A stretch of 64,000 nucleotides of DNA from Algoriphagus resistens (GTDB taxonomy: Bacteria; Bacteroidota; Bacteroidia; Cytophagales; Cyclobacteriaceae): NCBI RefSeq assembly GCF_001442615.1, contig NZ_LMXN01000018.1, positions 1 through 64,000 of the forward strand, given 5' to 3'. A program made the position numbers and the translations under genes. Within the stretch, counting starts at the first letter, position 1. Each line of letters begins with the position of its first letter. The notes under the pieces were generated by a model. It searched no databases, was not told the origin of the DNA, and worked only from the letters and a program-made list of their open reading frames with translations. Positions 1 through 64,000 of the stretch are shown here, piece by piece.

Positions 1-1
1 C

Positions 2-406
2 CATTGCCTTGCACAGGCAATGGGCGATGTTTCGTTGGGTGCATTTTACAGTATGCTTGAATATAAGTCCAATTGGAACGATAGGGCATTCGTTAAAATC
101 GACCGATGGTTCCCATCAAGCAAAAGCTGTTCAACCTGTGGATGGATAAAACAAGACTTAACCCTTTCCATAAGAGCGTGGGTCTGTGGATCTTGTGGTG
201 AGATTCATGATAGGGATGTCAATGCGGCAAAGGAGAACATCTTAACACAAGGTATAAACGTATTGTCTGGTTGTGGGATACAGTCGGACACAAAACAAAA
301 ACGGGATGAGGCGTTGCCATTGGGCGAGTCTATGATCCCCGAAGCCCAACCCATCGGCTCCGGCCGTGGGTGGGTAATTCACCTAGTAAATCTCGGGCAC
401 TTATAG
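2..406 (+). CDS. tnpB: IS200/IS605-type TnpB, C-terminal part (cut by window edge)
   Basis: C-terminal third of a TnpB, the RNA-guided nuclease of IS200/IS605-type elements. The frame is open from base 2, so the 5' part lies outside the window. Visible are the zinc ribbon, with cysteine pairs CSTCG and CGSCG about 17 residues apart, preceded by the typical block FPSSKSC and followed by HDRDVNAAKENI, which carries the last RuvC acidic residue. After that the protein runs into a poorly conserved tail ending at 406. In this family the 3' end of the gene overlaps the guide omega-RNA and the right end of the element. A short inverted repeat near 369-383 (GGTG and CACC arms) could belong to that end, but this is weak. 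A second, inverted fragment of the same gene type lies at 56532-56739. Confidence 0.85.
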   Translation, partial: HCLAQAMGDVSLGAFYSMLEYKSNWNDRAFVKIDRWFPSSKSCSTCGWIKQDLTLSIRAWVCGSCGEIHDRDVNAAKENILTQGINVLSGCGIQSDTKQKRDEALPLGESMIPEAQPIGSGRGWVIHLVNLGHL

Positions 407-422
407 CACTATGTAGTATCAT

Positions 423-1127
423 TTAACTCAAGGCATCGTGAAAAATTATTCCCAGCGTATGTCTTTCACCTGCAAGAACCTCACTGATTCCATGTTTCAT
501 ATTTACCCGATAATAGCCCTTCGAACCTTTCACAGGACGAAAATTAGTTGTGAAAATCAGCATATCACCTTTTTTTGGTTTTAATACGGTAGCTTTTGAT
601 TGTGCCCGGGGAGTTTGTTGGGTCAATACAAATTCACCTCCTTTGAAATCCTTATCAGGTTGATTTAAAAACAGGACAACTTGTATCGGAAAGTATATAT
701 CCCCATACAAATCTTGATGTAAGGTATTGTACCCGCCTTTACCGTATTTCAATATCAAAACGGTTGCTTTTTCTTGGCCATGTGAATGGCACTGCTCCAG
801 AAGTTGCTGGTGGGTATCCGGAAATATCTTTTCTATTTTTAATGCCTTCATCCAAAGGTTTGCAATAGATGCAAGTTTGGGGTAGACACTTTCTCTGATA
901 CTTTGTATGGGGTCGGGCAATGGATAATTGAAGTATTTGTATTCGCCTAATCCAAATCTGTAACGTTCCATCACTACTGTTTTTCTGTACAATTGATGGG
1001 TGTTGTACCCTCTTATCAGTTCATCGCACTGATCGTTTGTGAGAAGGTTTGGCACTATGGTAAACCCCTTTTCGTGCATTTGCTCAGCTATTTCCAACCA
1101 ATTAAAGGAAGCTATTTTTTCTTTCAT
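423..1127 (-). CDS. 2OG-Fe(II) oxygenase (Oxygenase-NA / PF09859-like)
   Basis: Predicted Fe(II)/2-oxoglutarate-dependent dioxygenase of 234 residues, a normal full length for the family that Pfam describes as a putative AlkB-like nucleic-acid oxygenase. The double-stranded beta-helix signature is visible: iron ligands H137 and D139 in LHQDLYGD, the distal histidine H212 in NMKHGIS, and R222 ten residues later as the likely 2OG carboxylate contact. The ending HTLGIIFHDA is characteristic. It is transcribed convergently with tnpB, with only 16 bases between the stop codons, and has no operon partner. The family assignment comes from recalled motif patterns; the real substrate (alkylated DNA, RNA or other) cannot be read from the sequence. 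Confidence 0.85.
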   Translation of the reverse strand: MKEKIASFNWLEIAEQMHEKGFTIVPNLLTNDQCDELIRGYNTHQLYRKTVVMERYRFGLGEYKYFNYPLPDPIQSIRESVYPKLASIANLWMKALKIEKIFPDTHQQLLEQCHSHGQEKATVLILKYGKGGYNTLHQDLYGDIYFPIQVVLFLNQPDKDFKGGEFVLTQQTPRAQSKATVLKPKKGDMLIFTTNFRPVKGSKGYYRVNMKHGISEVLAGERHTLGIIFHDALS

Positions 1128-1426
1128 TGTATCGTATTTGATAATTCTCCATAAGCTACTATTACTGTCCTGAGCAGGCAGGAGGTGTCCATGGATACTA
1201 TTGCAGTTATATTTTTAATTTTCTTTCCGGCAACTGTATTCCCGGTTCAACTGATGCTGCCTGTGATGAAATCTACGTTGTGTCTGATTTTTTGCATTTC
1301 TGTTTGCGCTGATATGAATACAAAGGTTCACCGGATGACATGAAGATAAAACCCGAAACTTGCTCACTTCATACTGCATTTGCTCGCATCTTTTTGGCTA
1401 GAACTACCATCAACAGAAATGATAGG

Positions 1427-1529
1427 TGTTCGCCTGCGAACAAAACACTGTTCCTTCGGACAGGATAAAAATGTGAAATACTGTTAATTAAGCCTCGCAG
1501 GCTTTTTTTGGCATTGGCACAATCTCTGA
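1427..1529 (+). promoter_or_regulatory. Degenerate enhancer plus -24/-12 promoter module upstream of the GIN gene
   Basis: Four half-sites of the array's palindrome family are packed here: TGTTCG (1427-1432), CGAACA (1437-1442), TGTTCC (1449-1454) and CGGACA (1457-1462). The inner pair is separated by 6 instead of 4 bases. TGGCACAATCTCTGA (1515-1529) follows at about the same centre-to-promoter distance (about 69 bp) as in the other eight modules. It keeps TGGCAC and the G of the -12 element but lacks the T. The expected start site near 1540 gives a leader of about 27 bases to the ATG at 1567. This is a weaker match than the other modules. Confidence 0.5.
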
Positions 1530-1566
1530 AAAAGTACCGGAAGAATATGACTGAATCCAATTTGCT

Positions 1567-2256
1567 ATGAACTTCTCTAAAATCTCCGCCTTTGTCCTTC
1601 TACTTTTCCTGTTGGGCACTACAGCACAGGCACAATCCGAAACCCATACTCCAGGAGCCTTCACCGGGGTGGAATCCAGTGGAAGCTGGAATGTTTACAT
1701 CACTATCGGCTCCAAAGATGAGGTAAGACTGGAGTCCAATGGTTTTGACCTCAGTAAAGTGATCACAGCCGTGAACAACGGTAAGCTGGAAATCAAACTG
1801 GAGAAAGGAAACTACAGAAATGTCAATTTTGATGCTTATGTGACGGTGCGGGAACTGGAAAATATAGGTTCGGGTGGATCTGGCGATATGATCGTAGAAT
1901 CAGCTATTAACTCAGACAGATTGAATATCGGCCAATCCGGAAGCGGAAATTTGAAATTAAAAACCATAAATGTAGGCTCACTCCATGTGGGTATGAGTGG
2001 CTCCGGAAATTTGTTTATAGAAGGCGGGAATGCTGACACTGCCGATATCGGCCAGTCTGGATCAGGAGATTTCAACGGATTGGAAGTAATGGCTAATTCG
2101 GTTAAAATAGGCAAATCTGGATCTGGCGACACTTCCATTGGAGCAAGCGAAAAATTAACTGTGGGCTCTTCTGGCTCCGGAAATGTGTATTACAAAGGCG
2201 ATCCTGACAATAAGAAAATAGCAAGCTCTGGCTCAAGCAAGGTGATTAAGAAGTAG
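1567..2256 (+). CDS. Secreted GIN-domain (DUF2807) beta-helix protein
   Basis: Exported protein of 229 residues of the GIN-domain (DUF2807) family, whose biochemical role is not established. Residues 1-22 form a signal peptide with a likely cut after AQA. The N-terminal part (about 28-100) is a beta-rich domain. From about residue 100 a short motif of the type GxSGSG(D/N) recurs seven times at roughly 18-20-residue intervals, which fits a right-handed beta-helix with Gly-Ser turns. A close paralogue lies at 5099-5794. It is followed after 198 bases by a permease on the same strand, and the regulatory module at 1427-1529 sits directly upstream. A cell-surface or periplasmic role linked to the permeases is inference from position only. 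Confidence 0.85.
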   Translation: MNFSKISAFVLLLFLLGTTAQAQSETHTPGAFTGVESSGSWNVYITIGSKDEVRLESNGFDLSKVITAVNNGKLEIKLEKGNYRNVNFDAYVTVRELENIGSGGSGDMIVESAINSDRLNIGQSGSGNLKLKTINVGSLHVGMSGSGNLFIEGGNADTADIGQSGSGDFNGLEVMANSVKIGKSGSGDTSIGASEKLTVGSSGSGNVYYKGDPDNKKIASSGSSKVIKK

Positions 2257-2318
2257 TAAGAGCCAAGACACTTAGGTGAAAAATAGGACGTGAGGTTTGA
2301 ACTATGCAAACTAATGGA

Positions 2319-2370
2319 AAAAGACTTCGACTTACATGCCTTTGGCAGTCTAAAAGCTCAGGCTGACACA
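2319..2370. repeat. REP-like imperfect hairpin repeat, copy 1
   Basis: This segment resembles 38190-38245: both contain an AAAGACT start, the core CTTTGGCAG and a following imperfect hairpin of the form CAG.CT...AG.CTG. Both lie shortly upstream of a permease. It looks like a dispersed palindromic repeat. The TGGCAG inside it superficially resembles a -24 element but has no upstream palindrome. Confidence 0.4.
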
Positions 2371-2454
2371 ACTTACTAAAGGCTCCATATCAACTTTACA
2401 ATCTTGAGGTTTTACCATCTTCCAATCCTTAATTAATCTTTCAATCCAAACAAT

Positions 2455-4881
2455 ATGCTCAGAAACTACCTTAAAATATTGATCAGAAATACACGGAAAA
2501 ATCCACTCTACATGTTTATCAATGTGTTTGGACTTGCCGTGGGAATGGCCGTGAGCATCCTTATATTCCTTTTTGTACAGCATGAACTGAGCTACGACAC
2601 TTACAACGTCAAATCGGAGAGAATATATAGAATTTCCAGAAGTTGGAGTAATGCCAATGGGGAGGTGAGCTTGCATCTAGGTCATTTGGCTCCACCTTTC
2701 GGGCCATTGATCAAGGCGGACTTTGAAGATCAGGTAGAAGAGGTTGTCAGGTTTTTTAATGCAGGGCTTCTGATTAAATCCGGTGAGAACTCGTTTGTGG
2801 AAGATGAGTTTTTCTTTGCGGATCCAGAAGTGTTTGATGTGTTTTCCTGGAGAATGCTGGAAGGAGATCCGAAAACTAGCCTTATGGAGTCAGATGGAGT
2901 TCTGATCTCTGAGGATATGGCCAGAAAATATTTTGGGGATACAAAGGTCATAGGAAAGGAGTTCTTGGCAGAAGTGGATGGTATGACTATGACGTTCCAG
3001 GTTCGTGGGGTTTTTGAGAATATTCCTGACAACTCGCACATGCACCCGGATTTTATAGCATCTATGAATCCTGTGGTTCAGTTTTATGGTGGGTTGGAGC
3101 CGTTTATGAAGAATTTTGGTTCCAATAATTTTTCTACTTATGTCTTAGTGAAAGAAGGTTATGATTTCAAAGCCTTGGAGTCTCAGTTGCCGGCAATGAT
3201 TGACCGTAATATGGGAGAAGCACAGGCAGGCATCCCGATGTCCAAAACAACAGCTTTAACCCTTTGGCCACTTGAAGATATCCATCTTTATTCCAACCTG
3301 GATTCGGAGATTGAGGCTAACAGTAATATAGACTACGTGTATATTTATCTGGCGGTCGCTCTGTTTATCCTGCTGATTGCCTGCATCAACTTTATGAATT
3401 TATCCACTGCCAGATCATCGATGAGGTCTATGGAAGTCGGCTTGCGCAAAGTGATGGGAGCGGACAAAAGCCGCCTGATCAGGCAGTTTATGGGAGAGTC
3501 GATAATGATGACGATTATTTCCATGATTTTCGCGCTTGTCTTGGTGTATTTATTTTTACCTGTTTTTTCCAATTTTACGGGCAAAGAACTTAGTCTCAAC
3601 TTCCTGCAAAACCCTGAGTATATTTTAGCCTTAATTGGACTGGTGGCAATTGTGGGGTTGATCTCCGGAAGCTATCCTGCCTTGTTTCTTTCTGGTTTTT
3701 CTCCTGCCAAAGTACTAAAAGGGGCTTTCAAAGCGGGGAAAGGCCATGAGAAGTTCAGAGCTGTATTGGTAGTAGGGCAATTTGCGATATCCGTTGTGCT
3801 GATTGTAGCGGTACTTGTGGTAGTAAGGCAATTGGATTTTATGCAAAGCAAGGATCTTGGATTTGAAAAAGAGGACATTGTACTGCTTCCCTCCAGCCCT
3901 TCCATTGAAGAAAATTATTTGATACTCAAGGATAGGTTGGAGAGGCACCAAGGAATCAAATCTGTCAGTATTTCCAGCCGGGCACCATCCGGAAGACTGT
4001 TGGATTCCCAAGGAGGTACTGCGGAAGTCGATGGTGAAATGAGCCAACTCAACGTGCGGGTAGCGGATATCGAAGTCAGTCATAATTTCCTGGACACCTA
4101 TGGAATTCCGATTGTGGCGGGAAGAGACTTTGACTATAATCTGGCAAGTGATTCTACAGAGGCCTTTATTTTGAATGAAGTTGCGGTCAGAGAGATAGGT
4201 TGGGCAAATCCGGAAGAAGCCATCGGTAAAAAATTCCTGTATGGCGGGCGACGTGGTTTTGTGACAGGTGTAATGAAGAATTTTCATTTTGAATCCTTAC
4301 ACCAACCGATTGTGCCTATCGTATTTATGGTTTCCCAAGACAGGAATAACCAGGTTAGCCTGAAGATAGATTCTGAAAACAAGGAACAGACCTTAGCATA
4401 CTTAAAAGAGGAATGGGCCGCTTTAAGACCGGACTTTCCCTTCGAACCGACCTTTGTGGATGAAGGATTCAACAGACAATATGAAGCTGAAGAACGCGTC
4501 AAAGTCATCTTCACCTTTTTCTCTGGATTAGCGGTAATTATATCCATATTGGGCTTATTAGGTTTGACTACCTTCGCTACCCAGCAGCGGACACGCGAAA
4601 TCGGCATAAGAAAAGTGATGGGTGCAGAAACCATGAATATCCTGATTTTGCTGGGTAAGGACTTCATAAAGTTGGTTTTAATTGGATTTCTGATCGCCAT
4701 ACCTATTTCCTGGTTTGGAATGTCCAGTTGGCTAGAGGATTTTGCCTATAAGATCGGAATTAGCTGGACCGTGTTCCTGTGGGCTGGTTTGATAGCAGGA
4801 GCAATCGCCGCGCTCACCGTGATGTCCCAGTCACTAAAAGCGGCCTGGGCAGACCCAGTCAAGAGCATTAAGAGTGAGTGA
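2455..4881 (+). CDS. FtsX/MacB-type ABC transporter permease, paralogue 1
   Basis: Inner-membrane permease of 808 residues with the MacB periplasmic core and FtsX folds duplicated in one chain. Predicted layout: TM1 at about 21-43, ectodomain 1 at about 50-290, TM2-TM4 near 293-316, 348-370 and 390-413, TM5 near 436-458, ectodomain 2 to about 680, then TM6-TM8 near 680-704, 734-753 and 771-793. A cytoplasmic coupling motif follows TM2 (RSMEVGLRKVMGA) and again TM6 (REIGIRKVMGA). In MacB-type systems these segments contact the ATPase and move signals or substrates across the periplasm. No ATPase is encoded nearby. The substrate is unknown. The tail is ADPVKSIKSE. It sits between two GIN proteins and has no module of its own, so it may be read from the promoter at 1515. 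Confidence 0.9.
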   Translation: MLRNYLKILIRNTRKNPLYMFINVFGLAVGMAVSILIFLFVQHELSYDTYNVKSERIYRISRSWSNANGEVSLHLGHLAPPFGPLIKADFEDQVEEVVRFFNAGLLIKSGENSFVEDEFFFADPEVFDVFSWRMLEGDPKTSLMESDGVLISEDMARKYFGDTKVIGKEFLAEVDGMTMTFQVRGVFENIPDNSHMHPDFIASMNPVVQFYGGLEPFMKNFGSNNFSTYVLVKEGYDFKALESQLPAMIDRNMGEAQAGIPMSKTTALTLWPLEDIHLYSNLDSEIEANSNIDYVYIYLAVALFILLIACINFMNLSTARSSMRSMEVGLRKVMGADKSRLIRQFMGESIMMTIISMIFALVLVYLFLPVFSNFTGKELSLNFLQNPEYILALIGLVAIVGLISGSYPALFLSGFSPAKVLKGAFKAGKGHEKFRAVLVVGQFAISVVLIVAVLVVVRQLDFMQSKDLGFEKEDIVLLPSSPSIEENYLILKDRLERHQGIKSVSISSRAPSGRLLDSQGGTAEVDGEMSQLNVRVADIEVSHNFLDTYGIPIVAGRDFDYNLASDSTEAFILNEVAVREIGWANPEEAIGKKFLYGGRRGFVTGVMKNFHFESLHQPIVPIVFMVSQDRNNQVSLKIDSENKEQTLAYLKEEWAALRPDFPFEPTFVDEGFNRQYEAEERVKVIFTFFSGLAVIISILGLLGLTTFATQQRTREIGIRKVMGAETMNILILLGKDFIKLVLIGFLIAIPISWFGMSSWLEDFAYKIGISWTVFLWAGLIAGAIAALTVMSQSLKAAWADPVKSIKSE

Positions 4882-5098
4882 TATTTCAGTATCAAATAGC
4901 AAAATAGTAGAGTCAAGGGCCATGTATTAAAAAAAGGCGAAATTTAGATGTTAGTGCAACCTTGTGATGAATAACTGCATCTAATAATAGGAGGATAGAA
5001 TTTATAGCTTTTTTAAAGCTAGCACTTTACCACCTTTTAACTTTATAACCACTAAATTTTCCGGTTTTAAAATTTCACAATCTTTCAATTACAATACA

Positions 5099-5794
5099 AT
5101 GAAAACCTATTCAAAACTTATCGCGTTTGCAGTCTCTGCTTTGGTGATGGCATCCTGTGTACAGGCACAACAAACAGAAACCAGAACTCCTGGGCATTTT
5201 ACCAAAGTACATTCCGGAGGTAGCTGGGAGGTAATCCTGACTGAAGGAAACAAAGATGAAATAAAAATAGAAGCCAGAGGGGTGAGTATGGACAAAGTCC
5301 GGACCGAGATTGATGGGGATGTATTGAGTTTGGGATTGGTGAAAGGAAATTATAACAACGTGAAGTTGAAGTTCTACGTCACCTACCAAGAACTGGAAGG
5401 AGTAAAATGTTCTGGCTCTGGAACTATGGAGGTGAATTCTCCTGTGCGCTCAGAAGAGTTTTATGCAGCTCTTTCCGGATCAGGCGATATCATGATGGAC
5501 ATGCTTGAGGCGGAAGAGCTTTCTGTTTCTATATCTGGTTCTGCTGACCTTAAGATCAAGGGAGGAGCGATAGATCAGGCTGAAATCAAACAATCCGGCT
5601 CCGGTGATTTTCACGGGGAAAACCTTGCAATCGGTGTTTTGGAAGTAAGCAAGTCAGGTTCTGGTGATACGCATGTAGGTGATCTAGGCAAAGTATCGCT
5701 AAGCGCTTCAGGATCTGGAGACGTGATTTACTCTGGTTCTCCCACTATAGGGGATATTAGAACTTCAGGTTCAAGTAGTTTAAGAAAACGGTGA
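5099..5794 (+). CDS. Secreted GIN-domain (DUF2807) protein, second copy
   Basis: Paralogue of the 1567 gene, 231 residues, with the same order: export signal, beta domain starting TRTPGHFTKV, then repeated SGSGD/SGSAD turns up to the C-terminus. The signal region ends VMASCVQAQ, so C20 could be a lipoprotein cysteine, although signal peptidase I cleavage after VQA is an alternative. The 217-base gap to the permease upstream carries no regulatory palindrome, so co-transcription with it is possible. A strong terminator follows at 5815-5846. Function is not established for the family; proximity to the permease between the two copies is the only context clue. Confidence 0.85.
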   Translation: MKTYSKLIAFAVSALVMASCVQAQQTETRTPGHFTKVHSGGSWEVILTEGNKDEIKIEARGVSMDKVRTEIDGDVLSLGLVKGNYNNVKLKFYVTYQELEGVKCSGSGTMEVNSPVRSEEFYAALSGSGDIMMDMLEAEELSVSISGSADLKIKGGAIDQAEIKQSGSGDFHGENLAIGVLEVSKSGSGDTHVGDLGKVSLSASGSGDVIYSGSPTIGDIRTSGSSSLRKR

Positions 5795-5814
5795 ATCTTA
5801 AAAGCCTATTTTTC

Positions 5815-5846
5815 AATCCCTCAAGCGAAAGTTCGAGGGATTTTTT
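5815..5846 (+). terminator. Rho-independent terminator after the second GIN gene
   Basis: The arms AATCCCTC (5815-5822) and GAGGGATT (5835-5842) form an 8-bp stem. The loop can close further on a GAAA tetraloop, and a run of T follows to 5846. It lies 21 bases after the stop codon at 5794 and plausibly closes the GIN-permease-GIN unit. Confidence 0.8.
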
Positions 5847-5885
5847 CTGAAAGTATTAATGGTTTAAGCAGTGAAATTAAAGTGC

Positions 5886-5990
5886 TAAAAGCCCTAGCTA
5901 TTAAAGCCCAGCTCGACAGAGCTGGGCAATAGAGAAGATAGATTCCGCAAAGGGTGCTTCTACTGTATTACTTTTTATGATGGAATTGGA
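5886..5990. repeat. REP-like palindromic element, copy A
   Basis: A perfect 9-bp stem, GCCCAGCTC (5906-5914) and GAGCTGGGC (5919-5927) with loop GACA, is preceded by GCTATTAAA. It is followed by the conserved trailer TTCCGCAAAGGG and a CTACT...TTTTTA segment. The same layout recurs at 6903-7060, and related but diverged copies lie at 35785-35880 and 63052-63140. The rest of 5991-6226 shows nothing recognisable. Confidence 0.6.
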
Positions 5991-6226
5991 TGCCTGAAAA
6001 CCAGAGTTATCAAAGCCTATCCCATCGGGATGGATGAGCAATCTATAACTTTGGCGCAAGCCACATGACTTGTGCAAGGAGGCTATACAGTCTTAGAACC
6101 GCCCATTTATAATGCTAGTAGAAGTCCAAAGACTTCATATCGAAGGTTTAAGGCGTCAGACTTAAACCAGATTAGTTAGGTTTAAAAAATTTGGAAAATG
6201 CAACTAAATTCAGTTACTTTGAGTTT

Positions 6227-6469
6227 ATGTCTAAGAAGGAAAAACTGATCGTCAGGTTTTTGGGCGTGCAATCAGACTTTCATTATGACGAGATGGTTAA
6301 ACTGCTTGGGTACTTTGGTTTTAAGGAAGTAAAGAAAGGCAAGACCTCTGGTTCGAGGGTGAAATTCGAGAACGATGAAGGGATTCCTGTTATGCTTCAC
6401 AAACCTCATCCAAGCGGAATCATGAAACAATATCAAATGAAACAGGTCAAGGAACTATTGGAGTTATGA
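6227..6469 (+). CDS. hicA: HicA-family toxin (mRNA interferase-like)
   Basis: Protein of 80 residues matching HicA, the small double-stranded-RNA-binding-fold toxin that cuts mRNA and is neutralised by HicB. The start at 6227 (MSKKEKLIV) is preferred over an upstream ATG at 6191, because it gives the usual HicA length and N-terminus. A HicA-like order is visible: FHYDEMVKLLGYFGF, then GSRVKF, then the histidine-rich MLHKPHPSG (H58, H61), and a C-terminal helix. The glycine-serine step is followed by Arg instead of the His of classical GSH-type HicA, so H58 or H61 may be the catalytic residue. The stop overlaps the start of hicB by four bases, a standard translationally coupled pair. Confidence 0.85.
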   Translation: MSKKEKLIVRFLGVQSDFHYDEMVKLLGYFGFKEVKKGKTSGSRVKFENDEGIPVMLHKPHPSGIMKQYQMKQVKELLEL

Positions 6470-6807
6470 AAAATCTGGAATACAAAGGGTATACGGGCAG
6501 CATTGAGTACAGTCCTGAGGATAGTCTGCTCTATGGGAAAGTGTTGGGAATCAGGGGGATTATATCCTACGAAGGAGAGACCGGAAAATATCTTGAAGAG
6601 GATTTTAGAGAGGCCGTAGATGCTTATCTGGCTGATTGTAAGGAAGCGGGGAAATCTCCTGAGAAGCCGTTTAAAGGCAGTTTCAATGTAAGGATACCGG
6701 CTACCTTGCATCAAAGGGCTGCTATATTGGCCATGGAGGCCAAGACCTCCCTGAACAACTTTGTGGCCGAAGCGATCCGATATAGGGTCGACAAAGAACC
6801 TGCCTGA
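6466..6807 (+). CDS. hicB: HicB-family antitoxin
   Basis: Protein of 113 residues pairing with HicA. Residues about 1-65 form the HicB partial RNase-H-like fold (YTGSIEYSPEDSLLYGKV, then GKYLEEDFREAVDAYL). Residues about 75-110 look like a ribbon-helix-helix DNA-binding domain (GSFNVRIPATLHQRAA, then LNNFVAEAIRY), which in this family represses the hicAB promoter. Overlap with hicA is ATGA at 6466-6469. The pair is flanked on both sides by copies of the same REP-like repeat (5886 and 6903), which suggests that hicAB sits in a mobile or recombination-prone slot beside the permease region. Confidence 0.9.
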   Translation: MKNLEYKGYTGSIEYSPEDSLLYGKVLGIRGIISYEGETGKYLEEDFREAVDAYLADCKEAGKSPEKPFKGSFNVRIPATLHQRAAILAMEAKTSLNNFVAEAIRYRVDKEPA

Positions 6808-6902
6808 TTATTTTGTCAAATTCAAAGCAGAATTCATCGATGAAATAGAAAATATCCGTATTTTTTTTCATCTGAATTCTCACTTTTTTGCAGTGGATTT
6901 AA

Positions 6903-7060
6903 AGGGCCGAAAGCCCAAGCTATTAAAGCCCAGCTCGATAGAGCTGGGCAATAGAAAAGACAAAAACTCGCCATAAGCTCTGAAAGAGCGGAATCCGACG
7001 TACGCATGTTTCTTTAACCACAAATATTCCGCAAAGGGCTCGGCTACTATTTTTAATGAT
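6903..7060. repeat. REP-like palindromic element, copy B
   Basis: Stem GCCCAGCTC (6928-6936) and GAGCTGGGC (6941-6949), loop GATA. It is followed by CTCTGAAAGAGCG near 6978 and TTCCGCAAAGGG near 7028, matching copy A. The remaining part of the gap up to the cydA start at 7254 holds no clear promoter consensus or other gene. Confidence 0.6.
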
Positions 7061-7253
7061 GAATGCCGAGTATTCAAAGTTGAATAATGAGATGACAGTT
7101 GACACTAGGGAATAGGCTGAATCTTGAGGTAAATTTCATGAAATTAACTTCCAATTTGACGAACTAATCCGGTCGTAATTGCGTCATTGACTAGAGAACC
7201 TTAACAGTTTTTCATGGAAGTTTTTCCTTCAAAAACCAATTGCTTGTAGTCCT

Positions 7254-8585
7254 ATGGATGATCTTTTTGCCGCCAGATCCCAAATGGCCCTTTCGCTGGG
7301 ATTTCACATTATTTTTGCCTGCATAGGGATGGTGATGCCTTTTTTCATGGCGACCTCACATTTCAAATTTCTTAAGACAAAAGATCCTGTTTATAAGGAT
7401 CTCACTAAAGCCTGGAGCAAGGGCGTGGCAATTTTCTTTGCCACGGGTGCCGTGTCAGGTACCATGCTTTCCTTTGAATTGGGTTTGCTTTGGCCAGAGT
7501 TTATGCTTCATGCCGGCCCTATATTCGGAATGCCTTTTTCCCTGGAAGGAACGGCATTTTTTATTGAAGCGATTGCGCTGGGATTTTTCCTGTATGGCTG
7601 GGGTAAATTTAACCCTTGGTTTCACTGGTTTACAGGTGTAATTGTGGGAATCAGCGGCTTGGCCTCAGGGATTTTGGTAGTGGCGGCAAATGGTTGGATG
7701 AACAGTCCAAGTGGTTTTGATTATGTGAATGGGGAATTCCTCAATATTGATCCTATCGCGGCCATGTTTAACGATGCATGGTTTACCCAATCGCTACACA
7801 TGACATTGGCTGCTTTTGCGGCGACAGGATTTGCTGTGGCGGGAATCCACGCTTATTTATTAATGAAAGGAGAGAATAAGACCTTTCACAAGAAAGCATT
7901 TACCATCGCCATAGTTTTTGGAGCCATTGCTGCAGTCCTTCAGCCTATTTCAGGGGATATTTCTGCAAAAGATATTGCAATTCGGCAGCCTGCGAAATTG
8001 GCGGCCATGGAAGCGCATTACCATACTGAACAGAGCGCGGATTTGATCATCGGAGGAATTCCCGATGAGGAAGCCAAGGAGGTGAATTATGCCCTTCGTA
8101 TTCCCGGAGCCCTGAGCTTTCTGGCGCATGGGGATTTTGATGCTGAGGTGAAAGGCTTGGATCAGTTTGCTGAGGAGCATCATCCTCCGGTTACGGTCAC
8201 GCACTTTGCCTTTCAGATTATGGTAGGCTTGGGAATGATTCTGGTTGGCTTGAGTTTGCTGTATTTCATTTCCAGTTGGAAAAAGAAAAGCTGGCAGGCT
8301 CAGCCCTGGTTTTTATGGCTTTTCGCTTTAGCTACCCCCTTGGGATTTATAGCCCTGGAAGCTGGATGGACGGTGACTGAGGTGGGAAGGCAGCCTTGGA
8401 TCATCTATGAGATCATGCTGACCAAAGATGCGGTGACACCTATGCCGGGTATCCGATATTCCTTCTACATCTTTACAGCGATTTATCTTTCCCTTTCTGC
8501 AATTGTTGGCTTCTTGCTCGTGCGGCAGATTAAGGCAGTTTCTCAAAAGCCACCCTTGAAACACAGTACATCCGCCGACTCTTAA
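7254..8585 (+). CDS. cydA: Cytochrome bd-type quinol oxidase subunit I
   Basis: Subunit I of the cytochrome bd oxidase, which oxidises quinol and reduces oxygen to water in the inner membrane. It has 443 residues with about nine hydrophobic segments. Visible landmarks are the N-terminus MDDLFAARSQMALSLGFH with the haem b595 ligand H18, the acidic pair E98/E105 in LEGTAFFIEA, H182 in SLHMTL as the haem b558 ligand, and GRQPWIIYE near residue 377. The quinol loop is short, as in Geobacillus or cyanide-insensitive (CioA) types rather than the long-loop E. coli form. The ATG fits the family N-terminus exactly. It lies 9 bases upstream of cydB. No enhancer module is present, so it is likely independent of the permease regulon. 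Confidence 0.95.
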   Translation: MDDLFAARSQMALSLGFHIIFACIGMVMPFFMATSHFKFLKTKDPVYKDLTKAWSKGVAIFFATGAVSGTMLSFELGLLWPEFMLHAGPIFGMPFSLEGTAFFIEAIALGFFLYGWGKFNPWFHWFTGVIVGISGLASGILVVAANGWMNSPSGFDYVNGEFLNIDPIAAMFNDAWFTQSLHMTLAAFAATGFAVAGIHAYLLMKGENKTFHKKAFTIAIVFGAIAAVLQPISGDISAKDIAIRQPAKLAAMEAHYHTEQSADLIIGGIPDEEAKEVNYALRIPGALSFLAHGDFDAEVKGLDQFAEEHHPPVTVTHFAFQIMVGLGMILVGLSLLYFISSWKKKSWQAQPWFLWLFALATPLGFIALEAGWTVTEVGRQPWIIYEIMLTKDAVTPMPGIRYSFYIFTAIYLSLSAIVGFLLVRQIKAVSQKPPLKHSTSADS

Positions 8586-8594
8586 CCTGATCTT

Positions 8595-9605
8595 ATGCTG
8601 TACGTTGTCATCATTTTTCTTTGTTTATCCCTGGTCATGTACGTGATCTTGGGCGGGGCTGACTTCGGGGCCGGAATACTGGAACTATTCACTCCTTCTA
8701 GTATGCGGGATAGATTTCGGGACACTACTTATAAGACCATTGGGCCAATCTGGGAGGCCAATCATATGTGGCTGATTATTACCATTGTAATCCTTTTTGT
8801 AGGTTTTCCACGGATCTACACTATGCTTTCGGTTCATTTGCATATTCCACTGGCACTGATGCTGATTGGGATTATCGGCAGGGGAACTGCCTTTGTTTTT
8901 AGGCATTATGATGCCTATCAGGATGAAATGCAGAAAGTTTACAATCTCATTTTTACCTATTCCAGCTTTATTACCCCATTATTTCTGGGGCTGACTTTCG
9001 GAGCAGCGGTGGGTGGAGAAATCGATCCTGAGGCCAGGACTTTTTACGGGGCATATATCCATCCTTGGTTTAACCTTTTTAGCCTGGCAGTTGGACTGTT
9101 CACGGTGGCAATTTGTGGATTTTTGGCAGCAGTTTTCTTGGTAGGAGAGGCTAGAAAGGTGGAGGTTCGAAACCTTATTATTAAAAAAGCAAAGCTTTTT
9201 ATGATTTTGGCTGTAGTGGCAGGGGGATTGGTTTTTATTTCTTCTATCATCGAGGATGTGCCTTTAGTAGATTTAATTCTGACCGAATGGATTACCATCG
9301 GGGTATTGCTTCTTGCAACTGGGGCCATGATTTTGCTATGGTTTAAGTTGGGAAAAGGAAATCGGAAGCTGGATCGATTTCTAGGAGGATTTATAGTTTC
9401 GGCTATATTACTGGCTTTTGGTTACCATTACTATCCGGATATTATTATCGTAAAAGCTGGAGAAAATCTTTCGCTGTTTAATTCAGCTGCACCCGAGAAC
9501 TCCATTTCTTCACTGGCTTGGGCATTGATGATCGGGAGTGTGTTTATTCTGCCAGCACTTTTTTATTTACTGTATAGTTTTCAGAAACCGAAGGTGTTGG
9601 AATAG
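8595..9605 (+). CDS. cydB: Cytochrome bd-type quinol oxidase subunit II
   Basis: Subunit II of the bd oxidase, 336 residues and strongly hydrophobic with about eight TM segments. Family hallmarks are YVILGGADFGAGIL at the N-terminus, GPIWEANHMWLI near residue 50, and FPRIYTMLS. It forms the heterodimer with CydA and is translated from the same transcript (9-base gap). No small CydX-like subunit or cydCD exporter is seen nearby. A small third subunit shorter than 40 codons could be missed, but the 9606-9821 gap shows no convincing one. Confidence 0.95.
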   Translation: MLYVVIIFLCLSLVMYVILGGADFGAGILELFTPSSMRDRFRDTTYKTIGPIWEANHMWLIITIVILFVGFPRIYTMLSVHLHIPLALMLIGIIGRGTAFVFRHYDAYQDEMQKVYNLIFTYSSFITPLFLGLTFGAAVGGEIDPEARTFYGAYIHPWFNLFSLAVGLFTVAICGFLAAVFLVGEARKVEVRNLIIKKAKLFMILAVVAGGLVFISSIIEDVPLVDLILTEWITIGVLLLATGAMILLWFKLGKGNRKLDRFLGGFIVSAILLAFGYHYYPDIIIVKAGENLSLFNSAAPENSISSLAWALMIGSVFILPALFYLLYSFQKPKVLE

Positions 9606-9821
9606 CATACTAGATCGGCAAGCAATCCTGTCTGTCGAGAGTAGGAATCTCCAAGTTTTTAAGATTTGCAAATGACGATATACTGGGGCTTGGATAATCT
9701 TTGAGATTAAACCCCTAAAGGTTAGGGCTTCAATCCTTACAAATAGCGAATGATAAAGTATTATAAAGCAGTGTAACCTTACAACCTTCTATCCTACAAC
9801 TTTTTTCCTTTTGCCCGAGAG

Positions 9822-9913
9822 CGAACAAAACTGTCCGAGAAAAATTGTGAATGAATCAAGAATGTCCATTTACAGCCGGATTTCATCATTTTTTTTAATG
9901 GCATGCTAATGGG
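9822..9913 (+). promoter_or_regulatory. Enhancer palindrome plus -24/-12 promoter, module 2
   Basis: Palindrome CGAACAAAACTGTCCG (9822-9837) is preceded by TTGCCCGAGAG. 77 bp after its first base lies TGGCATGCTAATGGG (9899-9913). Expected start site is near 9924, about 33 bases before the ATG at 9957. It probably drives the DUF4097 gene and the three permeases that follow up to 18734, because no further module occurs until 18773. The -24 box contains an ATG that could be misread as an upstream start. Confidence 0.75.
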
Positions 9914-9956
9914 AATTAGAGACTCATTATCAACAGTGAATCTTACTCCCACACGT

Positions 9957-10889
9957 ATGAAACTCTCAAAAATAGCCTCAGCATCCCTGCTTATAGTTTT
10001 GTTATCTGTACAGTTCGCGGCTTTTTCAGCGGATTTCAAGGTAGATCCCTACCTCACTAAAGAGTTCACAATCAAGGGTTCAGGTAATCTCAAAGTAGAA
10101 ACCTCAGGTTCCTCAGTTGCTGTCACCGGTGCAGGAGGAAATCAAGTGATCGTCGATATGTATGTGAAGCTGAATGGACGGGAAATAGAAATTGAAGACG
10201 CGGAAGTAGAACGGGAACTGGACAACTATAACCTGGATATCAGCCAGAGTGGAAATACTATTTCTGTAATCGTGAAAAAGAGAAATAACAGCAGTCGAAA
10301 TAAATTGAATCTATCATTCAAGATCCAGGTACCTACCGAAATGTCTTCCCAATTTCAATCCAGCGGAGGATCGATTTCAGTTGATGGGTTAAACGGAGAG
10401 CAGGAGATAGCAACCAGTGGAGGAAGCATCCAAGTGGTAAACAGCAGCGGATACGTGAATACACACAGTTCCGGGGGCTCTTTTAGACTTGAAAACTTCG
10501 AAGGAAATGTAGATGTGCAGACTAGTGGAGGTTCGATAAAGGTAAACCAGCTTACCGGTGATCTGAAAGTGAATACTTCTGGAGGCAGCGTCAATTTAGC
10601 GGATATCAATGGTAGCATTTCAGCAAATACCAGCGGGGGATCTATCCGGGCCGAGCTTTCCAATGTGGAGAAAGAACTTACCATGAAGAGCAGTGGGGGA
10701 AGCATTACCGCGGTTGTTCCGGATGGTTTGGGCCTTGACCTTGATCTTAGTGGAGGAAGGGTAAATTCTAAACTTTCCAATTTCAGCGGAGAAGTCAAAA
10801 AGGATAGAATTCTGGGTAAAATCAATGGAGGAGGGGTTCCGGTAACCATGCAGAGCTCCGGTGGAAGTATCAATCTGGAGTTTAATTAG
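9957..10889 (+). CDS. Secreted DUF4097-type beta-strand repeat protein
   Basis: Exported protein of 310 residues, resembling the DUF4097 (putative adhesin) family. The start at 9957 (MKLSKIASASLL) is chosen because it begins a clean signal peptide, cut near AFSA; an ATG further up at 9903 lies inside the promoter. From about residue 130, turns of the type SSGGS(I/F) or TSGGS(I/V) recur about every 20 residues, indicating a beta-helix whose edge is lined with Ser-Gly-Gly turns. It differs from the GIN proteins in using SGGS rather than SGSG turns but has the same overall design. It is first in a unit with the 11066 permease (177-base gap without promoter module). Its role is unknown. Confidence 0.8.
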   Translation: MKLSKIASASLLIVLLSVQFAAFSADFKVDPYLTKEFTIKGSGNLKVETSGSSVAVTGAGGNQVIVDMYVKLNGREIEIEDAEVERELDNYNLDISQSGNTISVIVKKRNNSSRNKLNLSFKIQVPTEMSSQFQSSGGSISVDGLNGEQEIATSGGSIQVVNSSGYVNTHSSGGSFRLENFEGNVDVQTSGGSIKVNQLTGDLKVNTSGGSVNLADINGSISANTSGGSIRAELSNVEKELTMKSSGGSITAVVPDGLGLDLDLSGGRVNSKLSNFSGEVKKDRILGKINGGGVPVTMQSSGGSINLEFN

Positions 10890-11065
10890 TATTGAGTATA
10901 AAGTAACAAGGCTTAAGTGTTTAGTGTCTAGACTGCTAAAGCCCAGTATAAGGGAAAGCCTTCGATGTCAGGAATAAGGAAGGTTGAAAGCCACTCTTTT
11001 AACTTTCCAACATTAAAAACTTCACCACTTTCCAACTTTTAATACCAATATTTTAATTTTCAATC

Positions 11066-13522
11066 ATGTTCAAAACCTACCTGAAAATAGCCTGGAGAAG
11101 CCTGAAGAAGAATAGGTTGGTGTCGTTCATCAATATTCTGGGACTGGCATTGGGTATAGCTACATGCTTGGTGATTAGTCTGTATGTGATTGAGGAATTT
11201 AGCTATGACCGTTTTTTTACAAATTCAGAGCGGATTTTCAGAGTTACCCTAGATGCTAGGATTGGAGAGCAAGCGCTTAAGGAAGCCAGCGTAATGGCTC
11301 CTGTCGCAGAAACTTTTAAAGAGGAAATACCTGAGGTAGAAATAAGCACCAGAGTCTTGAATCTACATTCCAATACTAAAGTCAGGATTGGGGAGAAGGT
11401 TATCAGAAAAGGCAATACGGCTTTTGTGGATCCTAATTTCTTCGAAGTTTTTGACCTACCATTTACTAGCGGAGACCCTGCCACCGCACTTGCTAAGCCT
11501 AACTCGATAGTACTTACAAAAGTACAAGCTACCGCTCTTTTTGGAAAGCAAAACCCCATTAATCAGGCAATCAAACTGGAAGGGATTGGGCACTATTCAG
11601 GCCAATATATAGATTTGTCCGGGGATTATACTGTCACCGGGATAATCGAAAACATCCCTGAAAATTCCCATTTCGATTTTGCTATGCTTGCATCTATGCT
11701 GGGTAATCCGGATTCCAAAAATCAAAGCTGGCTCTCAGGAAATTACATCACCTACTTGCTGCTGGATAGAGGCGCGAATGCTGATCAAGTGGAAGCTAAA
11801 TTTCCTGTGCTTACCAAAAAATATATGGAGGATCAGATGAAGCAAGGTTTGGGACTTGGTTTTGATGAGTTCTTTGAAAAAGGAAACCACGTCTATCTAA
11901 AACTTCAGGCGCTTACGGATATTCATCTGACTAATCAGTTTGCAGGAAAAGGCGACTTTGAAGCTGGGGGAGATATGCAGACGGTATTGATTTATTGTGC
12001 TATTGCAGTTTTTATGTTGCTGGTTGCCTGTATCAATTTCATGAATCTTTCTACTGCCGGGGCCTCTCAACGGGCTAAGGAAATAGGAGTTCGTAAAGTC
12101 ATGGGATCCGGCAAGCAGGATCTTATCTTTCAGTTTTTGTCAGAATCACTTATTGCTGTTTGCATTGCTATGGTTTTAGGGATTTTGCTGGCCAAACTAG
12201 CACTTCCGTTTTTCAATGATTTTGCTGACAAATCCCTTTCACTTGCGTTCTTATTCCAACCTATAGTTCTCCTTTCCCTTATTGCCCTCATTCTTCTGGT
12301 CACACTGATGGCAGGCGGGTATCCTGCATTCTTTCTTTCCGCATTTCAGCCTATAGAATCCTTGAAGAAGAAAATTTCCAGAAGCAATAGAAGCGGTTTG
12401 AGAAGTAGTCTTGTAGTATTTCAATTCTCGGTTTCAGTGGTACTGATCATCGGTACTCTGGTGGTTTCCCAACAGATGAATTACATCCAGAATAAAGACC
12501 TGGGTTATGATAAAGAGCAATTGATTGTCCTGCGGGATGCGGGACTTTTGGGAGAGCATCTGGATGTATTCCGGGATAGACTGAAATCAGATCCTCGGAT
12601 TAAAAATGTCACTAAATCCGCCTTTATACCCTCTGGCCCAACTGATACAAACAGCCAAAATCTGGTAACGGATGAATCCACGTCAAGCACTTTACGGATG
12701 ATCCAATATGGGATTGATGAAGAATATATCCCTACACTTGGGATGGAAATGGTGGCTGGGAGAAATTTCTCCTTAGGGCTAGGTTCGGAAGAGAATAACA
12801 TAATTATCAATCAGACTGCAGCCAAGAAACTGGGGATCGAGGATGATCCGATAGGACAGGTTTTTGAAAAAAGAACCGATAACCAAGGTGGTAGAGAAGA
12901 GGTGAAAATTGTGGGGGTAGTGAAGGATTTTGTGGCCAGATCCCTTAGAGAACCTATTAAGCCTCTGATGATGGTTTACAATCCCTACTATAGTCTGATC
13001 CTCAAAGTAGAAAAATCGGAGCTTCAGCCTTTGCTCTCAGACATGGAGCAAACCTGGAATGGCTTTAATACAGGAGAGGCTTTTCACTATGCTTTTTTGG
13101 ATGAATTGTATAATGAGACCTACCTACAGGAGGCGAAGATGGGCTCTTTCCTTACGGTGCTTTCCCTGATGACAATTTTCGTAGCATGTTTAGGTTTGTT
13201 TGGGTTGGTGACTTTTACTGCTGAGCAGCGGATCAAAGAAATCGGTATCCGAAAAGTATTGGGTTCTACTGTACATCAAATAGTTGCAATGCTCGCCAAG
13301 GACTTTATCAAGCTGGTCGGAATTTCCTTGATCATAGCCTTCCCCGCAGGCTATTTCTTTATGGATATGTGGCTTGAGAATTTTGCTTACCATATCGATA
13401 TAGCCTGGTGGATTTATGCCTTGGCGGCGGGCATTACCCTGCTTATTGCTTTCGGTACAGTCTGTCTTAGAAGCGTAAAAGCGGCATTGATGAACCCGGT
13501 GGATAGTCTGAAAAGTGAATGA
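11066..13522 (+). CDS. FtsX/MacB-type permease, paralogue 2
   Basis: At 818 residues the longest of the array. The N-terminus MFKTYLKIAWRSLKKN leads into TM1 (about 20-42). The extra length lies in ectodomain 1, including an insertion around GHYSGQYIDLSGDY. After TM2 the motif reads AKEIGVRKVMGS, after TM6 IKEIGIRKVLGS, and the tail is NPVDSLKSE. It lacks the ENGxxGGR motif before TM2 that marks the shorter paralogues. It follows the DUF4097 gene in the same direction and probably shares its transcript from the promoter at 9899. Substrate unknown. Confidence 0.9.
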   Translation: MFKTYLKIAWRSLKKNRLVSFINILGLALGIATCLVISLYVIEEFSYDRFFTNSERIFRVTLDARIGEQALKEASVMAPVAETFKEEIPEVEISTRVLNLHSNTKVRIGEKVIRKGNTAFVDPNFFEVFDLPFTSGDPATALAKPNSIVLTKVQATALFGKQNPINQAIKLEGIGHYSGQYIDLSGDYTVTGIIENIPENSHFDFAMLASMLGNPDSKNQSWLSGNYITYLLLDRGANADQVEAKFPVLTKKYMEDQMKQGLGLGFDEFFEKGNHVYLKLQALTDIHLTNQFAGKGDFEAGGDMQTVLIYCAIAVFMLLVACINFMNLSTAGASQRAKEIGVRKVMGSGKQDLIFQFLSESLIAVCIAMVLGILLAKLALPFFNDFADKSLSLAFLFQPIVLLSLIALILLVTLMAGGYPAFFLSAFQPIESLKKKISRSNRSGLRSSLVVFQFSVSVVLIIGTLVVSQQMNYIQNKDLGYDKEQLIVLRDAGLLGEHLDVFRDRLKSDPRIKNVTKSAFIPSGPTDTNSQNLVTDESTSSTLRMIQYGIDEEYIPTLGMEMVAGRNFSLGLGSEENNIIINQTAAKKLGIEDDPIGQVFEKRTDNQGGREEVKIVGVVKDFVARSLREPIKPLMMVYNPYYSLILKVEKSELQPLLSDMEQTWNGFNTGEAFHYAFLDELYNETYLQEAKMGSFLTVLSLMTIFVACLGLFGLVTFTAEQRIKEIGIRKVLGSTVHQIVAMLAKDFIKLVGISLIIAFPAGYFFMDMWLENFAYHIDIAWWIYALAAGITLLIAFGTVCLRSVKAALMNPVDSLKSE

Positions 13523-13601
13523 GATGAGTATTAAGTAGCTAGTATCAAGACATAGAATTTAAGATGTTTGAACCAAGATTTGAGAAAATAGATATCAGAC
13601 A

Positions 13602-13671
13602 AGATAATTTAAGAGAGCAATGATTACCCGCCAACCCGTGGAACAATATAACCTTAAAACTTAACCACTTT
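13602..13671. repeat. Duplicated intergenic segment, copy 1 of a pair
   Basis: Starts AGATAATTTAAGAGAGCAAT and reads on through GATTACC to the pyrimidine-rich leader of the 13749 permease. The same order recurs at 16195-16263 before the 16305 permease with scattered substitutions. The pair indicates that the spacer was copied together with a permease unit. Confidence 0.6.
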
Positions 13672-13748
13672 CCAATTTTACAATCTTACCACTTCTTTGC
13701 ACCTAATCTTCCAATCTTTCAATTTTCAACTATTTCAATCCTCTCAAA

Positions 13749-16109
13749 ATGCTCAAAAACTACTTTAAAATCGCCTGGAGGAATATAGTCCGAAGCAAAG
13801 GATATGCTCTTATAAATATTGGTGGATTAAGTATAGGAATGGCTTCTGCAATTCTGATTCTTCTATGGGTGCAGAATGAAGTAAGTATGGATAGGAATCA
13901 TCCTAAGTCCGACCGTATTTACAAAACGTACAATAGAGACACCTTCAGTGGGGAACGTTGGGTATGGGGCTCATCACCAAAAATTTTGGGTCCCACCCTT
14001 AAAAAGGATTATCCGGAAGTAGAGCAGGCGGTGAGAATTAATAATGCCAATTTCCTCTTTACAATAGGAGATAAGAAATCTAACGAATCAGGGGTCTTTG
14101 TCGATCCTGAGTTCTTGGATGTTTTTGATTTTCCTGTGCTTGAAGGGAATAGTTCCACTGCCTTGGGTGATCCCTATAACATGGTGGTGACTGAAGATTT
14201 TGCCAGGAAGCTTTTTGGTGAGCAAGACGCTGTGGGCCAAACAGTAAAAATCGACAGTACTGATATTTTTACAGTAACTGCAGTGCTGGAGAACATCCCC
14301 AATACTACCCGCTTTCAGTCGGATTTTTTTCTCTCCTGGGAATACATGAAGAAACTGGGCTGGGATGACGAATGGTGGGGAAACAATTCCGTGGAGACCT
14401 TTGTCTTACTTACAGAGAATGCCTCTCTGGAGTCATTTAATGAAAAAATAGAAAGCATTACCAAGGAGCATACAAATGGGGAATCTTCCACAGAAGTTTT
14501 TACCTATCCACTCTCGCAAATCCACCTCTACGGCAAAAGCGAGAATGGCAGGCTTGTAGGAGGCCGGGTGGTGACGGTGCGGATGTTTGCATTTATCGCC
14601 GTGTTTATTCTTGTCATTGCATGTATCAACTTTATGAATCTCAGTACAGCCCGAAGTGAAAAGAGGGCAAAAGAAGTGGGTTTGAGAAAAGTGGTAGGCG
14701 CAAGAAAAACATCACTAATAGCACAGTTTATAGGAGAAAGTACATTGATCGCCTTTATTGCAGGGATTTTAGCAATTCTAATTGTTGAGCTGACTCTGCC
14801 ATCTTTCAATACGTTGGTCGATAAGCAGCTTTTTATTTCCTATGGCAGTTACGTTTTCTGGTTGCAATTGATTGGTTTTATATTGCTCACAGGGCTTCTG
14901 GCAGGAAGTTATCCTGCATTCTTTCTTTCCTCATTCAGCCCTGTGAATGTCTTGAAAGGCACGTTCAGATCTGCCGCATCTGCGGTTAATCCACGCAAAA
15001 TATTGGTAGTGTTGCAGTTCAGCTTTGCCATCGTGCTTATAGTCTCCACCATCATCATCCAGCGTCAGATCAGCCATGCCCAAAAAAGGGAGCTGGGTTA
15101 TGATAGGGACAACCTTATCTATGTAATGATGCAAGGTGACATTGAGAAACACTATGGCGCCATCAAACAATCTCTGCTTAACAGTGGGGCTGTCCAGGCA
15201 ATGACTAAGTCTATGAGCCCGATCACCCAGCGTTACAGCGACGGTTGGGGCTATTCTTGGGAGGGCAGCACCCCGGAAGATGAGAAACTTGATTTCATCA
15301 GATTCAGTACAGATGCAGATTTCATGAAAGTGATGGGAACTGAGTTGGTTGAGGGAAGGGATATCGATATCCATCAGTTTCCAAGTGATTCGACTGCCAT
15401 TTTGTTAAATGAAACTGCTGTGAGAAAAATGCGATTGGAAAATCCACTTGGACAGATCGTATCTGACGGAGATGACAACTACACTGTTGTAGGTGTTATT
15501 AAGGATTTTATTTTTGAATCCCCCTATGATCCCGTCAATCCTTTAATGGTATTTGGGCCTTCTTCCTGGTTTGGTGTGGTACATATACGCCTCAAAGCAG
15601 ACCAGCCTGTCGCTGAGAATATCGCTTCAATTCAGGGAGTTTTTGAGGACTTCAATCCAAATTTCCCCTTCGAATATCATTTTGTAGATGAGCAATACGC
15701 AAGGAAATTCAATGATACTAGGCGTACCGCCAGCCTCTCAATACTTTTCACCATACTTACTATTGTGATTTCCTGTCTAGGGTTATTTGGCCTTTCCACT
15801 TATATGGCTGCAAATCGGATCAAGGAAATCGGCGTGCGAAAAGTATTGGGGGCAAGTGTGGGAAGTATCTCTTTATTGCTTTCCAAGGATTTCTTAAAGC
15901 TTGTCGGGATCGCGTTTCTCCTGTCCGTTCCGGTGGCTTGGTACGTCATGGATCAATGGCTTGAAAATTATCAATACAGTGTGGGGATAGAATGGTGGGT
16001 GTTTTTCGCCACAGGTACGGCTACGATGCTCATTGCTTTATTTACGGTAGGGTTTCAGTCGATCAAAGCGGCTTTGACCAATCCGGCAAGAACGCTGAAG
16101 AGCGAGTAA
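13749..16109 (+). CDS. FtsX/MacB-type permease, paralogue 3
   Basis: 786 residues, one of the compact paralogues. It carries ENGRLVGGR just before TM2, a motif shared with the genes at 23991, 26522, 33254, 38509, 41022 and 46310. The motif after TM2 is AKEVGLRKVVGA, after TM6 IKEIGVRKVLGA, and the tail is NPARTLKSE, with the usual PVKS replaced by PARTL. TM1 spans about residues 20-42 (YALINIGGLSIGMASAILIL). There is a 226-base gap after paralogue 2 without a module, so read-through from 9899 is likely. Confidence 0.9.
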   Translation: MLKNYFKIAWRNIVRSKGYALINIGGLSIGMASAILILLWVQNEVSMDRNHPKSDRIYKTYNRDTFSGERWVWGSSPKILGPTLKKDYPEVEQAVRINNANFLFTIGDKKSNESGVFVDPEFLDVFDFPVLEGNSSTALGDPYNMVVTEDFARKLFGEQDAVGQTVKIDSTDIFTVTAVLENIPNTTRFQSDFFLSWEYMKKLGWDDEWWGNNSVETFVLLTENASLESFNEKIESITKEHTNGESSTEVFTYPLSQIHLYGKSENGRLVGGRVVTVRMFAFIAVFILVIACINFMNLSTARSEKRAKEVGLRKVVGARKTSLIAQFIGESTLIAFIAGILAILIVELTLPSFNTLVDKQLFISYGSYVFWLQLIGFILLTGLLAGSYPAFFLSSFSPVNVLKGTFRSAASAVNPRKILVVLQFSFAIVLIVSTIIIQRQISHAQKRELGYDRDNLIYVMMQGDIEKHYGAIKQSLLNSGAVQAMTKSMSPITQRYSDGWGYSWEGSTPEDEKLDFIRFSTDADFMKVMGTELVEGRDIDIHQFPSDSTAILLNETAVRKMRLENPLGQIVSDGDDNYTVVGVIKDFIFESPYDPVNPLMVFGPSSWFGVVHIRLKADQPVAENIASIQGVFEDFNPNFPFEYHFVDEQYARKFNDTRRTASLSILFTILTIVISCLGLFGLSTYMAANRIKEIGVRKVLGASVGSISLLLSKDFLKLVGIAFLLSVPVAWYVMDQWLENYQYSVGIEWWVFFATGTATMLIALFTVGFQSIKAALTNPARTLKSE

Positions 16110-16194
16110 TAGTAATATCAAGTAGCAAGACGAAAGTAGCTAGATAGGATAGCCTAGAGTTAAGAACCAAGTGCCAAAAAAGAATATAGGCATG

Positions 16195-16263
16195 AGATAA
16201 TTAAGAGAGCAATGATTACCTGTGGGCCGGTGGAATAGTATAAGTTTAAAACTTTACCACTTT
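16195..16263. repeat. Duplicated intergenic segment, copy 2 of a pair
   Basis: Counterpart of 13602-13671. It contains AGAGAGCAATGATTACC followed by a GGTGGAATAGTATAAG stretch where the first copy has CGTGGAACAATATAAC. No promoter element is evident in either copy. Confidence 0.6.
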
Positions 16264-16304
16264 CCTGCTTTACAACAACTTCTTTTTACCTAATCCTTCT
16301 GAAA

Positions 16305-18734
16305 ATGCTCAAAAACTATATCAAAATCGCTTGGAGAAATTTCATCAATCTAAAATCCTTTGGGATTATCAATCTGGTTGGATTGACTGCGGGTACTGTC
16401 TGTAGCTTGGCTATACTTCTTTATGTTCAGTCACAATTTGGATTTGAGGAGCAGTTTGACAATTTCGAAAATATCTACAAAGTCACCACTTTTATCAACA
16501 ACAGAGGAGAGTTTCCGGATTCTGAATTGATTTCAGCCAGTCCATCCATAGGGCCAGGTTTAGTAGAGGATTTTGAAGAAGTCATTCGCCAGGCGAGGGT
16601 AGTAACTATGGGTGGAGAGTTCCTTATGAAACCGGAAGGATCGGACAGGTCTTTTTTCGAATCCAATAGCTATTTGGTGGATTCTACATTTTTCGATTTG
16701 TTCAGCTTTTCCCTGATCGAAGGGAATCTGAAAACCGCTTTGAAGGAACCTAGAAGCTTGGTGCTTTCATCTGGGCTTGCTGAAAAGCTTTTTGGGAAAG
16801 GCAATTCTGCCTTTGGAAAACAAATCCAGCTTACCAGTGGTGATGATGATCTGTCTGCCAAAGTCACGGCAATTTTTGATGAAACGGTAGGTAGTACCCA
16901 CTTAAACCCCAACTTCATGCTAAGTATGTCGAGTACTGGCCTGGGGAACTTTGTATTGACCAACAATGGCTGGGCAGGAAACAATTTTGTTCATACATAC
17001 CTGGAACTCCATCCGGAGGCCAATCCCAATGACTTAATTAAAAAGCTACCTGATTTTTTGCAAAGACACGGCGCCGAACAGCTCAAAGCCGGGAATATGG
17101 ACAAAACGTTGGGTCTGTTTCCGATTAAAGATGTAAATCTGAAATCCACCAATTTTAGCCCTCCTCTGGGCAAAATTTCTGATATCAATTACTTATATAT
17201 TTTGATTGCTATTGGCTTTTTTATCCAGCTAATGGCTTGTATCAATTACATTAATCTCACTACTGCGCAGGGTATGCGTCGAGCCAAAGAAATTGGAGTG
17301 AGGAAAGTAAATGGGGCTTCTACCAAATCGCTGATGTTTCAATTCGTTACAGAATCTATCTTCTTTTCTTTGCTTGCAGTGCTGTTTGCTATTCCGATTT
17401 TGATTTTAGCACTCCCGTACTTGAATCAGTTATTTGACAGCTCACTGATTATTCAAGATATATTATCTTTTAAAATGCTGGTTTCGATATCTCTGGTTGG
17501 GTTTACAACTGGAATCATCTCGGGAGCATATCCGGCATTTTATCTTGGTATGATCAATGTGAACAAAGTCTTTAAGGTCAAAAGCCAGTCTTCTAGATCT
17601 TCTTTCTCTCTTAGGAATGGACTGGTAGTTTTTCAGTTTGCGATGGTCTTTCTTCTCATTTATGCTGTTTCGGTAGTTTCCCAACAGCTAACTCATCTAA
17701 ATGAAAAAGACGCCGGATTCTCTAAGAATCAGAAATTGGTGATTCCACTTAAGACCGCTTCCGCCTCAGCTAATTATGAAACGCTTAAAACTGAATTCGA
17801 AGCATTAGCCCAGGTGAACTCAGTCTCAGCCTGCGAATTTTATCCTTCCCAAAATATTTGGTACGACAATAAGATCTTCAAAAAAGGAACTTCTGTAAGT
17901 GAAGGCAAAGTAGTCCAATTGAACATGGCAAGAGAGAACTTCTTTGAGACCATGGGAATAGAACTTCTGGAGGGAAGATCAATTGCTGAAAATGACAGTA
18001 ATCAGATGGTAGTGAATGAGACGTTTTTGAAAACTTTTGGAATCGCCCAAGAAGAAGCAGTGGGAACACTATTTGACCAATGGAGCTCGGATGGAGAAGT
18101 CAGTGAGCCTTGGGAGATAGTGGGTGTAATCCAGGATTACAATTACCTGTCGTTGAAAAGTGAGATTCTTCCCGTAGCCACTTTTTATAACACCCAACTT
18201 TCTAATGCTGTGGTAAGCTTCAATGCAGAAAGCCCTACTGAATTGCTAAGCACAATCGAAGAAAACTGGCAGGCTATTAATCCAGGAGTACCATTTGAAT
18301 ACTCCTTTTTAGATGAGGAGATGGCCAAAGTATATGCAGAGGAAGTACGCCTAAAAAAGGTAGCCTATACCTTCACCAGCCTTGCTATTTTGATCAGTCT
18401 GTTGGGGATTTGGGGACTGGTATCCTATAGTTTGGATCAGCGGACAAAAGAAATTGGAGTTCGCAAGGTTTTGGGCGCTTCCGTCACTGAATTGACCCAG
18501 TTGCTGTCCAAAGAGTTTGTTGTTTTGGTAGTAATTTCTATAGTGATAGGGGCACCTTTGGCATACCTGGCTATGGATTCATGGCTTTCTGGATTTGCCT
18601 ATAAAATTAACAATACCAGCTTCTTATTGATTACCTCGGCAATTCTTACTCTTAGTGTAAGTATAGTCACGGTCATCTATAAAACTATCAACGCTGCAAA
18701 TGCGAATCCCATCGATAGTATCATGAAAGAGTAG
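16305..18734 (+). CDS. FtsX/MacB-type permease, paralogue 4 (divergent tail)
   Basis: 809 residues. TM1 reads FGIINLVGLTAGTVCSLAIL. The segment after TM2 is unusual, NYINLTTAQGMRRAKEIG followed by VRKVNGAS, with an Asn where others have V, M or I. After TM6 it keeps KEIGVRKVLGAS. The C-terminus is NPIDSIMKE, the most divergent tail of the full-length genes, with only Asn-Pro retained. The second ectodomain has SEPWEIVGVIQDYNYLSLK in place of the common GVVKDFNF block. It is the last member of the unit that begins at 9957; a new module starts 39 bases after its stop. Confidence 0.9.
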   Translation: MLKNYIKIAWRNFINLKSFGIINLVGLTAGTVCSLAILLYVQSQFGFEEQFDNFENIYKVTTFINNRGEFPDSELISASPSIGPGLVEDFEEVIRQARVVTMGGEFLMKPEGSDRSFFESNSYLVDSTFFDLFSFSLIEGNLKTALKEPRSLVLSSGLAEKLFGKGNSAFGKQIQLTSGDDDLSAKVTAIFDETVGSTHLNPNFMLSMSSTGLGNFVLTNNGWAGNNFVHTYLELHPEANPNDLIKKLPDFLQRHGAEQLKAGNMDKTLGLFPIKDVNLKSTNFSPPLGKISDINYLYILIAIGFFIQLMACINYINLTTAQGMRRAKEIGVRKVNGASTKSLMFQFVTESIFFSLLAVLFAIPILILALPYLNQLFDSSLIIQDILSFKMLVSISLVGFTTGIISGAYPAFYLGMINVNKVFKVKSQSSRSSFSLRNGLVVFQFAMVFLLIYAVSVVSQQLTHLNEKDAGFSKNQKLVIPLKTASASANYETLKTEFEALAQVNSVSACEFYPSQNIWYDNKIFKKGTSVSEGKVVQLNMARENFFETMGIELLEGRSIAENDSNQMVVNETFLKTFGIAQEEAVGTLFDQWSSDGEVSEPWEIVGVIQDYNYLSLKSEILPVATFYNTQLSNAVVSFNAESPTELLSTIEENWQAINPGVPFEYSFLDEEMAKVYAEEVRLKKVAYTFTSLAILISLLGIWGLVSYSLDQRTKEIGVRKVLGASVTELTQLLSKEFVVLVVISIVIGAPLAYLAMDSWLSGFAYKINNTSFLLITSAILTLSVSIVTVIYKTINAANANPIDSIMKE

Positions 18735-18772
18735 GCGGGAAGTTTTCGAAAATTCTATACTTTGCCCGAGAG

Positions 18773-18862
18773 CGAACAAAATTGTTCGAGCTGTAGATTT
18801 TTGAAATTCTAAATATGCCTTTTTGAGTGTTTTGAGACCATTTTAAGTGGCATAAAAGTAGA
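18773..18862 (+). promoter_or_regulatory. Enhancer palindrome plus -24/-12 promoter, module 3
   Basis: CGAACAAAATTGTTCG (18773-18788) is preceded by TTTGCCCGAGAG. TGGCATAAAAGTAGA follows at 18848-18862 with a 75-bp offset. The expected start near 18873 leaves a leader of about 100 bases before the permease at 18976. That leader contains a short dispersed repeat (TCATTGCGAGCGACGAA, 18911-18927) also seen in altered form at 60385-60414. Probable unit: the four permeases 18976-28888. Confidence 0.8.
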
Positions 18863-18975
18863 CCTTACTCATGAGGTTAGCATCCAGAATCAAGAGATAA
18901 AAGTTCGGTTCATTGCGAGCGACGAAAGAGTGAAGCAATCGTTCAAACCTTATCACTTTAGAAAATTTCAAAATC

Positions 18976-21411
18976 ATGCTGAAAAACTACTTTAAAATTG
19001 CCTGGAGAAATCTTTTGAAAGCGAAGGGTTTTTCATTTATAAATATTGCTGGTTTGAGCATTGCTATCGCAGCATGTATTCTTATTTCGATCTACATCCT
19101 TCATGAGACGAGTTACGATAAATCTGTCCCTAATTCAGCTAACATCTATCGTGTTGTAAACATGATAAATCTGGGTTCCACCACTGAGCTCGGCGTACAT
19201 TTTTCTGCAAATATGGCACGTACAGTGGAGTCTGATTTTGATGAAGTGGAAAAGGCTGGGAGGATCATGGACAGCGATCTATTCTATGGAGCAGGAACCA
19301 ACGAAATACAGATCGACGATGAGCAGATGCAGCATCATGAAGAAAAATTTGCTTACGCAGATCAGGCAATCTTGGATATTTTCAGTGTGCCAATGGTATT
19401 TGGCGATGCAAAGACTGCCTTGTCAGAGCCCAAAACCATACTAATTTCCGAGTCCGTATCCCAGAAATTCTTCAAAAATCAAAATCCGATCGGACATGTA
19501 ATCTATTTAAACGGAAATCGGGAAGATCCCCACCGAATCACCGGTGTCATGCAGAATTTTCCGACCAATTCTCATTTGGACTACAACTATTTTTTAACCT
19601 TGTCAGGAGTAGAATTCGGTCAAGGTGAGCAGGATCGCTGGATTCAGTCTAATTATTACACCTATCTCACAGTCCGTCCTGATACGGATGTGACAGCTTT
19701 TAGCAAGGTACTCGGATCCACTATTATTGGCAAATATCTCAAACCGGCTATGCAGGCAGCCGGAATGACTTTGGCAGAGGGGCTCGAAGAGAAGGCTGAC
19801 ATATACCTTCAGCCGATGACGGATATCCACTTGTATTCTGCAAACATCGGTAAGGAATCAGGGTTTAGAAACGATATTAAAATCATCTGGATTTTTGGTA
19901 CTGTTGCTTTGTTTATCCTGCTTTTAGCGTCGATTAATTTCGTGAACCTTTCCACTGCCAGATCAGCCAATCGAGCTAAAGAAGTTGGCCTACGTAAAGT
20001 AGTCGGATCAGGCCGAGCAAATTTAGTTGTTCAGTTTCTTGCAGAATCCATGCTCTTGACCCTCATTGCTTTTGTGCTTGGGGTCGTTTTAGCACAGTCG
20101 GTCATGCCGCTGTTTCAAGAAATGACCGGGATAGAGCTTGCTATGCCATGGGCAAATCCTTTTTTTATACCAGTACTTTTTCTTGCTGCACTATTGGTTG
20201 GCGGTCTTGCGGGATTTTATCCATCCCTTTATCTATCGGCATTTTCTCCTATCCATGTCCTGAAAGGGAAATTGAGATTGGGAAGTAAATCCGGAGGATT
20301 CCAGAGCAGTATGGTCGTGTTCCAATTCACCGTTTCGATCATCTTGATTATAGGCACGCTGATCATTAACGAGCAGATGTCTCACATTCTCAATTCAAAG
20401 ATAGGTTTTGACAAGGAACAGGTGATTCAGCTATATGGCACCAATATGCTTGGAGACAAAGATGAGATTTTCAAGGACGAACTAGCTAGGATTAATGGGA
20501 TAGAATCTGTGAGTATCAGTGATTATTTACCATTGGCAAATACCAAGAGAAATGGGAATCAATTTAACAATGAAGGAAAAGAAAATATAGAGGAAGGTAT
20601 CTCTGGCCAGGTCTGGCAAATAGATGAAGACTATGTTGAGACACTTGGAATTGAATTGATAGCAGGTAGAAACTTTGATCCAAGTATAGCTTCAGATCAG
20701 GAAGCCACTATTGTAAATGAACAAATGGTAAAGGAGCTGGGATTGAGTGATCCAGTTGGTAAGAAAGTATCCCGATACGGGCAGCTAAATGAAATAATCG
20801 GAGTAGTAAAGGACTTTCGCTTTGACAATATGAAAGAGCGGGTTAAGCCATTAGCGATGTTCTTGGGAAAAAGTAATACCATCATTTCCGTCAAAACCAA
20901 TACAGTAGATATGCCGGGATTACTAAAATCCATTGAGGAAAAATGGACTGGTTTTGCTCCTAATTTGGCCTTTCGCTATGCCTTCATGGATGATTCCTTT
21001 GCTCAGATGTACAGCAATGTACAGCGGATTAAAATCATCATGATGAGTTTTTCATTTTTGGCGATACTGATCGCTTGTTTAGGACTGTTTGCCTTGTCTG
21101 CCTACATGGTAGAGCAGCGGAACAAAGAAATGAGCATACGGAAAGTCCTGGGAGCTTCCATCCAAGGGATCTTTAGAATGCAAACCCAAAACTTCATTTT
21201 TTTGATCCTGATTTCATTGGTTTTGGCCATTCCAATCGCTTACTACCTGATGGAGAATTGGCTAAAAGACTACGAATATAAAATTGAAATAGGTTGGCAT
21301 ACATTCCTTATGTCCGGGGTTTTGGCGGTCACCATTGCCTTACTCACGATAAGTTATCACGCGATTAAGTCTGCCATGATCAACCCGGTAAATAACTTAA
21401 AAGGAGAGTAA
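18976..21411 (+). CDS. FtsX/MacB-type permease, paralogue 5
   Basis: 811 residues. TM1 region FSFINIAGLSIAIAACILISI. Ectodomain 1 carries an acidic, His-containing segment (DDEQMQHHEEKF, about residues 115-126) not seen in the others. The post-TM2 motif is AKEVGLRKVVGS. The post-TM6 motif is altered to KEMSIRKVLGAS, with Met-Ser replacing Ile-Gly. The tail is NPVNNLKGE. Directly downstream of module 3, and its stop is only 33 bases before the next permease, the tightest spacing in the array, so these two are surely co-transcribed. Confidence 0.9.
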   Translation: MLKNYFKIAWRNLLKAKGFSFINIAGLSIAIAACILISIYILHETSYDKSVPNSANIYRVVNMINLGSTTELGVHFSANMARTVESDFDEVEKAGRIMDSDLFYGAGTNEIQIDDEQMQHHEEKFAYADQAILDIFSVPMVFGDAKTALSEPKTILISESVSQKFFKNQNPIGHVIYLNGNREDPHRITGVMQNFPTNSHLDYNYFLTLSGVEFGQGEQDRWIQSNYYTYLTVRPDTDVTAFSKVLGSTIIGKYLKPAMQAAGMTLAEGLEEKADIYLQPMTDIHLYSANIGKESGFRNDIKIIWIFGTVALFILLLASINFVNLSTARSANRAKEVGLRKVVGSGRANLVVQFLAESMLLTLIAFVLGVVLAQSVMPLFQEMTGIELAMPWANPFFIPVLFLAALLVGGLAGFYPSLYLSAFSPIHVLKGKLRLGSKSGGFQSSMVVFQFTVSIILIIGTLIINEQMSHILNSKIGFDKEQVIQLYGTNMLGDKDEIFKDELARINGIESVSISDYLPLANTKRNGNQFNNEGKENIEEGISGQVWQIDEDYVETLGIELIAGRNFDPSIASDQEATIVNEQMVKELGLSDPVGKKVSRYGQLNEIIGVVKDFRFDNMKERVKPLAMFLGKSNTIISVKTNTVDMPGLLKSIEEKWTGFAPNLAFRYAFMDDSFAQMYSNVQRIKIIMMSFSFLAILIACLGLFALSAYMVEQRNKEMSIRKVLGASIQGIFRMQTQNFIFLILISLVLAIPIAYYLMENWLKDYEYKIEIGWHTFLMSGVLAVTIALLTISYHAIKSAMINPVNNLKGE

Positions 21412-21444
21412 AACAATTTAATAAACACACAATCCACTGCCATT

Positions 21445-23868
21445 ATGCTGAAAAACTACTTTAAAATTGCCTATAGGAATCTTCTCAAAAAGAAGGTCTA
21501 TTCCTTTATCAATATTGTGGGATTAGGAATCGGCATGGCTTGTTGTGTGCTCATTTTTATGTTTGTGCAGGATGAGCTTTCCTATGACAAGTACCATGAA
21601 AAAGGTGATCGGATTTATCGTGTCCTCCATGGTGAATTAGCTGGAGATGGAGTAGAAGAAGGATCTTCAACTGAAGATTATTGGGTTTGGGGGAATGCGC
21701 CTATTGGACCTGCCCTGCAGTTGGATTTCCCTGAAATTGAGAAGGTAGTTCAGTTTTCAGGAAAGGCAGATATCCTGTTTACGGTGGGGGATGTGACCCA
21801 GCAGGAAGATGGAATTGTATTTATGGATTCCACTGTATTTGATGTGTTCAGCTGGGAGTTAGTCGAAGGTGATCCTAAAACTGCTTTGGTTGCTCCCTAC
21901 AGTGCAGTTTTGAATGAAACTACTGCCAAAAAATACTTTGGTGATGAAAAAGCCTTAGGCAAAACGTTAAAAGGAAGCGAAGTGTCGGGAAGATCAGCTG
22001 CTGGAGATTATACTGTCACAGGTGTCCTGAAAGATTTTCCATCTAATTCACATCTTAAATTTAACACGCTACTTTCCAGGAGTACATTCAAACAGTCCAG
22101 ACCTGGGGTGTTTGACCAATGGGGCTATGTGGATTCTTATACTTATTTTCTTGTAAATGAGACATTTGATAGAGCTTCGTTTGAAGCTAAAATTCCTGGG
22201 TTTTTGGATCAGAGAAATCCGAACAAAGAATATCCTTATACAATTGCCATAGAACCTCTTAGTGATGTATACTTAAAAACATCCGCTCAAAGACAGCCTG
22301 GTGATACAGGGTCCCTGGCTAATATTTATGTGTTTTCGATCATTGGCCTTTTTATTTTGGGAATTGCCATCATCAACTTTATGAACCTCTCTACTGCAAG
22401 ATCCATGGAGCGGGCGAAGGAAGTAGGGATACGAAAGTCCATTGGTGCGGATAAAAACAGTCTGATTTTCCAGTTTCTGGGCGAATCTCTGATCATTGTG
22501 CTGCTTGCTGCAGTAATAGCTGTTATTCTTGTATCAATTTCATTGCCGATGATGAATGACCTTACAGGAAAAGTGCTGGAGGTTAACCGTATCCTTAACT
22601 GGCAAACCATTCCTTTCTTTTTGGGTATTATCATACTGGTTGGGCTTTTGGCAGGATCCTATCCAGCTTTGGTCTTGTCCAGTTTCCGTCCGGTAATGAT
22701 TCTCAAGGGAATTAATAAATCTGATGCAAGAGGGGGAAATCTTCGCAAGGGATTGGTAGTTTTTCAATTCAGCCTTTCAATCGCACTGATCGCAGGGACG
22801 ATCATCGTCTATTCTCAAGTGAGTCACTTGCTGGATAAAGACATGGGTTTTGATAAAGAACACATGGTGGTGGTAGATTATAATTATGATGAGCAGGTCA
22901 ACAATGTCTCTTCTTCTTTGGAAAATGAGCTCGAGAAAAATCCCAATATTCTTTCTGTTGCATTCTCACGGAGCGTTCCGGGAAGTCATTTTCCCAATGC
23001 AGGTACAACAATTGAGGGGCTTGACGGGGAGATGGTAGAGCGAGGACAGGCCATATTTCAGGTAGGATTGGATTTTATCGATCATTATGGTCTGGAGTTG
23101 GTGGCAGGAAGATCGTATTCGAGAGATTATCCTTCGGATTCTACCTCGGCTTTGGTCATTAATGAGGCGGCAGCCAGACAGTATGGTTATTCCAATCCCG
23201 CAGATATAGTAGGGAAAAAGTTTGACCAGTGGGGAAGGGCTGGAGAAGTGATCGGGGTGGTGAAGGACTTTAATTATATCTCGTTACACAATACCGTTGA
23301 ACCATTGACTTTACCTTTTGAAGCTTATGCAAGTAGGTATGTGAGTCTAAAAGTAAAGGGAGAAAACCTATCGGCAACATTGGCTCAGATTGAATCCGTT
23401 TGGAAAGAACTGGCACCACATAGACCATTTATCTATAGCTTTCTAGATGAGGATTTCAATAAGCAATATGAAGCAGATTTCAGATTCAGACAGATCTTTA
23501 CCACGTTCTCGGTATTAGCGATTTTGATCGCCTGTTTGGGGCTGCTGGGCTTAGCTACTTATACGGCAGAACAGCGTACCAAAGAGATCGGAATCAGGAA
23601 AGTACTAGGAGCAAACATCGGAAGCATTGTAGGCTTGCTATCCAAAGATTTCATCAAACTTGTCTTGATCGCTATTGTCGTAGCCACTCCGCTGGCTTGG
23701 TATGCCATGAATAAATGGTTGGAAGGCTTTGCCTATCAGGTGTCTATCCATTGGTGGATATTCCTGATCGCGGGAGCACTTTCTATCGTAGTGGCACTGT
23801 TGACCATCAGCTTTCAGTCCATCAAAGCTGCAATGATGAATCCGGTGAAGAGTCTGAAGAGTGAATGA
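21445..23868 (+). CDS. FtsX/MacB-type permease, paralogue 6
   Basis: 807 residues. The N-terminus MLKNYFKIAYRNLLKKK nearly repeats paralogue 5. Ectodomain 1 contains EDYWVWGNAPIGP, similar in place to VWGSSPKILGP of the 13749 gene. The post-TM2 motif is AKEVGIRKSIGA, the post-TM6 motif TKEIGIRKVLGA, and the tail the canonical NPVKSLKSE. The second ectodomain has the frequent GVVKDFNYISLH block. Located 33 bases after paralogue 5. Its sequence is clearly distinct from that neighbour, so the tight pairing is not a very recent tandem copy. Confidence 0.9.
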   Translation: MLKNYFKIAYRNLLKKKVYSFINIVGLGIGMACCVLIFMFVQDELSYDKYHEKGDRIYRVLHGELAGDGVEEGSSTEDYWVWGNAPIGPALQLDFPEIEKVVQFSGKADILFTVGDVTQQEDGIVFMDSTVFDVFSWELVEGDPKTALVAPYSAVLNETTAKKYFGDEKALGKTLKGSEVSGRSAAGDYTVTGVLKDFPSNSHLKFNTLLSRSTFKQSRPGVFDQWGYVDSYTYFLVNETFDRASFEAKIPGFLDQRNPNKEYPYTIAIEPLSDVYLKTSAQRQPGDTGSLANIYVFSIIGLFILGIAIINFMNLSTARSMERAKEVGIRKSIGADKNSLIFQFLGESLIIVLLAAVIAVILVSISLPMMNDLTGKVLEVNRILNWQTIPFFLGIIILVGLLAGSYPALVLSSFRPVMILKGINKSDARGGNLRKGLVVFQFSLSIALIAGTIIVYSQVSHLLDKDMGFDKEHMVVVDYNYDEQVNNVSSSLENELEKNPNILSVAFSRSVPGSHFPNAGTTIEGLDGEMVERGQAIFQVGLDFIDHYGLELVAGRSYSRDYPSDSTSALVINEAAARQYGYSNPADIVGKKFDQWGRAGEVIGVVKDFNYISLHNTVEPLTLPFEAYASRYVSLKVKGENLSATLAQIESVWKELAPHRPFIYSFLDEDFNKQYEADFRFRQIFTTFSVLAILIACLGLLGLATYTAEQRTKEIGIRKVLGANIGSIVGLLSKDFIKLVLIAIVVATPLAWYAMNKWLEGFAYQVSIHWWIFLIAGALSIVVALLTISFQSIKAAMMNPVKSLKSE

Positions 23869-23990
23869 TACGTTTTCGGAGATAGGACCTTATCGTCATT
23901 GGTAACAACAAAGAACCGTGACAATCTCTTAATTAACCAGTATCATTTGGGTAACCTTGTACTATTTAAACGCTTTAAACGCGCTAACCT

Positions 23991-26360
23991 ATGTTAAAAC
24001 ATAATTTTCTCCTAATTTACCGCAGCTTCAAGCGTTTCAAAAGCACCTTCTTGATCAATCTTATCGGGCTGTCTACAGGATTAGCCTGCGTGTTGTTTAT
24101 TTTTCTATGGGTGAACGATGAGCTGCAGGTGGACAAGTTTCATGAGAATGATCCACGGCTATTGCAGGTAATGAAGAATCTTGATGAGCCTCAGGGAATC
24201 AGTACGGGAGAACATCTCCCGGGTTTGCTTGGAAGGGCACTTGCAGAGGAGATGCCCGAAGTGGAATTAGCTGTTTCGGTATTTCCCCCTGCTGAGCACA
24301 CCTTTAATGGAGTGCTATCCCTTGATGATATCTATGTGAAAGCCGAATCGAAGTATGCAGACAGGGATTTTTTCGAAGTATTCACTTATCCACTTCTATG
24401 GGGTGGCAAGAGCATGGCCCTTTCCGATCCGTCTTCGGTAGTCATTTCCGAGACCTTGGCAGCAAGCCTGTTTCAAACGCCTGAGGAAGCGGTTGGCAAG
24501 TCCGTGTCTTGGAAAGGAGAAAGGCTTGAAGGGAAGTTTATGGTATCCGGAGTTTTCGCATCTCTTCCCGCCAACGCTTCCATCCAATTTGATATCCTCT
24601 TCAACTATGACCTACTTTTAAAAAACTCACCGGGTTTATCCGAATGGGGAAACAGCGGTCCAAGTACATTTGTACTTGCAAAGGAGGACTTGGATGTTTC
24701 CAGGTTCAATGATAAAATCCTCAATTTCGTCAAGTCGAAGAACCCTGAATCACAAATTACCCTGTTTACTCGCCCTTATTCAGACAGGTATCTGTATAAT
24801 ACCTATGAAAATGGCGTATTGATAGGGGGCAGAATTGAATATGTAAGGCTATTTTCTATCATTGCCGCTTTTATTCTCCTGATTGCCTGCATCAATTTCA
24901 TGAACCTGTCCACGGCTAAAGCGACTGGACGCATAAAAGAGATAGGTGTTAAAAAGGCGATAGGTGCAGGCAGGAAAACACTTGTGTTCCAATATTTGGG
25001 AGAATCTCTGGCGATGGTTTTTTTATCTTTTCTTGTTGCGATTACTCTAGTGGTGGTATTGCTGCCACAGTTTAACCAGATCACAGGGAAGCATCTGTAC
25101 ATGGAAATGAACGGATGGTCAATTTTGATAAGCCTTGCTCTATTGGTCTTAACCGGAGTAATAGCCGGCAGTTATCCGGCACTGTATCTGTCCGGTTTTA
25201 ATCCCGTAGCGGTATTAAAAGGGAAGTTGCAGGTTTCCACAAGTGAAGTTAGGGTAAGAAAAGGCTTGGTGGTCTTTCAGTTTGTACTATCTACGGTATT
25301 GATAGTAGCCATGGTAATCATCTCCAATCAATTGGAGCTTGTGCAGACGAAAAATCTTGGCTTTAGCCGTGATAATGTTATCACATTTACAGCAGAGGGA
25401 AAGGTAGCTGAAGCACCGGAAACTTTCCTGTCAGAGATAAAAAAGCTGGATGGAATCATCGATGCATCCTATATGGACGGAGATCTTGTTGGCCTTCACA
25501 GCGGCACCCTTGCCGTTGACTGGGAGGGTAAAGCACCTGACAAAGTTGTTGATTTCGAGCTTTTAGGGGTTGGTTATGACCTGATAGAAACTCTTGGAAT
25601 AGAACTGGCCGAAGGGCGATCTTTTGAGCGGGAATTCGGTTCGGAAGATTCAAAACTCATTTTTAACGAAACAGCCATTAAAGATATGGGGATTACGGAT
25701 CCTATCGGTAAAACGGTCAGTTTATGGGGTGAGGAAAAACAGATTGTCGGTGTGGTCAAAGATTTTAATTTTGAGTCACTCTATGAAAAAGTGAAGCCTT
25801 TATTTTTCAGGCTATTGCCAAAAGCCAATAACATAGTGGTCAAAATTAAGGCAGGAGCAGAGCAGGAGACTTTGGCCCGGCTTGAGGGGTTTTATAAGGA
25901 GCACAACATGGGTATTCCTTTTGAGTATAGCTTTCTTGGCGAGGATTTTCAAAAGTTATACGTGTCGGAAATGCAGGTAGCTGCCTTATCACGCTATTTC
26001 GCCGGATTGGCCATACTCATTTCTTGTTTGGGGCTGTTTGGTCTCGCGGCTTTTACTGCCGAAAGGAAGACAAAGGAAATCGGTATACGTAAGGTAATGG
26101 GAGCCAGTGGCTGGATAATAGTCAGGCTGCTGTCCTGGGATTTTGCAAAAATGGTATTAGCGGCCATTGTGGTTGCCTTGCCTTTAAGTTTCTATATGAC
26201 CAAGACCTGGCTGGACAATTTTGCATACCGGATCGAACTGGAATGGTGGATGTTTGCTGGAGCAGGCCTACTGGCCATGGGCATTGCTTTGTTAACTGTA
26301 GGTTTCCATTCTATTAAAGCTGCAATGATGAATCCGGTGAAAAGTCTGAAAAGTGAATGA
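23991..26360 (+). CDS. FtsX/MacB-type permease, paralogue 7 (LIYRSFKR clade)
   Basis: 789 residues. First of four genes forming a distinct clade with 26522, 33254 and 38509: all start MLxHxLLLIxRSxKR or close to it, have KSTFLINLIGLSTGLA in TM1, ENGxxxGGRI before TM2 and the Lys-Lys version EIGVKKAIGAGRKT of the coupling motif where other clades have Arg-Lys. The post-TM6 motif is KEIGIRKVMGASGW and the tail is NPVKSLKSE. GC content appears higher than in the next gene. The 122-base gap after paralogue 6 has no module. Confidence 0.9.
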   Translation: MLKHNFLLIYRSFKRFKSTFLINLIGLSTGLACVLFIFLWVNDELQVDKFHENDPRLLQVMKNLDEPQGISTGEHLPGLLGRALAEEMPEVELAVSVFPPAEHTFNGVLSLDDIYVKAESKYADRDFFEVFTYPLLWGGKSMALSDPSSVVISETLAASLFQTPEEAVGKSVSWKGERLEGKFMVSGVFASLPANASIQFDILFNYDLLLKNSPGLSEWGNSGPSTFVLAKEDLDVSRFNDKILNFVKSKNPESQITLFTRPYSDRYLYNTYENGVLIGGRIEYVRLFSIIAAFILLIACINFMNLSTAKATGRIKEIGVKKAIGAGRKTLVFQYLGESLAMVFLSFLVAITLVVVLLPQFNQITGKHLYMEMNGWSILISLALLVLTGVIAGSYPALYLSGFNPVAVLKGKLQVSTSEVRVRKGLVVFQFVLSTVLIVAMVIISNQLELVQTKNLGFSRDNVITFTAEGKVAEAPETFLSEIKKLDGIIDASYMDGDLVGLHSGTLAVDWEGKAPDKVVDFELLGVGYDLIETLGIELAEGRSFEREFGSEDSKLIFNETAIKDMGITDPIGKTVSLWGEEKQIVGVVKDFNFESLYEKVKPLFFRLLPKANNIVVKIKAGAEQETLARLEGFYKEHNMGIPFEYSFLGEDFQKLYVSEMQVAALSRYFAGLAILISCLGLFGLAAFTAERKTKEIGIRKVMGASGWIIVRLLSWDFAKMVLAAIVVALPLSFYMTKTWLDNFAYRIELEWWMFAGAGLLAMGIALLTVGFHSIKAAMMNPVKSLKSE

Positions 26361-26521
26361 GTAGCAAGTAGTTATTAGTATCAAGACGCTAGAGTCAAGA
26401 TCAAAGCTTTTAGATGACCAGATATTGAAGATTAGACAACTAATTAATCCTTAACCATCTTTGTCAGTATCAAGATTCCAGACCCTAGAGTCACGAACCA
26501 AAAGACTAAACTGATCTGTCT

Positions 26522-28888
26522 ATGTTCCGACATAACCTCCTTCTGATCTTCCGAAGTTTCAAGAGGGATAAGAGCACTTTCTTTATTAATCTAATTGGCC
26601 TCTCTACAGGGCTTGCCTGCGCCCTTTTGATTTTTTTGTGGGTCAGCGATGAATTGGGTTTTGATCAATTTCATGAAAAAGATAAACGGCTTTACCAGGT
26701 GATGGTGAACAGGCAATCCGGAAATGGGGTTCAGACAGAAAATTTTACACCGGCATTTTTAGCGGAAGCTTTGGCTGAAGAAATTCCAGAAGTTGAAATG
26801 GCTGTTACAACTGCCTCCATACAGGGCTTTGAAGACATTAAGCTTTCTATTGCTTATGAAGATGTGGTACTGAAAGAAAAGGGAAGGTTCGTAGGAAAAG
26901 ATTTTTTCAATATGTTCTCCTATGAGTTGATCCAGGGAAATACAGGACAGATATTGGCCGATAAAAATTCCATTGCTCTGTCTGAAACACTTGCAGTCAA
27001 GTTGTTTAAATCTGCAGAAAATGCTATTGGAAAAGTTGTGACACTAAAGGTTAAAGAAGAGGGATATGTGGTCTCCGGTGTTTTTAAAGATATACCATCA
27101 AATTCTTCACAAAACTTTGATTTTTTAATTTCTTGGGATGCGTATAAAGGGTATCTGCAGCCACAATGGTATGAATGGGATGAGTTATTATATCGAACCT
27201 ATGTTTTGTTGTCGGAAGGGTCAGATCCTGAGCTGCTAAATGAGAAAATTGCCGGGTTTATTAAATCAAAGTATAAAAACTCTCCGGACGAACTATTCAT
27301 TAGGCCTTATTCCTCCGGATATCTACATGGAAAATATGAAAATGGTGTTCAGGCAGGTGGACGTATTGAATACGTAAAATTGTTTTCAATACTTGCTGTA
27401 TTCATTTTGGTTATAGCATCAATTAATTTCATGAATCTCTCAACGGCCAAGGCCTTCAGCCGTGCAAAAGAAGTGGGCATCAAGAAATCGATGGGAGCAG
27501 GAAGGAAAACAATGATTCTTCAGTATTTGACCGAATCACTAGTGCTCACCCTCTTTGCGCTAGTTTTGTCCATAGCCGTAGTACAACTTCTTCTACCTCA
27601 GTTTAATCTATTGACTGGAAAAAACCTTTCCTTGGTCTTTGACTTAAAGATGTTCATTGCTATTTCTGTAGTTGTTGCTTTTACAGGACTGTTGGCCGGA
27701 AGTTATCCGGCTTTTTATCTTTCCGGATTTAATCCAGCACTTGTTCTTAAAGGGAAATTAAAAACCGAAAAGAGTGAGGTTTCTGTTCGTAAGGGATTGG
27801 TAGTGTTTCAATTTGCCTTGTCTGTACTATTTATAGTGTCGGTAGTGGTAGTGTACAAGCAAATCGATTTAATCCAGACAAAAAATTTAGGATATAATAA
27901 AGACAATGTAATTTACTTTGATTCTGAAGGATTTAAAGGGGGGCAGGATTTAGCGTTTATATCAGAGTTGCGTAATATTCCCGGTGTATCCCATGCTTCA
28001 GGTACATCTGAGATTATAGTTGATCCGGGCGCTATCATGACTGGAGTTAGCTGGCCCGGCAAAAATCCGGAGGAGGAATTTGTATTTCACGGCGCCGGTG
28101 TCATGGAAGGAATGATAGAGCTGCTTGGGATTGAAATAAAAGAAGGCCGCTCATTTTCCTATGATTTTCAATCAGAAAATGATCAGTTGATTATTAATGA
28201 AACCGCTTTGGAACTTATGGGACTGAACAATCCCATAGGTCAGGTTATAGATTTTTATGGCAATGCCGAAATAGTAGGGATCGCCAAAAATTTCCACTTC
28301 CAATCTTTTTATGAGGAAGTTAAACCCTATGTTTTTTTATTGGAACGTGGAGCTATGCAATTTATGGTGAAACTTGAGGCCGGAAATGAACAGGAAAGCC
28401 TGTCAAAGATTGAAGGACTTTACAGAAAATTTAATCCTGAGTATAACTTTAATTATAAATACCTTGATCAGGATTATCAAGCCCTATACGCTTCAGAACA
28501 TCGTGTTGCGGCACTTTCCAGATACTTTGCAGGCATTGCTATCATAATTTCCTGTATGGGATTGTTTGGACTGGCAACTTTTACCGCCGAAAGAAGGATC
28601 AAAGAGATAGGTATTCGCAAGGTTTTGGGCTCCAGTGAGTGGAAAATTTTGACCCTTTTGACCCGGGACTTTGCGAAAATGGTTTTAATATCGGTTGTTG
28701 TCGCAATACCTATAAGCTACTATGTGACCAAAAGCTGGTTGGATGGATTTGCATTTAAAATAGAGCTTGAATGGTGGTTTTTTATCGGGGCAGGGGCATT
28801 GACTATGTTGATTGCTCTACTTACAGTTAGTTTTCAGTCGATCAAAGCTGCATTGATGAATCCCGTGAAGAGCCTGAAGAGTGAATAA
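26522..28888 (+). CDS. FtsX/MacB-type permease, paralogue 8 (LIYRSFKR clade)
   Basis: 788 residues, same clade as 23991 (starts MFRHNLLLIFRSFKRDKST). It is noticeably more A+T-rich than its neighbour although the proteins are similar, so the two copies have had different histories. It has ENGVQAGGR before TM2, EVGIKKSMGAGRKT after it, KEIGIRKVLGSSEWK after TM6 and the tail NPVKSLKSE. The last 45 residues are almost the same as in the 33254 and 38509 genes (GAGALTMLIALLTVSF). The 161-base upstream gap holds degenerate GTATCAAG-type repeats. It ends the unit and converges on the minus-strand pseudogene that ends at 28980. Confidence 0.9.
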   Translation: MFRHNLLLIFRSFKRDKSTFFINLIGLSTGLACALLIFLWVSDELGFDQFHEKDKRLYQVMVNRQSGNGVQTENFTPAFLAEALAEEIPEVEMAVTTASIQGFEDIKLSIAYEDVVLKEKGRFVGKDFFNMFSYELIQGNTGQILADKNSIALSETLAVKLFKSAENAIGKVVTLKVKEEGYVVSGVFKDIPSNSSQNFDFLISWDAYKGYLQPQWYEWDELLYRTYVLLSEGSDPELLNEKIAGFIKSKYKNSPDELFIRPYSSGYLHGKYENGVQAGGRIEYVKLFSILAVFILVIASINFMNLSTAKAFSRAKEVGIKKSMGAGRKTMILQYLTESLVLTLFALVLSIAVVQLLLPQFNLLTGKNLSLVFDLKMFIAISVVVAFTGLLAGSYPAFYLSGFNPALVLKGKLKTEKSEVSVRKGLVVFQFALSVLFIVSVVVVYKQIDLIQTKNLGYNKDNVIYFDSEGFKGGQDLAFISELRNIPGVSHASGTSEIIVDPGAIMTGVSWPGKNPEEEFVFHGAGVMEGMIELLGIEIKEGRSFSYDFQSENDQLIINETALELMGLNNPIGQVIDFYGNAEIVGIAKNFHFQSFYEEVKPYVFLLERGAMQFMVKLEAGNEQESLSKIEGLYRKFNPEYNFNYKYLDQDYQALYASEHRVAALSRYFAGIAIIISCMGLFGLATFTAERRIKEIGIRKVLGSSEWKILTLLTRDFAKMVLISVVVAIPISYYVTKSWLDGFAFKIELEWWFFIGAGALTMLIALLTVSFQSIKAALMNPVKSLKSE

Positions 28889-28979
28889 GAAGTCAGAAAT
28901 ATAAAGTTTGAAGTACGAATTTTAAAGATGAAAAGTAACGTATTTGTTAATAAGATTGGGTCTTGAAGAACTGTTAAAC

Positions 28980-29758
28980 TTATTCTGACCGAAGGCTAGT
29001 TATTGGGTTTGCCAGAGCCGTCTTTATTGCCTGTCCACTGACAGTCAACAAAGCAATTATGACCGCACCGACAGCAGCGGCAATAAATATCCACCAGTGG
29101 ATAGTAATCCGGTATTCAAAGCCTTCAAGCCAATTATTCATAACATAGTAGGCAATAGGCAATGAGAAAAGGATCGAAACAAATACAAGCTTCATGAAAT
29201 CCTTTGACAGCAAAGTAGTTATCTGAGTTACACTTGCTCCCAAAACTTTCCTGATGCCGACTTCTTTGGAACGTTGCTCAGAGGAAAAAATCACTAACCC
29301 CAATAATCCCAGACAGGAGATGAAAATTGCAAGAAAGGCAAAATAGCCTGAGATCTTTTTGACTACTTGTTCGCTTTTATACAAAGAGGCGTATTCATCA
29401 TCTGCGAACTGGTAAGTGTAGGGAAAGTCGGGATTTAAGCTTTTGTGAAGTACTTCCAGCGATTCGATTATTTCTGTGGTCTTTTCAGGATCGATCCGGA
29501 TGAGGGCTACACCCCATAAGTATCCGTCATCCAGCCTGATTACCAACGGTTCAATGGGGACATGCAATTTGTAAAGGTTTTGATGAATTCCGGTCGGAAG
29601 TAGTTGAGCACTCTCCAAGAAAATTTCCACTTGGCCTTACGGGCAGAGTCCTCCACTTCTTTTCTGAATACCTCGAAGAGATCACCCTCGATCTCTTCGA
29701 GATAATCCTGCCGGCAAAACCAGCGGAGGAATTGAAGTGCTTTTTTTGGAGGTTGCAT
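28980..29758 (-). pseudogene. Permease with prefix domain, internally deleted
   Basis: Remnant of a permease of the type found beside PadR regulators. From 29758 to about 29560 it encodes a permease prefix domain (about 65 residues; PPKKALQFLRWFCRQDYLEE, then RPEFIKTF). It then jumps directly into the end of ectodomain 2, and the rest (to 28980) encodes the final three TM helices with KEVGIRKVLGAS and the tail NPITSLRSE. The frames of the two parts differ: at the junction near 29555-29570 the prefix frame reads MSPLNRW-stop, while the other frame reads VPIEPLV. Roughly 550-600 codons are therefore missing and the reading frame is broken. The N-terminal ATG overlaps the last base of padR, so this was a padR-permease operon. 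Confidence 0.8.
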
Positions 29759-30084
29759 CAGCCAAAGGAGATTTTTGGAATCCTGTTGTAGATAGTGTTT
29801 CTTAAAGCAAACTGCTCATCGAGAACCCTTTTGCCAAGTGCAGTAATAACATAATATTTTTTGCGTCTGCCACCACGTGCTTCGGTAATGCCTCCGAATC
29901 TTGATTTTACATAATCTTTTTCCTCCATCCGTTTCAGTACTACATGTACCGCGCTGATGTTCAATGATTTGTCCAGCTCTTTTTCAAGACCTTCAAGAAT
30001 CGATACACCATAGGCCTCATCGTGAAGTGCCGCCACCATCAGTAGTACCAGTTCTTCAAATTCTCCCAAAGAATGTTGTGCCAT
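29758..30084 (-). CDS. PadR-family transcriptional regulator
   Basis: Winged-helix repressor of 108 residues. The N-terminal part LGEFEELVLLMVAALHDEAYGVSI and the recognition region SAVHVVLKRMEEKDYVKS are typical of PadR, followed by the wing GGRRKKYYVITALGKRVL. The short C-terminal arm suggests the small-dimer subtype. It overlaps by one base the deleted permease gene that it presumably controlled. A perfect 15-bp inverted repeat lies just upstream (30093-30148) and is the natural candidate operator. The regulator looks intact although its target is broken. Confidence 0.9.
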   Translation of the reverse strand: MAQHSLGEFEELVLLMVAALHDEAYGVSILEGLEKELDKSLNISAVHVVLKRMEEKDYVKSRFGGITEARGGRRKKYYVITALGKRVLDEQFALRNTIYNRIPKISFG

Positions 30085-30092
30085 TTTACATT

Positions 30093-30148
30093 TATTTACT
30101 TAACAAAAGTGAAAGTAATGTATTTGATTCATATTTGTTAAGTAAATA
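30093..30148 (-). promoter_or_regulatory. Inverted repeat, likely PadR operator
   Basis: The arms TATTTACTTAACAAA (30093-30107) and TTTGTTAAGTAAATA (30134-30148) are perfectly complementary over 15 bases with a 26-base spacer. They begin 9 bases before the padR start codon on the minus strand. Each arm contains the Bacteroidota-type TTTG or its complement, so promoter and operator probably overlap. Autorepression is the usual mode for PadR. The stretch 30149-30266 shows no further feature. Confidence 0.65.
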
Positions 30149-30266
30149 CTGATTTTTTTGTCAAAGAATCCCAATTATATGTTGCCATCGAGGACTCTGA
30201 CTCCGGCGGAGAGATAACTCTTTGATGGACAGCTCAAATCGGCAATACAATTGATTTGCCCGACTG

Positions 30267-30357
30267 CGGACATTATTGTCCGTACTTTTTCGATCTGACA
30301 TCTATTCTTACCCCTTGATCGCGGAATTTGGCCTATTTCGCATGGCATGAATGTGGA
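30267..30357 (+). promoter_or_regulatory. Enhancer palindrome plus -24/-12 promoter, module 4
   Basis: CGGACATTATTGTCCG (30267-30282) is preceded by TTTGCCCGACTG. TGGCATGAATGTGGA lies at 30343-30357, offset 76 bp. The expected start near 30368 leaves an unusually long leader of about 240 bases before the permease ATG at 30607. Nothing coding is recognisable in that leader. Confidence 0.8.
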
Positions 30358-30606
30358 AGAGTGGACTAATGGTGTCTAGAGTAGGTAAGTGCTTCATGTA
30401 CTAAGAACAACGAAGAAAGTATCAAGAGGTGAAATTTAAAGCAAGAGTTAGGAAGGGGAAAACGAAGATAGAATCATCGGTCCTCTATCCGGGATACCCC
30501 AACAAACTGAAATCTTGATCACCGGCAACTATTCAACTCTCAATCTTCCTTCGCCTGAGCACCTGCGGTGTATCGGACAATTTCTTCTGATCTTTTTATC
30601 AAAACC

Positions 30607-32967
30607 ATGCTGAAAAACTATTTTAAAATTGCCTTTCGCAACTTGATGAGAAACAAGATTTTCTCCATGACAAATCTTGTTGGGTTGTCGCTCGGTTGTA
30701 CCTGCACCATTTTTATACTCCTGTGGGTGTACGATGAACTTACCTACGATAAGTTTCATGAAAACTACAGAGATATCTATCAGGTGATGGCACATCGTGA
30801 TTACAATAACCAGATTTTCACAGATAAAAACATGGTTTTTCCACTTGCTGCAACTTTAGAGCAAGAACTGCCAGAAGTAGAGAAGGCGGTCATGACTTCC
30901 TATGCAGAATCTCATGTTTTAGGTTTTGGGGATACAAAACAGCGGAAAGACGGGATGACAGTAAGTGAAAATTTCTTCGATATGTTTTCCTGGCAATTTC
31001 TTCAGGGTAATGCCCAAACAGCCCTACCGGATCCCAGTTCCATTATTTTGACAGAGTCTGCGGCAAAGGCATTTTTTGGAGATGAGAATCCTCTACATAA
31101 GACGCTGAAGATCGATAATGACAAGGAGGTAACTGTCACCGCCATCCTCAAGGATCTGCCGGGAAATTCCAGCTTTCAGTTTGATTACATCCATCTATTC
31201 AATTATTCGGATGAGAGTTTGCTGCAGGCGATGACCAACTGGGGGAATTCATCCTGGAATGTCTTTCTTCAAGTAACTCCAGGCACCAATCCGCAGGAAC
31301 TTTCACAAAGAATTACGGACATAAAAATCGAAAACAATCCGCCAGATAAAGAAATCAGTGAATATTTCGCTTTTCCGATGAGCAAATGGAGGCTTTATGG
31401 GGAGTTTAAAGATGGGGTAAACACTGGTGGTATGATTGTTTATGCCCGGCTTTTTTCAATTGTCGCAGTAATTATCCTTTTGATTGCCTGTGTCAATTTT
31501 ATGAACCTATCCACAGCCCGCTCTGAACGAAGGGCAAAAGAAGTTGGTATACGGAAAACGTTGGGCTCAGGCAAGAGGCAACTCATGCTCCAGTTCTTTT
31601 TTGAGTCTATGATACTGACTTTACTTGCTTTTCTTGTGTCAGTGCTTACTGTTTACCTGTTGATGCCTTGGTTCAACCAGCTTTCAGGCAAGACACTTTC
31701 TTTAGACCTTAGCTCTCCAGTATTTTGGATTATCTCGTTGGCTGTTGTGACATGTACAGGTGTGATTGCCGGCAGTTATCCCGCGATTTACCTTTCTTCT
31801 TTTAATCCGATTAAGATCCTCAAAGGCACTTTTCTGGCAGGTGGTAAGGCTGTATTGCCAAGGAATATTCTGGTAGTCGGACAGTTTGTTATTTCCATTT
31901 TGCTGATTTCCTGCACACTCATTGTCTACCAGCAGATTCAGCATATCAAAAACAGGGATATCGGGTACAACCCTGATAACCTCATCATGATATCATCCTC
32001 TGAAGATATACAGAAAAACTTTTCGGTAATCAAAGATGAGCTTCTCAAAACAGGAATGGTCCAGGCAGCCACCCGCACATTTTCACCTATTACGAGTATC
32101 TGGTGGAGGTCTCCATCCCCTGACTGGGAGGGAAAACCTACGGACATGAACCTGCTTATGGCGGGTATGTATTCAGATGTTGATTTCTCAGAGACTATGG
32201 GAGTCAAAATGCTCCAAGGGACAGATTTTGCGGGAATGCCTAGCGACTCATCGGCTTTGATTCTTAATTTGGCGGCGGTAGAAGCCATGGGCTTAGAGGA
32301 ACCTGTGGGCATGCAAATGAGATATGGTAACTCTTCTTACACTGTCGTTGGCGTGACAGACAACATCGTGATGGATTCGCCTTTTAACCCAGTAGATCCC
32401 ATGATGGTCTTCTTTGATCCTACAAGTACTTATTCGATCAGTATAAGGCTTAGGGAAGGTACTTCTGTTCAGGCTGGATTGCAGTCTGTGGAAGAAATAT
32501 TTCGAAAATATAACCCTGCAGTCCCATTCGAATACCAATTTGTGGATCAGGAATTTGAACGAAAGTTTTTGTCTGAAGACCTAGTGAGCAAAATCATCAC
32601 AATTTTCTCAGGCATAGCAATATTTATCTGCTGCATTGGATTGGCAGGACTTGCTTCATTTACGATTGAAAAAAGGACTAGAGAAATCGGTGTACGTAAG
32701 GTTTTGGGGGCTACAGTTTCCCAGGTTCTTCTACTTGTTTCTAAAGACTTTCTGAAGCTTGTGCTGATTGCCTTTATCATTGCGGTACCATTCGCTTACT
32801 GGCAAATGGATAACTGGCTGAAAAGCTACACTTATCATATTACCATCAGCATCTGGGTGTTTGCACTAGTGGGATTTGCCGTGTTGTTTCTTTCTCTGGT
32901 AGTTGTAAGTCTGAATACATTGCGTGCAGCTATGACAAATCCGGTGAATAGTCTGAAGAGTGAATGA
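30607..32967 (+). CDS. FtsX/MacB-type permease, paralogue 9
   Basis: 786 residues from the ATG at 30607 (MLKNYFKIAFRNLMRN), chosen over an in-frame ATG 39 bases upstream because every paralogue starts at this motif. Before TM2 it has KDGVNTGGM, a relaxed version of ENGxxGGR. The post-TM2 motif is AKEVGIRKTLGSGKRQL and the post-TM6 motif REIGVRKVLGAT. The tail is NPVNSLKSE. It is most like the 13749 and 41022 genes in ectodomain pattern (a TRTFSPITSIWW block where 13749 has a similar SPITQRY). Alone under module 4; module 5 follows 145 bases after its stop. Confidence 0.9.
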   Translation: MLKNYFKIAFRNLMRNKIFSMTNLVGLSLGCTCTIFILLWVYDELTYDKFHENYRDIYQVMAHRDYNNQIFTDKNMVFPLAATLEQELPEVEKAVMTSYAESHVLGFGDTKQRKDGMTVSENFFDMFSWQFLQGNAQTALPDPSSIILTESAAKAFFGDENPLHKTLKIDNDKEVTVTAILKDLPGNSSFQFDYIHLFNYSDESLLQAMTNWGNSSWNVFLQVTPGTNPQELSQRITDIKIENNPPDKEISEYFAFPMSKWRLYGEFKDGVNTGGMIVYARLFSIVAVIILLIACVNFMNLSTARSERRAKEVGIRKTLGSGKRQLMLQFFFESMILTLLAFLVSVLTVYLLMPWFNQLSGKTLSLDLSSPVFWIISLAVVTCTGVIAGSYPAIYLSSFNPIKILKGTFLAGGKAVLPRNILVVGQFVISILLISCTLIVYQQIQHIKNRDIGYNPDNLIMISSSEDIQKNFSVIKDELLKTGMVQAATRTFSPITSIWWRSPSPDWEGKPTDMNLLMAGMYSDVDFSETMGVKMLQGTDFAGMPSDSSALILNLAAVEAMGLEEPVGMQMRYGNSSYTVVGVTDNIVMDSPFNPVDPMMVFFDPTSTYSISIRLREGTSVQAGLQSVEEIFRKYNPAVPFEYQFVDQEFERKFLSEDLVSKIITIFSGIAIFICCIGLAGLASFTIEKRTREIGVRKVLGATVSQVLLLVSKDFLKLVLIAFIIAVPFAYWQMDNWLKSYTYHITISIWVFALVGFAVLFLSLVVVSLNTLRAAMTNPVNSLKSE

Positions 32968-33111
32968 GGGTATGGGGTGAAGTACCAAGAAGCTAAATCC
33001 GGGATAAGAGAATTGAGACTATCACCTTAGAATACACGATAGCCTGATAAACCATCACTTTCCAGCCTATGACTTCCTACATACCTTCGCGTGGACTTGT
33101 TCGACCGTACA

Positions 33112-33201
33112 CGGACAAACCTGTCCGCAGATGTTTCCAAATAATGGATGAATAGCTGTTTTTGAGGGAATTGAGCCTTATAATACTGGCATAAAAGTGG
33201 A
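33112..33201 (+). promoter_or_regulatory. Enhancer palindrome plus -24/-12 promoter, module 5
   Basis: CGGACAAACCTGTCCG (33112-33127) is followed 75 bp from its first base by TGGCATAAAAGTGGA (33187-33201). An additional half-site TGTTCG sits at 33098-33103, giving an extended site reminiscent of the four half-sites at 1427. Expected start is near 33212, with a leader of about 42 bases to the permease at 33254. Confidence 0.8.
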
Positions 33202-33253
33202 AATGCGACACTAAAACGTTTTCATTTCAGACTGCACATTTTCCCCAGAAATT

Positions 33254-35623
33254 ATGCTAAAACATCAACTTATTCTTATCTATAGAAATCTCCGAAAGGA
33301 CAAAAGTACTTTTCTGATCAATCTCATCGGGCTTTCCACAGGCCTTGCAAGTGTCCTGCTGATCTTTCTTTGGGTCAATGATGAACTTCAGATTGACAAA
33401 GGGTATGCTACAGATTCACAACTCTATCAAGTGTTGGAAAATGTGGATCAGGCTGGTGGAATGATCACCAGGGAAACCACCGCTGGACCTACTGCACAAG
33501 GATTGAAAGATGACTTTCCTGAAGTGGAATATGCAGTGACCACATTTTCCAATAATATCAACAGTAGTATCCTGTCAGTAGAGGATCACGATATAGCCGC
33601 CCGAAAGCTATATGCCAGTGCTGATTTTTTTAAACTTTTCCCCTACAAAATCACTCAAGGCAATAAGGAAGAAATTAAGTCAGCCCCCAACACGATTGTT
33701 ATTTCTGAGAGTTTAGCTGTCAAACTTTTTGGTTCTTCTGAGAATGCAGTGGGCAAAGTGGTAGAGTGGGACCATGAAAAGGATCTGACTGTTGCTGGAG
33801 TATTTGAAGACCTACCGTCCAGAACATCCATGAAGTTTGATTTTGTGATGTCATTTGAGGATTTCTGGACTGAAAACGAATGGGTGCAAAGTTGGGGAAA
33901 TACTGCACCAACCACTTTTGTCCTGTTAAGGGAAGGAACTAATGTGGATGAATTTAATGCCAAAATCAAGGATTATGTAAAAACCAAGACTGAGGGAGAC
34001 GTCACGCATAGATCCCAATTTGTGGCTAAATACTCAGACAGGTACTTACATGGTACCTACGAAAATGGAATACAAACAGGCGGCAGAATATCCTATGTGA
34101 AGCTATTCTCCGTTATTGCCATTTTCATTTTGGTGATTGCATGCATCAACTTCATGAACCTTTCCACTGCCAAAGCATCCAAACGAATCAAAGAGGTGGG
34201 AATAAAAAAGGCTGTAGGTGCAAGACGGGGAGAATTGATAGCTCAGTATCTAGGAGAGTCCACTATGATGGCGTTTCTGTCGCTTTTGTTGGGATTGTTA
34301 TTGGTTATTTTGCTTTTGCCCCAATTCAATATCATTACCGAGAAGCAACTTTCTCTTGATTTCAGCCCTATGCTGATAATGGCAATCCTTGCCATAGTAT
34401 TGGTCACTGGTCTGATCGCGGGAAGTTACCCGGCACTGCATCTTTCTGGTTTTAGCCCTTCTACGGTTTTGAAGGGGAAAATCAGCAGTGCTGCAGGAGA
34501 GCTGTGGATCAGAAAGGGATTGGTCGTATTTCAGTTTGCGCTTTCAGTGATTCTAATCGTCTCAGTCTGGGTGGTGTACTTGCAGATAGAATATATACAA
34601 ACTGAGAATCTGGGTTATGAAAAAGATAATGTTCTACTGATTAATAAAATAGGGGAGCTAGGGGATACCGATAAAATGGAAGCCTTTATTTCTGAGCTGA
34701 AGGCTGTCCCGGGAGTAGTGGGTGCTACCAGTTCCGGCCATGATATGACAGGGCATAATGGAGGTACTTACGGAATCCAGTGGCCGGGCAAAGACCCGAA
34801 TGACAAGACGGAGTTCGAGCGTATGGCGGTCAATTACGGTATGATTGAGATGATGGGGATTCAGATGAAAGAGGGAAGGATTTTTTCCGATGAGTTTGGA
34901 ACAGAGTCAGAAAAAATCATTTTCAATCAAGCTGCTATTGAATTTATGGGAATTGAAGACCCGATAGGGAAGGTTATCAATTTATGGGGGGAAGATAAGG
35001 AGATTATTGGCGTGACTGAAGATTTCCATTTTGACTCGTTTCATGAGGTGGTCAAACCACTGTTTTTCTACTACAATCCCGGGGCAACCAATTTGGTGGC
35101 AGCGAAAATCAATGCAGGTGATGAAATAGAAACTATCAAAAATATCGAAGCGCTACATAGCAAATTCAATCCCGGATTTTTGATGGGCTATCGCTTTTTG
35201 GATGAGGATTATCAGGCACTTTATGTAGCGGAGCAACGTGTAGCTACTTTGTCAAAATATTTTGCAGCGATAGCCATATTGATCTCCTGTTTGGGACTGT
35301 TTGGCCTGGCTACATTCACAGTAGAAAGGCGGGCCAAAGAAATTGGGATCAGAAAAGTACTGGGGGCAAGTGAACTAAAAATAGTCAGCATATTATCGGG
35401 GGATTTCACCAAAATGGTTATGGTGGCAATTTTGATTGCCTTGCCACTGAGCTTCTTTATAGCTCAGGAATGGCTGTCAAGTTTTGCTTTTAAAATAGGC
35501 CTGAAATGGTGGTTCTTTATTGGAGCAGGAGCATTGACTATGCTGATTGCCTTACTAACGGTTAGTTTCCACTCCATCAAGGCTGCGCTTATGAATCCGG
35601 TGAAGAGCCTGAAGAGTGAGTGA
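33254..35623 (+). CDS. FtsX/MacB-type permease, paralogue 10 (LIYRSFKR clade)
   Basis: 789 residues, starting MLKHQLILIYRNLRKDKST. ENGIQTGGR precedes TM2, EVGIKKAVGARRGEL follows it, KEIGIRKVLGASELK follows TM6, and the tail is NPVKSLKSE. Ectodomain 2 contains SSGHDMTGHNGGTYGIQWPG, and the same MTGH...GVQWP pattern occurs in the 38509 gene, so these two are sister copies. Directly behind module 5. After its stop the DNA runs on in the string TGATGTTAGTAGC that also follows the stops of the 37876 remnant and the 41022 gene. Confidence 0.9.
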   Translation: MLKHQLILIYRNLRKDKSTFLINLIGLSTGLASVLLIFLWVNDELQIDKGYATDSQLYQVLENVDQAGGMITRETTAGPTAQGLKDDFPEVEYAVTTFSNNINSSILSVEDHDIAARKLYASADFFKLFPYKITQGNKEEIKSAPNTIVISESLAVKLFGSSENAVGKVVEWDHEKDLTVAGVFEDLPSRTSMKFDFVMSFEDFWTENEWVQSWGNTAPTTFVLLREGTNVDEFNAKIKDYVKTKTEGDVTHRSQFVAKYSDRYLHGTYENGIQTGGRISYVKLFSVIAIFILVIACINFMNLSTAKASKRIKEVGIKKAVGARRGELIAQYLGESTMMAFLSLLLGLLLVILLLPQFNIITEKQLSLDFSPMLIMAILAIVLVTGLIAGSYPALHLSGFSPSTVLKGKISSAAGELWIRKGLVVFQFALSVILIVSVWVVYLQIEYIQTENLGYEKDNVLLINKIGELGDTDKMEAFISELKAVPGVVGATSSGHDMTGHNGGTYGIQWPGKDPNDKTEFERMAVNYGMIEMMGIQMKEGRIFSDEFGTESEKIIFNQAAIEFMGIEDPIGKVINLWGEDKEIIGVTEDFHFDSFHEVVKPLFFYYNPGATNLVAAKINAGDEIETIKNIEALHSKFNPGFLMGYRFLDEDYQALYVAEQRVATLSKYFAAIAILISCLGLFGLATFTVERRAKEIGIRKVLGASELKIVSILSGDFTKMVMVAILIALPLSFFIAQEWLSSFAFKIGLKWWFFIGAGALTMLIALLTVSFHSIKAALMNPVKSLKSE

Positions 35624-35690
35624 TGTTAGTAGCGAGTAGCTAGTATCAAGTAAGCAAGTAGTTAGAATCAAGGGCCAAGGGTCAAGAATC

Positions 35691-35765
35691 AAGTGCTACG
35701 AACCAAAAACCAAAGATTTCGGAGTCCGAAGATAGTTGTAGAAAGCCCACGGTCAACAGTCTACA
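35691..35765. repeat. Duplicated intergenic segment, copy 1 (partner 43431)
   Basis: Aligns with 43431-43505 with few substitutions. Shared landmarks are TACGAACCAA, CCAAAGATT, GATAGTT and CACGGTCAACAGTC. Both copies sit 70 bases or less downstream of a permease stop. Between 35624 and 35690 lie degenerate GTATCAAG and AGAATCAAG units. Confidence 0.7.
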
Positions 35766-35784
35766 GCCTTCAGTGGAATAATTA

Positions 35785-35880
35785 TAGGGTTGAAAGCCCG
35801 AATTATCAAAGCCCAGACCACCGGGCTGGGTGATTATAGGCAAGAAGCATGCTTCAAACTCTGAAAGAGCGGGATATTAA
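35785..35880. repeat. REP-like palindromic element, copy C
   Basis: Contains AATTATCAAAGCCCAG, an imperfect stem CCCAG...CTGGG (35812-35830), and CTCTGAAAGAGCG near 35860. It closely parallels the copy at 63052-63140 (GAATTATCAAAGCCCAG, then AGAAGCATACTTCAAG) and more distantly 6903-7060. Confidence 0.6.
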
Positions 35881-35885
35881 CAATC

Positions 35886-36194
35886 ATGGAATTCCTGACC
35901 ATAAAGTTGGAAGAAGACCAGACGAGACCGGTACCGGATGTGCACCCTAATGCCAGGCAATGGCAGATATTGGAAACCTTTTTATGCTCGCCCATAGAAC
36001 AAGTATTTGATTTTCGCAGAAATCAGCATGAAAGGAATGAACTGGAAATGGCCATTATGAATGTGGTCATAGATCTCCACACCGAGACCATAAAAAAGGC
36101 TCTCCCCATAAGCTACGCATCATCAAAACACAAGCGGCTTGTGATAAGCAAATGGGTGAATGGCAGGAAGATGTGGTTTTGCTGGAAAAAGTAA
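35886..36194 (+). CDS. Hypothetical small protein, possible -1 frameshift near its end
   Basis: Unrecognised 102-residue protein beginning MEFLTIKLEEDQTRPV. It is charged, with no signal peptide or TM segment. Codon 70 onward is suspicious: at 36092-36098 the frame contains A AAA AAG, the classic -1 slippery heptamer. The -1 frame continues openly to a stop at 36209-36211 and reads GSPHKLRIIKTQAACDK and then WQEDVVLLEKV, which looks more protein-like than the listed ending (ALPISYASSKHKR...). Either a one-base change in the A-run broke the gene or it uses slippage. The gene lies between two REP-like repeats, so mobility is possible. Function unknown. Confidence 0.5.
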   Translation: MEFLTIKLEEDQTRPVPDVHPNARQWQILETFLCSPIEQVFDFRRNQHERNELEMAIMNVVIDLHTETIKKALPISYASSKHKRLVISKWVNGRKMWFCWKK

Positions 36195-36217
36195 AGAGAG
36201 AAACAGCCTAAACCGCT

Positions 36218-36275
36218 GGACTAAAGTCCATGGGTTTGCACCCATGGTTAAGCTTATTCAAGCCCTTCAGGCTTG
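36218..36275. repeat. Tandem hairpins, REP-like element of another type
   Basis: Three consecutive inverted repeats: GGACTAAAGTCC (36218-36229), CATGGGTTTGCACCCATG (36229-36246) and CAAGCCCTTCAGGCTTG (36259-36275). Such clustered small hairpins are typical of REP-type elements mobilised by RAYT/Y1 transposases; no such transposase is in the window. 36276-36457 shows nothing else. Confidence 0.55.
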
Positions 36276-36457
36276 GGACATGTGATTGAAGCATGGAAAA
36301 GCACGAGTCAATACACCGTTTTTTATGATTGCTTGGGTTGCACAAAGTTCCCCGCCCTGCTGCTTCATATTCTGCTGCGCAGTTGCGTGAAACCAAAAAT
36401 CCCCAATTTTACTGACCGCCGATCTGCCTTAACAGAACAAAGTTTCATGTTATTTCC

Positions 36458-36519
36458 TTTGAAAAAGTGTTAATATTTGCATTAAATCATTTGAAAAAGT
36501 GTTAATATTTGCATTAAAT
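36458..36519. repeat. Two exact 30-bp direct repeats upstream of the ATPase gene
   Basis: The 30-base unit beginning TTTGAAAAAGTGTTAATATT and ending GCATTAAAT occurs at 36458-36487 and 36490-36519 (period 32). A decayed third start, CTTTGATAAAATGTATATTT, follows at 36521. Each unit carries TTTG elements of the Bacteroidota promoter type, so the repeats may hold a promoter with an iterated binding site. They lie 49 bases before the ATG of the ATPase. Confidence 0.75.
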
Positions 36520-36568
36520 ACTTTGATAAAATGTATATTTCCATTCTGGACAATGTAAATATATCCTT

Positions 36569-37870
36569 ATGAAGAGAACCGCAACATCAGAATTGATCAA
36601 ATGGAAAAACAATATCAACCGTAAGCCTCTCCTTGTCCGGGGAGCAAGGCAGGTGGGGAAAACATGGTTGATCAAAACCTTTGGCAAAGAGGAATACAGA
36701 CAGGTCGCCTATGTGAATCTTGAAAGCAACAAATCATTACAAGCTGTTTTTTCGGAGGATTTTGATGTCAGGCGTATAATAACTGCTTTAAAGATAGAAA
36801 CAGGTGTCAACATTGAGCCTTCCGACACTTTAATTATATTGGACGAAATTCAGGAAGCTGAGGGAGCATTGACATCCCTGAAATATTTTCAGGAAAATGC
36901 ACCCGAGTACCATGTTATTTCCGCGGGGTCATTGCTCGGAGTAGCTTTGGGTAAGCAAACTTCATTCCCCGTCGGGAAGGTTGATTTTTTGGATCTCTAT
37001 CCCTTAAGTTTTTCAGAGTTCTTGATGGCTCTGGGAGAGAATGATTTACTCGATCTTTTGGAAAGCAGGGATTGGGTTTTGATCAAAACCTTCAGAACCA
37101 AATTTATTCAGCTGCTAAAACAATATTATTATATCGGTGGCATGCCTGAAGTAGTTTGGAGGTTTTCGGAAAATGCTGATTTCAATGAAGTGAGACAAAT
37201 ACAAAGGCGGATTTTGGAAGCTTATGAGCAGGATTTTTCCAAACATGCACCTCATGAAATTGTGCCCAGGATCAGAATGCTCTGGAACTCCATTCCCTCA
37301 CAATTGGCCAAAGAAAACAAAAAATTCATCTATGGAATAATCAAACAGGGGGCCAGAGCAAAAGACTATGAATTGGCAATGTCCTGGCTGATTGATTGTG
37401 GTTTGGTGTATAAAATCAAAAGAGTAGCCAAACCGGCCATTCCTCTTAAAGCCTATGAGGATTTGAGTGCCTTTAAATTATTTGTGGTAGATGTAGGTCT
37501 TTTGTGTGCCATGGTGGAAATGGATGTGAGGACATTGCTGGAAGGAAATAACTTGTTTGAAGAGTTTAAAGGGGCATTGACAGAACAATTTGTGCTACAA
37601 CAATTGATACTAATGAAAGAAATGTCTGTCTATTACTGGTCTGCCGAAAAGGCAACTGCTGAAATAGACTTTTTGGTGCAGTTTTCCGGTCAGATTATCC
37701 CCATAGAAGTAAAGGCCGAAGAAAACCTGAAAGCTAAAAGCTTAAAACTGTTTTGCCAGAAATATAAACCGATCATGGCTATCAGAACCTCGATGTCCGA
37801 TTTTAGAGAAGAGGATTGGATGCTCAATTTACCTTTATATGCCATTGGTAAATTTCCAATTGAGGAATAG
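36569..37870 (+). CDS. AAA_14 / DUF4143-type ATP-binding protein
   Basis: P-loop ATPase of 433 residues. The Walker A motif GARQVGKTWLIK lies near residue 25, Walker B LIILDEIQEAEGAL near 90, and SAGSLLGVAL (sensor region) near 120. The C-terminal half matches DUF4143, with GALTEQFVLQQL and a nuclease-like YYWSAEKATAEIDFLV...IPIEVKAEE segment that resembles a PD-(D/E)XK core (E, D, then ExK). Genes of this type are abundant and patchy in Bacteroidota, and their role is not established. It stands alone with its own repeat-rich upstream region. Only 5 bases after its stop a permease 3' remnant begins, which suggests that it landed in, and replaced most of, a permease gene. Confidence 0.85.
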   Translation: MKRTATSELIKWKNNINRKPLLVRGARQVGKTWLIKTFGKEEYRQVAYVNLESNKSLQAVFSEDFDVRRIITALKIETGVNIEPSDTLIILDEIQEAEGALTSLKYFQENAPEYHVISAGSLLGVALGKQTSFPVGKVDFLDLYPLSFSEFLMALGENDLLDLLESRDWVLIKTFRTKFIQLLKQYYYIGGMPEVVWRFSENADFNEVRQIQRRILEAYEQDFSKHAPHEIVPRIRMLWNSIPSQLAKENKKFIYGIIKQGARAKDYELAMSWLIDCGLVYKIKRVAKPAIPLKAYEDLSAFKLFVVDVGLLCAMVEMDVRTLLEGNNLFEEFKGALTEQFVLQQLILMKEMSVYYWSAEKATAEIDFLVQFSGQIIPIEVKAEENLKAKSLKLFCQKYKPIMAIRTSMSDFREEDWMLNLPLYAIGKFPIEE

Positions 37871-37875
37871 GCTTT

Positions 37876-38082
37876 TTGAATTCAGGACTAGTGATTGTCT
37901 TGCCATTAAGTTACTATCTGATCAAAAACTGGCCGGATAATTTCGCCTTCAAGATCGACCTTGAATGGTGGTATTTTACCGGGGTGGGTCTGTTGACGAT
38001 GTTGATTGCCTTGCTGACGGTGAGTTTCCAGCCGGTGAAGTCGGCGTTGATGAATCTGGGGAAGAGTTTGAAAATTGAGTGA
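37876..38082 (+). pseudogene. 3' remnant of an LIYRSFKR-clade permease
   Basis: The 68-codon frame reads from IVLPLSYYLIKNW through WWYFTGVGLLTMLIALLTVS to NLGKSLKIE. It aligns with the last 65 residues of the 38509 gene (last two TM helices and tail). Homology begins near 37885, right behind the ATPase gene, and no 5' part of this permease is present. The tail has drifted (NLGKSLKIE for NPVKSLKSE). The DNA continues past the stop in the same TGATGTTAGTAGC string as paralogues 10 and 12. Confidence 0.85.
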
Positions 38083-38189
38083 TGTTAGTAGCGAGTATCG
38101 AGAGTCAAGAGGCAAGAACCTAGATATTTATGTGAAAAGCAAGATGTTAGATGAGAAGTTGGAGAGCTAAGGAAGAGGATTGACGAATG

Positions 38190-38245
38190 GGAAAAGACTC
38201 CGTCTTTCATGACTTTGGCAGACTGGCTGCTCAGTCTGATACATA
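38190..38245. repeat. REP-like hairpin repeat, copy 2
   Basis: Contains AAGACTCCGTCTT (arms AAGAC and GTCTT) and CAGACTGGCTGCTCAGTCTG (38219-38238, 7-bp stem). It resembles 2319-2370. The rest of the 38083-38389 gap shows only degenerate AGTCAAG repeats. Confidence 0.5.
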
Positions 38246-38389
38246 TTTTTTTGCGGACGGGAATAGAAGCAAAACCGTGAGCTGAAGAGGAAATCCCTGG
38301 GGATATGGTATTTGGTAGAAAGAGCACTGGATTCTTCAATTATCATGAAAGAAAAGGTGTCTTTAGTTTTCCATCTCTTCGCCCGCCCC

Positions 38390-38479
38390 CGAACGGTTTT
38401 GTTCGAAAAGCTCCTCAATAAATCCGATAAGCCACCTGTAATAGCTGGAAATGCAGCTTTGCACTGGCACAAAACTCGC
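38390..38479 (+). promoter_or_regulatory. Enhancer palindrome plus -24/-12 promoter, module 6
   Basis: CGAACGGTTTTGTTCG (38390-38405) is preceded by CGCCCGCCCC. TGGCACAAAACTCGC (38465-38479) is offset 75 bp. This copy is the closest to the textbook sigma-54 consensus, having TGGCAC and the GC dinucleotide at -12. Expected start is near 38490, only about 19 bases before the permease ATG at 38509. Likely unit: 38509, 41022 and 43582. Confidence 0.8.
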
Positions 38480-38508
38480 AAATACAAAAGAAATCAATTC
38501 CTAAAGTC

Positions 38509-40860
38509 ATGCTCCGACACAACCTCCTGTTGATTTTCCGAAGCCTGAAAAGGTATAAAAGTACGTTCTTTATTAACTTGATCGGTTTATCCACAGGACT
38601 TGCCTGTGCTTTACTGATTTTTCTTTGGGTAAGTGATGAGCTGGCTATCGATAAGTTTCATGAAAATAATAGCCGTCTGTACCAGTTGATGGAACATCGA
38701 ATATTGGAAGGCGAAATCGGGCTATCTACGTGGACTTCAGCGCTGACTGCACCAACCCTTGAAGAGGAGCTGCCGGAAGTGGAATATGCCGTCGCTTGCT
38801 TTAATCTTAAGGATTATACACTTTCCGTAGATAGCAAGGATATTCAGGCTGCAGGCCAATATGTGGGGGAGGCTTTTTTTAAAGTTTTTTCTTTCCCTCT
38901 TATCCAAGGAAATGAGGAGGAGGTACTTAACGATAGAAGTTCAATAGTGATATCCGAAACCCTGGCCAAGAAGCTGTTTAATACTACTGACGTGGTGGGT
39001 AAAATGATAGAATGGCAGCACGAGGAGCACTACCAGGTGACAGGTGTTTTTGAAGACGTACCCCAAAATTCCTCGATGCAGTTTGATTTTGTGCTACCTT
39101 TTAGAATATATATGGAAGATGCCGGATGGGCTTCCCGCTGGCGGACCTCCTGGCCGCTTACCTATGCGTTATTAAAGCCCGGAACCAATGTGGATCAATT
39201 GAATGAGAAGATTGCTGATCTTATTGAAAGGAAAACCAACGGTGAAGTCACCCACCGTATCTTATTTGCAGCTCCTTACGCCCAGACTTACCTCTATGGC
39301 AACTATGAAAATGGTAAACAGGCTGGAGGAAGAATCGATTATGTGAGATTATTTTCCGTGGTTGCTGTTTTTATACTCTTGATTGCCGCGATCAACTTCA
39401 TGAATTTGTCAACGGCAAAGGCTTCCAGAAGGTTGAAAGAGGTGGGGATTAAAAAAGCGGTAGGTGCCGGGCGTTCTACCTTGGTTCTTCAATACCTTGG
39501 AGAATCTACACTGATGGCAACGATTTCGCTGGTCGTAGCCATAGGATTAGTGGTATTGCTTCTGCCCCAATTCAATCAAATTACCGGCAAACAGCTTTAC
39601 CTGCCCCTGGATTCATTTCTTATCCTGTCCTTTCTCTCGATTACTTTGGTCACCGGACTAATAGCGGGAAGCTACCCGGCGTTGTATATATCCGCTTTCA
39701 ATCCTGCCAGGGTACTGAAAGGATATGTGGACAAATCAGTAGGGGAACTGTGGGTCAGAAAAGGCTTGGTCATAGTGCAGTTTGCCTTATCTATCATCCT
39801 TATCGTAGCGGTATGTGTGGTTTATAAGCAAATAGAGTTTGTCCAGAACAAACACCTGGGATACGACAAAGAGAACATCCTCTATTTTAACAGAATGGGA
39901 TCGGCAGAGAACTTGGAAACATTTCTTTCAGAGATCAGAGAATTACAAGGAGTGGTCAGTGCATCCAGCATCGGCCATGAGATGACCGGGCACATAGCTT
40001 CTACTCAGGGTGTTCAGTGGCCTGCCAAAGCTCCCAATGATATAACGGAGTTTGAGATGATGCCCGTTAATTACGAAATGCTGGAACTACTGGGAATAGA
40101 GATGGCAGCTGGGCGGGCATTTTCAAGAGAATTCAAAACCGATTCTGCAAAGGTTCTCTTTAACGAGGCGGCAATTGAGCACATGGGAGTCACTGATCCG
40201 ATAGGTAAAGGGGTGAAGTTATTTGAAGAAGAGCGGGAGATTATTGGTATTGTAAAGAATTTTAATTTCGAATCACTGCATTCAAAAGTTAAACCGGTAG
40301 TGTTGTGGTTAGCTCCCCGGAGAACCTCTACCATTGCAGTCAAAGTGCAGGCCGGTAAAGAGCAGGAAACAATCGCCCGGCTTAAATCGCTTTTTCTGAC
40401 ATTCTATCCTGGGTTTCCCTTTGATTTCCAATTTCTGGATGCAGAATACCAAGCTCAATACATAGCCGAACAACGGGTGTCTGTACTTTCCCGGTATTTT
40501 GCAGGAATAGCTATTCTGATTTCTTGTTTGGGTTTATTTGGCCTTGCCGCATTCACAGCCGAAAGAAGGGTCAAAGAAATCGGTATCCGTAAAGTTTTGG
40601 GCTCCAGTGAATGGAAAATCATACAGTTGCTGTCTGGTGATTTTGCCAAAATGGTATTGGTGGCCATTGTCATAGCACTGCCTTTGAGCTATTACCTCAC
40701 CAAAAATTGGCTGGACGGATTTGCCTACAAAATTGACCTGGAATGGTGGTTCTTTATCGGGGCAGGAGCTTTGACTATGTTGATTGCCTTGCTTACGGTT
40801 AGTTTCCAGTCCATCAAAGCAGCGTTGATGAATCCGGTGAAGAGCCTGAAAAGTGAATGA
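38509..40860 (+). CDS. FtsX/MacB-type permease, paralogue 11 (LIYRSFKR clade)
   Basis: 783 residues, the shortest intact member, starting MLRHNLLLIFRSLKRYKST. It has ENGKQAGGR before TM2, EVGIKKAVGAGRSTL after it, KEIGIRKVLGSSEWK after TM6 and the tail NPVKSLKSE. After TM1 it carries SDELAIDKFHENN where most paralogues have a similar DELxxDKFHE signature. It replaces the usual ACINFMNL before the coupling motif with AAINFMNL. Directly behind module 6. Sister of the 33254 gene by ectodomain 2 sequence, while the 37876 remnant immediately upstream derives from a closely related copy. Confidence 0.9.
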   Translation: MLRHNLLLIFRSLKRYKSTFFINLIGLSTGLACALLIFLWVSDELAIDKFHENNSRLYQLMEHRILEGEIGLSTWTSALTAPTLEEELPEVEYAVACFNLKDYTLSVDSKDIQAAGQYVGEAFFKVFSFPLIQGNEEEVLNDRSSIVISETLAKKLFNTTDVVGKMIEWQHEEHYQVTGVFEDVPQNSSMQFDFVLPFRIYMEDAGWASRWRTSWPLTYALLKPGTNVDQLNEKIADLIERKTNGEVTHRILFAAPYAQTYLYGNYENGKQAGGRIDYVRLFSVVAVFILLIAAINFMNLSTAKASRRLKEVGIKKAVGAGRSTLVLQYLGESTLMATISLVVAIGLVVLLLPQFNQITGKQLYLPLDSFLILSFLSITLVTGLIAGSYPALYISAFNPARVLKGYVDKSVGELWVRKGLVIVQFALSIILIVAVCVVYKQIEFVQNKHLGYDKENILYFNRMGSAENLETFLSEIRELQGVVSASSIGHEMTGHIASTQGVQWPAKAPNDITEFEMMPVNYEMLELLGIEMAAGRAFSREFKTDSAKVLFNEAAIEHMGVTDPIGKGVKLFEEEREIIGIVKNFNFESLHSKVKPVVLWLAPRRTSTIAVKVQAGKEQETIARLKSLFLTFYPGFPFDFQFLDAEYQAQYIAEQRVSVLSRYFAGIAILISCLGLFGLAAFTAERRVKEIGIRKVLGSSEWKIIQLLSGDFAKMVLVAIVIALPLSYYLTKNWLDGFAYKIDLEWWFFIGAGALTMLIALLTVSFQSIKAALMNPVKSLKSE

Positions 40861-40871
40861 GGAGAGTAGCT

Positions 40872-40983
40872 AGTATAAAGTATTTGGTAGCAAGCGGCTA
40901 GAACCAAAAATTATGAACTAATAGATAAGAGTCCAGAATCTTGAGAAAACCTTACCACATTACAATCTTTCAACTTTCTAATC
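40872..40983. repeat. Duplicated intergenic segment, copy 1 (partner 56142)
   Basis: Aligns without gaps over 112 bases with 56142-56253 (constant offset 15270). Long identical stretches include GATAAGAGTCCAGAATC and GAGAAAACCTTACCACATTA. Both copies lie between a permease stop and the next permease start and supply most of the leader. Confidence 0.8.
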
Positions 40984-41021
40984 CACCTCGGTGGACAAGT
41001 ATTTAAAATCTTTCAATTAAA

Positions 41022-43406
41022 ATGCTCAGAACTTACCTGAAAATTGCCTGGAGAGGGCTTCTAAACAAAAAAAGCTATGCATTGATTAATATTGGTGGAT
41101 TGGCTGTTGGGCTTGCAACTGCTATATTAATTGGGCTGTGGATCTACGATGAGGTCTCTTTTAACCGCTCTCATAAACATTACAAGACCATCGCCCAGGT
41201 GATGTTGAATCAAACATTTGACGGGGAAGTTTCGACTGGTACCGGCCAAGCTTTGCAATTAGGTCCGGAACTCAACGGCAAATATGGTAACAATTTCAAC
41301 TATGTGGTCATGTCCTCAGGTACAAGAGGTTCTGTATTATCAACCGGAACAAATCCCGCTACCAAAACAGGGAGGTTTATGGGTGATGAAGCACCGGAGC
41401 TGCTTTCCCTGGATATGCTCTCAGGTTCTCGGAATGGTTTAAAAGACATCAATTCGATCTTACTTTCTGAATCGACTGCAAAGATTCTGTTTGGTGAAAA
41501 AAGTCCAGAAGGGGAAATTGTGAGGATAAATAATAAAGCTGATCTGGAGGTTACGGGTATCTACAAAGACATACCGGAAAACTCTTCTTTTGCAGATCTG
41601 GATTTTATTGCGCCTTGGAATTTCATGGTGAAAGATGAAGAATTGGCAGATAGGGTAGGCTGGGGAAACAACTGGTTTTTGGCCTATGTGCAGCTGGCAG
41701 ATCATGCGGATATGGGCAGTGTTTCAAAAGCCATAGCAGCTATAAAACGTGAGAATATAGTTCAGGAAGATGCGGATCGGATAAAGCCTGAACTTTTCTT
41801 GCATCCGATGTCTGATTGGCACCTTTATTCCAAATTTGAAAACGGAATAAGTGTCGGAGGAAGAATTGAATTTGTATGGTTGTTTGGTACGATTGGCGTA
41901 TTTGTATTGTTTTTGGCCTGCATCAATTTTATGAATCTGAGTACCGCACGATCTGAGAAAAGGGCTAAAGAAGTAGGTATTCGCAAGGTGGTAGGTTCTT
42001 TTCGAAGTCAGCTGATAAGCCAGTTTTTCAGCGAGTCATTAGTCGTGACCTTTTTGGCATTATTCTGCTCAGTCTTCTTGGTCTACCTTTCGTTGCCTTG
42101 GTTTAATGAAGTCTCGGGCAAAAGTATCTTGCTACCATGGAACAATTGGTTGTTTTGGGTGGTGATCGTTGGCTTTACTGTACTTACCGGACTTATTGCG
42201 GGTAGCCTACCCGCTTTTTACTTTTCCTCATTCAAGCCGATCTCAGTTCTGAAGGGGACTTTCAAGGTAGGTAAATTTGCTGCACTTCCGCGAAAGGCTC
42301 TGGTGATAATCCAGTTTACAGTCTCGATCACGCTCATTATCGGGACGATCATCGTTTACCAGCAAATTCAGTTTGCCAAGAATAGACCTGTGGGCTATGG
42401 AAAAGAAGGTCTGGTCAGCATACCTATTAAAACTGCCGCGGTCAAAGATCAATTTGAGGCCATCAGAAATGATCTGATAGCAACCGGGATGGTAAATGAA
42501 GCGGCATTGTCGCAAAGTTCAATTACCAACACATGGACTACCAATAGCGGTTTTGATTGGAGAGGAAAGGATCCAGGAATGCAGGATGTGGTGATAACAG
42601 CTGCTATAAGTCATGAGTTTGGAAAAGTTGTGGATTGGCAAATTGTAGAGGGGAGGGACTTTTCTAGAGACTTTGCATCTGATTCATCTGGTTTTATTCT
42701 AAATCAGGCAGCAGTCGAGTACATGGGTTTTGAAGACCCGATCGGTGAAACCATCAAGGCTTTTGACCGGAGTTATACTGTAATTGGTGTAGTAGAAAAT
42801 ATGGTGACCCAGTCGCTATATGAGCCTGTAAAACAAGCGGCTTTTTACATCGATTCTTTCAATAGAACAAGGCTTATCAATGTAAAAATCAATCCAGATG
42901 TCAGCGTTACCGAAGCTTTGGCAGAAATAGGAGAAGTGTTCAAAAAACATGATCCATCAGTACCGTTTGAATATAGTCTAGCAGATGATGAGTTTGCCGC
43001 TAAATATTTATTTGAGGAAAGAATCGGGAAACTTACAGGCTTCTTTGCTGTCCTGGCTTTGTTGATCAGTTGCCTGGGACTTTTCGGGTTAGCCTCATTT
43101 ATTGCCGAGAAGCGAACCAAGGAACTGGGGATCCGCAAAGTATTGGGAGCTTCAATAAGTAGTCTTTGGAGAATGCTTTCCTATGAGTTTGTCTTACTTG
43201 TGGTTATTTCATGTCTGATTGCTATTCCTGTATCCTACAGCTATTTGCGTGGTTGGCTTGACCAGTTTGAATATAGAGTTCCATTGTATTGGTGGGTATT
43301 TGGAGTCGCAGGATTAGGAGCCATGGTGATTACATTATTAACCGTCAGTTTCCAGTCCATCAAAGCTGCCCTGATGAATCCAGTGGAGAGTCTGAAGAGT
43401 GAGTGA
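41022..43406 (+). CDS. FtsX/MacB-type permease, paralogue 12
   Basis: 794 residues, starting MLRTYLKIAWRGLLNKK. TM1 region YALINIGGLAVGLATAILIG is close to that of paralogue 3. It has ENGISVGGR before TM2, AKEVGIRKVVGSFRSQL after it, KELGIRKVLGAS after TM6 (Leu for Ile) and the tail NPVESLKSE. Ectodomain 2 shows QSSITNTWTTNSGFDW, aligned with the SPIT block of paralogues 3 and 9, so these three form one clade. Reads on from paralogue 11 after a 161-base gap that carries no module. Confidence 0.9.
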   Translation: MLRTYLKIAWRGLLNKKSYALINIGGLAVGLATAILIGLWIYDEVSFNRSHKHYKTIAQVMLNQTFDGEVSTGTGQALQLGPELNGKYGNNFNYVVMSSGTRGSVLSTGTNPATKTGRFMGDEAPELLSLDMLSGSRNGLKDINSILLSESTAKILFGEKSPEGEIVRINNKADLEVTGIYKDIPENSSFADLDFIAPWNFMVKDEELADRVGWGNNWFLAYVQLADHADMGSVSKAIAAIKRENIVQEDADRIKPELFLHPMSDWHLYSKFENGISVGGRIEFVWLFGTIGVFVLFLACINFMNLSTARSEKRAKEVGIRKVVGSFRSQLISQFFSESLVVTFLALFCSVFLVYLSLPWFNEVSGKSILLPWNNWLFWVVIVGFTVLTGLIAGSLPAFYFSSFKPISVLKGTFKVGKFAALPRKALVIIQFTVSITLIIGTIIVYQQIQFAKNRPVGYGKEGLVSIPIKTAAVKDQFEAIRNDLIATGMVNEAALSQSSITNTWTTNSGFDWRGKDPGMQDVVITAAISHEFGKVVDWQIVEGRDFSRDFASDSSGFILNQAAVEYMGFEDPIGETIKAFDRSYTVIGVVENMVTQSLYEPVKQAAFYIDSFNRTRLINVKINPDVSVTEALAEIGEVFKKHDPSVPFEYSLADDEFAAKYLFEERIGKLTGFFAVLALLISCLGLFGLASFIAEKRTKELGIRKVLGASISSLWRMLSYEFVLLVVISCLIAIPVSYSYLRGWLDQFEYRVPLYWWVFGVAGLGAMVITLLTVSFQSIKAALMNPVESLKSE

Positions 43407-43430
43407 TGTTAGTAGCTAGTAACAAGAGTC

Positions 43431-43505
43431 AAATATTACGAACCAAGAACCAAAGATTACAGAGTCCGGAGATAGTTATAGAAAGTACACGGTCAACAGT
43501 CCACA
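43431..43505. repeat. Duplicated intergenic segment, copy 2 (partner 35691)
   Basis: Counterpart of 35691-35765: TACGAACCAAGAACCAAAGA, then GATAGTTATAGAAAGTACAC where copy 1 has GATAGTTGTAGAAAGCCCAC. Lies in the gap between the 41022 and 43582 permeases. Confidence 0.7.
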
Positions 43506-43581
43506 GGTGCTGTTCATATGACACGAAAGATGGCGTAGGAATCAAGATTCAAGATTTGTAAAGACATTTAAGATATTAAAA

Positions 43582-46023
43582 ATGCTATACCACTACCTCA
43601 AAATTGCAATCCGGAATCTTTGGCGAAATAAGATGTTTTCGTTGATCAATATTCTAGGGCTGTCTATAGGAATGGCAGCCTGTCTTCTCATTTTCAGGTA
43701 TGTGAATTTTGAACTGAGTTATGATGAGTTTCGTAAACCCACACTTTATCGCGTAACAAGCTCAGCATACCTGAACGGAGAGATGGTTGAGAATCGGGCC
43801 CAAACTGCTCCTGCACTTGCTCCCGCTATGGAAAGAGATATTCCCGAGGTAATTCAGGCAGCCAGATTAGTCCATACTGCACCATTAATGTCGGATCCCG
43901 TTATCCAAGTGGGTGACCGCAGTTTCCATGAGGAAAAGATTTACTATGCTGATTCCTCTTTTTTGGAGATGTTTTCGTACCGGATGGTGCAGGGCAACTC
44001 TGACAAGGCGCTTTCCAAGCCAGGCTACGTGGTGTTATCTGAATCAATGGCCAAGAAATATTTCCCCGATCTTGATAGGCTGTTGGGGCAATCTATCACT
44101 TTTTTTATGGGAGATCGGGGACAGATGCAGTTGGAAGTCAGTGGGATATTTGAGGATATTCCACACAATTCCCATCTTAAGACTGATTTTATCATCTCCT
44201 TCAATTCCATCCCCTGGAATCTTGAAGAAAACTGGGATTGGGGGAATTTTTATAATTATGTCGAAATTTTACCAGAAAGCGATCCTGGAGTTGTAAAGCG
44301 CAAGCTCTATGATATATTGGAAAAATACAGGGGAGAAACATTGGCCGAATTGCGAAAGGAGGGGTACAATCAGGAATTTGACCTTCAGCCCATCCGACAA
44401 ATACATCTTGATTCAAATCTGGAAGCAGAAGCGGAAGTAAACGGAAGCCGTCGGACCGTCTCTTTTCTTACACTTATCGCATTTTTTATATTGATTATTG
44501 CCTGGATCAACTACCTGAACCTGACAACTGCCAAGGCAATGGAACGGGCCAAAGAGATTGGGATCAGAAAAGTGGTTGGGTCAAACAGAGCGCAATTGAT
44601 CCTCCAATTTATGGCAGAATCTTTTTTGGTCAATTTGGTAGCAGCGGTACTGGCAATTGTGGTTTCACAGCTTTTGATGACTCCTTTTCAAACACTTACG
44701 TTGGGGTACTTTGCCCCGATATTTGATGCAGAGCTGGGAATAGGCATCATAGGCTTGTTTTTGCTAGGGACTTTTTTTTCCGGAATTTACCCGGCAGTGG
44801 CATTGTCGTATCAACCTGTTCAGATGATTAAGGGAAGTCTTCCAAACTTCGGAAAGGGAGCTTTGCTGAGAAAAGGACTGGTCGCTTTTCAGTTTGCCAC
44901 TTCCATTGCTTTGATAGCAGGGACCCTAGGTGTACGAGAACAGTTGGTTTTTATGCAACAACAGGATATAGGGATGGATATAGATCAGATCCTTATCGTG
45001 AAAGGGCCGGGCAGCAAGGATTCTACTTATCAAAACCAATTGAACTTTTTTAAAAGCGAGGTGCAAAAGTTGCCCGCAGTGCAGCAAGTAAGTGTATCAT
45101 CCAATATTCCGGGACAACAATTGGGCTGGGGTAGGGCCTTTTATCAACCTGCAAAAACAGAAAATAGAAAAAGCGTTAATATCGTCGCTGTGGATGAGGA
45201 TTTTTTTGGATTATATGGTACTGAATTCTTGGCAGGCCGCAATTTTTCGCACGAGTTTTCTTCTGATCGCGGAGCCGTCATTTTTAATGAAACAGCCATT
45301 AGGCAGCTGGGATTCAATAGTCCTGAGGAAGCGGTCCAGCAAACGGTAATCTGGGATGAAGCGGACAATGATCAGCATCCGAAAGAAATTCTTGGGGTAA
45401 TTCGGGATTTCAATCAGGAATCCCTGCACAAGGAAGTGGGACCTATGGTCTTTGCGCTGAAAGAATACCTGAATGCCCCATGGGCTGGGGAATATTATTC
45501 TCTCAAAATTGCATCTAGTGATTATCCAAAGGCATTAAAACAAATACAGAGCAGCTGGAACCAAGCGTTTCCGGGGAGCCCATTTGACTACTTTTTTCTT
45601 GATGATTATTTCAATAGCCAATATCAGTCTGACAGGCAGTTCGCAAAAATTTTCAGTCTGTTTGCCAGTTTGGCCATAGTGATTGCATGCTTGGGTCTTT
45701 TCGGCCTATCATCTTATATGACCTTGCAACGTACCAAAGAAATTGGGATACGAAAGGTTTTAGGAGCAACTGTCTTCTCTGTGGTGAGCATGCTTTCCAG
45801 GGATTTTCTCAAACTAGTGGGGGTAGTCAGTATAATTATCCTGCCTGTCATATACTTCTTTATGCAAAAATGGCTTAAAAACTTTGCCTATCAGATGGAA
45901 ATCAGCTGGTGGATGCTGATTCTACCCGTGGTACTGGTCTGGTTTATGGCTCTGGTGACCGTTAGTTTTCAAACGGTTAAAACGGCACTGGAAAATCCTG
46001 TCAAGAGTCTGAGAAGTGAGTAG
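43582..46023 (+). CDS. FtsX/MacB-type permease, paralogue 13
   Basis: 813 residues, starting MLYHYLKIAIRNLWRNK. No ENGxxGGR motif. The post-TM2 segment reads WINYLNLTTAKAMERAKEIG and then IRKVVGS, resembling paralogue 4 in having NYxNLTTA. The post-TM6 motif is KEIGIRKVLGAT and the tail NPVKSLRSE. The TM4 region is altered: SGIYPAVALSYQPVQMIKGS replaces the usual GSYPALxLSxFxPxxVLKG, with the phenylalanine lost. It is third in the unit from module 6 (175-base gap). The next module, 46146, lies 122 bases after its stop. Confidence 0.9.
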   Translation: MLYHYLKIAIRNLWRNKMFSLINILGLSIGMAACLLIFRYVNFELSYDEFRKPTLYRVTSSAYLNGEMVENRAQTAPALAPAMERDIPEVIQAARLVHTAPLMSDPVIQVGDRSFHEEKIYYADSSFLEMFSYRMVQGNSDKALSKPGYVVLSESMAKKYFPDLDRLLGQSITFFMGDRGQMQLEVSGIFEDIPHNSHLKTDFIISFNSIPWNLEENWDWGNFYNYVEILPESDPGVVKRKLYDILEKYRGETLAELRKEGYNQEFDLQPIRQIHLDSNLEAEAEVNGSRRTVSFLTLIAFFILIIAWINYLNLTTAKAMERAKEIGIRKVVGSNRAQLILQFMAESFLVNLVAAVLAIVVSQLLMTPFQTLTLGYFAPIFDAELGIGIIGLFLLGTFFSGIYPAVALSYQPVQMIKGSLPNFGKGALLRKGLVAFQFATSIALIAGTLGVREQLVFMQQQDIGMDIDQILIVKGPGSKDSTYQNQLNFFKSEVQKLPAVQQVSVSSNIPGQQLGWGRAFYQPAKTENRKSVNIVAVDEDFFGLYGTEFLAGRNFSHEFSSDRGAVIFNETAIRQLGFNSPEEAVQQTVIWDEADNDQHPKEILGVIRDFNQESLHKEVGPMVFALKEYLNAPWAGEYYSLKIASSDYPKALKQIQSSWNQAFPGSPFDYFFLDDYFNSQYQSDRQFAKIFSLFASLAIVIACLGLFGLSSYMTLQRTKEIGIRKVLGATVFSVVSMLSRDFLKLVGVVSIIILPVIYFFMQKWLKNFAYQMEISWWMLILPVVLVWFMALVTVSFQTVKTALENPVKSLRSE

Positions 46024-46145
46024 GGAGAGATAAATTATCCGGTACGGTAGATGGATTGCTTTACCTTGAAACTAACCCCATCCGCAAAAATGGAGGATCC
46101 GGCAATGGGAATTCCCCAGTAAATTTTGAATAAATCGCACGCCAA

Positions 46146-46235
46146 CGAACGTTTTTGTTCGTAAAACACAGCATAGTAAAGTCAAATCCTTTGATTTGGC
46201 GATTGGGAGCATATTAATAGTGGTATGAATGTCGA
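46146..46235 (+). promoter_or_regulatory. Enhancer palindrome plus -24/-12 promoter, module 7
   Basis: CGAACGTTTTTGTTCG (46146-46161); TGGTATGAATGTCGA (46221-46235) is offset 75 bp. This is the only copy with a T in place of C in the TGGC of the -24 box. Expected start is near 46246, about 64 bases before the ATG at 46310. Confidence 0.75.
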
Positions 46236-46309
46236 TAAGAAATAATGGAATGTTGGCAATAGGGCTGATTATAAACAGACCATTAGAAATTAATTAACCT
46301 ACTCAGATT

Positions 46310-48673
46310 ATGTGGCATAACTATTTTAAAATTGCCTGGAGAACAATAAAAAGTAGCCCAATTTACAGTCTGATCAATATTTTGGGCCTGGTATTGGGTA
46401 TGAGCTGTAGTTTGATTATCGGGATCTGGGCTGTTCATGAAAAGAGTTTTAATGATTTTTTTCCCAACGAAGACCTTGTTTACAAAGTAAGAGTAAATGG
46501 TTCTTTTAATGGGGAATTACTAACTAATAACCTCACTCCGGCACCCTTGGCGGAAGTTTTAAAAAATGAAGTTCCACAAGTGGAGTACGCTGTGAAATAT
46601 GCAGATTGGGGCCCACGGATTTTGATCAAAGACAGCAATACCTCCATTCGGGAAAGAGGGCTTTTCGCATCCGATGATTTTTTCAACATTTTTGCCGTGA
46701 AAGTTGTGGCTGGGGATCCGGTAAAGGCCCTTTTATCCAAGAATCAAGTAGTCATAACAGAAAGTACAGCCGACAAATTATTTGACAAACTTTCCCCATT
46801 GGGCGAGAGCCTTATGATGGAAGATAGTGATAGTCAACTGAAAGCTTATACTGTGGGGGCCGTCATTGAGGATCTACCCTCCAACAGTTCTATTCAGTTG
46901 GGATGGGTAATCAACTTCAAAGAAATAGAGCAACCTTGGATGCACTGGGGCAATACTTCCTATCAAACCTGGGTGAAAGTCAAACCCAATACCAATGTTG
47001 AGCATATGGTATCCATTGCCAAGAACATTTATCCCAAATACAGCGACTTCAAGGACAATTATCCTATTTTTCAACCCCTGTCAGATGTTCATCTATATGA
47101 AGAATATGAAAATGGGAAGGCAGTAGGTGGAAGAATAACATTAGTCAACAACCTTTCATTGGTAGGCTTCCTGATCCTACTGGTTTCCTGCATCAATTTT
47201 GTCAGCTTGACCACTGCCAGGGCCACTGCCAGAGGAAAAGAAATAGGCATCAGAAAAGTGATTGGCGCGGACAAGCAGACTTTATTTGCACAGTTTGTGA
47301 GTGAATCAATGCTAATTGCAACCCTATCCCTTTTCATCACAATCTTACTTACTGTCATCCTAGCCTTACCGCTTTTCAATAATTATTTGGCTACTCAACT
47401 GGCTTTAGAATGGGGTAGCTACAGATTTTGGGGACTTCTGGCTGCAATATGGATTTTGGCCACCTTAATGTCCTCATTATACCCATCAATTTTCATGGCA
47501 GGTTTACCTGTGTTTAATGCATTGAAGCAACAGGTGAAACCGGGATTGAGCGGAGTGTATTTTAGGAAAGGGCTGATTGTCTTTCAGTTTTGTATTACTG
47601 CACTTTTCATAGCAGGCATATTGGTGTTGTACAGCCAGCAGGAATATGTAAGACAAAAGAATTTAGGTCTGGATAGAGAAAATGTTCTCTATTTGCCATT
47701 GGAAGGCGATTTATATCAAAATTTAGAAGTTCTAAGGCAAGAAGTTCTGAAATCACCTTCAGTGGTATCGGCAACGGTGGCCACCCATTTACCCATCAAT
47801 ATTCAGGCAAATTCGGGTGATTTGGCTTGGCCTGGAAAGGATCCCGATTTGCAAACAAATGTGTCCGCAACTTGGGTTGGATTTGATTATGCCAAAACAA
47901 TGGGGATATCCTTGGCAGCAGGCAGAGAATTTTCGCCCTTGTATGTGGGTGATTCTACCGCTTATTTGGTTAACCAGGCTGCTCTGGATATGATGGGTAT
48001 GGAAGAGGATCCAATAGGAGCGGAAATTTCCTTCTGGAATGGTTCCGGTCCCATAATCGGTGTGATGGAAGACTTTCATCTTCAATCTTTACATACCCCT
48101 ATCACTCCGTTGATCCTGGTCCTTGAGCCAGAGAATGCTTCATACCTTCTTGTAAGATCTACCAAAGGACAACTGCAACAAACCATAGCAGATTTGAAGG
48201 ATATAACAGCACGGATCAATCCACAATATCCCTTTGACTATCATTTTTTGGATTCGGAATATGAACAACTATACCTTTCTGAACAAATGATCAGCCGTCT
48301 CATCCTCATTTTTGGGATAATATCAATTTTGATCTCCAGTCTCGGACTTCTTGGACTGGTGGCCTATACAGCGTCAAGAAGAATAAAAGAAATCGGAATC
48401 AGAAAAGTGCTAGGGGCTTCTGCTCTTGAGATTACCACGTTGCTTTCAAAAAGTTATCTTAGCCTGATCCTGCTAGGTTGGCTGTTAGCTATGCCTTTAT
48501 CATGGATTATATTGAATGGCTGGTTGGATAATTTCGCTTATAAAATAGAACTGAGCTTGTGGTATTTTGCATTTGCGGGGATTCTCACACTAGGCATTGC
48601 TTTATTGACCGTTAGTTTCCAGTCCATTAAAGCCGCTCTTATGAATCCCGTGAAGAGTTTAAAAAGTGAGTAG
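46310..48673 (+). CDS. FtsX/MacB-type permease, paralogue 14
   Basis: 787 residues, starting MWHNYFKIAWRTIKSSP. It has ENGKAVGGR before TM2, SCINFVSLTTARATARGKEI after it (a Ser at the position where most have Asn-Leu), then GIRKVIGADKQTL. The post-TM6 segment is SRRIKEIGIRKVLGAS. The TM4 block is unusual: SSLYPSIFMAGLPVFNALK. Despite this divergence the last 22 residues (LTVSFQSIKAALMNPVKSLK plus SE) equal those of the LIYRSFKR clade, which suggests exchange of 3' ends between clades. Alone under module 7 and convergent with the minus-strand 48707 gene. Confidence 0.9.
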   Translation: MWHNYFKIAWRTIKSSPIYSLINILGLVLGMSCSLIIGIWAVHEKSFNDFFPNEDLVYKVRVNGSFNGELLTNNLTPAPLAEVLKNEVPQVEYAVKYADWGPRILIKDSNTSIRERGLFASDDFFNIFAVKVVAGDPVKALLSKNQVVITESTADKLFDKLSPLGESLMMEDSDSQLKAYTVGAVIEDLPSNSSIQLGWVINFKEIEQPWMHWGNTSYQTWVKVKPNTNVEHMVSIAKNIYPKYSDFKDNYPIFQPLSDVHLYEEYENGKAVGGRITLVNNLSLVGFLILLVSCINFVSLTTARATARGKEIGIRKVIGADKQTLFAQFVSESMLIATLSLFITILLTVILALPLFNNYLATQLALEWGSYRFWGLLAAIWILATLMSSLYPSIFMAGLPVFNALKQQVKPGLSGVYFRKGLIVFQFCITALFIAGILVLYSQQEYVRQKNLGLDRENVLYLPLEGDLYQNLEVLRQEVLKSPSVVSATVATHLPINIQANSGDLAWPGKDPDLQTNVSATWVGFDYAKTMGISLAAGREFSPLYVGDSTAYLVNQAALDMMGMEEDPIGAEISFWNGSGPIIGVMEDFHLQSLHTPITPLILVLEPENASYLLVRSTKGQLQQTIADLKDITARINPQYPFDYHFLDSEYEQLYLSEQMISRLILIFGIISILISSLGLLGLVAYTASRRIKEIGIRKVLGASALEITTLLSKSYLSLILLGWLLAMPLSWIILNGWLDNFAYKIELSLWYFAFAGILTLGIALLTVSFQSIKAALMNPVKSLKSE

Positions 48674-48706
48674 GATTAGCAAAGATTCTAAATCCAAAAA
48701 TTTGGT

Positions 48707-49183
48707 TCAGTATGCCAATAAACGCCCGCAAATGATAACAACAATCCAAACGGCCATGGAGACTAACGCGGGTATTTTAAAGTGTAAGGAAGGTCTGGAA
48801 GGATTTTCCAAGTCGAATTGACCTTTAAAAACAAATTTGTGAAATAAAAGAGCGTTTAGTGCCGCCACCATCAGCAATGCCATCTTTAACCAGAAGGTCG
48901 GGTCCAAACCCAGTGTTTTCGCATTGGTAATAAATAATAGTAATCCTGAAGGGATTACCAGGATTAATCCGCGCTGAGACCAAGGTAACAGATAATGCGA
49001 CATTTCGACCACTGGCAGATTTTTGGAAAAACCCAATAGACGAAAATCAAATAAAACCGCAGCGCCCACTAGAAGGACAATACCCAGAATATGGATAATC
49101 TCCAATGCCGGATACATCCATAAAGATTGCCGGATTGCAGTCGCCCAAGTTGAATCCTCAAGCCAGTGAAGGTATTCCGACAC
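48707..49183 (-). CDS. DUF6644-type membrane protein
   Basis: Membrane protein of 158 residues with four likely TM helices (about 25-45, 62-85, 95-112 and 135-155). The sequence YPALEIIHILGIVLLVGAAV contains a conserved-looking histidine within TM1, and W(L)KMALLMVAALNALLFHKF another in TM3, an arrangement that could bind haem or metal, although this is speculation. It resembles proteins annotated DUF6644, which commonly sit next to DUF6152 genes, as here: the upstream gene ends 2 bases before this one starts. No function is assigned. Confidence 0.75.
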   Translation of the reverse strand: MSEYLHWLEDSTWATAIRQSLWMYPALEIIHILGIVLLVGAAVLFDFRLLGFSKNLPVVEMSHYLLPWSQRGLILVIPSGLLLFITNAKTLGLDPTFWLKMALLMVAALNALLFHKFVFKGQFDLENPSRPSLHFKIPALVSMAVWIVVIICGRLLAY

Positions 49184-49185
49184 GA

Positions 49186-49545
49186 TTACCTAAGCTCGTA
49201 CTTCTTCTTATTAACGTATATGGTTTCAGCTCGCATTTCTCCCTTTTTGGTTTTATGAGGGTAGGCAATAATTCTTACTGAAGTTCCTTTTTTGATCATT
49301 TCCGCAGATAGTCCGCGTGCTGTCATACGGCTTGCCGGAGCCAGAATGACTGTCCATGGTTCATTTTGATAGCTTGCCTTGGCTATCGTATGGGGATTCT
49401 CGAAAGTGGATTCTTCAATGGTGGATTCAAAGTCCAGAACTTTAGTCTGATCATAATTAGCCCAGCCATGATGTAGATATCCAAATGAGACACATAGAAC
49501 AAATAGGAACAAGAGTGTGGTGTTTCTTAGATAGGTCATGATCAT
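49186..49545 (-). CDS. DUF6152-family exported protein
   Basis: Small exported protein of 119 residues. After the signal segment (TLLFLFVLCVSFGYL) comes HHGWANYDQTKVLDFESTI, the histidine-led start typical of DUF6152, followed by a compact beta domain ending ETIYVNKKKYELR. It is first of a two-gene operon with the 48707 membrane protein. Copper or redox roles have been suggested by context for such pairs but are not visible in the sequence. The first ATG (MIMTYLRN) and the third codon ATG are equally possible starts. Confidence 0.8.
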   Translation of the reverse strand: MIMTYLRNTTLLFLFVLCVSFGYLHHGWANYDQTKVLDFESTIEESTFENPHTIAKASYQNEPWTVILAPASRMTARGLSAEMIKKGTSVRIIAYPHKTKKGEMRAETIYVNKKKYELR

Positions 49546-49777
49546 TTGGAGTTTGATACAACTTAAATTTAAAGAAAAATCCAGTTAAGTCATTTATAAT
49601 CAGTATGTTTTAACGAAAAATAGTCTGATTGTTTTGTGGTATTTACCGATGGATACCAGAGGTGCTGGCGTTGGGAGTTTACACTTTTCCCCTCACCAAC
49701 GTCAGCTTCACTGTCGTTTTCCTATAAGCCGTTACTTTTAGTTCACCAGATTAAGAAAAGACATTTAACCCAATCGG

Positions 49778-50938
49778 TCACTTCACTTTATTCCAATAGA
49801 TCTTGAGGTTTTTGGTGGATCTGCCGGACGCGATCAGGTCCAGCCTACCGTCTCCATCCAAATCTGCAGCCTGTAAATCTTCACAGGCCATTCCTTTTTT
49901 GTCAATCCAGATTTCATCATATTCTGAGAACGAGCCGTTTTTGGGAATAAATAGTTTGATTCCGAATTCGCCTGCCTCATTTGGGAGCCGCCATCCCACT
50001 GCGATTTGATCCGATCCCAAACCCAGAAAATCTCCAACGGCAAGCGCATGGCCGTCTTTAAGTTGGGTATGAAGAATATTTCTTTTTATGTCCTGTGCGC
50101 GAAGATTTTGATCGAGACCTTCATATGCTACCAGTGTGGTTCCGTGCATCGGTTCGATGGTAGCCAGAAAATGACTTTCTCCAGATTCATTCCCTAACCG
50201 AAGTTCTCCCACACTTGGACCTGTGGGGAGGTTGATTTTTTCTTTTTCCCAAGAAGAATTTGAGTGAGTTAAGCGATTGACACCTTCTTTTCCTCCCAAA
50301 AGGATAGCATTATCTGTTTCTTTGCCGATCACATCCAAGTTATGGGTAAGATGCATACTTTGGTCAATTACCTTATAGCTCCAATCTTGGGAAGGGTTTT
50401 CGGGGAATTCATAGGCAATGACTTTTACCCCAGCTCCTTCGCCATTTGCATTTCCTCTGCCATGGAGCGGAACTACAATCAGATGAGCGGTATTGCCATT
50501 TTTTACCCAGCGCATTCTATGTGTTGTAGGTTCATGATGGAGTTGTATTGACGTCCATTTTTGCGTGGGATCATCTGGTCGGATAAGGTAAAACACTGCT
50601 CCAGACTTTTCGGTATCCGAAGTTTCACCCGGATTCCATTGTGCTCCTACAGCTACTTCTACTTTTCCATCCCCATCGATGTCCTGCGCTGCAATGCAGA
50701 CATTGTCTGCCTCGGTGAGATTTTCTGCGATTACATGCTTTTTCCAGTCCCCGTTTTGGTACCAGACAAAGGTTTTTTTATCTGCCAAAAGGATATCCTT
50801 CTTGCCATCGCCGTCGACATCACCAATAGCAACTCCATAGCCAATGGATAGTTCAGAATCAAGAATCTGTGATTCAAAAACAGGTTCTTTCTGTGGTTGA
50901 AAGATTAGAAGCAGGTAGAAAATGTGGATAAAAAACAT
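49778..50938 (-). CDS. FG-GAP/VCBS repeat beta-propeller protein
   Basis: Exported protein of 386 residues with a short N-terminal signal segment (FFIHIFYLLLIF). Calcium-binding-loop signatures of FG-GAP/VCBS repeats are clear: DVDGDGKKD (about 40-48), DIDGDGKVE (about 86-94) and DLDGDGRLD (about 359-367), with partial blades such as AVGDFLGLGSDQIAVGW between. A seven-bladed propeller like the N-terminal domain of aldos-2-ulose dehydratase-type proteins is likely. Ligand or enzymatic role cannot be deduced. It stands alone on the minus strand, divergent from module 8. The 232-base gap 49546-49777 shows no recognisable element. Confidence 0.85.
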   Translation of the reverse strand: MFFIHIFYLLLIFQPQKEPVFESQILDSELSIGYGVAIGDVDGDGKKDILLADKKTFVWYQNGDWKKHVIAENLTEADNVCIAAQDIDGDGKVEVAVGAQWNPGETSDTEKSGAVFYLIRPDDPTQKWTSIQLHHEPTTHRMRWVKNGNTAHLIVVPLHGRGNANGEGAGVKVIAYEFPENPSQDWSYKVIDQSMHLTHNLDVIGKETDNAILLGGKEGVNRLTHSNSSWEKEKINLPTGPSVGELRLGNESGESHFLATIEPMHGTTLVAYEGLDQNLRAQDIKRNILHTQLKDGHALAVGDFLGLGSDQIAVGWRLPNEAGEFGIKLFIPKNGSFSEYDEIWIDKKGMACEDLQAADLDGDGRLDLIASGRSTKNLKIYWNKVK

Positions 50939-51070
50939 GGTTTTTTAAGGGTGTTACTCTTTAAATATAAGGGTTTTAGAAAGAAAATCGGAGGAATTGA
51001 TTTTTTAAGGAAAAATGAAAACTGGATTGAAACCTAGCGTTAAACCAAGTGAAAATAAATCGACCGAGAG

Positions 51071-51160
51071 CGAACAAATTTGTTCGGAGTTTGATTTCCC
51101 TAAAATTAAAAAGGCCGGATTTGAACGATTATGGGCATTTTTTTATGGCATAATAGTGGG
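51071..51160 (+). promoter_or_regulatory. Enhancer palindrome plus -24/-12 promoter, module 8
   Basis: CGAACAAATTTGTTCG (51071-51086) is the only perfectly symmetric 16-mer of the set, preceded by CGACCGAGAG. TGGCATAATAGTGGG lies at 51146-51160, offset 75 bp, followed by AATTAG as in module 2. Expected start is near 51171, about 28 bases before the permease ATG at 51199. Likely unit: 51199, 53729 and the 56295 remnant. Confidence 0.85.
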
Positions 51161-51198
51161 AATTAGCGAAGGGGATTCCCTGACCTCTATCCAAAGCC

Positions 51199-53577
51199 AT
51201 GCTTCGAAACCACCTTAAAATTGCCTGGAGAAACATACAGAGAAACAAGGTTTTCTCATTTATCAATATCGGTGGACTATCGCTTGGTTTGGCTTGCTGT
51301 ATGCTGATTCTTCTTTACGTGAAGGACGAAGCGAGCTTTGACAAATTCCAGGAAAATGGTGAAAATCTCTATCGGATTAAGGTCACCATGTCCAATGCTG
51401 AGGGTTCAAATACCATAGCAAGCACGAACGCTATTCATGGTCCTACATTCCAGGAGGAAATCCCCGAGATCACTGAGGTAATCCGTACCCAAAGTCAGCC
51501 TTTCGTTATGAGAAAAGGTGACGAACTGCTTAGCACCAATGTCCTGTTTGCGGATCCGGAATTTTTCGAGGTCTTTACCCTTCCCCTGCTGTATGGGGAT
51601 CCAAGTGCCGTACTTTCTGATATTGGTTCTATTGTGATTACAGAGGGTATGGCGAAAACTTATTTCAACACAACTGATGCTGTTGGGAAAGTGATAGAGC
51701 TTAAGATCAAAGAGGAATTCAAACCGTTCACTGTATCGGGAGTGGCTAAAACCATTCCCCAAAATTCATCGCTTCAGTTCGATTCTGTAATCTCTTTTGC
51801 CTTCGAGGAGGTAAATGGCTGGACGGATACCGAATGGTTGGGGTTTTATATGAATACATTCGTCCAGCTGGATGAGCGGGCAAATTTGAAAGAAGTTACG
51901 GGGAAAATGAATAAGGTCTTTGAGCGCAATGTGGCGCAGGAACTGAAGGATTCTCCCGGTTTTGACAGCAAGATAAGTTTTGGACTGCAGCCTTTTATGG
52001 ATATTCATCTGGATGCAGAAATCGGCAGCGGCAGAAATGGACTGGAGAAGGCCAGTAGCCCGGTATATTCTTACATATTATCTGGCATAGGATTGTTTTT
52101 ATTGGTGATTGCCTGCATCAATTTTGTGAATCTGGCTGTGGCAAAGACTCTCAAGCGGGCCAAGGAAATCGGGATCAGAAAAGTAATCGGCAGCCACAGG
52201 AGACAGTTGATTTTACAGTTTCTCACCGAGTCCTATTTAATGACATTCATTGCTTTGGTGCTGGCATTTGTTATCACACAGCTTTCTCTTTCTGCATTCA
52301 ATGAGCTAGCTGATAAGCAACTAGCGCTTTCTTATTTATTGGACTTTCAGTTGATTTCCCTTTTCGTTGTTTTGTTTGTAATCACTGGTATGGTGGCAGG
52401 ATTTTATCCGGCTTTGGTGTTTTCAGGCTTTAGTCCATCGAAGAGTTTGTATAATCGGGCGAAGCTGTTGCAGCAGAACTTCCTGACCAAAGCCCTGGTC
52501 GTGTTTCAGTTCACGCTTTCTATTTGCCTGGTAGTTGGGACTATCGTGATTTTCAGTCAATTCAATTACCTGACTAAGGTAGATCTGGGTTACAACGATG
52601 ATAATCTGATGAAACTAAGCGGTCTTCGCGGTATAAAAGGGGGCATAAATGGAATCAAACAGGAAATCCAGTCACTTCCAGGCGTAGAATCTGTGAGTGC
52701 ATTTAACGGAAACTATAATGGAACCGGCGCCAAAGTAGGAAATGAGCAGATAGATTTTGGCTATATCGGCGTGGATGATAATTTCTTGGGTACCATGGAG
52801 ATTACATTGATTGAGGGAAGAAATTTCTCCGTGGAGTACAGCACTGACCCCACCGATGCGATTGTAGTGAATGAGGCATTTTTGCACGAGTTGGGCTGGA
52901 CTTCCGGGGTGGGGAAGGAGGTGAACTTTGAGTGGAAAAAAAAGAAGATGTACATCATCGGCGTAGTGGAAGACTATCATTATGCATCCCTGAAGGAGAA
53001 AATAGCGCCTCTTGTGATGACGCAAGATCCTAACTATGACCTGCAATCATTTTTCATCAAACTCAATCCAAACAACACTGCTGAGACAATCAAATCCATT
53101 GAAACAGTATTTAGAAAGTTCGTCCCCTATATGCCATTTTCCTACAGCTTTGAGGATCAGAATAATCTGATGAAATATGAGCGGGAGCAAAAGTGGAAGC
53201 AGATCACAACGATTGCAGCTATGCTCTCCATTTTCGTGTCTTGCATCGGACTGTTTGGTTTGGCAGCTTTCAATGCGGAGTCCAGAATCAAAGAAGTGGG
53301 TGTTCGCAAAGTTTTGGGAGCCTCTGTTGCAAGCATAGTAGCCTTGCTTTCTTCCGACTTTGTTAAACTAGTCCTGATCGCCATGTTGGCAGCATTTCCG
53401 ATTGCATACTACGGAGCCCAAGTCTGGCTGGAGGAGTTTGCCTATCAGATTGATATCCAGTGGTGGTTCTTTGGCCTTGCGGGGTTCTTGGGAATAGCTG
53501 TTGCTATGCTGACTGTAGGATTTGAAGCGTTCAAAGCGGCATTGATGAATCCTGCGAAGAGTCTGAAGAGCGAGTGA
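51199..53577 (+). CDS. FtsX/MacB-type permease, paralogue 15
   Basis: 792 residues, starting MLRNHLKIAWRNIQRNK. It has no ENGxxGGR but GRNGLEKASSPVYS before TM2. The post-TM2 segment NFVNLAVAKTLKRAKEIG, then IRKVIGSHRRQL, is rich in basic residues. The post-TM6 motif is KEVGVRKVLGAS and the tail NPAKSLKSE. Ectodomain 2 is the shortest of the long-type genes, with SAFNGNYNGTGAKVGNEQID. Directly behind module 8 and followed by paralogue 16 after 151 bases, with degenerate repeats of the GTATCAAA/GCTAGG type in the gap. Confidence 0.9.
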   Translation: MLRNHLKIAWRNIQRNKVFSFINIGGLSLGLACCMLILLYVKDEASFDKFQENGENLYRIKVTMSNAEGSNTIASTNAIHGPTFQEEIPEITEVIRTQSQPFVMRKGDELLSTNVLFADPEFFEVFTLPLLYGDPSAVLSDIGSIVITEGMAKTYFNTTDAVGKVIELKIKEEFKPFTVSGVAKTIPQNSSLQFDSVISFAFEEVNGWTDTEWLGFYMNTFVQLDERANLKEVTGKMNKVFERNVAQELKDSPGFDSKISFGLQPFMDIHLDAEIGSGRNGLEKASSPVYSYILSGIGLFLLVIACINFVNLAVAKTLKRAKEIGIRKVIGSHRRQLILQFLTESYLMTFIALVLAFVITQLSLSAFNELADKQLALSYLLDFQLISLFVVLFVITGMVAGFYPALVFSGFSPSKSLYNRAKLLQQNFLTKALVVFQFTLSICLVVGTIVIFSQFNYLTKVDLGYNDDNLMKLSGLRGIKGGINGIKQEIQSLPGVESVSAFNGNYNGTGAKVGNEQIDFGYIGVDDNFLGTMEITLIEGRNFSVEYSTDPTDAIVVNEAFLHELGWTSGVGKEVNFEWKKKKMYIIGVVEDYHYASLKEKIAPLVMTQDPNYDLQSFFIKLNPNNTAETIKSIETVFRKFVPYMPFSYSFEDQNNLMKYEREQKWKQITTIAAMLSIFVSCIGLFGLAAFNAESRIKEVGVRKVLGASVASIVALLSSDFVKLVLIAMLAAFPIAYYGAQVWLEEFAYQIDIQWWFFGLAGFLGIAVAMLTVGFEAFKAALMNPAKSLKSE

Positions 53578-53728
53578 AGATAGAGGAGAGTAACCAGTAT
53601 CAAATAGCTAGGATTTAGGAGCCAAGATGTTAGAGCCAAGAAATAAGAGGCTAGACAAGAAATATTGAATGTAGAATATCGGATGATGATTAATGAAGAT
53701 TTGGGGGGCCTTCCAACCTAATAAAACC

Positions 53729-56137
53729 ATGCTAAAAAACTACCTGAAAATCGCCTTCAGAAATATTCGGAAAAACAAACTTTTCTCCTTTCTCAATATT
53801 GCCGGACTGTCTATAGGAATGGCAGTTTGTATTCTGATTATGCTATTTGTGAATTATGAGCGGGATTTTGATAGCGTTCACACGAAAAATATCTACCGTC
53901 TGGATGAGGTGCAAAAGTGGGAAGGAATGGTTGCTCCACAAAAAGTAGCGTTATCCATGTATCCTATGGGGCCGACATTGCTGGAAGAATTTCCTGAAAT
54001 CACCAATTTCACCAGGGTAAGACGGGGAGGAGAGCTTAAGTTTAAGAACGAAGAAAAAGATGCTATACTCTCAGATACCTTTTGGGCAGATTCTTCCTTT
54101 TTTCAGCTATTTGATTTTAAACTTATAGAAGGAAACCGGGCTACTGCTTTGTCCGAGCCGTATAGTCTTGTGCTGACAAAGATAAATGCAGAGAAAATTT
54201 TCGGGGAAGAATCTCCTTTAGGTAAAACCCTCACACTTTCTGAGCAAGATACTATTTCCTATACTGTGACTGCTGTAATGGAAAATATCCCTGAAAACTC
54301 TCATCTGAAATTTGAGGGACTTACTTCTTTCAGTAGCTATGTAGGACCTGAGGCTATGGGAAACTGGGGTGGAAATTGGCTGACTACTTATCTGGAATTG
54401 GGTGAAAGAGCAGATATTGAGGTAATGGAATCAAAATTCCCTGCTTTTCTTATTTCCCATATGGGAGAAGAAAGGGCTGGAGGGTACGAGCTTTTCCTTC
54501 AGCCTTTAAGTGAAGTGCATGCCGGTTCTACAGACATCACCCATGATTATATCAACTATCAAAAATTTGACGGAGCATACACAAGTATATTTTTCTACAT
54601 CGCACTAATCGTACTTTTCATCGCCGGGATCAATTTTGTGAATTTGTCTTCAGCCAAATCAGTAAGCCGTGCCATGGAGATCGGCGTGAGAAAAGCTTCT
54701 GGTGCTTCCAAGTCCCAATTGTACTTACAGTTTATCGGGGAATCAATTGTAATCAGTCTGATTGCGATGGTGCTGGCAGCAGTTTTTGTATCACTTGCCT
54801 TGCCTTTTCTGAACGAATTCAGTCAGCGGCAGCTTGAGTTTCCTTTATTCAGTAATCCTCTTTTCTTTGTGTCTATGCTGTTGGGAGCTATGTTAGTTGG
54901 AACACTTTCTGGTTTGTACCCTGCTCTTTACCTTTCTAGTTTTAATCCGGTGAAAGTCTTAAAAGGCTCTCCGGTGACTGGAAAAAGAAAAGCTGATTTT
55001 AGAAATGTGCTGGTAGTAGTACAGTTTAGCTGTGCTATTTTTCTGATTATTTCAACCCTGTTTGCTTCACGTCAAGTGAGATTTATGCAAGAAAAAGACC
55101 TTGGCTTTACCCATGAGCAAATTATCACTATCCCTTTTGGTGGACGCTATACCGATCGTTATGAAACTTTGAAGCAAGCATTGCTTGAAAGTTCGCAGGT
55201 GGAGGAAGTAACCGCCTCCGGGCAGCGACTGGGAAATAACCTACATCAGACAGGCATTACTTTTCATGGAGCTGGACCAGCAGTAGATCTGGCTACCTCC
55301 CAAGTGGTAGTGGATCCTGATTTTTTGGATGTATATGAGATAGAATTGATAGCTGGAAGGAACTTTAACGACAGCGAAGCGGATAACGGGAACACCTATT
55401 TGATCAATGAATCTCTTGCCAATGAGCTGATTCAAAAGGATGGAGAAGGGAAGGACATAGAATCATTAATTGGTTCTCAGTTTGGGTTTAACGGAATGGA
55501 TTCGGCAGGAAGATTAGTGGGGGTGGTCAGGGATTTCAACTTCAATTCCCTTCACCACAAAATAGAAACGCTGACAATTTTTAATCAACGTAATTGGGGA
55601 TTTGAGGAGCTGTCTGTCAAAATAAGCGGTGAGAATGTAACTGAAGCACTTGCCCAAATCGAGTCCATCTGGAATTCTCAGATCCCTGAACGGGAATTTG
55701 AATATCAGTTTCTCGATGATCACTTTGCGGAATTGTATAGAGCTGACCGAACTGTAAATAGCATTGTGGGCATGTTGACGGGGCTTTCAATTTTGATTTC
55801 CTGTCTTGGTCTTTTCGGTCTGGTGTCATTCACTTTGGAGCAGCGGGTGAAAGAAATCGGAATTCGTAAGGTTTTGGGTGCTTCCGTGACGACTGTGGTC
55901 GCAATCCTTTCCAAGGACTTTATCAAGCTGGTTTTGGTTGCTATTGTAATTGCAGTTCCGGTCTCCAGGTATGTGGTGAATCAGTGGATTCAGGATTTTG
56001 CGTACCGTATCGCTATTGAATGGTGGGTTTTTGCAGTTTCAGGTTTGGTGGCAATCCTGATTGCCTTGGCGACGGTAAGTTCGCAGGCGTTCAAAGCAGC
56101 ACTGATGAATCCTGTGAAGAGCCTGAAGAGTGAGTGA
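53729..56137 (+). CDS. FtsX/MacB-type permease, paralogue 16
   Basis: 802 residues from the ATG at 53729 (MLKNYLKIAFRNIRKNK). An in-frame ATG 36 bases upstream is rejected because the paralogues all begin at this motif. Before TM2 it has HDYINYQKFDGAYTSIFF. The post-TM2 segment is NFVNLSSAKSVSRAMEIG, then VRKASGASKSQL. The post-TM6 motif is KEIGIRKVLGAS and the tail NPVKSLKSE. TM8 is followed by VSSQAFKAALMNP, Ser-Gln replacing the usual Phe-Gln. Second in the unit from module 8. Confidence 0.9.
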   Translation: MLKNYLKIAFRNIRKNKLFSFLNIAGLSIGMAVCILIMLFVNYERDFDSVHTKNIYRLDEVQKWEGMVAPQKVALSMYPMGPTLLEEFPEITNFTRVRRGGELKFKNEEKDAILSDTFWADSSFFQLFDFKLIEGNRATALSEPYSLVLTKINAEKIFGEESPLGKTLTLSEQDTISYTVTAVMENIPENSHLKFEGLTSFSSYVGPEAMGNWGGNWLTTYLELGERADIEVMESKFPAFLISHMGEERAGGYELFLQPLSEVHAGSTDITHDYINYQKFDGAYTSIFFYIALIVLFIAGINFVNLSSAKSVSRAMEIGVRKASGASKSQLYLQFIGESIVISLIAMVLAAVFVSLALPFLNEFSQRQLEFPLFSNPLFFVSMLLGAMLVGTLSGLYPALYLSSFNPVKVLKGSPVTGKRKADFRNVLVVVQFSCAIFLIISTLFASRQVRFMQEKDLGFTHEQIITIPFGGRYTDRYETLKQALLESSQVEEVTASGQRLGNNLHQTGITFHGAGPAVDLATSQVVVDPDFLDVYEIELIAGRNFNDSEADNGNTYLINESLANELIQKDGEGKDIESLIGSQFGFNGMDSAGRLVGVVRDFNFNSLHHKIETLTIFNQRNWGFEELSVKISGENVTEALAQIESIWNSQIPEREFEYQFLDDHFAELYRADRTVNSIVGMLTGLSILISCLGLFGLVSFTLEQRVKEIGIRKVLGASVTTVVAILSKDFIKLVLVAIVIAVPVSRYVVNQWIQDFAYRIAIEWWVFAVSGLVAILIALATVSSQAFKAALMNPVKSLKSE

Positions 56138-56141
56138 TAAG

Positions 56142-56253
56142 AGTACAAAGTATCTGGTATCAAGTAGCTAGAACCGAGAACTATGAACCAAGAGATAAGA
56201 GTCCAGAATCTAGAGAAAACCTTACCACATTACAACCTTTCAACTTTCTAACC
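56142..56253. repeat. Duplicated intergenic segment, copy 2 (partner 40872)
   Basis: Gap-free counterpart of 40872-40983. Followed here by repeated pyrimidine-rich units (ATCTTTCAACTTTTCAACC) that form the leader of the 56295 remnant. Confidence 0.8.
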
Positions 56254-56294
56254 CTTAATCTTTCAACTTTTCAACCTTCCAACCTAATAAACCC

Positions 56295-56774
56295 ATGCTC
56301 AAAAATTACCTGAATATTGCTTTTCGACATTTGTGGAAGGATAGGCTTTATTCGCTGATAAATATTGTCGGACTTGCAGCAGCTACCCTATGTCTAATCC
56401 TTGCTGTGGTCTATTGGAATGATGAGCATAGTTTTGATGGCTTTCATGCCAACAATCCAAATCTATACAGAGTTACCACCACGTTCATAGATAAGAAAGG
56501 TGCTGATCCAAAAATAGTAGGAGTAACAGCCTTTATACCTTGGGTTAAGATGTTCTCCTTTGCCGCATTGACATCCCTGTCATGGATTTCACCACAAGAT
56601 CCACAGACCCACTCCCTTATGGAAAGGGTCAAGTCCTGTTTTATCCATCCACAGGCTGAACAGCTTTTGCTTGATGGGAACCACCGGTCGATTTTAACAA
56701 ATGGCCTGTCGTTCCAATTGGCCTTATATTCAAGCATACGGGGAGAGCTTATGAACCCTGAGCCTGAAGAGTAA
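56295..56774 (+). pseudogene. Permease remnant with an inverted tnpB fragment replacing its middle
   Basis: From 56295 to about 56531 the frame encodes a genuine permease N-terminus: MLKNYLNIAFRHLWKDRLYS, TM1 (about 20-42), then DEHSFDGFHANNPNLYRVTT. It then runs into the reverse complement of a tnpB 3' segment (56532-56739) and ends with CTTATGAACCC...GAGCCTGAAGAGT (56748-56772). That end matches the permease 3' ends (CTTATGAATCCGGTGAAGAG, then CCTGAAGAGT) apart from about six missing bases. About 2 kb of permease has thus been replaced while both gene ends survive. The reading frame happens to stay open, giving a 159-residue hybrid with no expected function. The following 268 bases (56775-57042) hold no feature. 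Confidence 0.85.
56532..56739 (-). mobile_element. tnpB fragment (IS200/IS605 type) inside the permease remnant
   Basis: On the minus strand this 208-bp piece encodes YKANWNDRPFVKIDRWFPSS followed by the zinc ribbon (CSACG...CGSCG), HDRDVNAAKENI and LTQGIK. It is nearly the same protein as residues about 17-80 of the tnpB piece at the left window edge, with a few substitutions such as Thr to Ala and Ala to Glu. Homology ends sharply at both sides, and no element ends or tnpA are visible. Confidence 0.85.
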
Positions 56775-57042
56775 CCCAAGTAAAGTGTTTTCCGAATCTT
56801 ATGATCCTTAAAGTAATTTACTGGCAGAAAGGCGGATAATCAAAAAATAAAGTATCCAATGCCAGAATTTCAATTATCAACATGCGCATTAAAATAAGCC
56901 AAACTTCAATTCCATAAGTAGTGTGGAAGCAGCAATAACCTGTTTTTACCCAATATCAAGGTGATAGGATCAAGAAAAATAAACCTATAATCAATATCTT
57001 TAGTCCATTCATTTATCCAAAACAGTTTTATGGGAAAATTTT

Positions 57043-57984
57043 ATGGAAAAATTCTACTTTCTTATCCTATTCCTTTTCGTACCAATGGTTCTATTTGCCC
57101 AGGAACCTGGACAGGTTAGTCTATTTGACAAGGAATTAAATCGTTTTTTGAACGTCAGGGATTTTACGGTTTCAACAGACGGTCAGGAAGCCTATTTTAC
57201 TATCCAGAGTCCAGCCCAGGATATCTCTCAGCTAGTGAAAATCGTCAAGGAAAACGGAGAGTGGTCAGAGCCTGAATTGCTGTTGTTTGGCGATCCGTAC
57301 ATGTATATGGAGCCTTATTTGACCCATGATGGACTTAGGCTTTTTTTTGCTTCTGACAGGCCGCTATTGGATTCTGATTCGGAGGGAAAAGATTTTGATA
57401 TTTGGTATCTGGAACGTCAGGACAAAGCTGCTGGGTGGTCAACTCCTATCAACCTAGGCCAGCCTGTCAACTCTGAGTTGGATGAATTTTTTCCAACACT
57501 AGCCGAAAACAATAACCTATATTTTACCTTGGATTCGCCTGAGGGATTGGGCAAGGACGATATCTACCGGAGTGTATGGGAAAATGGAAGTTATTTGGCT
57601 CCTGAGTTATTATCCGACAGCATCAACAGCAATGGCTATGAATTCAATGCTTTTATCTCTCGAAGGGAAGAATTTATTCTTTTCACTAAATACAATGAAG
57701 AAGGGGGAATGGGGAGCGGGGACTTATATCTGTCCCAAAGGAAGCCGAATGGAGAATGGGAAAAGGCAAGGAATCTGGGAATGCCCATCAACACTAAGTA
57801 CATGGAATATTGCCCTTTTTACGATGAGGAAAATGGAATTCTCTATTTTACCAGTAGAAGGAACATGTTGGTTTCTAAAGAATTTCGGGATCTTGCAGAT
57901 TTTGAGCAAACTGTCAATGAAGGTGAAAATGGTTTGAGTAAACTCTATCAGGTAAAACTGTCGATTAGGGCATTGCGCCAGTGA
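57043..57984 (+). CDS. Exported TolB-like/PD40 beta-propeller protein
   Basis: Exported protein of 313 residues with a signal peptide cut near LFAQ. The body consists of PD40 (WD40-like) blades: FTVSTDGQEAYFTI, PYLTHDGLRLFFASDRP, FFPTLAENNNLYFTLD, NAFISRREEFILFTKY and CPFYDEENGILYFTSRR recur about every 45-50 residues, suggesting a six-bladed propeller of the TolB type. In Bacteroidota such domains are often attached to OmpA or peptidoglycan-binding domains; this one is propeller only. It is monocistronic, follows the permease remnant, and has no enhancer module. The actual ligand is unknown. Confidence 0.85.
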   Translation: MEKFYFLILFLFVPMVLFAQEPGQVSLFDKELNRFLNVRDFTVSTDGQEAYFTIQSPAQDISQLVKIVKENGEWSEPELLLFGDPYMYMEPYLTHDGLRLFFASDRPLLDSDSEGKDFDIWYLERQDKAAGWSTPINLGQPVNSELDEFFPTLAENNNLYFTLDSPEGLGKDDIYRSVWENGSYLAPELLSDSINSNGYEFNAFISRREEFILFTKYNEEGGMGSGDLYLSQRKPNGEWEKARNLGMPINTKYMEYCPFYDEENGILYFTSRRNMLVSKEFRDLADFEQTVNEGENGLSKLYQVKLSIRALRQ

Positions 57985-58071
57985 GAATGAAGCTAGGTAT
58001 GTGAATCAACCAGCTATGCTCCGTACCCACTGTTGAGCTTGATTTCCTTTATGATTGCAGTGGAGCTTGGG

Positions 58072-58671
58072 TCAGTCCTCAGGTTTTATCAAAATGCCTT
58101 TGTCCACACTTTCGTTGATTAACTTCTCAGCATAGTCCCAAATAGCAGAAGAACCCTCTTTTATTGCCTTTTTTTTGTTATACACTTGTTGATAGGGCAC
58201 ATTGAATTCCGCCCAGGTCCCACCATTATTTGAGGTGTTTTGTAACAAAGGCTCAAACCTATCCATTGCTTTTGCGAACTTGGCATCGTCTGTCACGCCT
58301 TCTTCAAATTCTTCCCAGATCGCAACAAACTCTTCGGCTTGTGCCGCCGGTAAAAGTCCAAAAATACGCTTCGCTGCGAGAAGTTCTTCTTCTGTATTGG
58401 TGTGGTTTTTTGTAGAATCGTAGATAAATGTATCTCCTGCATCAATTTCTACGATGTCGTGGATTAGGACCATTTTTACCACTTTGAGAACATCAATTGG
58501 CTTGTCTGAATGCGATGCCAACACAATGGCCATCATGGCTAAATGCCAGCTATGTTCAGCGTCGTTTTCGTGTCGGTCACTGTTGAATAGCCTGGTCTTT
58601 CGCTGGATGTATTTTAGCTTGTCAATTTCTTTGATGAAAGCTACTTGTCTTAATAAATCGTCAATCTGCAT
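58072..58671 (-). CDS. HD-domain hydrolase (YfbR/HDDC2-like)
   Basis: Cytosolic metal-dependent phosphohydrolase of 199 residues. The HD superfamily ligands are visible: H40 in RHENDAEHSWHLAMMA, H71 and D72 in LIHDIVEIDAGD, and D137 in AMDRFEPLL. The pattern DAEHSWH and the VEIDAGDTF extension match the YfbR/HDDC2 group, whose characterised members are 5'-deoxynucleotidases. The nucleotide substrate here is inference. It is a single gene on the minus strand. Confidence 0.88.
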   Translation of the reverse strand: MQIDDLLRQVAFIKEIDKLKYIQRKTRLFNSDRHENDAEHSWHLAMMAIVLASHSDKPIDVLKVVKMVLIHDIVEIDAGDTFIYDSTKNHTNTEEELLAAKRIFGLLPAAQAEEFVAIWEEFEEGVTDDAKFAKAMDRFEPLLQNTSNNGGTWAEFNVPYQQVYNKKKAIKEGSSAIWDYAEKLINESVDKGILIKPED

Positions 58672-58869
58672 TTTTTTATAAGTTGTTGAAGAATTTTTAG
58701 GTTCCGTGATGTCTTTTAGAATCGATGCAAGTGGTATTCAGTACCTTGAGAATTTACGTTAACTATGTACTCAAGGATTCTTTATGGAGCACAGTCAGGA
58801 ATTCTTCAACTGCAACCCGCTCAAACAGTAGATGTGTAGAGTTTTTGGATCAAGCTAACTGATATGGAT

Positions 58870-59424
58870 TCAACCTTGGATGAGTTGTTTAGCTTTACTT
58901 TCAGAACCTTCGTTTCTCCATTCAATTTGTATAGTCCCGTCGTAATAATTGATAGTAAGTCTATTCACATTCCCTTCCCATATAATAGTCTCGTTGGAAT
59001 AGGACTCTGTTGGAGAACCGAATTTTTTGGTGAAATAGGTGATAAAGTCGTTAACCCCACTTTCCATATTGGGTATATCCCGCTTGTTAAAAGTCCATCT
59101 GCATTTGTATAAGCTGCCGGACAAATAGGTTAATCTCAGATCGTGAGCTTCTTGCCCGTTTACTATCCTTAAAGGAAAGCCTTGGTAGATTCCCTCCTGA
59201 ATTCCTGCATCTAAATTCCTTTTTACACTTTCTGCCAGCCATTGATTGTTCTGATAGATTGATTCTTTGCCTGTGATTAATTGAAGTTCACTTTTCAAGC
59301 TCTCAAGAGTAGAAGCTAGCTGAAGTCCATTGATACTAGTTGCATCATCTATTTCTTCTTGAGCCAATAGGGAAGGGCTGATAAGTAGCAAAAGGTAAAA
59401 AAGTGAGTTTTTTAAAATTTGCAT
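58870..59424 (-). CDS. Exported protein of unknown function
   Basis: Predicted secreted protein of 184 residues: signal peptide MQILKNSLFYLLLLISPSLL with a likely cut after LLAQ, then an alpha/beta body without recognised motif. Notable stretches are DLRLTYLSGSLYKCRW and NDFITYFTKKFGSP. It has one cysteine. The terminal residues are charged (GSESKAKQLIQG). It lies 198 bases from the HD hydrolase with no overlap, so an operon is uncertain. I do not recognise the family. Confidence 0.65.
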   Translation of the reverse strand: MQILKNSLFYLLLLISPSLLAQEEIDDATSINGLQLASTLESLKSELQLITGKESIYQNNQWLAESVKRNLDAGIQEGIYQGFPLRIVNGQEAHDLRLTYLSGSLYKCRWTFNKRDIPNMESGVNDFITYFTKKFGSPTESYSNETIIWEGNVNRLTINYYDGTIQIEWRNEGSESKAKQLIQG

Positions 59425-59805
59425 TGAAAAGAATTATAGGTTTTTATTGGAATTTAAATTGTCTAGAACGGTGCCAGTGGTTACTCTTTTATTATCAGAA
59501 AAATTGGTGAAATCTTTTTCAGATGCAAGTTATGGGATAAAATAAATAGAGAGAAGGATTCGGCCATGAAAGCAAACCGCATTTTACGCTGTGGAGGGTC
59601 TGCCAAAACCAAATTTAATGGTTTCAGCTATTCGTTATCGAATGCTAGACAAAATAGGAGGCTGAGGATGTTTTATCGCTGAAAATGGCGACCTAATATG
59701 CTGTGGGATATTCGGCTATGAGGTAGGAGAGTAGTGTCAAAAATAGTCTGTCCATCTTTTTATGATTTGCTACTTAGTTGCTATGGTGTTGACTTTGCCC
59801 ACTGG
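59425..59805. other. Intergenic region without recognised gene
   Basis: About 380 bases between the exported protein and module 9. No open frame of plausible composition, tRNA-like fold or repeat of the families described here was recognised. Confidence 0.5.
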
Positions 59806-59896
59806 CGGACAAAATTGTTCGGTGGATTTGTTTTTGTAAGTGGCTTATATGTCAAATCAAGCCAATTTGAGGGGGTGCGAATGGCATGGAAGTAGA
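59806..59896 (+). promoter_or_regulatory. Enhancer palindrome plus -24/-12 promoter, module 9
   Basis: CGGACAAAATTGTTCG (59806-59821) is preceded by TTTGCCCACTGG. TGGCATGGAAGTAGA lies at 59882-59896, offset 76 bp. Expected start is near 59907. The first gene downstream is the small protein at 60053, then the permease at 60521. The leader has AATCAAGAGCAAAGAGCCAA-type degenerate repeats. Confidence 0.8.
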
Positions 59897-60052
59897 AGAG
59901 AATCAAAAGCAAAGAATCAAGAGCAAAGAGCCAAGGTTTAAGATAATAATATTTAAACCCCTTCGATCCCAATAGCTATGTGGGACGCTCAGGGTGACAC
60001 TTCAGAACCACAATAAATGCATCAATAAATACACACGTAAACATCCAAACCC

Positions 60053-60334
60053 ATGAGTCACATCGCCATTCCAATCCCAAACCTTCCTGGAAAACAAAAC
60101 ATCGATATCCAGGTGATCATCAACAATGAGGTGAAATCTCTTCATTACAAAGTGGAGCTTCTCTACTGGGATGATTGTGAGAACCCTACTGCGCATCGCG
60201 CAGATTGTATCTCCGAGATGCTGACCAAACACGATCCAAGCTGGACAGTGTATTATATCGGAGCCCCGACGGATAAATTTGTGCCCATCACCTTTGTGGA
60301 CAGAGAGAGCAAGAAGTGGATGCAGGTTAGGTGA
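60053..60334 (+). CDS. Small hypothetical protein in the module-9 unit
   Basis: Soluble protein of 93 residues with no signal peptide or TM helix. It contains YKVELLYWDDCENPTAHRAD, CISEMLTKHDPSWTVYYIGA and ends DRESKKWMQVR. Two cysteines (in DDCEN and ADCIS) and acidic clusters are notable. It begins about 145 bases after the expected module-9 start site and precedes the permease by 186 bases, so it may be the first gene of that transcript. I do not recognise the family; the coding call rests on its balanced composition and position. Confidence 0.6.
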   Translation: MSHIAIPIPNLPGKQNIDIQVIINNEVKSLHYKVELLYWDDCENPTAHRADCISEMLTKHDPSWTVYYIGAPTDKFVPITFVDRESKKWMQVR

Positions 60335-60384
60335 TACTTCGACTTCGTTCAGTACTAGTTTACGATTAGTGATTGGGGATTTTG

Positions 60385-60414
60385 TCATTGCGAACTACGA
60401 AGGAGTGCGGAAAT
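60385..60414. repeat. Short dispersed repeat TCATTGCGA...ACGAA
   Basis: TCATTGCGAACTACGAAGGA, then GTGCGGAAAT, parallels TCATTGCGAGCGACGAAAGA, then GTGAAGCAAT, at 18911-18942. Both copies lie in the leader between an enhancer module and a permease. Repeats of this form are widespread in Bacteroidota genomes, to my recollection. Confidence 0.45.
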
Positions 60415-60520
60415 CTCTTTTTGATATTCCGACAAAGCAGGGCAAAATCGAATGTTGATGTCGAAATACCTACCCCTAACAACAGGGAATAGCATCTTTC
60501 AACTTTACAATTTTATCAAA

Positions 60521-62938
60521 ATGTGGCGGAATAACCTCAAACTATCTCTAAGGAATCTTCTCAAGCACAAGTCACTGACAGTGATAAATGTGCTTGGAAT
60601 GGCAGTTGGTCTGGCAGCATGCTTGCTGATTGGGCTTTTTATTTTTGATGAATTGTCTTATGACAAGCACATCAAAGATGGAGAACGGATATACCGTGTA
60701 GCTCTGGAAACGGCAGAATCTAGGTGGGCAGGCAGTCCTGGGCCACTTGCAGAAGGTTTGAGAAATGACTTTGCGGAAGTGGAAAACGCTACCCGGATCA
60801 TGAAGTTTCCCGAACTTGACCAGATGCTATTGAAGAGTGAAAGCAGTGGCGAGGCAACACAGTTTTATGAAACAAAAGGATATTATGTGGACTCTACTTT
60901 CTTTGAGGTTTTTAACTACGAGTTTCTATCCGGACATTCTTTAAGTGCGCTGGGATCGCCCAATTCTGTGATTCTTTCCGCATCGCTTGCCAAAAAGTTT
61001 TTTGGTGAGGCTAACCCAGTGAATCAATCCCTTACGATTGGTTTGCCTTTTGGGGACTTTGATTATACCATTACAGGTGTATTTGAGGATACAGGGGTAA
61101 AGTCTCATATAGATGCGAATTTTTTCCTATCCATGCAAAACGATGATATTGGAAATGCGGTGAAAGGAATGACCAACTGGGCGACTAATAACATTTTCTA
61201 TACTTATGTGAAGCTTCATCCGGCGGCAGATATTGAGTCTTTTGAGAAGAAACTTATTCCGTTTTTTGAACGTCATGGGGCAGAAGATTTGAAAGCCATG
61301 GGAGGTTTCAGCAAAAATCTTTTCCTTCAACCCTTGGAGGATATTTATCTGGAATCCAATATAGACTATGAGTTGGGAACCACCGGAAACAAAATGACGC
61401 TGTTTGTCTTCGGATCGGTGGCTGTGTTTATCCTCCTGATCGCCTGTATCAATTTTATGAATTTGGCAACAGCCAGATCCGAAAAGCGATCGAAGGAAGT
61501 TGGGATTAGGAAACTGTTGGGAGCAAATAAAAGCGGATTGGTACGGCAGTTTTTGGGAGAATCTATGATAATTTCCTTGCTGGGATTACTAGTGGCTTTC
61601 CTGGTTGCTTCACTTTTGATGCCTTATTTCAATCAATTGACTGGTAAAGAGTTGGGTCTGTATCAACGGACTTTACCTTTACTGATGATTTTCTTGCTGG
61701 CAATCGTGGCAGGTTTGCTTGCTGGAACCTATCCGGCATTTTTTCTCTCAGCCTTTACTCCTAGCACTGTACTGAAAGGAAAATTCAAAGGCAGATTATC
61801 CGGATTTTCGCTCCGCCAAGTCCTGGTAGTTTTCCAGTTTGCTATTTCAGCCTGCTTGATTTTGATGGTTTTTGTGATCAAGCACCAACTGGATTTTGTC
61901 CAAAATCAGGATTTGGGATTCAAAAAAAATCAGCAATTGATTCTTCCCCTCAAAAGTGAAGATGCTGTAGCCAAGTACGAGGTGCTAAAAGCTAGTCTAC
62001 TGCAGAATCCAAACGTGAAATCAGTTACGCTGGCGTCCACTTATCCCGGTATAGAAAGTATAGAGGATATGATGTACTATGCAGAGGGCAAAACAGTGGA
62101 GGATGTTGTAAACATCACCAATGCATATGTCGGGGATGATTTCGTAGAAACACTTGGATTTCAGATGCTGGAGGGAAGGACATTTACCGAGAAGTACACC
62201 TCAGAATACCCAATGATGATTTTAAACGAATCAGCAGTTAGGTCTCTGGGCTATGAAGTAGCTGATGCTGTAGGAAAGAAGGTTCACTTCGAATGGAGAG
62301 GGAAGTTGAGTACGTTGGAAATAGTAGGTGTGGTGAAGGATTTTAATTACCAAAGCCTTCATACGAAGATTAATCCTTACGCTTTTATTAAGGAAAACCG
62401 GGGAGGATATTTGATCGCAAATTTCGAAGGAAGTGGTACAAACGAAGTTATGGTAAGTGCAGAGGCCAGTTGGGATAAACTCAATATTTCAGATCCTTTT
62501 GTCTATTCGTTTTTGGATCAGGACTTTCAGCGTAATTATGAGAAGGAAGAGCGTGTGGCTAACGTTATTATAGGATTTGCCTTACTGGCGATCTTTATTG
62601 CCTGCCTAGGTCTGTATGGATTGACGGCCTTTATGACCGAGCAACGAACTAAGGAAATTGGCATTCGTAAGACGATGGGAGCGACTGATTGGAGCATTGT
62701 AGCTTTGCTTTCTAAGGATTTCGGCAAGACCGTTTTATTGGCAATTCTGATCTCTGTTCCAATAAGTTTATACTTGTCAAAAGCCTGGCTGGAGAATTTC
62801 GCCTACAAAATCGAACTGCAATGGTGGTACTTTGTCGTCACAGGCTTAGTAGCCCTATTGATAGCAATGCTCACCGTAAGTTTCCAGTCTGTCCGTACGG
62901 CACTGATGAATCCGGTGGAAAGTTTGAAAAGCGAGTGA
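60521..62938 (+). CDS. FtsX/MacB-type permease, paralogue 17
   Basis: 805 residues from the ATG at 60521 (MWRNNLKLSLRNLLKHK). An in-frame ATG at 60452 would add 23 residues that no paralogue has. TM1 region LTVINVLGMAVGLAACLLIG. Before TM2 it reads NIDYELGTTGNKMTLF instead of ENGxxGGR. The post-TM2 segment is NFMNLATARSEKRSKEVG, then IRKLLGANKSGL. The post-TM6 motif is KEIGIRKTMGATD, Thr-Met replacing Val-Leu. The tail is NPVESLKSE. It is the last array member in the window, behind module 9 and the small 60053 gene. Confidence 0.9.
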   Translation: MWRNNLKLSLRNLLKHKSLTVINVLGMAVGLAACLLIGLFIFDELSYDKHIKDGERIYRVALETAESRWAGSPGPLAEGLRNDFAEVENATRIMKFPELDQMLLKSESSGEATQFYETKGYYVDSTFFEVFNYEFLSGHSLSALGSPNSVILSASLAKKFFGEANPVNQSLTIGLPFGDFDYTITGVFEDTGVKSHIDANFFLSMQNDDIGNAVKGMTNWATNNIFYTYVKLHPAADIESFEKKLIPFFERHGAEDLKAMGGFSKNLFLQPLEDIYLESNIDYELGTTGNKMTLFVFGSVAVFILLIACINFMNLATARSEKRSKEVGIRKLLGANKSGLVRQFLGESMIISLLGLLVAFLVASLLMPYFNQLTGKELGLYQRTLPLLMIFLLAIVAGLLAGTYPAFFLSAFTPSTVLKGKFKGRLSGFSLRQVLVVFQFAISACLILMVFVIKHQLDFVQNQDLGFKKNQQLILPLKSEDAVAKYEVLKASLLQNPNVKSVTLASTYPGIESIEDMMYYAEGKTVEDVVNITNAYVGDDFVETLGFQMLEGRTFTEKYTSEYPMMILNESAVRSLGYEVADAVGKKVHFEWRGKLSTLEIVGVVKDFNYQSLHTKINPYAFIKENRGGYLIANFEGSGTNEVMVSAEASWDKLNISDPFVYSFLDQDFQRNYEKEERVANVIIGFALLAIFIACLGLYGLTAFMTEQRTKEIGIRKTMGATDWSIVALLSKDFGKTVLLAILISVPISLYLSKAWLENFAYKIELQWWYFVVTGLVALLIAMLTVSFQSVRTALMNPVESLKSE

Positions 62939-63051
62939 GGGAATGAAAGTAGTTAGAATCAAGATCCGGGAGCCAAGAAGCAAGATACTACCGCTTTTAT
63001 AGCTCAAAGAATGGTTTGGTAGTGGTCTGTGACACAGACCACGGCAGTGGC

Positions 63052-63140
63052 AGCTGAAGGCCTGAATTATCAAAGCCCAGCCCGGTGGGCTGGGTGAAAA
63101 TAGTCAGAAGCATACTTCAAGCTCTGAAAGAGCAGTCTAA
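63052..63140. repeat. REP-like palindromic element, copy D
   Basis: Stem CCCAGCCC (63076-63083) and GGGCTGGG (63087-63094) with loop GGT, preceded by GAATTATCAAAG and followed by AGAAGCATACTTCAAGCTCT and GAAAGAGC. Nearest relative is 35785-35880. It lies just downstream of the minus-strand DUF4197 gene and could act as its transcription end. Confidence 0.6.
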
Positions 63141-63154
63141 AATCCTGAAGATGC

Positions 63155-63877
63155 TTACTTATCCGCCTGCTTGGCATAGCCAAATACCTTTTGGAGTAAA
63201 GGGGATGAGCGGGAAGAGATATCTTCACGTATTTTCAGTTCCTCTTTGGCTATTTCTACAAATAGTCCGTCAATCGCCTTTCTGGTCACATAAGCAGTAA
63301 GGTCGGTGTCTACTTTTTTCACGAAAGGAACCTTGTTGTATTGGGTCATTACATCCTCCCAGTATTTTGTGGCATCGGTTTTCTTCAGACTACCATCTAT
63401 GATGGGGGAGAATTTCTCCGTAAGGGCAGGAGACGTGGTGGTATTGAAGTAACTAGTAGCAGCATTGTCTTCTCCCAAAAGGATGTTTTTCACATCAGCT
63501 ATACTCATTTGCTTGATCGCATCTGTAAAGATAGGCTTGGCTTCTATAGCTGCATCTTCGGCAGCACGGTTGAGGCCGGTGATCGCCTGATCTACCATAT
63601 TGCCCAATCCCATCGAGCGTAGGGTTTTTTCTACGTTTCTAGCTTCTTCGGGAAAAAGGATTTTGACATCGAGATTTCCTAGATACCCATCTTTTGCTCC
63701 CAGGCGTTCTGCGCTGATTCCTGTGGCTTTTTCCAACGCTTCTTTTAGACCAGAGTTGATCTCAGTGTTACTGGGAAGCTTGATTGCCTGACCAAAGGAA
63801 GCAGTAATGGTAGTGAAAGAAGCAAGAGTGACTAAGAAGAAAATAAAATAGGAGGTAATGGGAGATTTATAAATCAT
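63155..63877 (-). CDS. DUF4197-family exported protein
   Basis: Protein of 240 residues from the ATG at 63877 (MIYKSPITSYF), which opens a clear signal peptide (FIFFLVTLASFTTITASFGQ). An upstream ATG ten codons earlier would add a charged prefix and is less likely. The mature part matches DUF4197: INSGLKEALEKAT near its start, LGNLDVKILFPEEARNVEKT, MNRAAE-like GLNRAAEDAA, then FTDAIKQMSIADVKNIL and DATSYF-type AATSYFNTTT. The family is helical and of unknown function. It is monocistronic on the minus strand, with no visible link to the permease array. Confidence 0.88.
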   Translation of the reverse strand: MIYKSPITSYFIFFLVTLASFTTITASFGQAIKLPSNTEINSGLKEALEKATGISAERLGAKDGYLGNLDVKILFPEEARNVEKTLRSMGLGNMVDQAITGLNRAAEDAAIEAKPIFTDAIKQMSIADVKNILLGEDNAATSYFNTTTSPALTEKFSPIIDGSLKKTDATKYWEDVMTQYNKVPFVKKVDTDLTAYVTRKAIDGLFVEIAKEELKIREDISSRSSPLLQKVFGYAKQADK

Positions 63878-64000
63878 TGGATAGTTTTTAGAGGCGTCAA
63901 TATTCAAATTGTATAAATACCAATCTGAGGTTAAGTTTACAAACGTATTGATTTGTGATTCATTTTTAATTCATCGAGGGCTCTCGCACAAGTGTGCAGA

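Follow-up and report, generated by a model that had tools for sequence, protein, structure and literature searches.

A probable MacB/FtsX-like permease pseudogene enclosing an antisense tnpB fragment in Algoriphagus resistens

Layout of the chimeric reading frame

The window analysed here is the whole 64,000-nucleotide stretch from the start of the A. resistens contig NZ_LMXN01000018.1. At 56295-56774 on its plus strand lies an ORF of 159 codons, which runs from ATG to TAA and, as a first reading of the sequence alone had described, stays free of stops across all its joints. In order, the locus comprises the start of a permease gene, an antisense interior piece of a tnpB element, approximately 7 unassigned bases (56740-56746), a permease tail, approximately 11 bases and, from 56784 on, the right half of a dispersed repeat. 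These features, together with a second tnpB copy in the same window, are:

56295..56529, plus strand: what is left of the 5' end of a MacB/FtsX-type ABC permease gene (codons 1-78); 54% identical to an Emticicia agri permease across 78 aa and 54% identical to the permease of genome G168 across 69 aa
56530..56739, minus strand: antisense interior tnpB fragment (presumed IS200/IS605-type; C-terminal TNB/zinc-ribbon part) lacking both element ends; 86-95% identity to other copies, PF07282 at 4.9e-21
56747..56772, plus strand: 3' tail of a permease gene (LMNP..., five bases missing inside); local alignment score 31
56784..56850, plus strand: right half of a dispersed genus repeat (about 160 bp); aligns from 56784-56785 with five of the seven copies tried
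1..382, plus strand: second tnpB copy, 3' part with the right end, cut by the contig start; 94% identity to element positions 1342-1719

The permease remnant, its tail and its relatives

The permease origin assigned to the 5' part by the sequence-only reading is borne out by the full-length alignment of codons 1-78 with the N-terminus of an intact 803-aa permease of Emticicia agri, the best named relative, and by an intact 794-aa permease in G168. Against permeases, the chimera aligns only through its first 78 residues and a short C-terminal motif, so that of approximately 800 codons in intact homologues 78 and a short tail are retained and about 90% of the gene is gone. Correspondingly, the 159-aa product matched no Pfam family at E <= 0.01, neither MacB_PCD nor FtsX being detected, whereas both domains (PF12704, PF02687) were found in the 814-aa product of the upstream gene (53693). 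The remnant thus resembles MacB/FtsX-type ABC permeases in its two extremities and differs from them in what is missing between.

The 3' tail had been put at about 30 bases; a tail is indeed present, with a match that covers about 26 bases (56747-56772). Aligned with the permease 3' end at 35623, it scores 31 with one mismatch and five gapped bases in two gaps. This score was reached by 3 of 20000 shuffles of the tail and by 11 of 20000 random window stretches that excluded permease ends, some of which may be true relatives, as this control was drawn from a permease-rich window. A match by chance, which the sequence-only reading had named as the outcome that would undo it, is therefore unlikely, although the score by itself does not settle the matter. 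The tail ends short of the usual final codons: after LMNP the frame departs from the ancestral one at the gapped bases and finishes with EPEE and a stop that lies in the shifted frame.

Intact homologues of the flanks can thus be aligned, as had been proposed, but none was found at the same place. In a search of 72 congeners, including the window's own genome (G000), at E <= 1e-15, matches occurred only in G000 and G037, and the 71 others yielded no close relative; the G037 match (42%) was rejected as an orthologue of the gutted permease, since it is the orthologue of window gene 51199-53577. A sample of 196 genomes of the family, with up to 29 candidates scored per genome, yielded matches at 1e-17 in G000 and G168 alone. 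The gutted permease gene therefore looks lineage-specific among the genomes compared.

The orthologue of the upstream gene is followed in G037 and G043 by an unrelated ORF, with no relative of the gutted permease, and in G021 by an orthologue of window gene 43582-46023. The neighbour at 57043-57984 was also tried as an anchor, and no window-type permease occurs in the 16-18 kb fetched for its best relatives, those in G019 and G021; as a consequence, an empty site is not obtainable by synteny. No pre-insertion or intermediate form was found in the genomes compared.

The surroundings of the locus are rich in permeases. Over 2455-62938, 17 permease-like ORFs (about 800 aa) form a long array on one strand, interrupted by a few other genes; these long ORFs have permease-like starts and 3' ends, and the one at 53693 is the member that was put to Pfam. 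The spacer 5' of the gutted gene (56200-56254) is 95% identical over 55 bases to 40930-40984, which lies 5' of the permease at 41022. Elsewhere in the window, 6903-6948 on the minus strand matches the Rfam Acido-Lenti-1 RNA with 38.8 bits against a cut-off of 37.

The tnpB fragment and its copies in the genome

The reversed tnpB piece, first measured at 208 bp, is 210 bp long and lies on the minus strand as described. Its antisense ORF carries the Cas12f1-like_TNB domain (PF07282), i.e., the C-terminal TNB/zinc-ribbon part of TnpB. The same type of element stands, as had been noticed, at the left window edge (51-258, 93% identity); identity is 92% to a copy in contig 18 and 86-95% to the remaining matches in the genome that span 119 bases or more. 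We take the element to be of the IS200/IS605 type, an assignment that draws on the TnpB domain and on hairpin-like ends judged by eye. A full element, which the sequence-only reading had advised looking for, does exist: a full-span copy is found at G000:C7:23810-25540, its tnpB frame bearing one internal stop. Used as a 1.73-kb query, this copy has at least 57 matches in the genome (40 of 66 candidates scored); among the matches scored only the query itself spans the whole query, and some of the others are cut by contig ends.

Within this element of about 1.72 kb, the fragment corresponds to positions 1392-1598, with the left and the right end both absent, whereas alignments of other copies reach 1-6 at the left end and 1719-1727 at the right. 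No other copy read consists of an interior piece alone, except for pieces cut by a contig end. Recurrent fragment edges were considered and set aside, because on the right-end side the breaks in other copies fall near 1553-1585 and not at 1598; one copy (C12:495k) that resumes at 1387, near 1392, was taken as a coincidence.

The missing ends bear directly on the number of events. After a plain insertion and a single deletion, one flank should still show an element end, and none is present. Consequently, each flank needs its own junction, or the piece arrived as one templated patch. The two events first proposed (an insertion and a deletion) are thus too few; the accompanying option of a template switch stands, in that patch and stepwise deletion are not distinguishable at this locus. 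In such a one-step repair, a break would have removed the permease middle and a 210-bp copy of tnpB sequence from another site would have closed the gap, which would explain both a fragment with neither element end and the few bases of no matched origin at the right junction. However, the assembly holds no near-identical donor, the best matches having 93% identity across almost the full piece and, at contig edges, 95% across 151 and 119 bases, so that the event would have to be old, or the donor lost or unassembled. Given also how frequent stepwise internal deletion is in this genome (see below), we regard templated repair as unlikely.

A number of contigs in this assembly break off within tnpB copies, which raises the question of whether a permease stretch was joined to a collapsed tnpB repeat during assembly. 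Such an artefact is very unlikely: none of the other copies compared is more than 95% identical to the fragment, which sits within an 88-kb contig, with a permease tail on its far side.

Internal deletions in the element copies

The genome contains at least seven copies of the element with internal deletions, and 11 junctions were read in seven of them: C6:550, C12:348k (two), C12:495k (three), C43, C4 (two), C13 and C6:136k. This count leaves aside the gaps in L066/L079 (between 119 and 845), L069, L071 and L080. The aligned blocks overlap at eight of the 11 junctions, by 1, 2, 2, 2, 4, 4, 9 and 9 bases, values partly inflated by alignment extension (for instance, at C4 a), and lie 3, 6 and 19 bases apart at the other three. 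Judged by eye, the printed parents have exactly 9 bases in common at C12:495k b, and 4 bases are common to the copy and both parents at C12:348k a and at C6:136k. In a random-breakpoint control of 20000 trials, exactly 4 shared bases occurred in 1.3% and exactly 7 in 0.035%. Not every one of the 11 junctions counts as independent: C4 a, C12:495k a and the edge of contig 23 all resume at element position ~201 with like sequence, and hence probably derive from one deletion that was later copied.

Stepwise internal deletion is accordingly common in this genome, and a reasonable model for its element copies is that they lost sequence between short shared stretches. For the permease locus, this same-genome precedent favours stepwise deletion over a patch.

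The dispersed repeat behind the tail

The sequence from 56784 to 56850 aligns from 56784-56785 with copies of a repeat of about 160 bp (L014 1405-1565) in G037, G019 (two), G021 and G009; the two own-genome copies tried (L100, L106) gave matches of 15-29 bases only. Five congeners (G019, G021, G037, G042 and G009) each have at least 40 to 45 matches to the repeat (40 first-look candidates scored); of the nine chosen genomes compared, the window's own has eight and G016 seven, and G014 and G043 gave none. Its ends pair with each other, so as to form a fold. At gathering score, Rfam returned no family for the locus or the repeat, and the top matches of a literature search for a dispersed palindromic repeat, made under a guessed genus name, concern organelle genomes. 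The repeat half that begins at 56784 is a further broken edge beside the tail.

A probably decayed gene with an open frame

Homology establishes the identity of the parts, from which we infer the order and number of events. The locus is probably a pseudogene, in which a MacB/FtsX-like permease was entered by a tnpB element and trimmed by successive deletions, the frame remaining open by chance. The ancestral gene would have adjoined the permease array, and a tnpB element, presumably of the IS200/IS605 type, would have entered it in antisense orientation. Illegitimate deletions would then have taken both element ends and the permease middle, about 2.1 kb for a gene that matched its relatives in length. 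They would also have shortened the 3' tail and the repeat that follows, leaving the permease start, a scrap of tnpB and the tail as survivors.

The open frame invites another reading, namely that the chimera encodes a novel small membrane protein, with one N-terminal membrane segment and an antisense-tnpB tail, kept by selection. That the frame is open across every joint speaks for it. In the register used by the chimera, however, three of the six other tnpB copies that span the stretch are likewise stop-free (L004, C13 and C12a), whereas L003, the left window edge and C12b have one stop each, C12b with a 2-base gap in addition; the register was worked out by hand, and the count leaves out five partial copies (C16, C15, C6, C5 and C22). 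Open passage through the tnpB piece thus requires no selection, and the openness of the chimera is probably luck. Moreover, the tail departs from the ancestral frame at the gapped bases, and neither tnpB junction is crossed by any of the matches listed from the other genomes in a set of 59 congeners that includes the window's own, with at most nine candidates scored per genome. We therefore hold a selected membrane protein to be highly improbable. Still more far-fetched, to the point of being barely credible, is the compound version, in which a single template-switch repair with a tnpB patch gave rise to a fusion protein that is expressed and has since been retained by the cell. The retained open frame is without demonstrable meaning.

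Comparable decay is described elsewhere. The parts of a survey of Halanaerobium hydrogeniformans that deal with IS200/IS605 elements describe a genome that harbours numerous copies, among them disrupted and fragmented ORFs, a tnpA form of which only the 5' and 3' ends persist, and one truncated right end (PMC7290912). In its many copies with fragmented ORFs the present genome is alike; the scrap here differs from what those parts describe in lacking both ends and in lying inside a permease gene remnant. Truncated elements whose left and right boundaries are undetectable or missing appear in the relevant portion of a further report (PMC9956272). With these fragmented and boundary-less elements as described there, the locus can be classed as an ordinary pseudogene with a scrap of a mobile element. 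It likewise resembles, as far as the accounts drawn on go, prokaryote pseudogenes with mobile-element remnants (PMC522871, PMC3899985) in being a disabled gene, here with such a remnant, and differs from them in that its frame happens to stay open. Most likely, to go by the sequence, the locus represents ordinary gene decay, a lineage-specific dead permease gene. As a single locus it carries little weight, a mobile element and a redundant gene rotting together. The internally deleted copies, of which some show microhomology where their parts are joined, could provide a modest data set for studying the trimming of such elements.

Two further peculiarities of the copies may be added. At three contig edges (G000:C42:1-200, G000:C14:1-196 and the end of G000:C3; L076, L081 and L082), about 50 bp of common foreign sequence is fused at element position ~1572 to the tnpB right end, and the sequence beyond differs. 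A 31-base pattern of this foreign sequence occurs only at these three places, with up to three mismatches allowed; perhaps it belongs to another multi-copy element, one in which this right end is also present. Finally, unless the assembly is at fault, the copy at G000:C16:1-1982 (L057) contains the interior 743-1203 twice.
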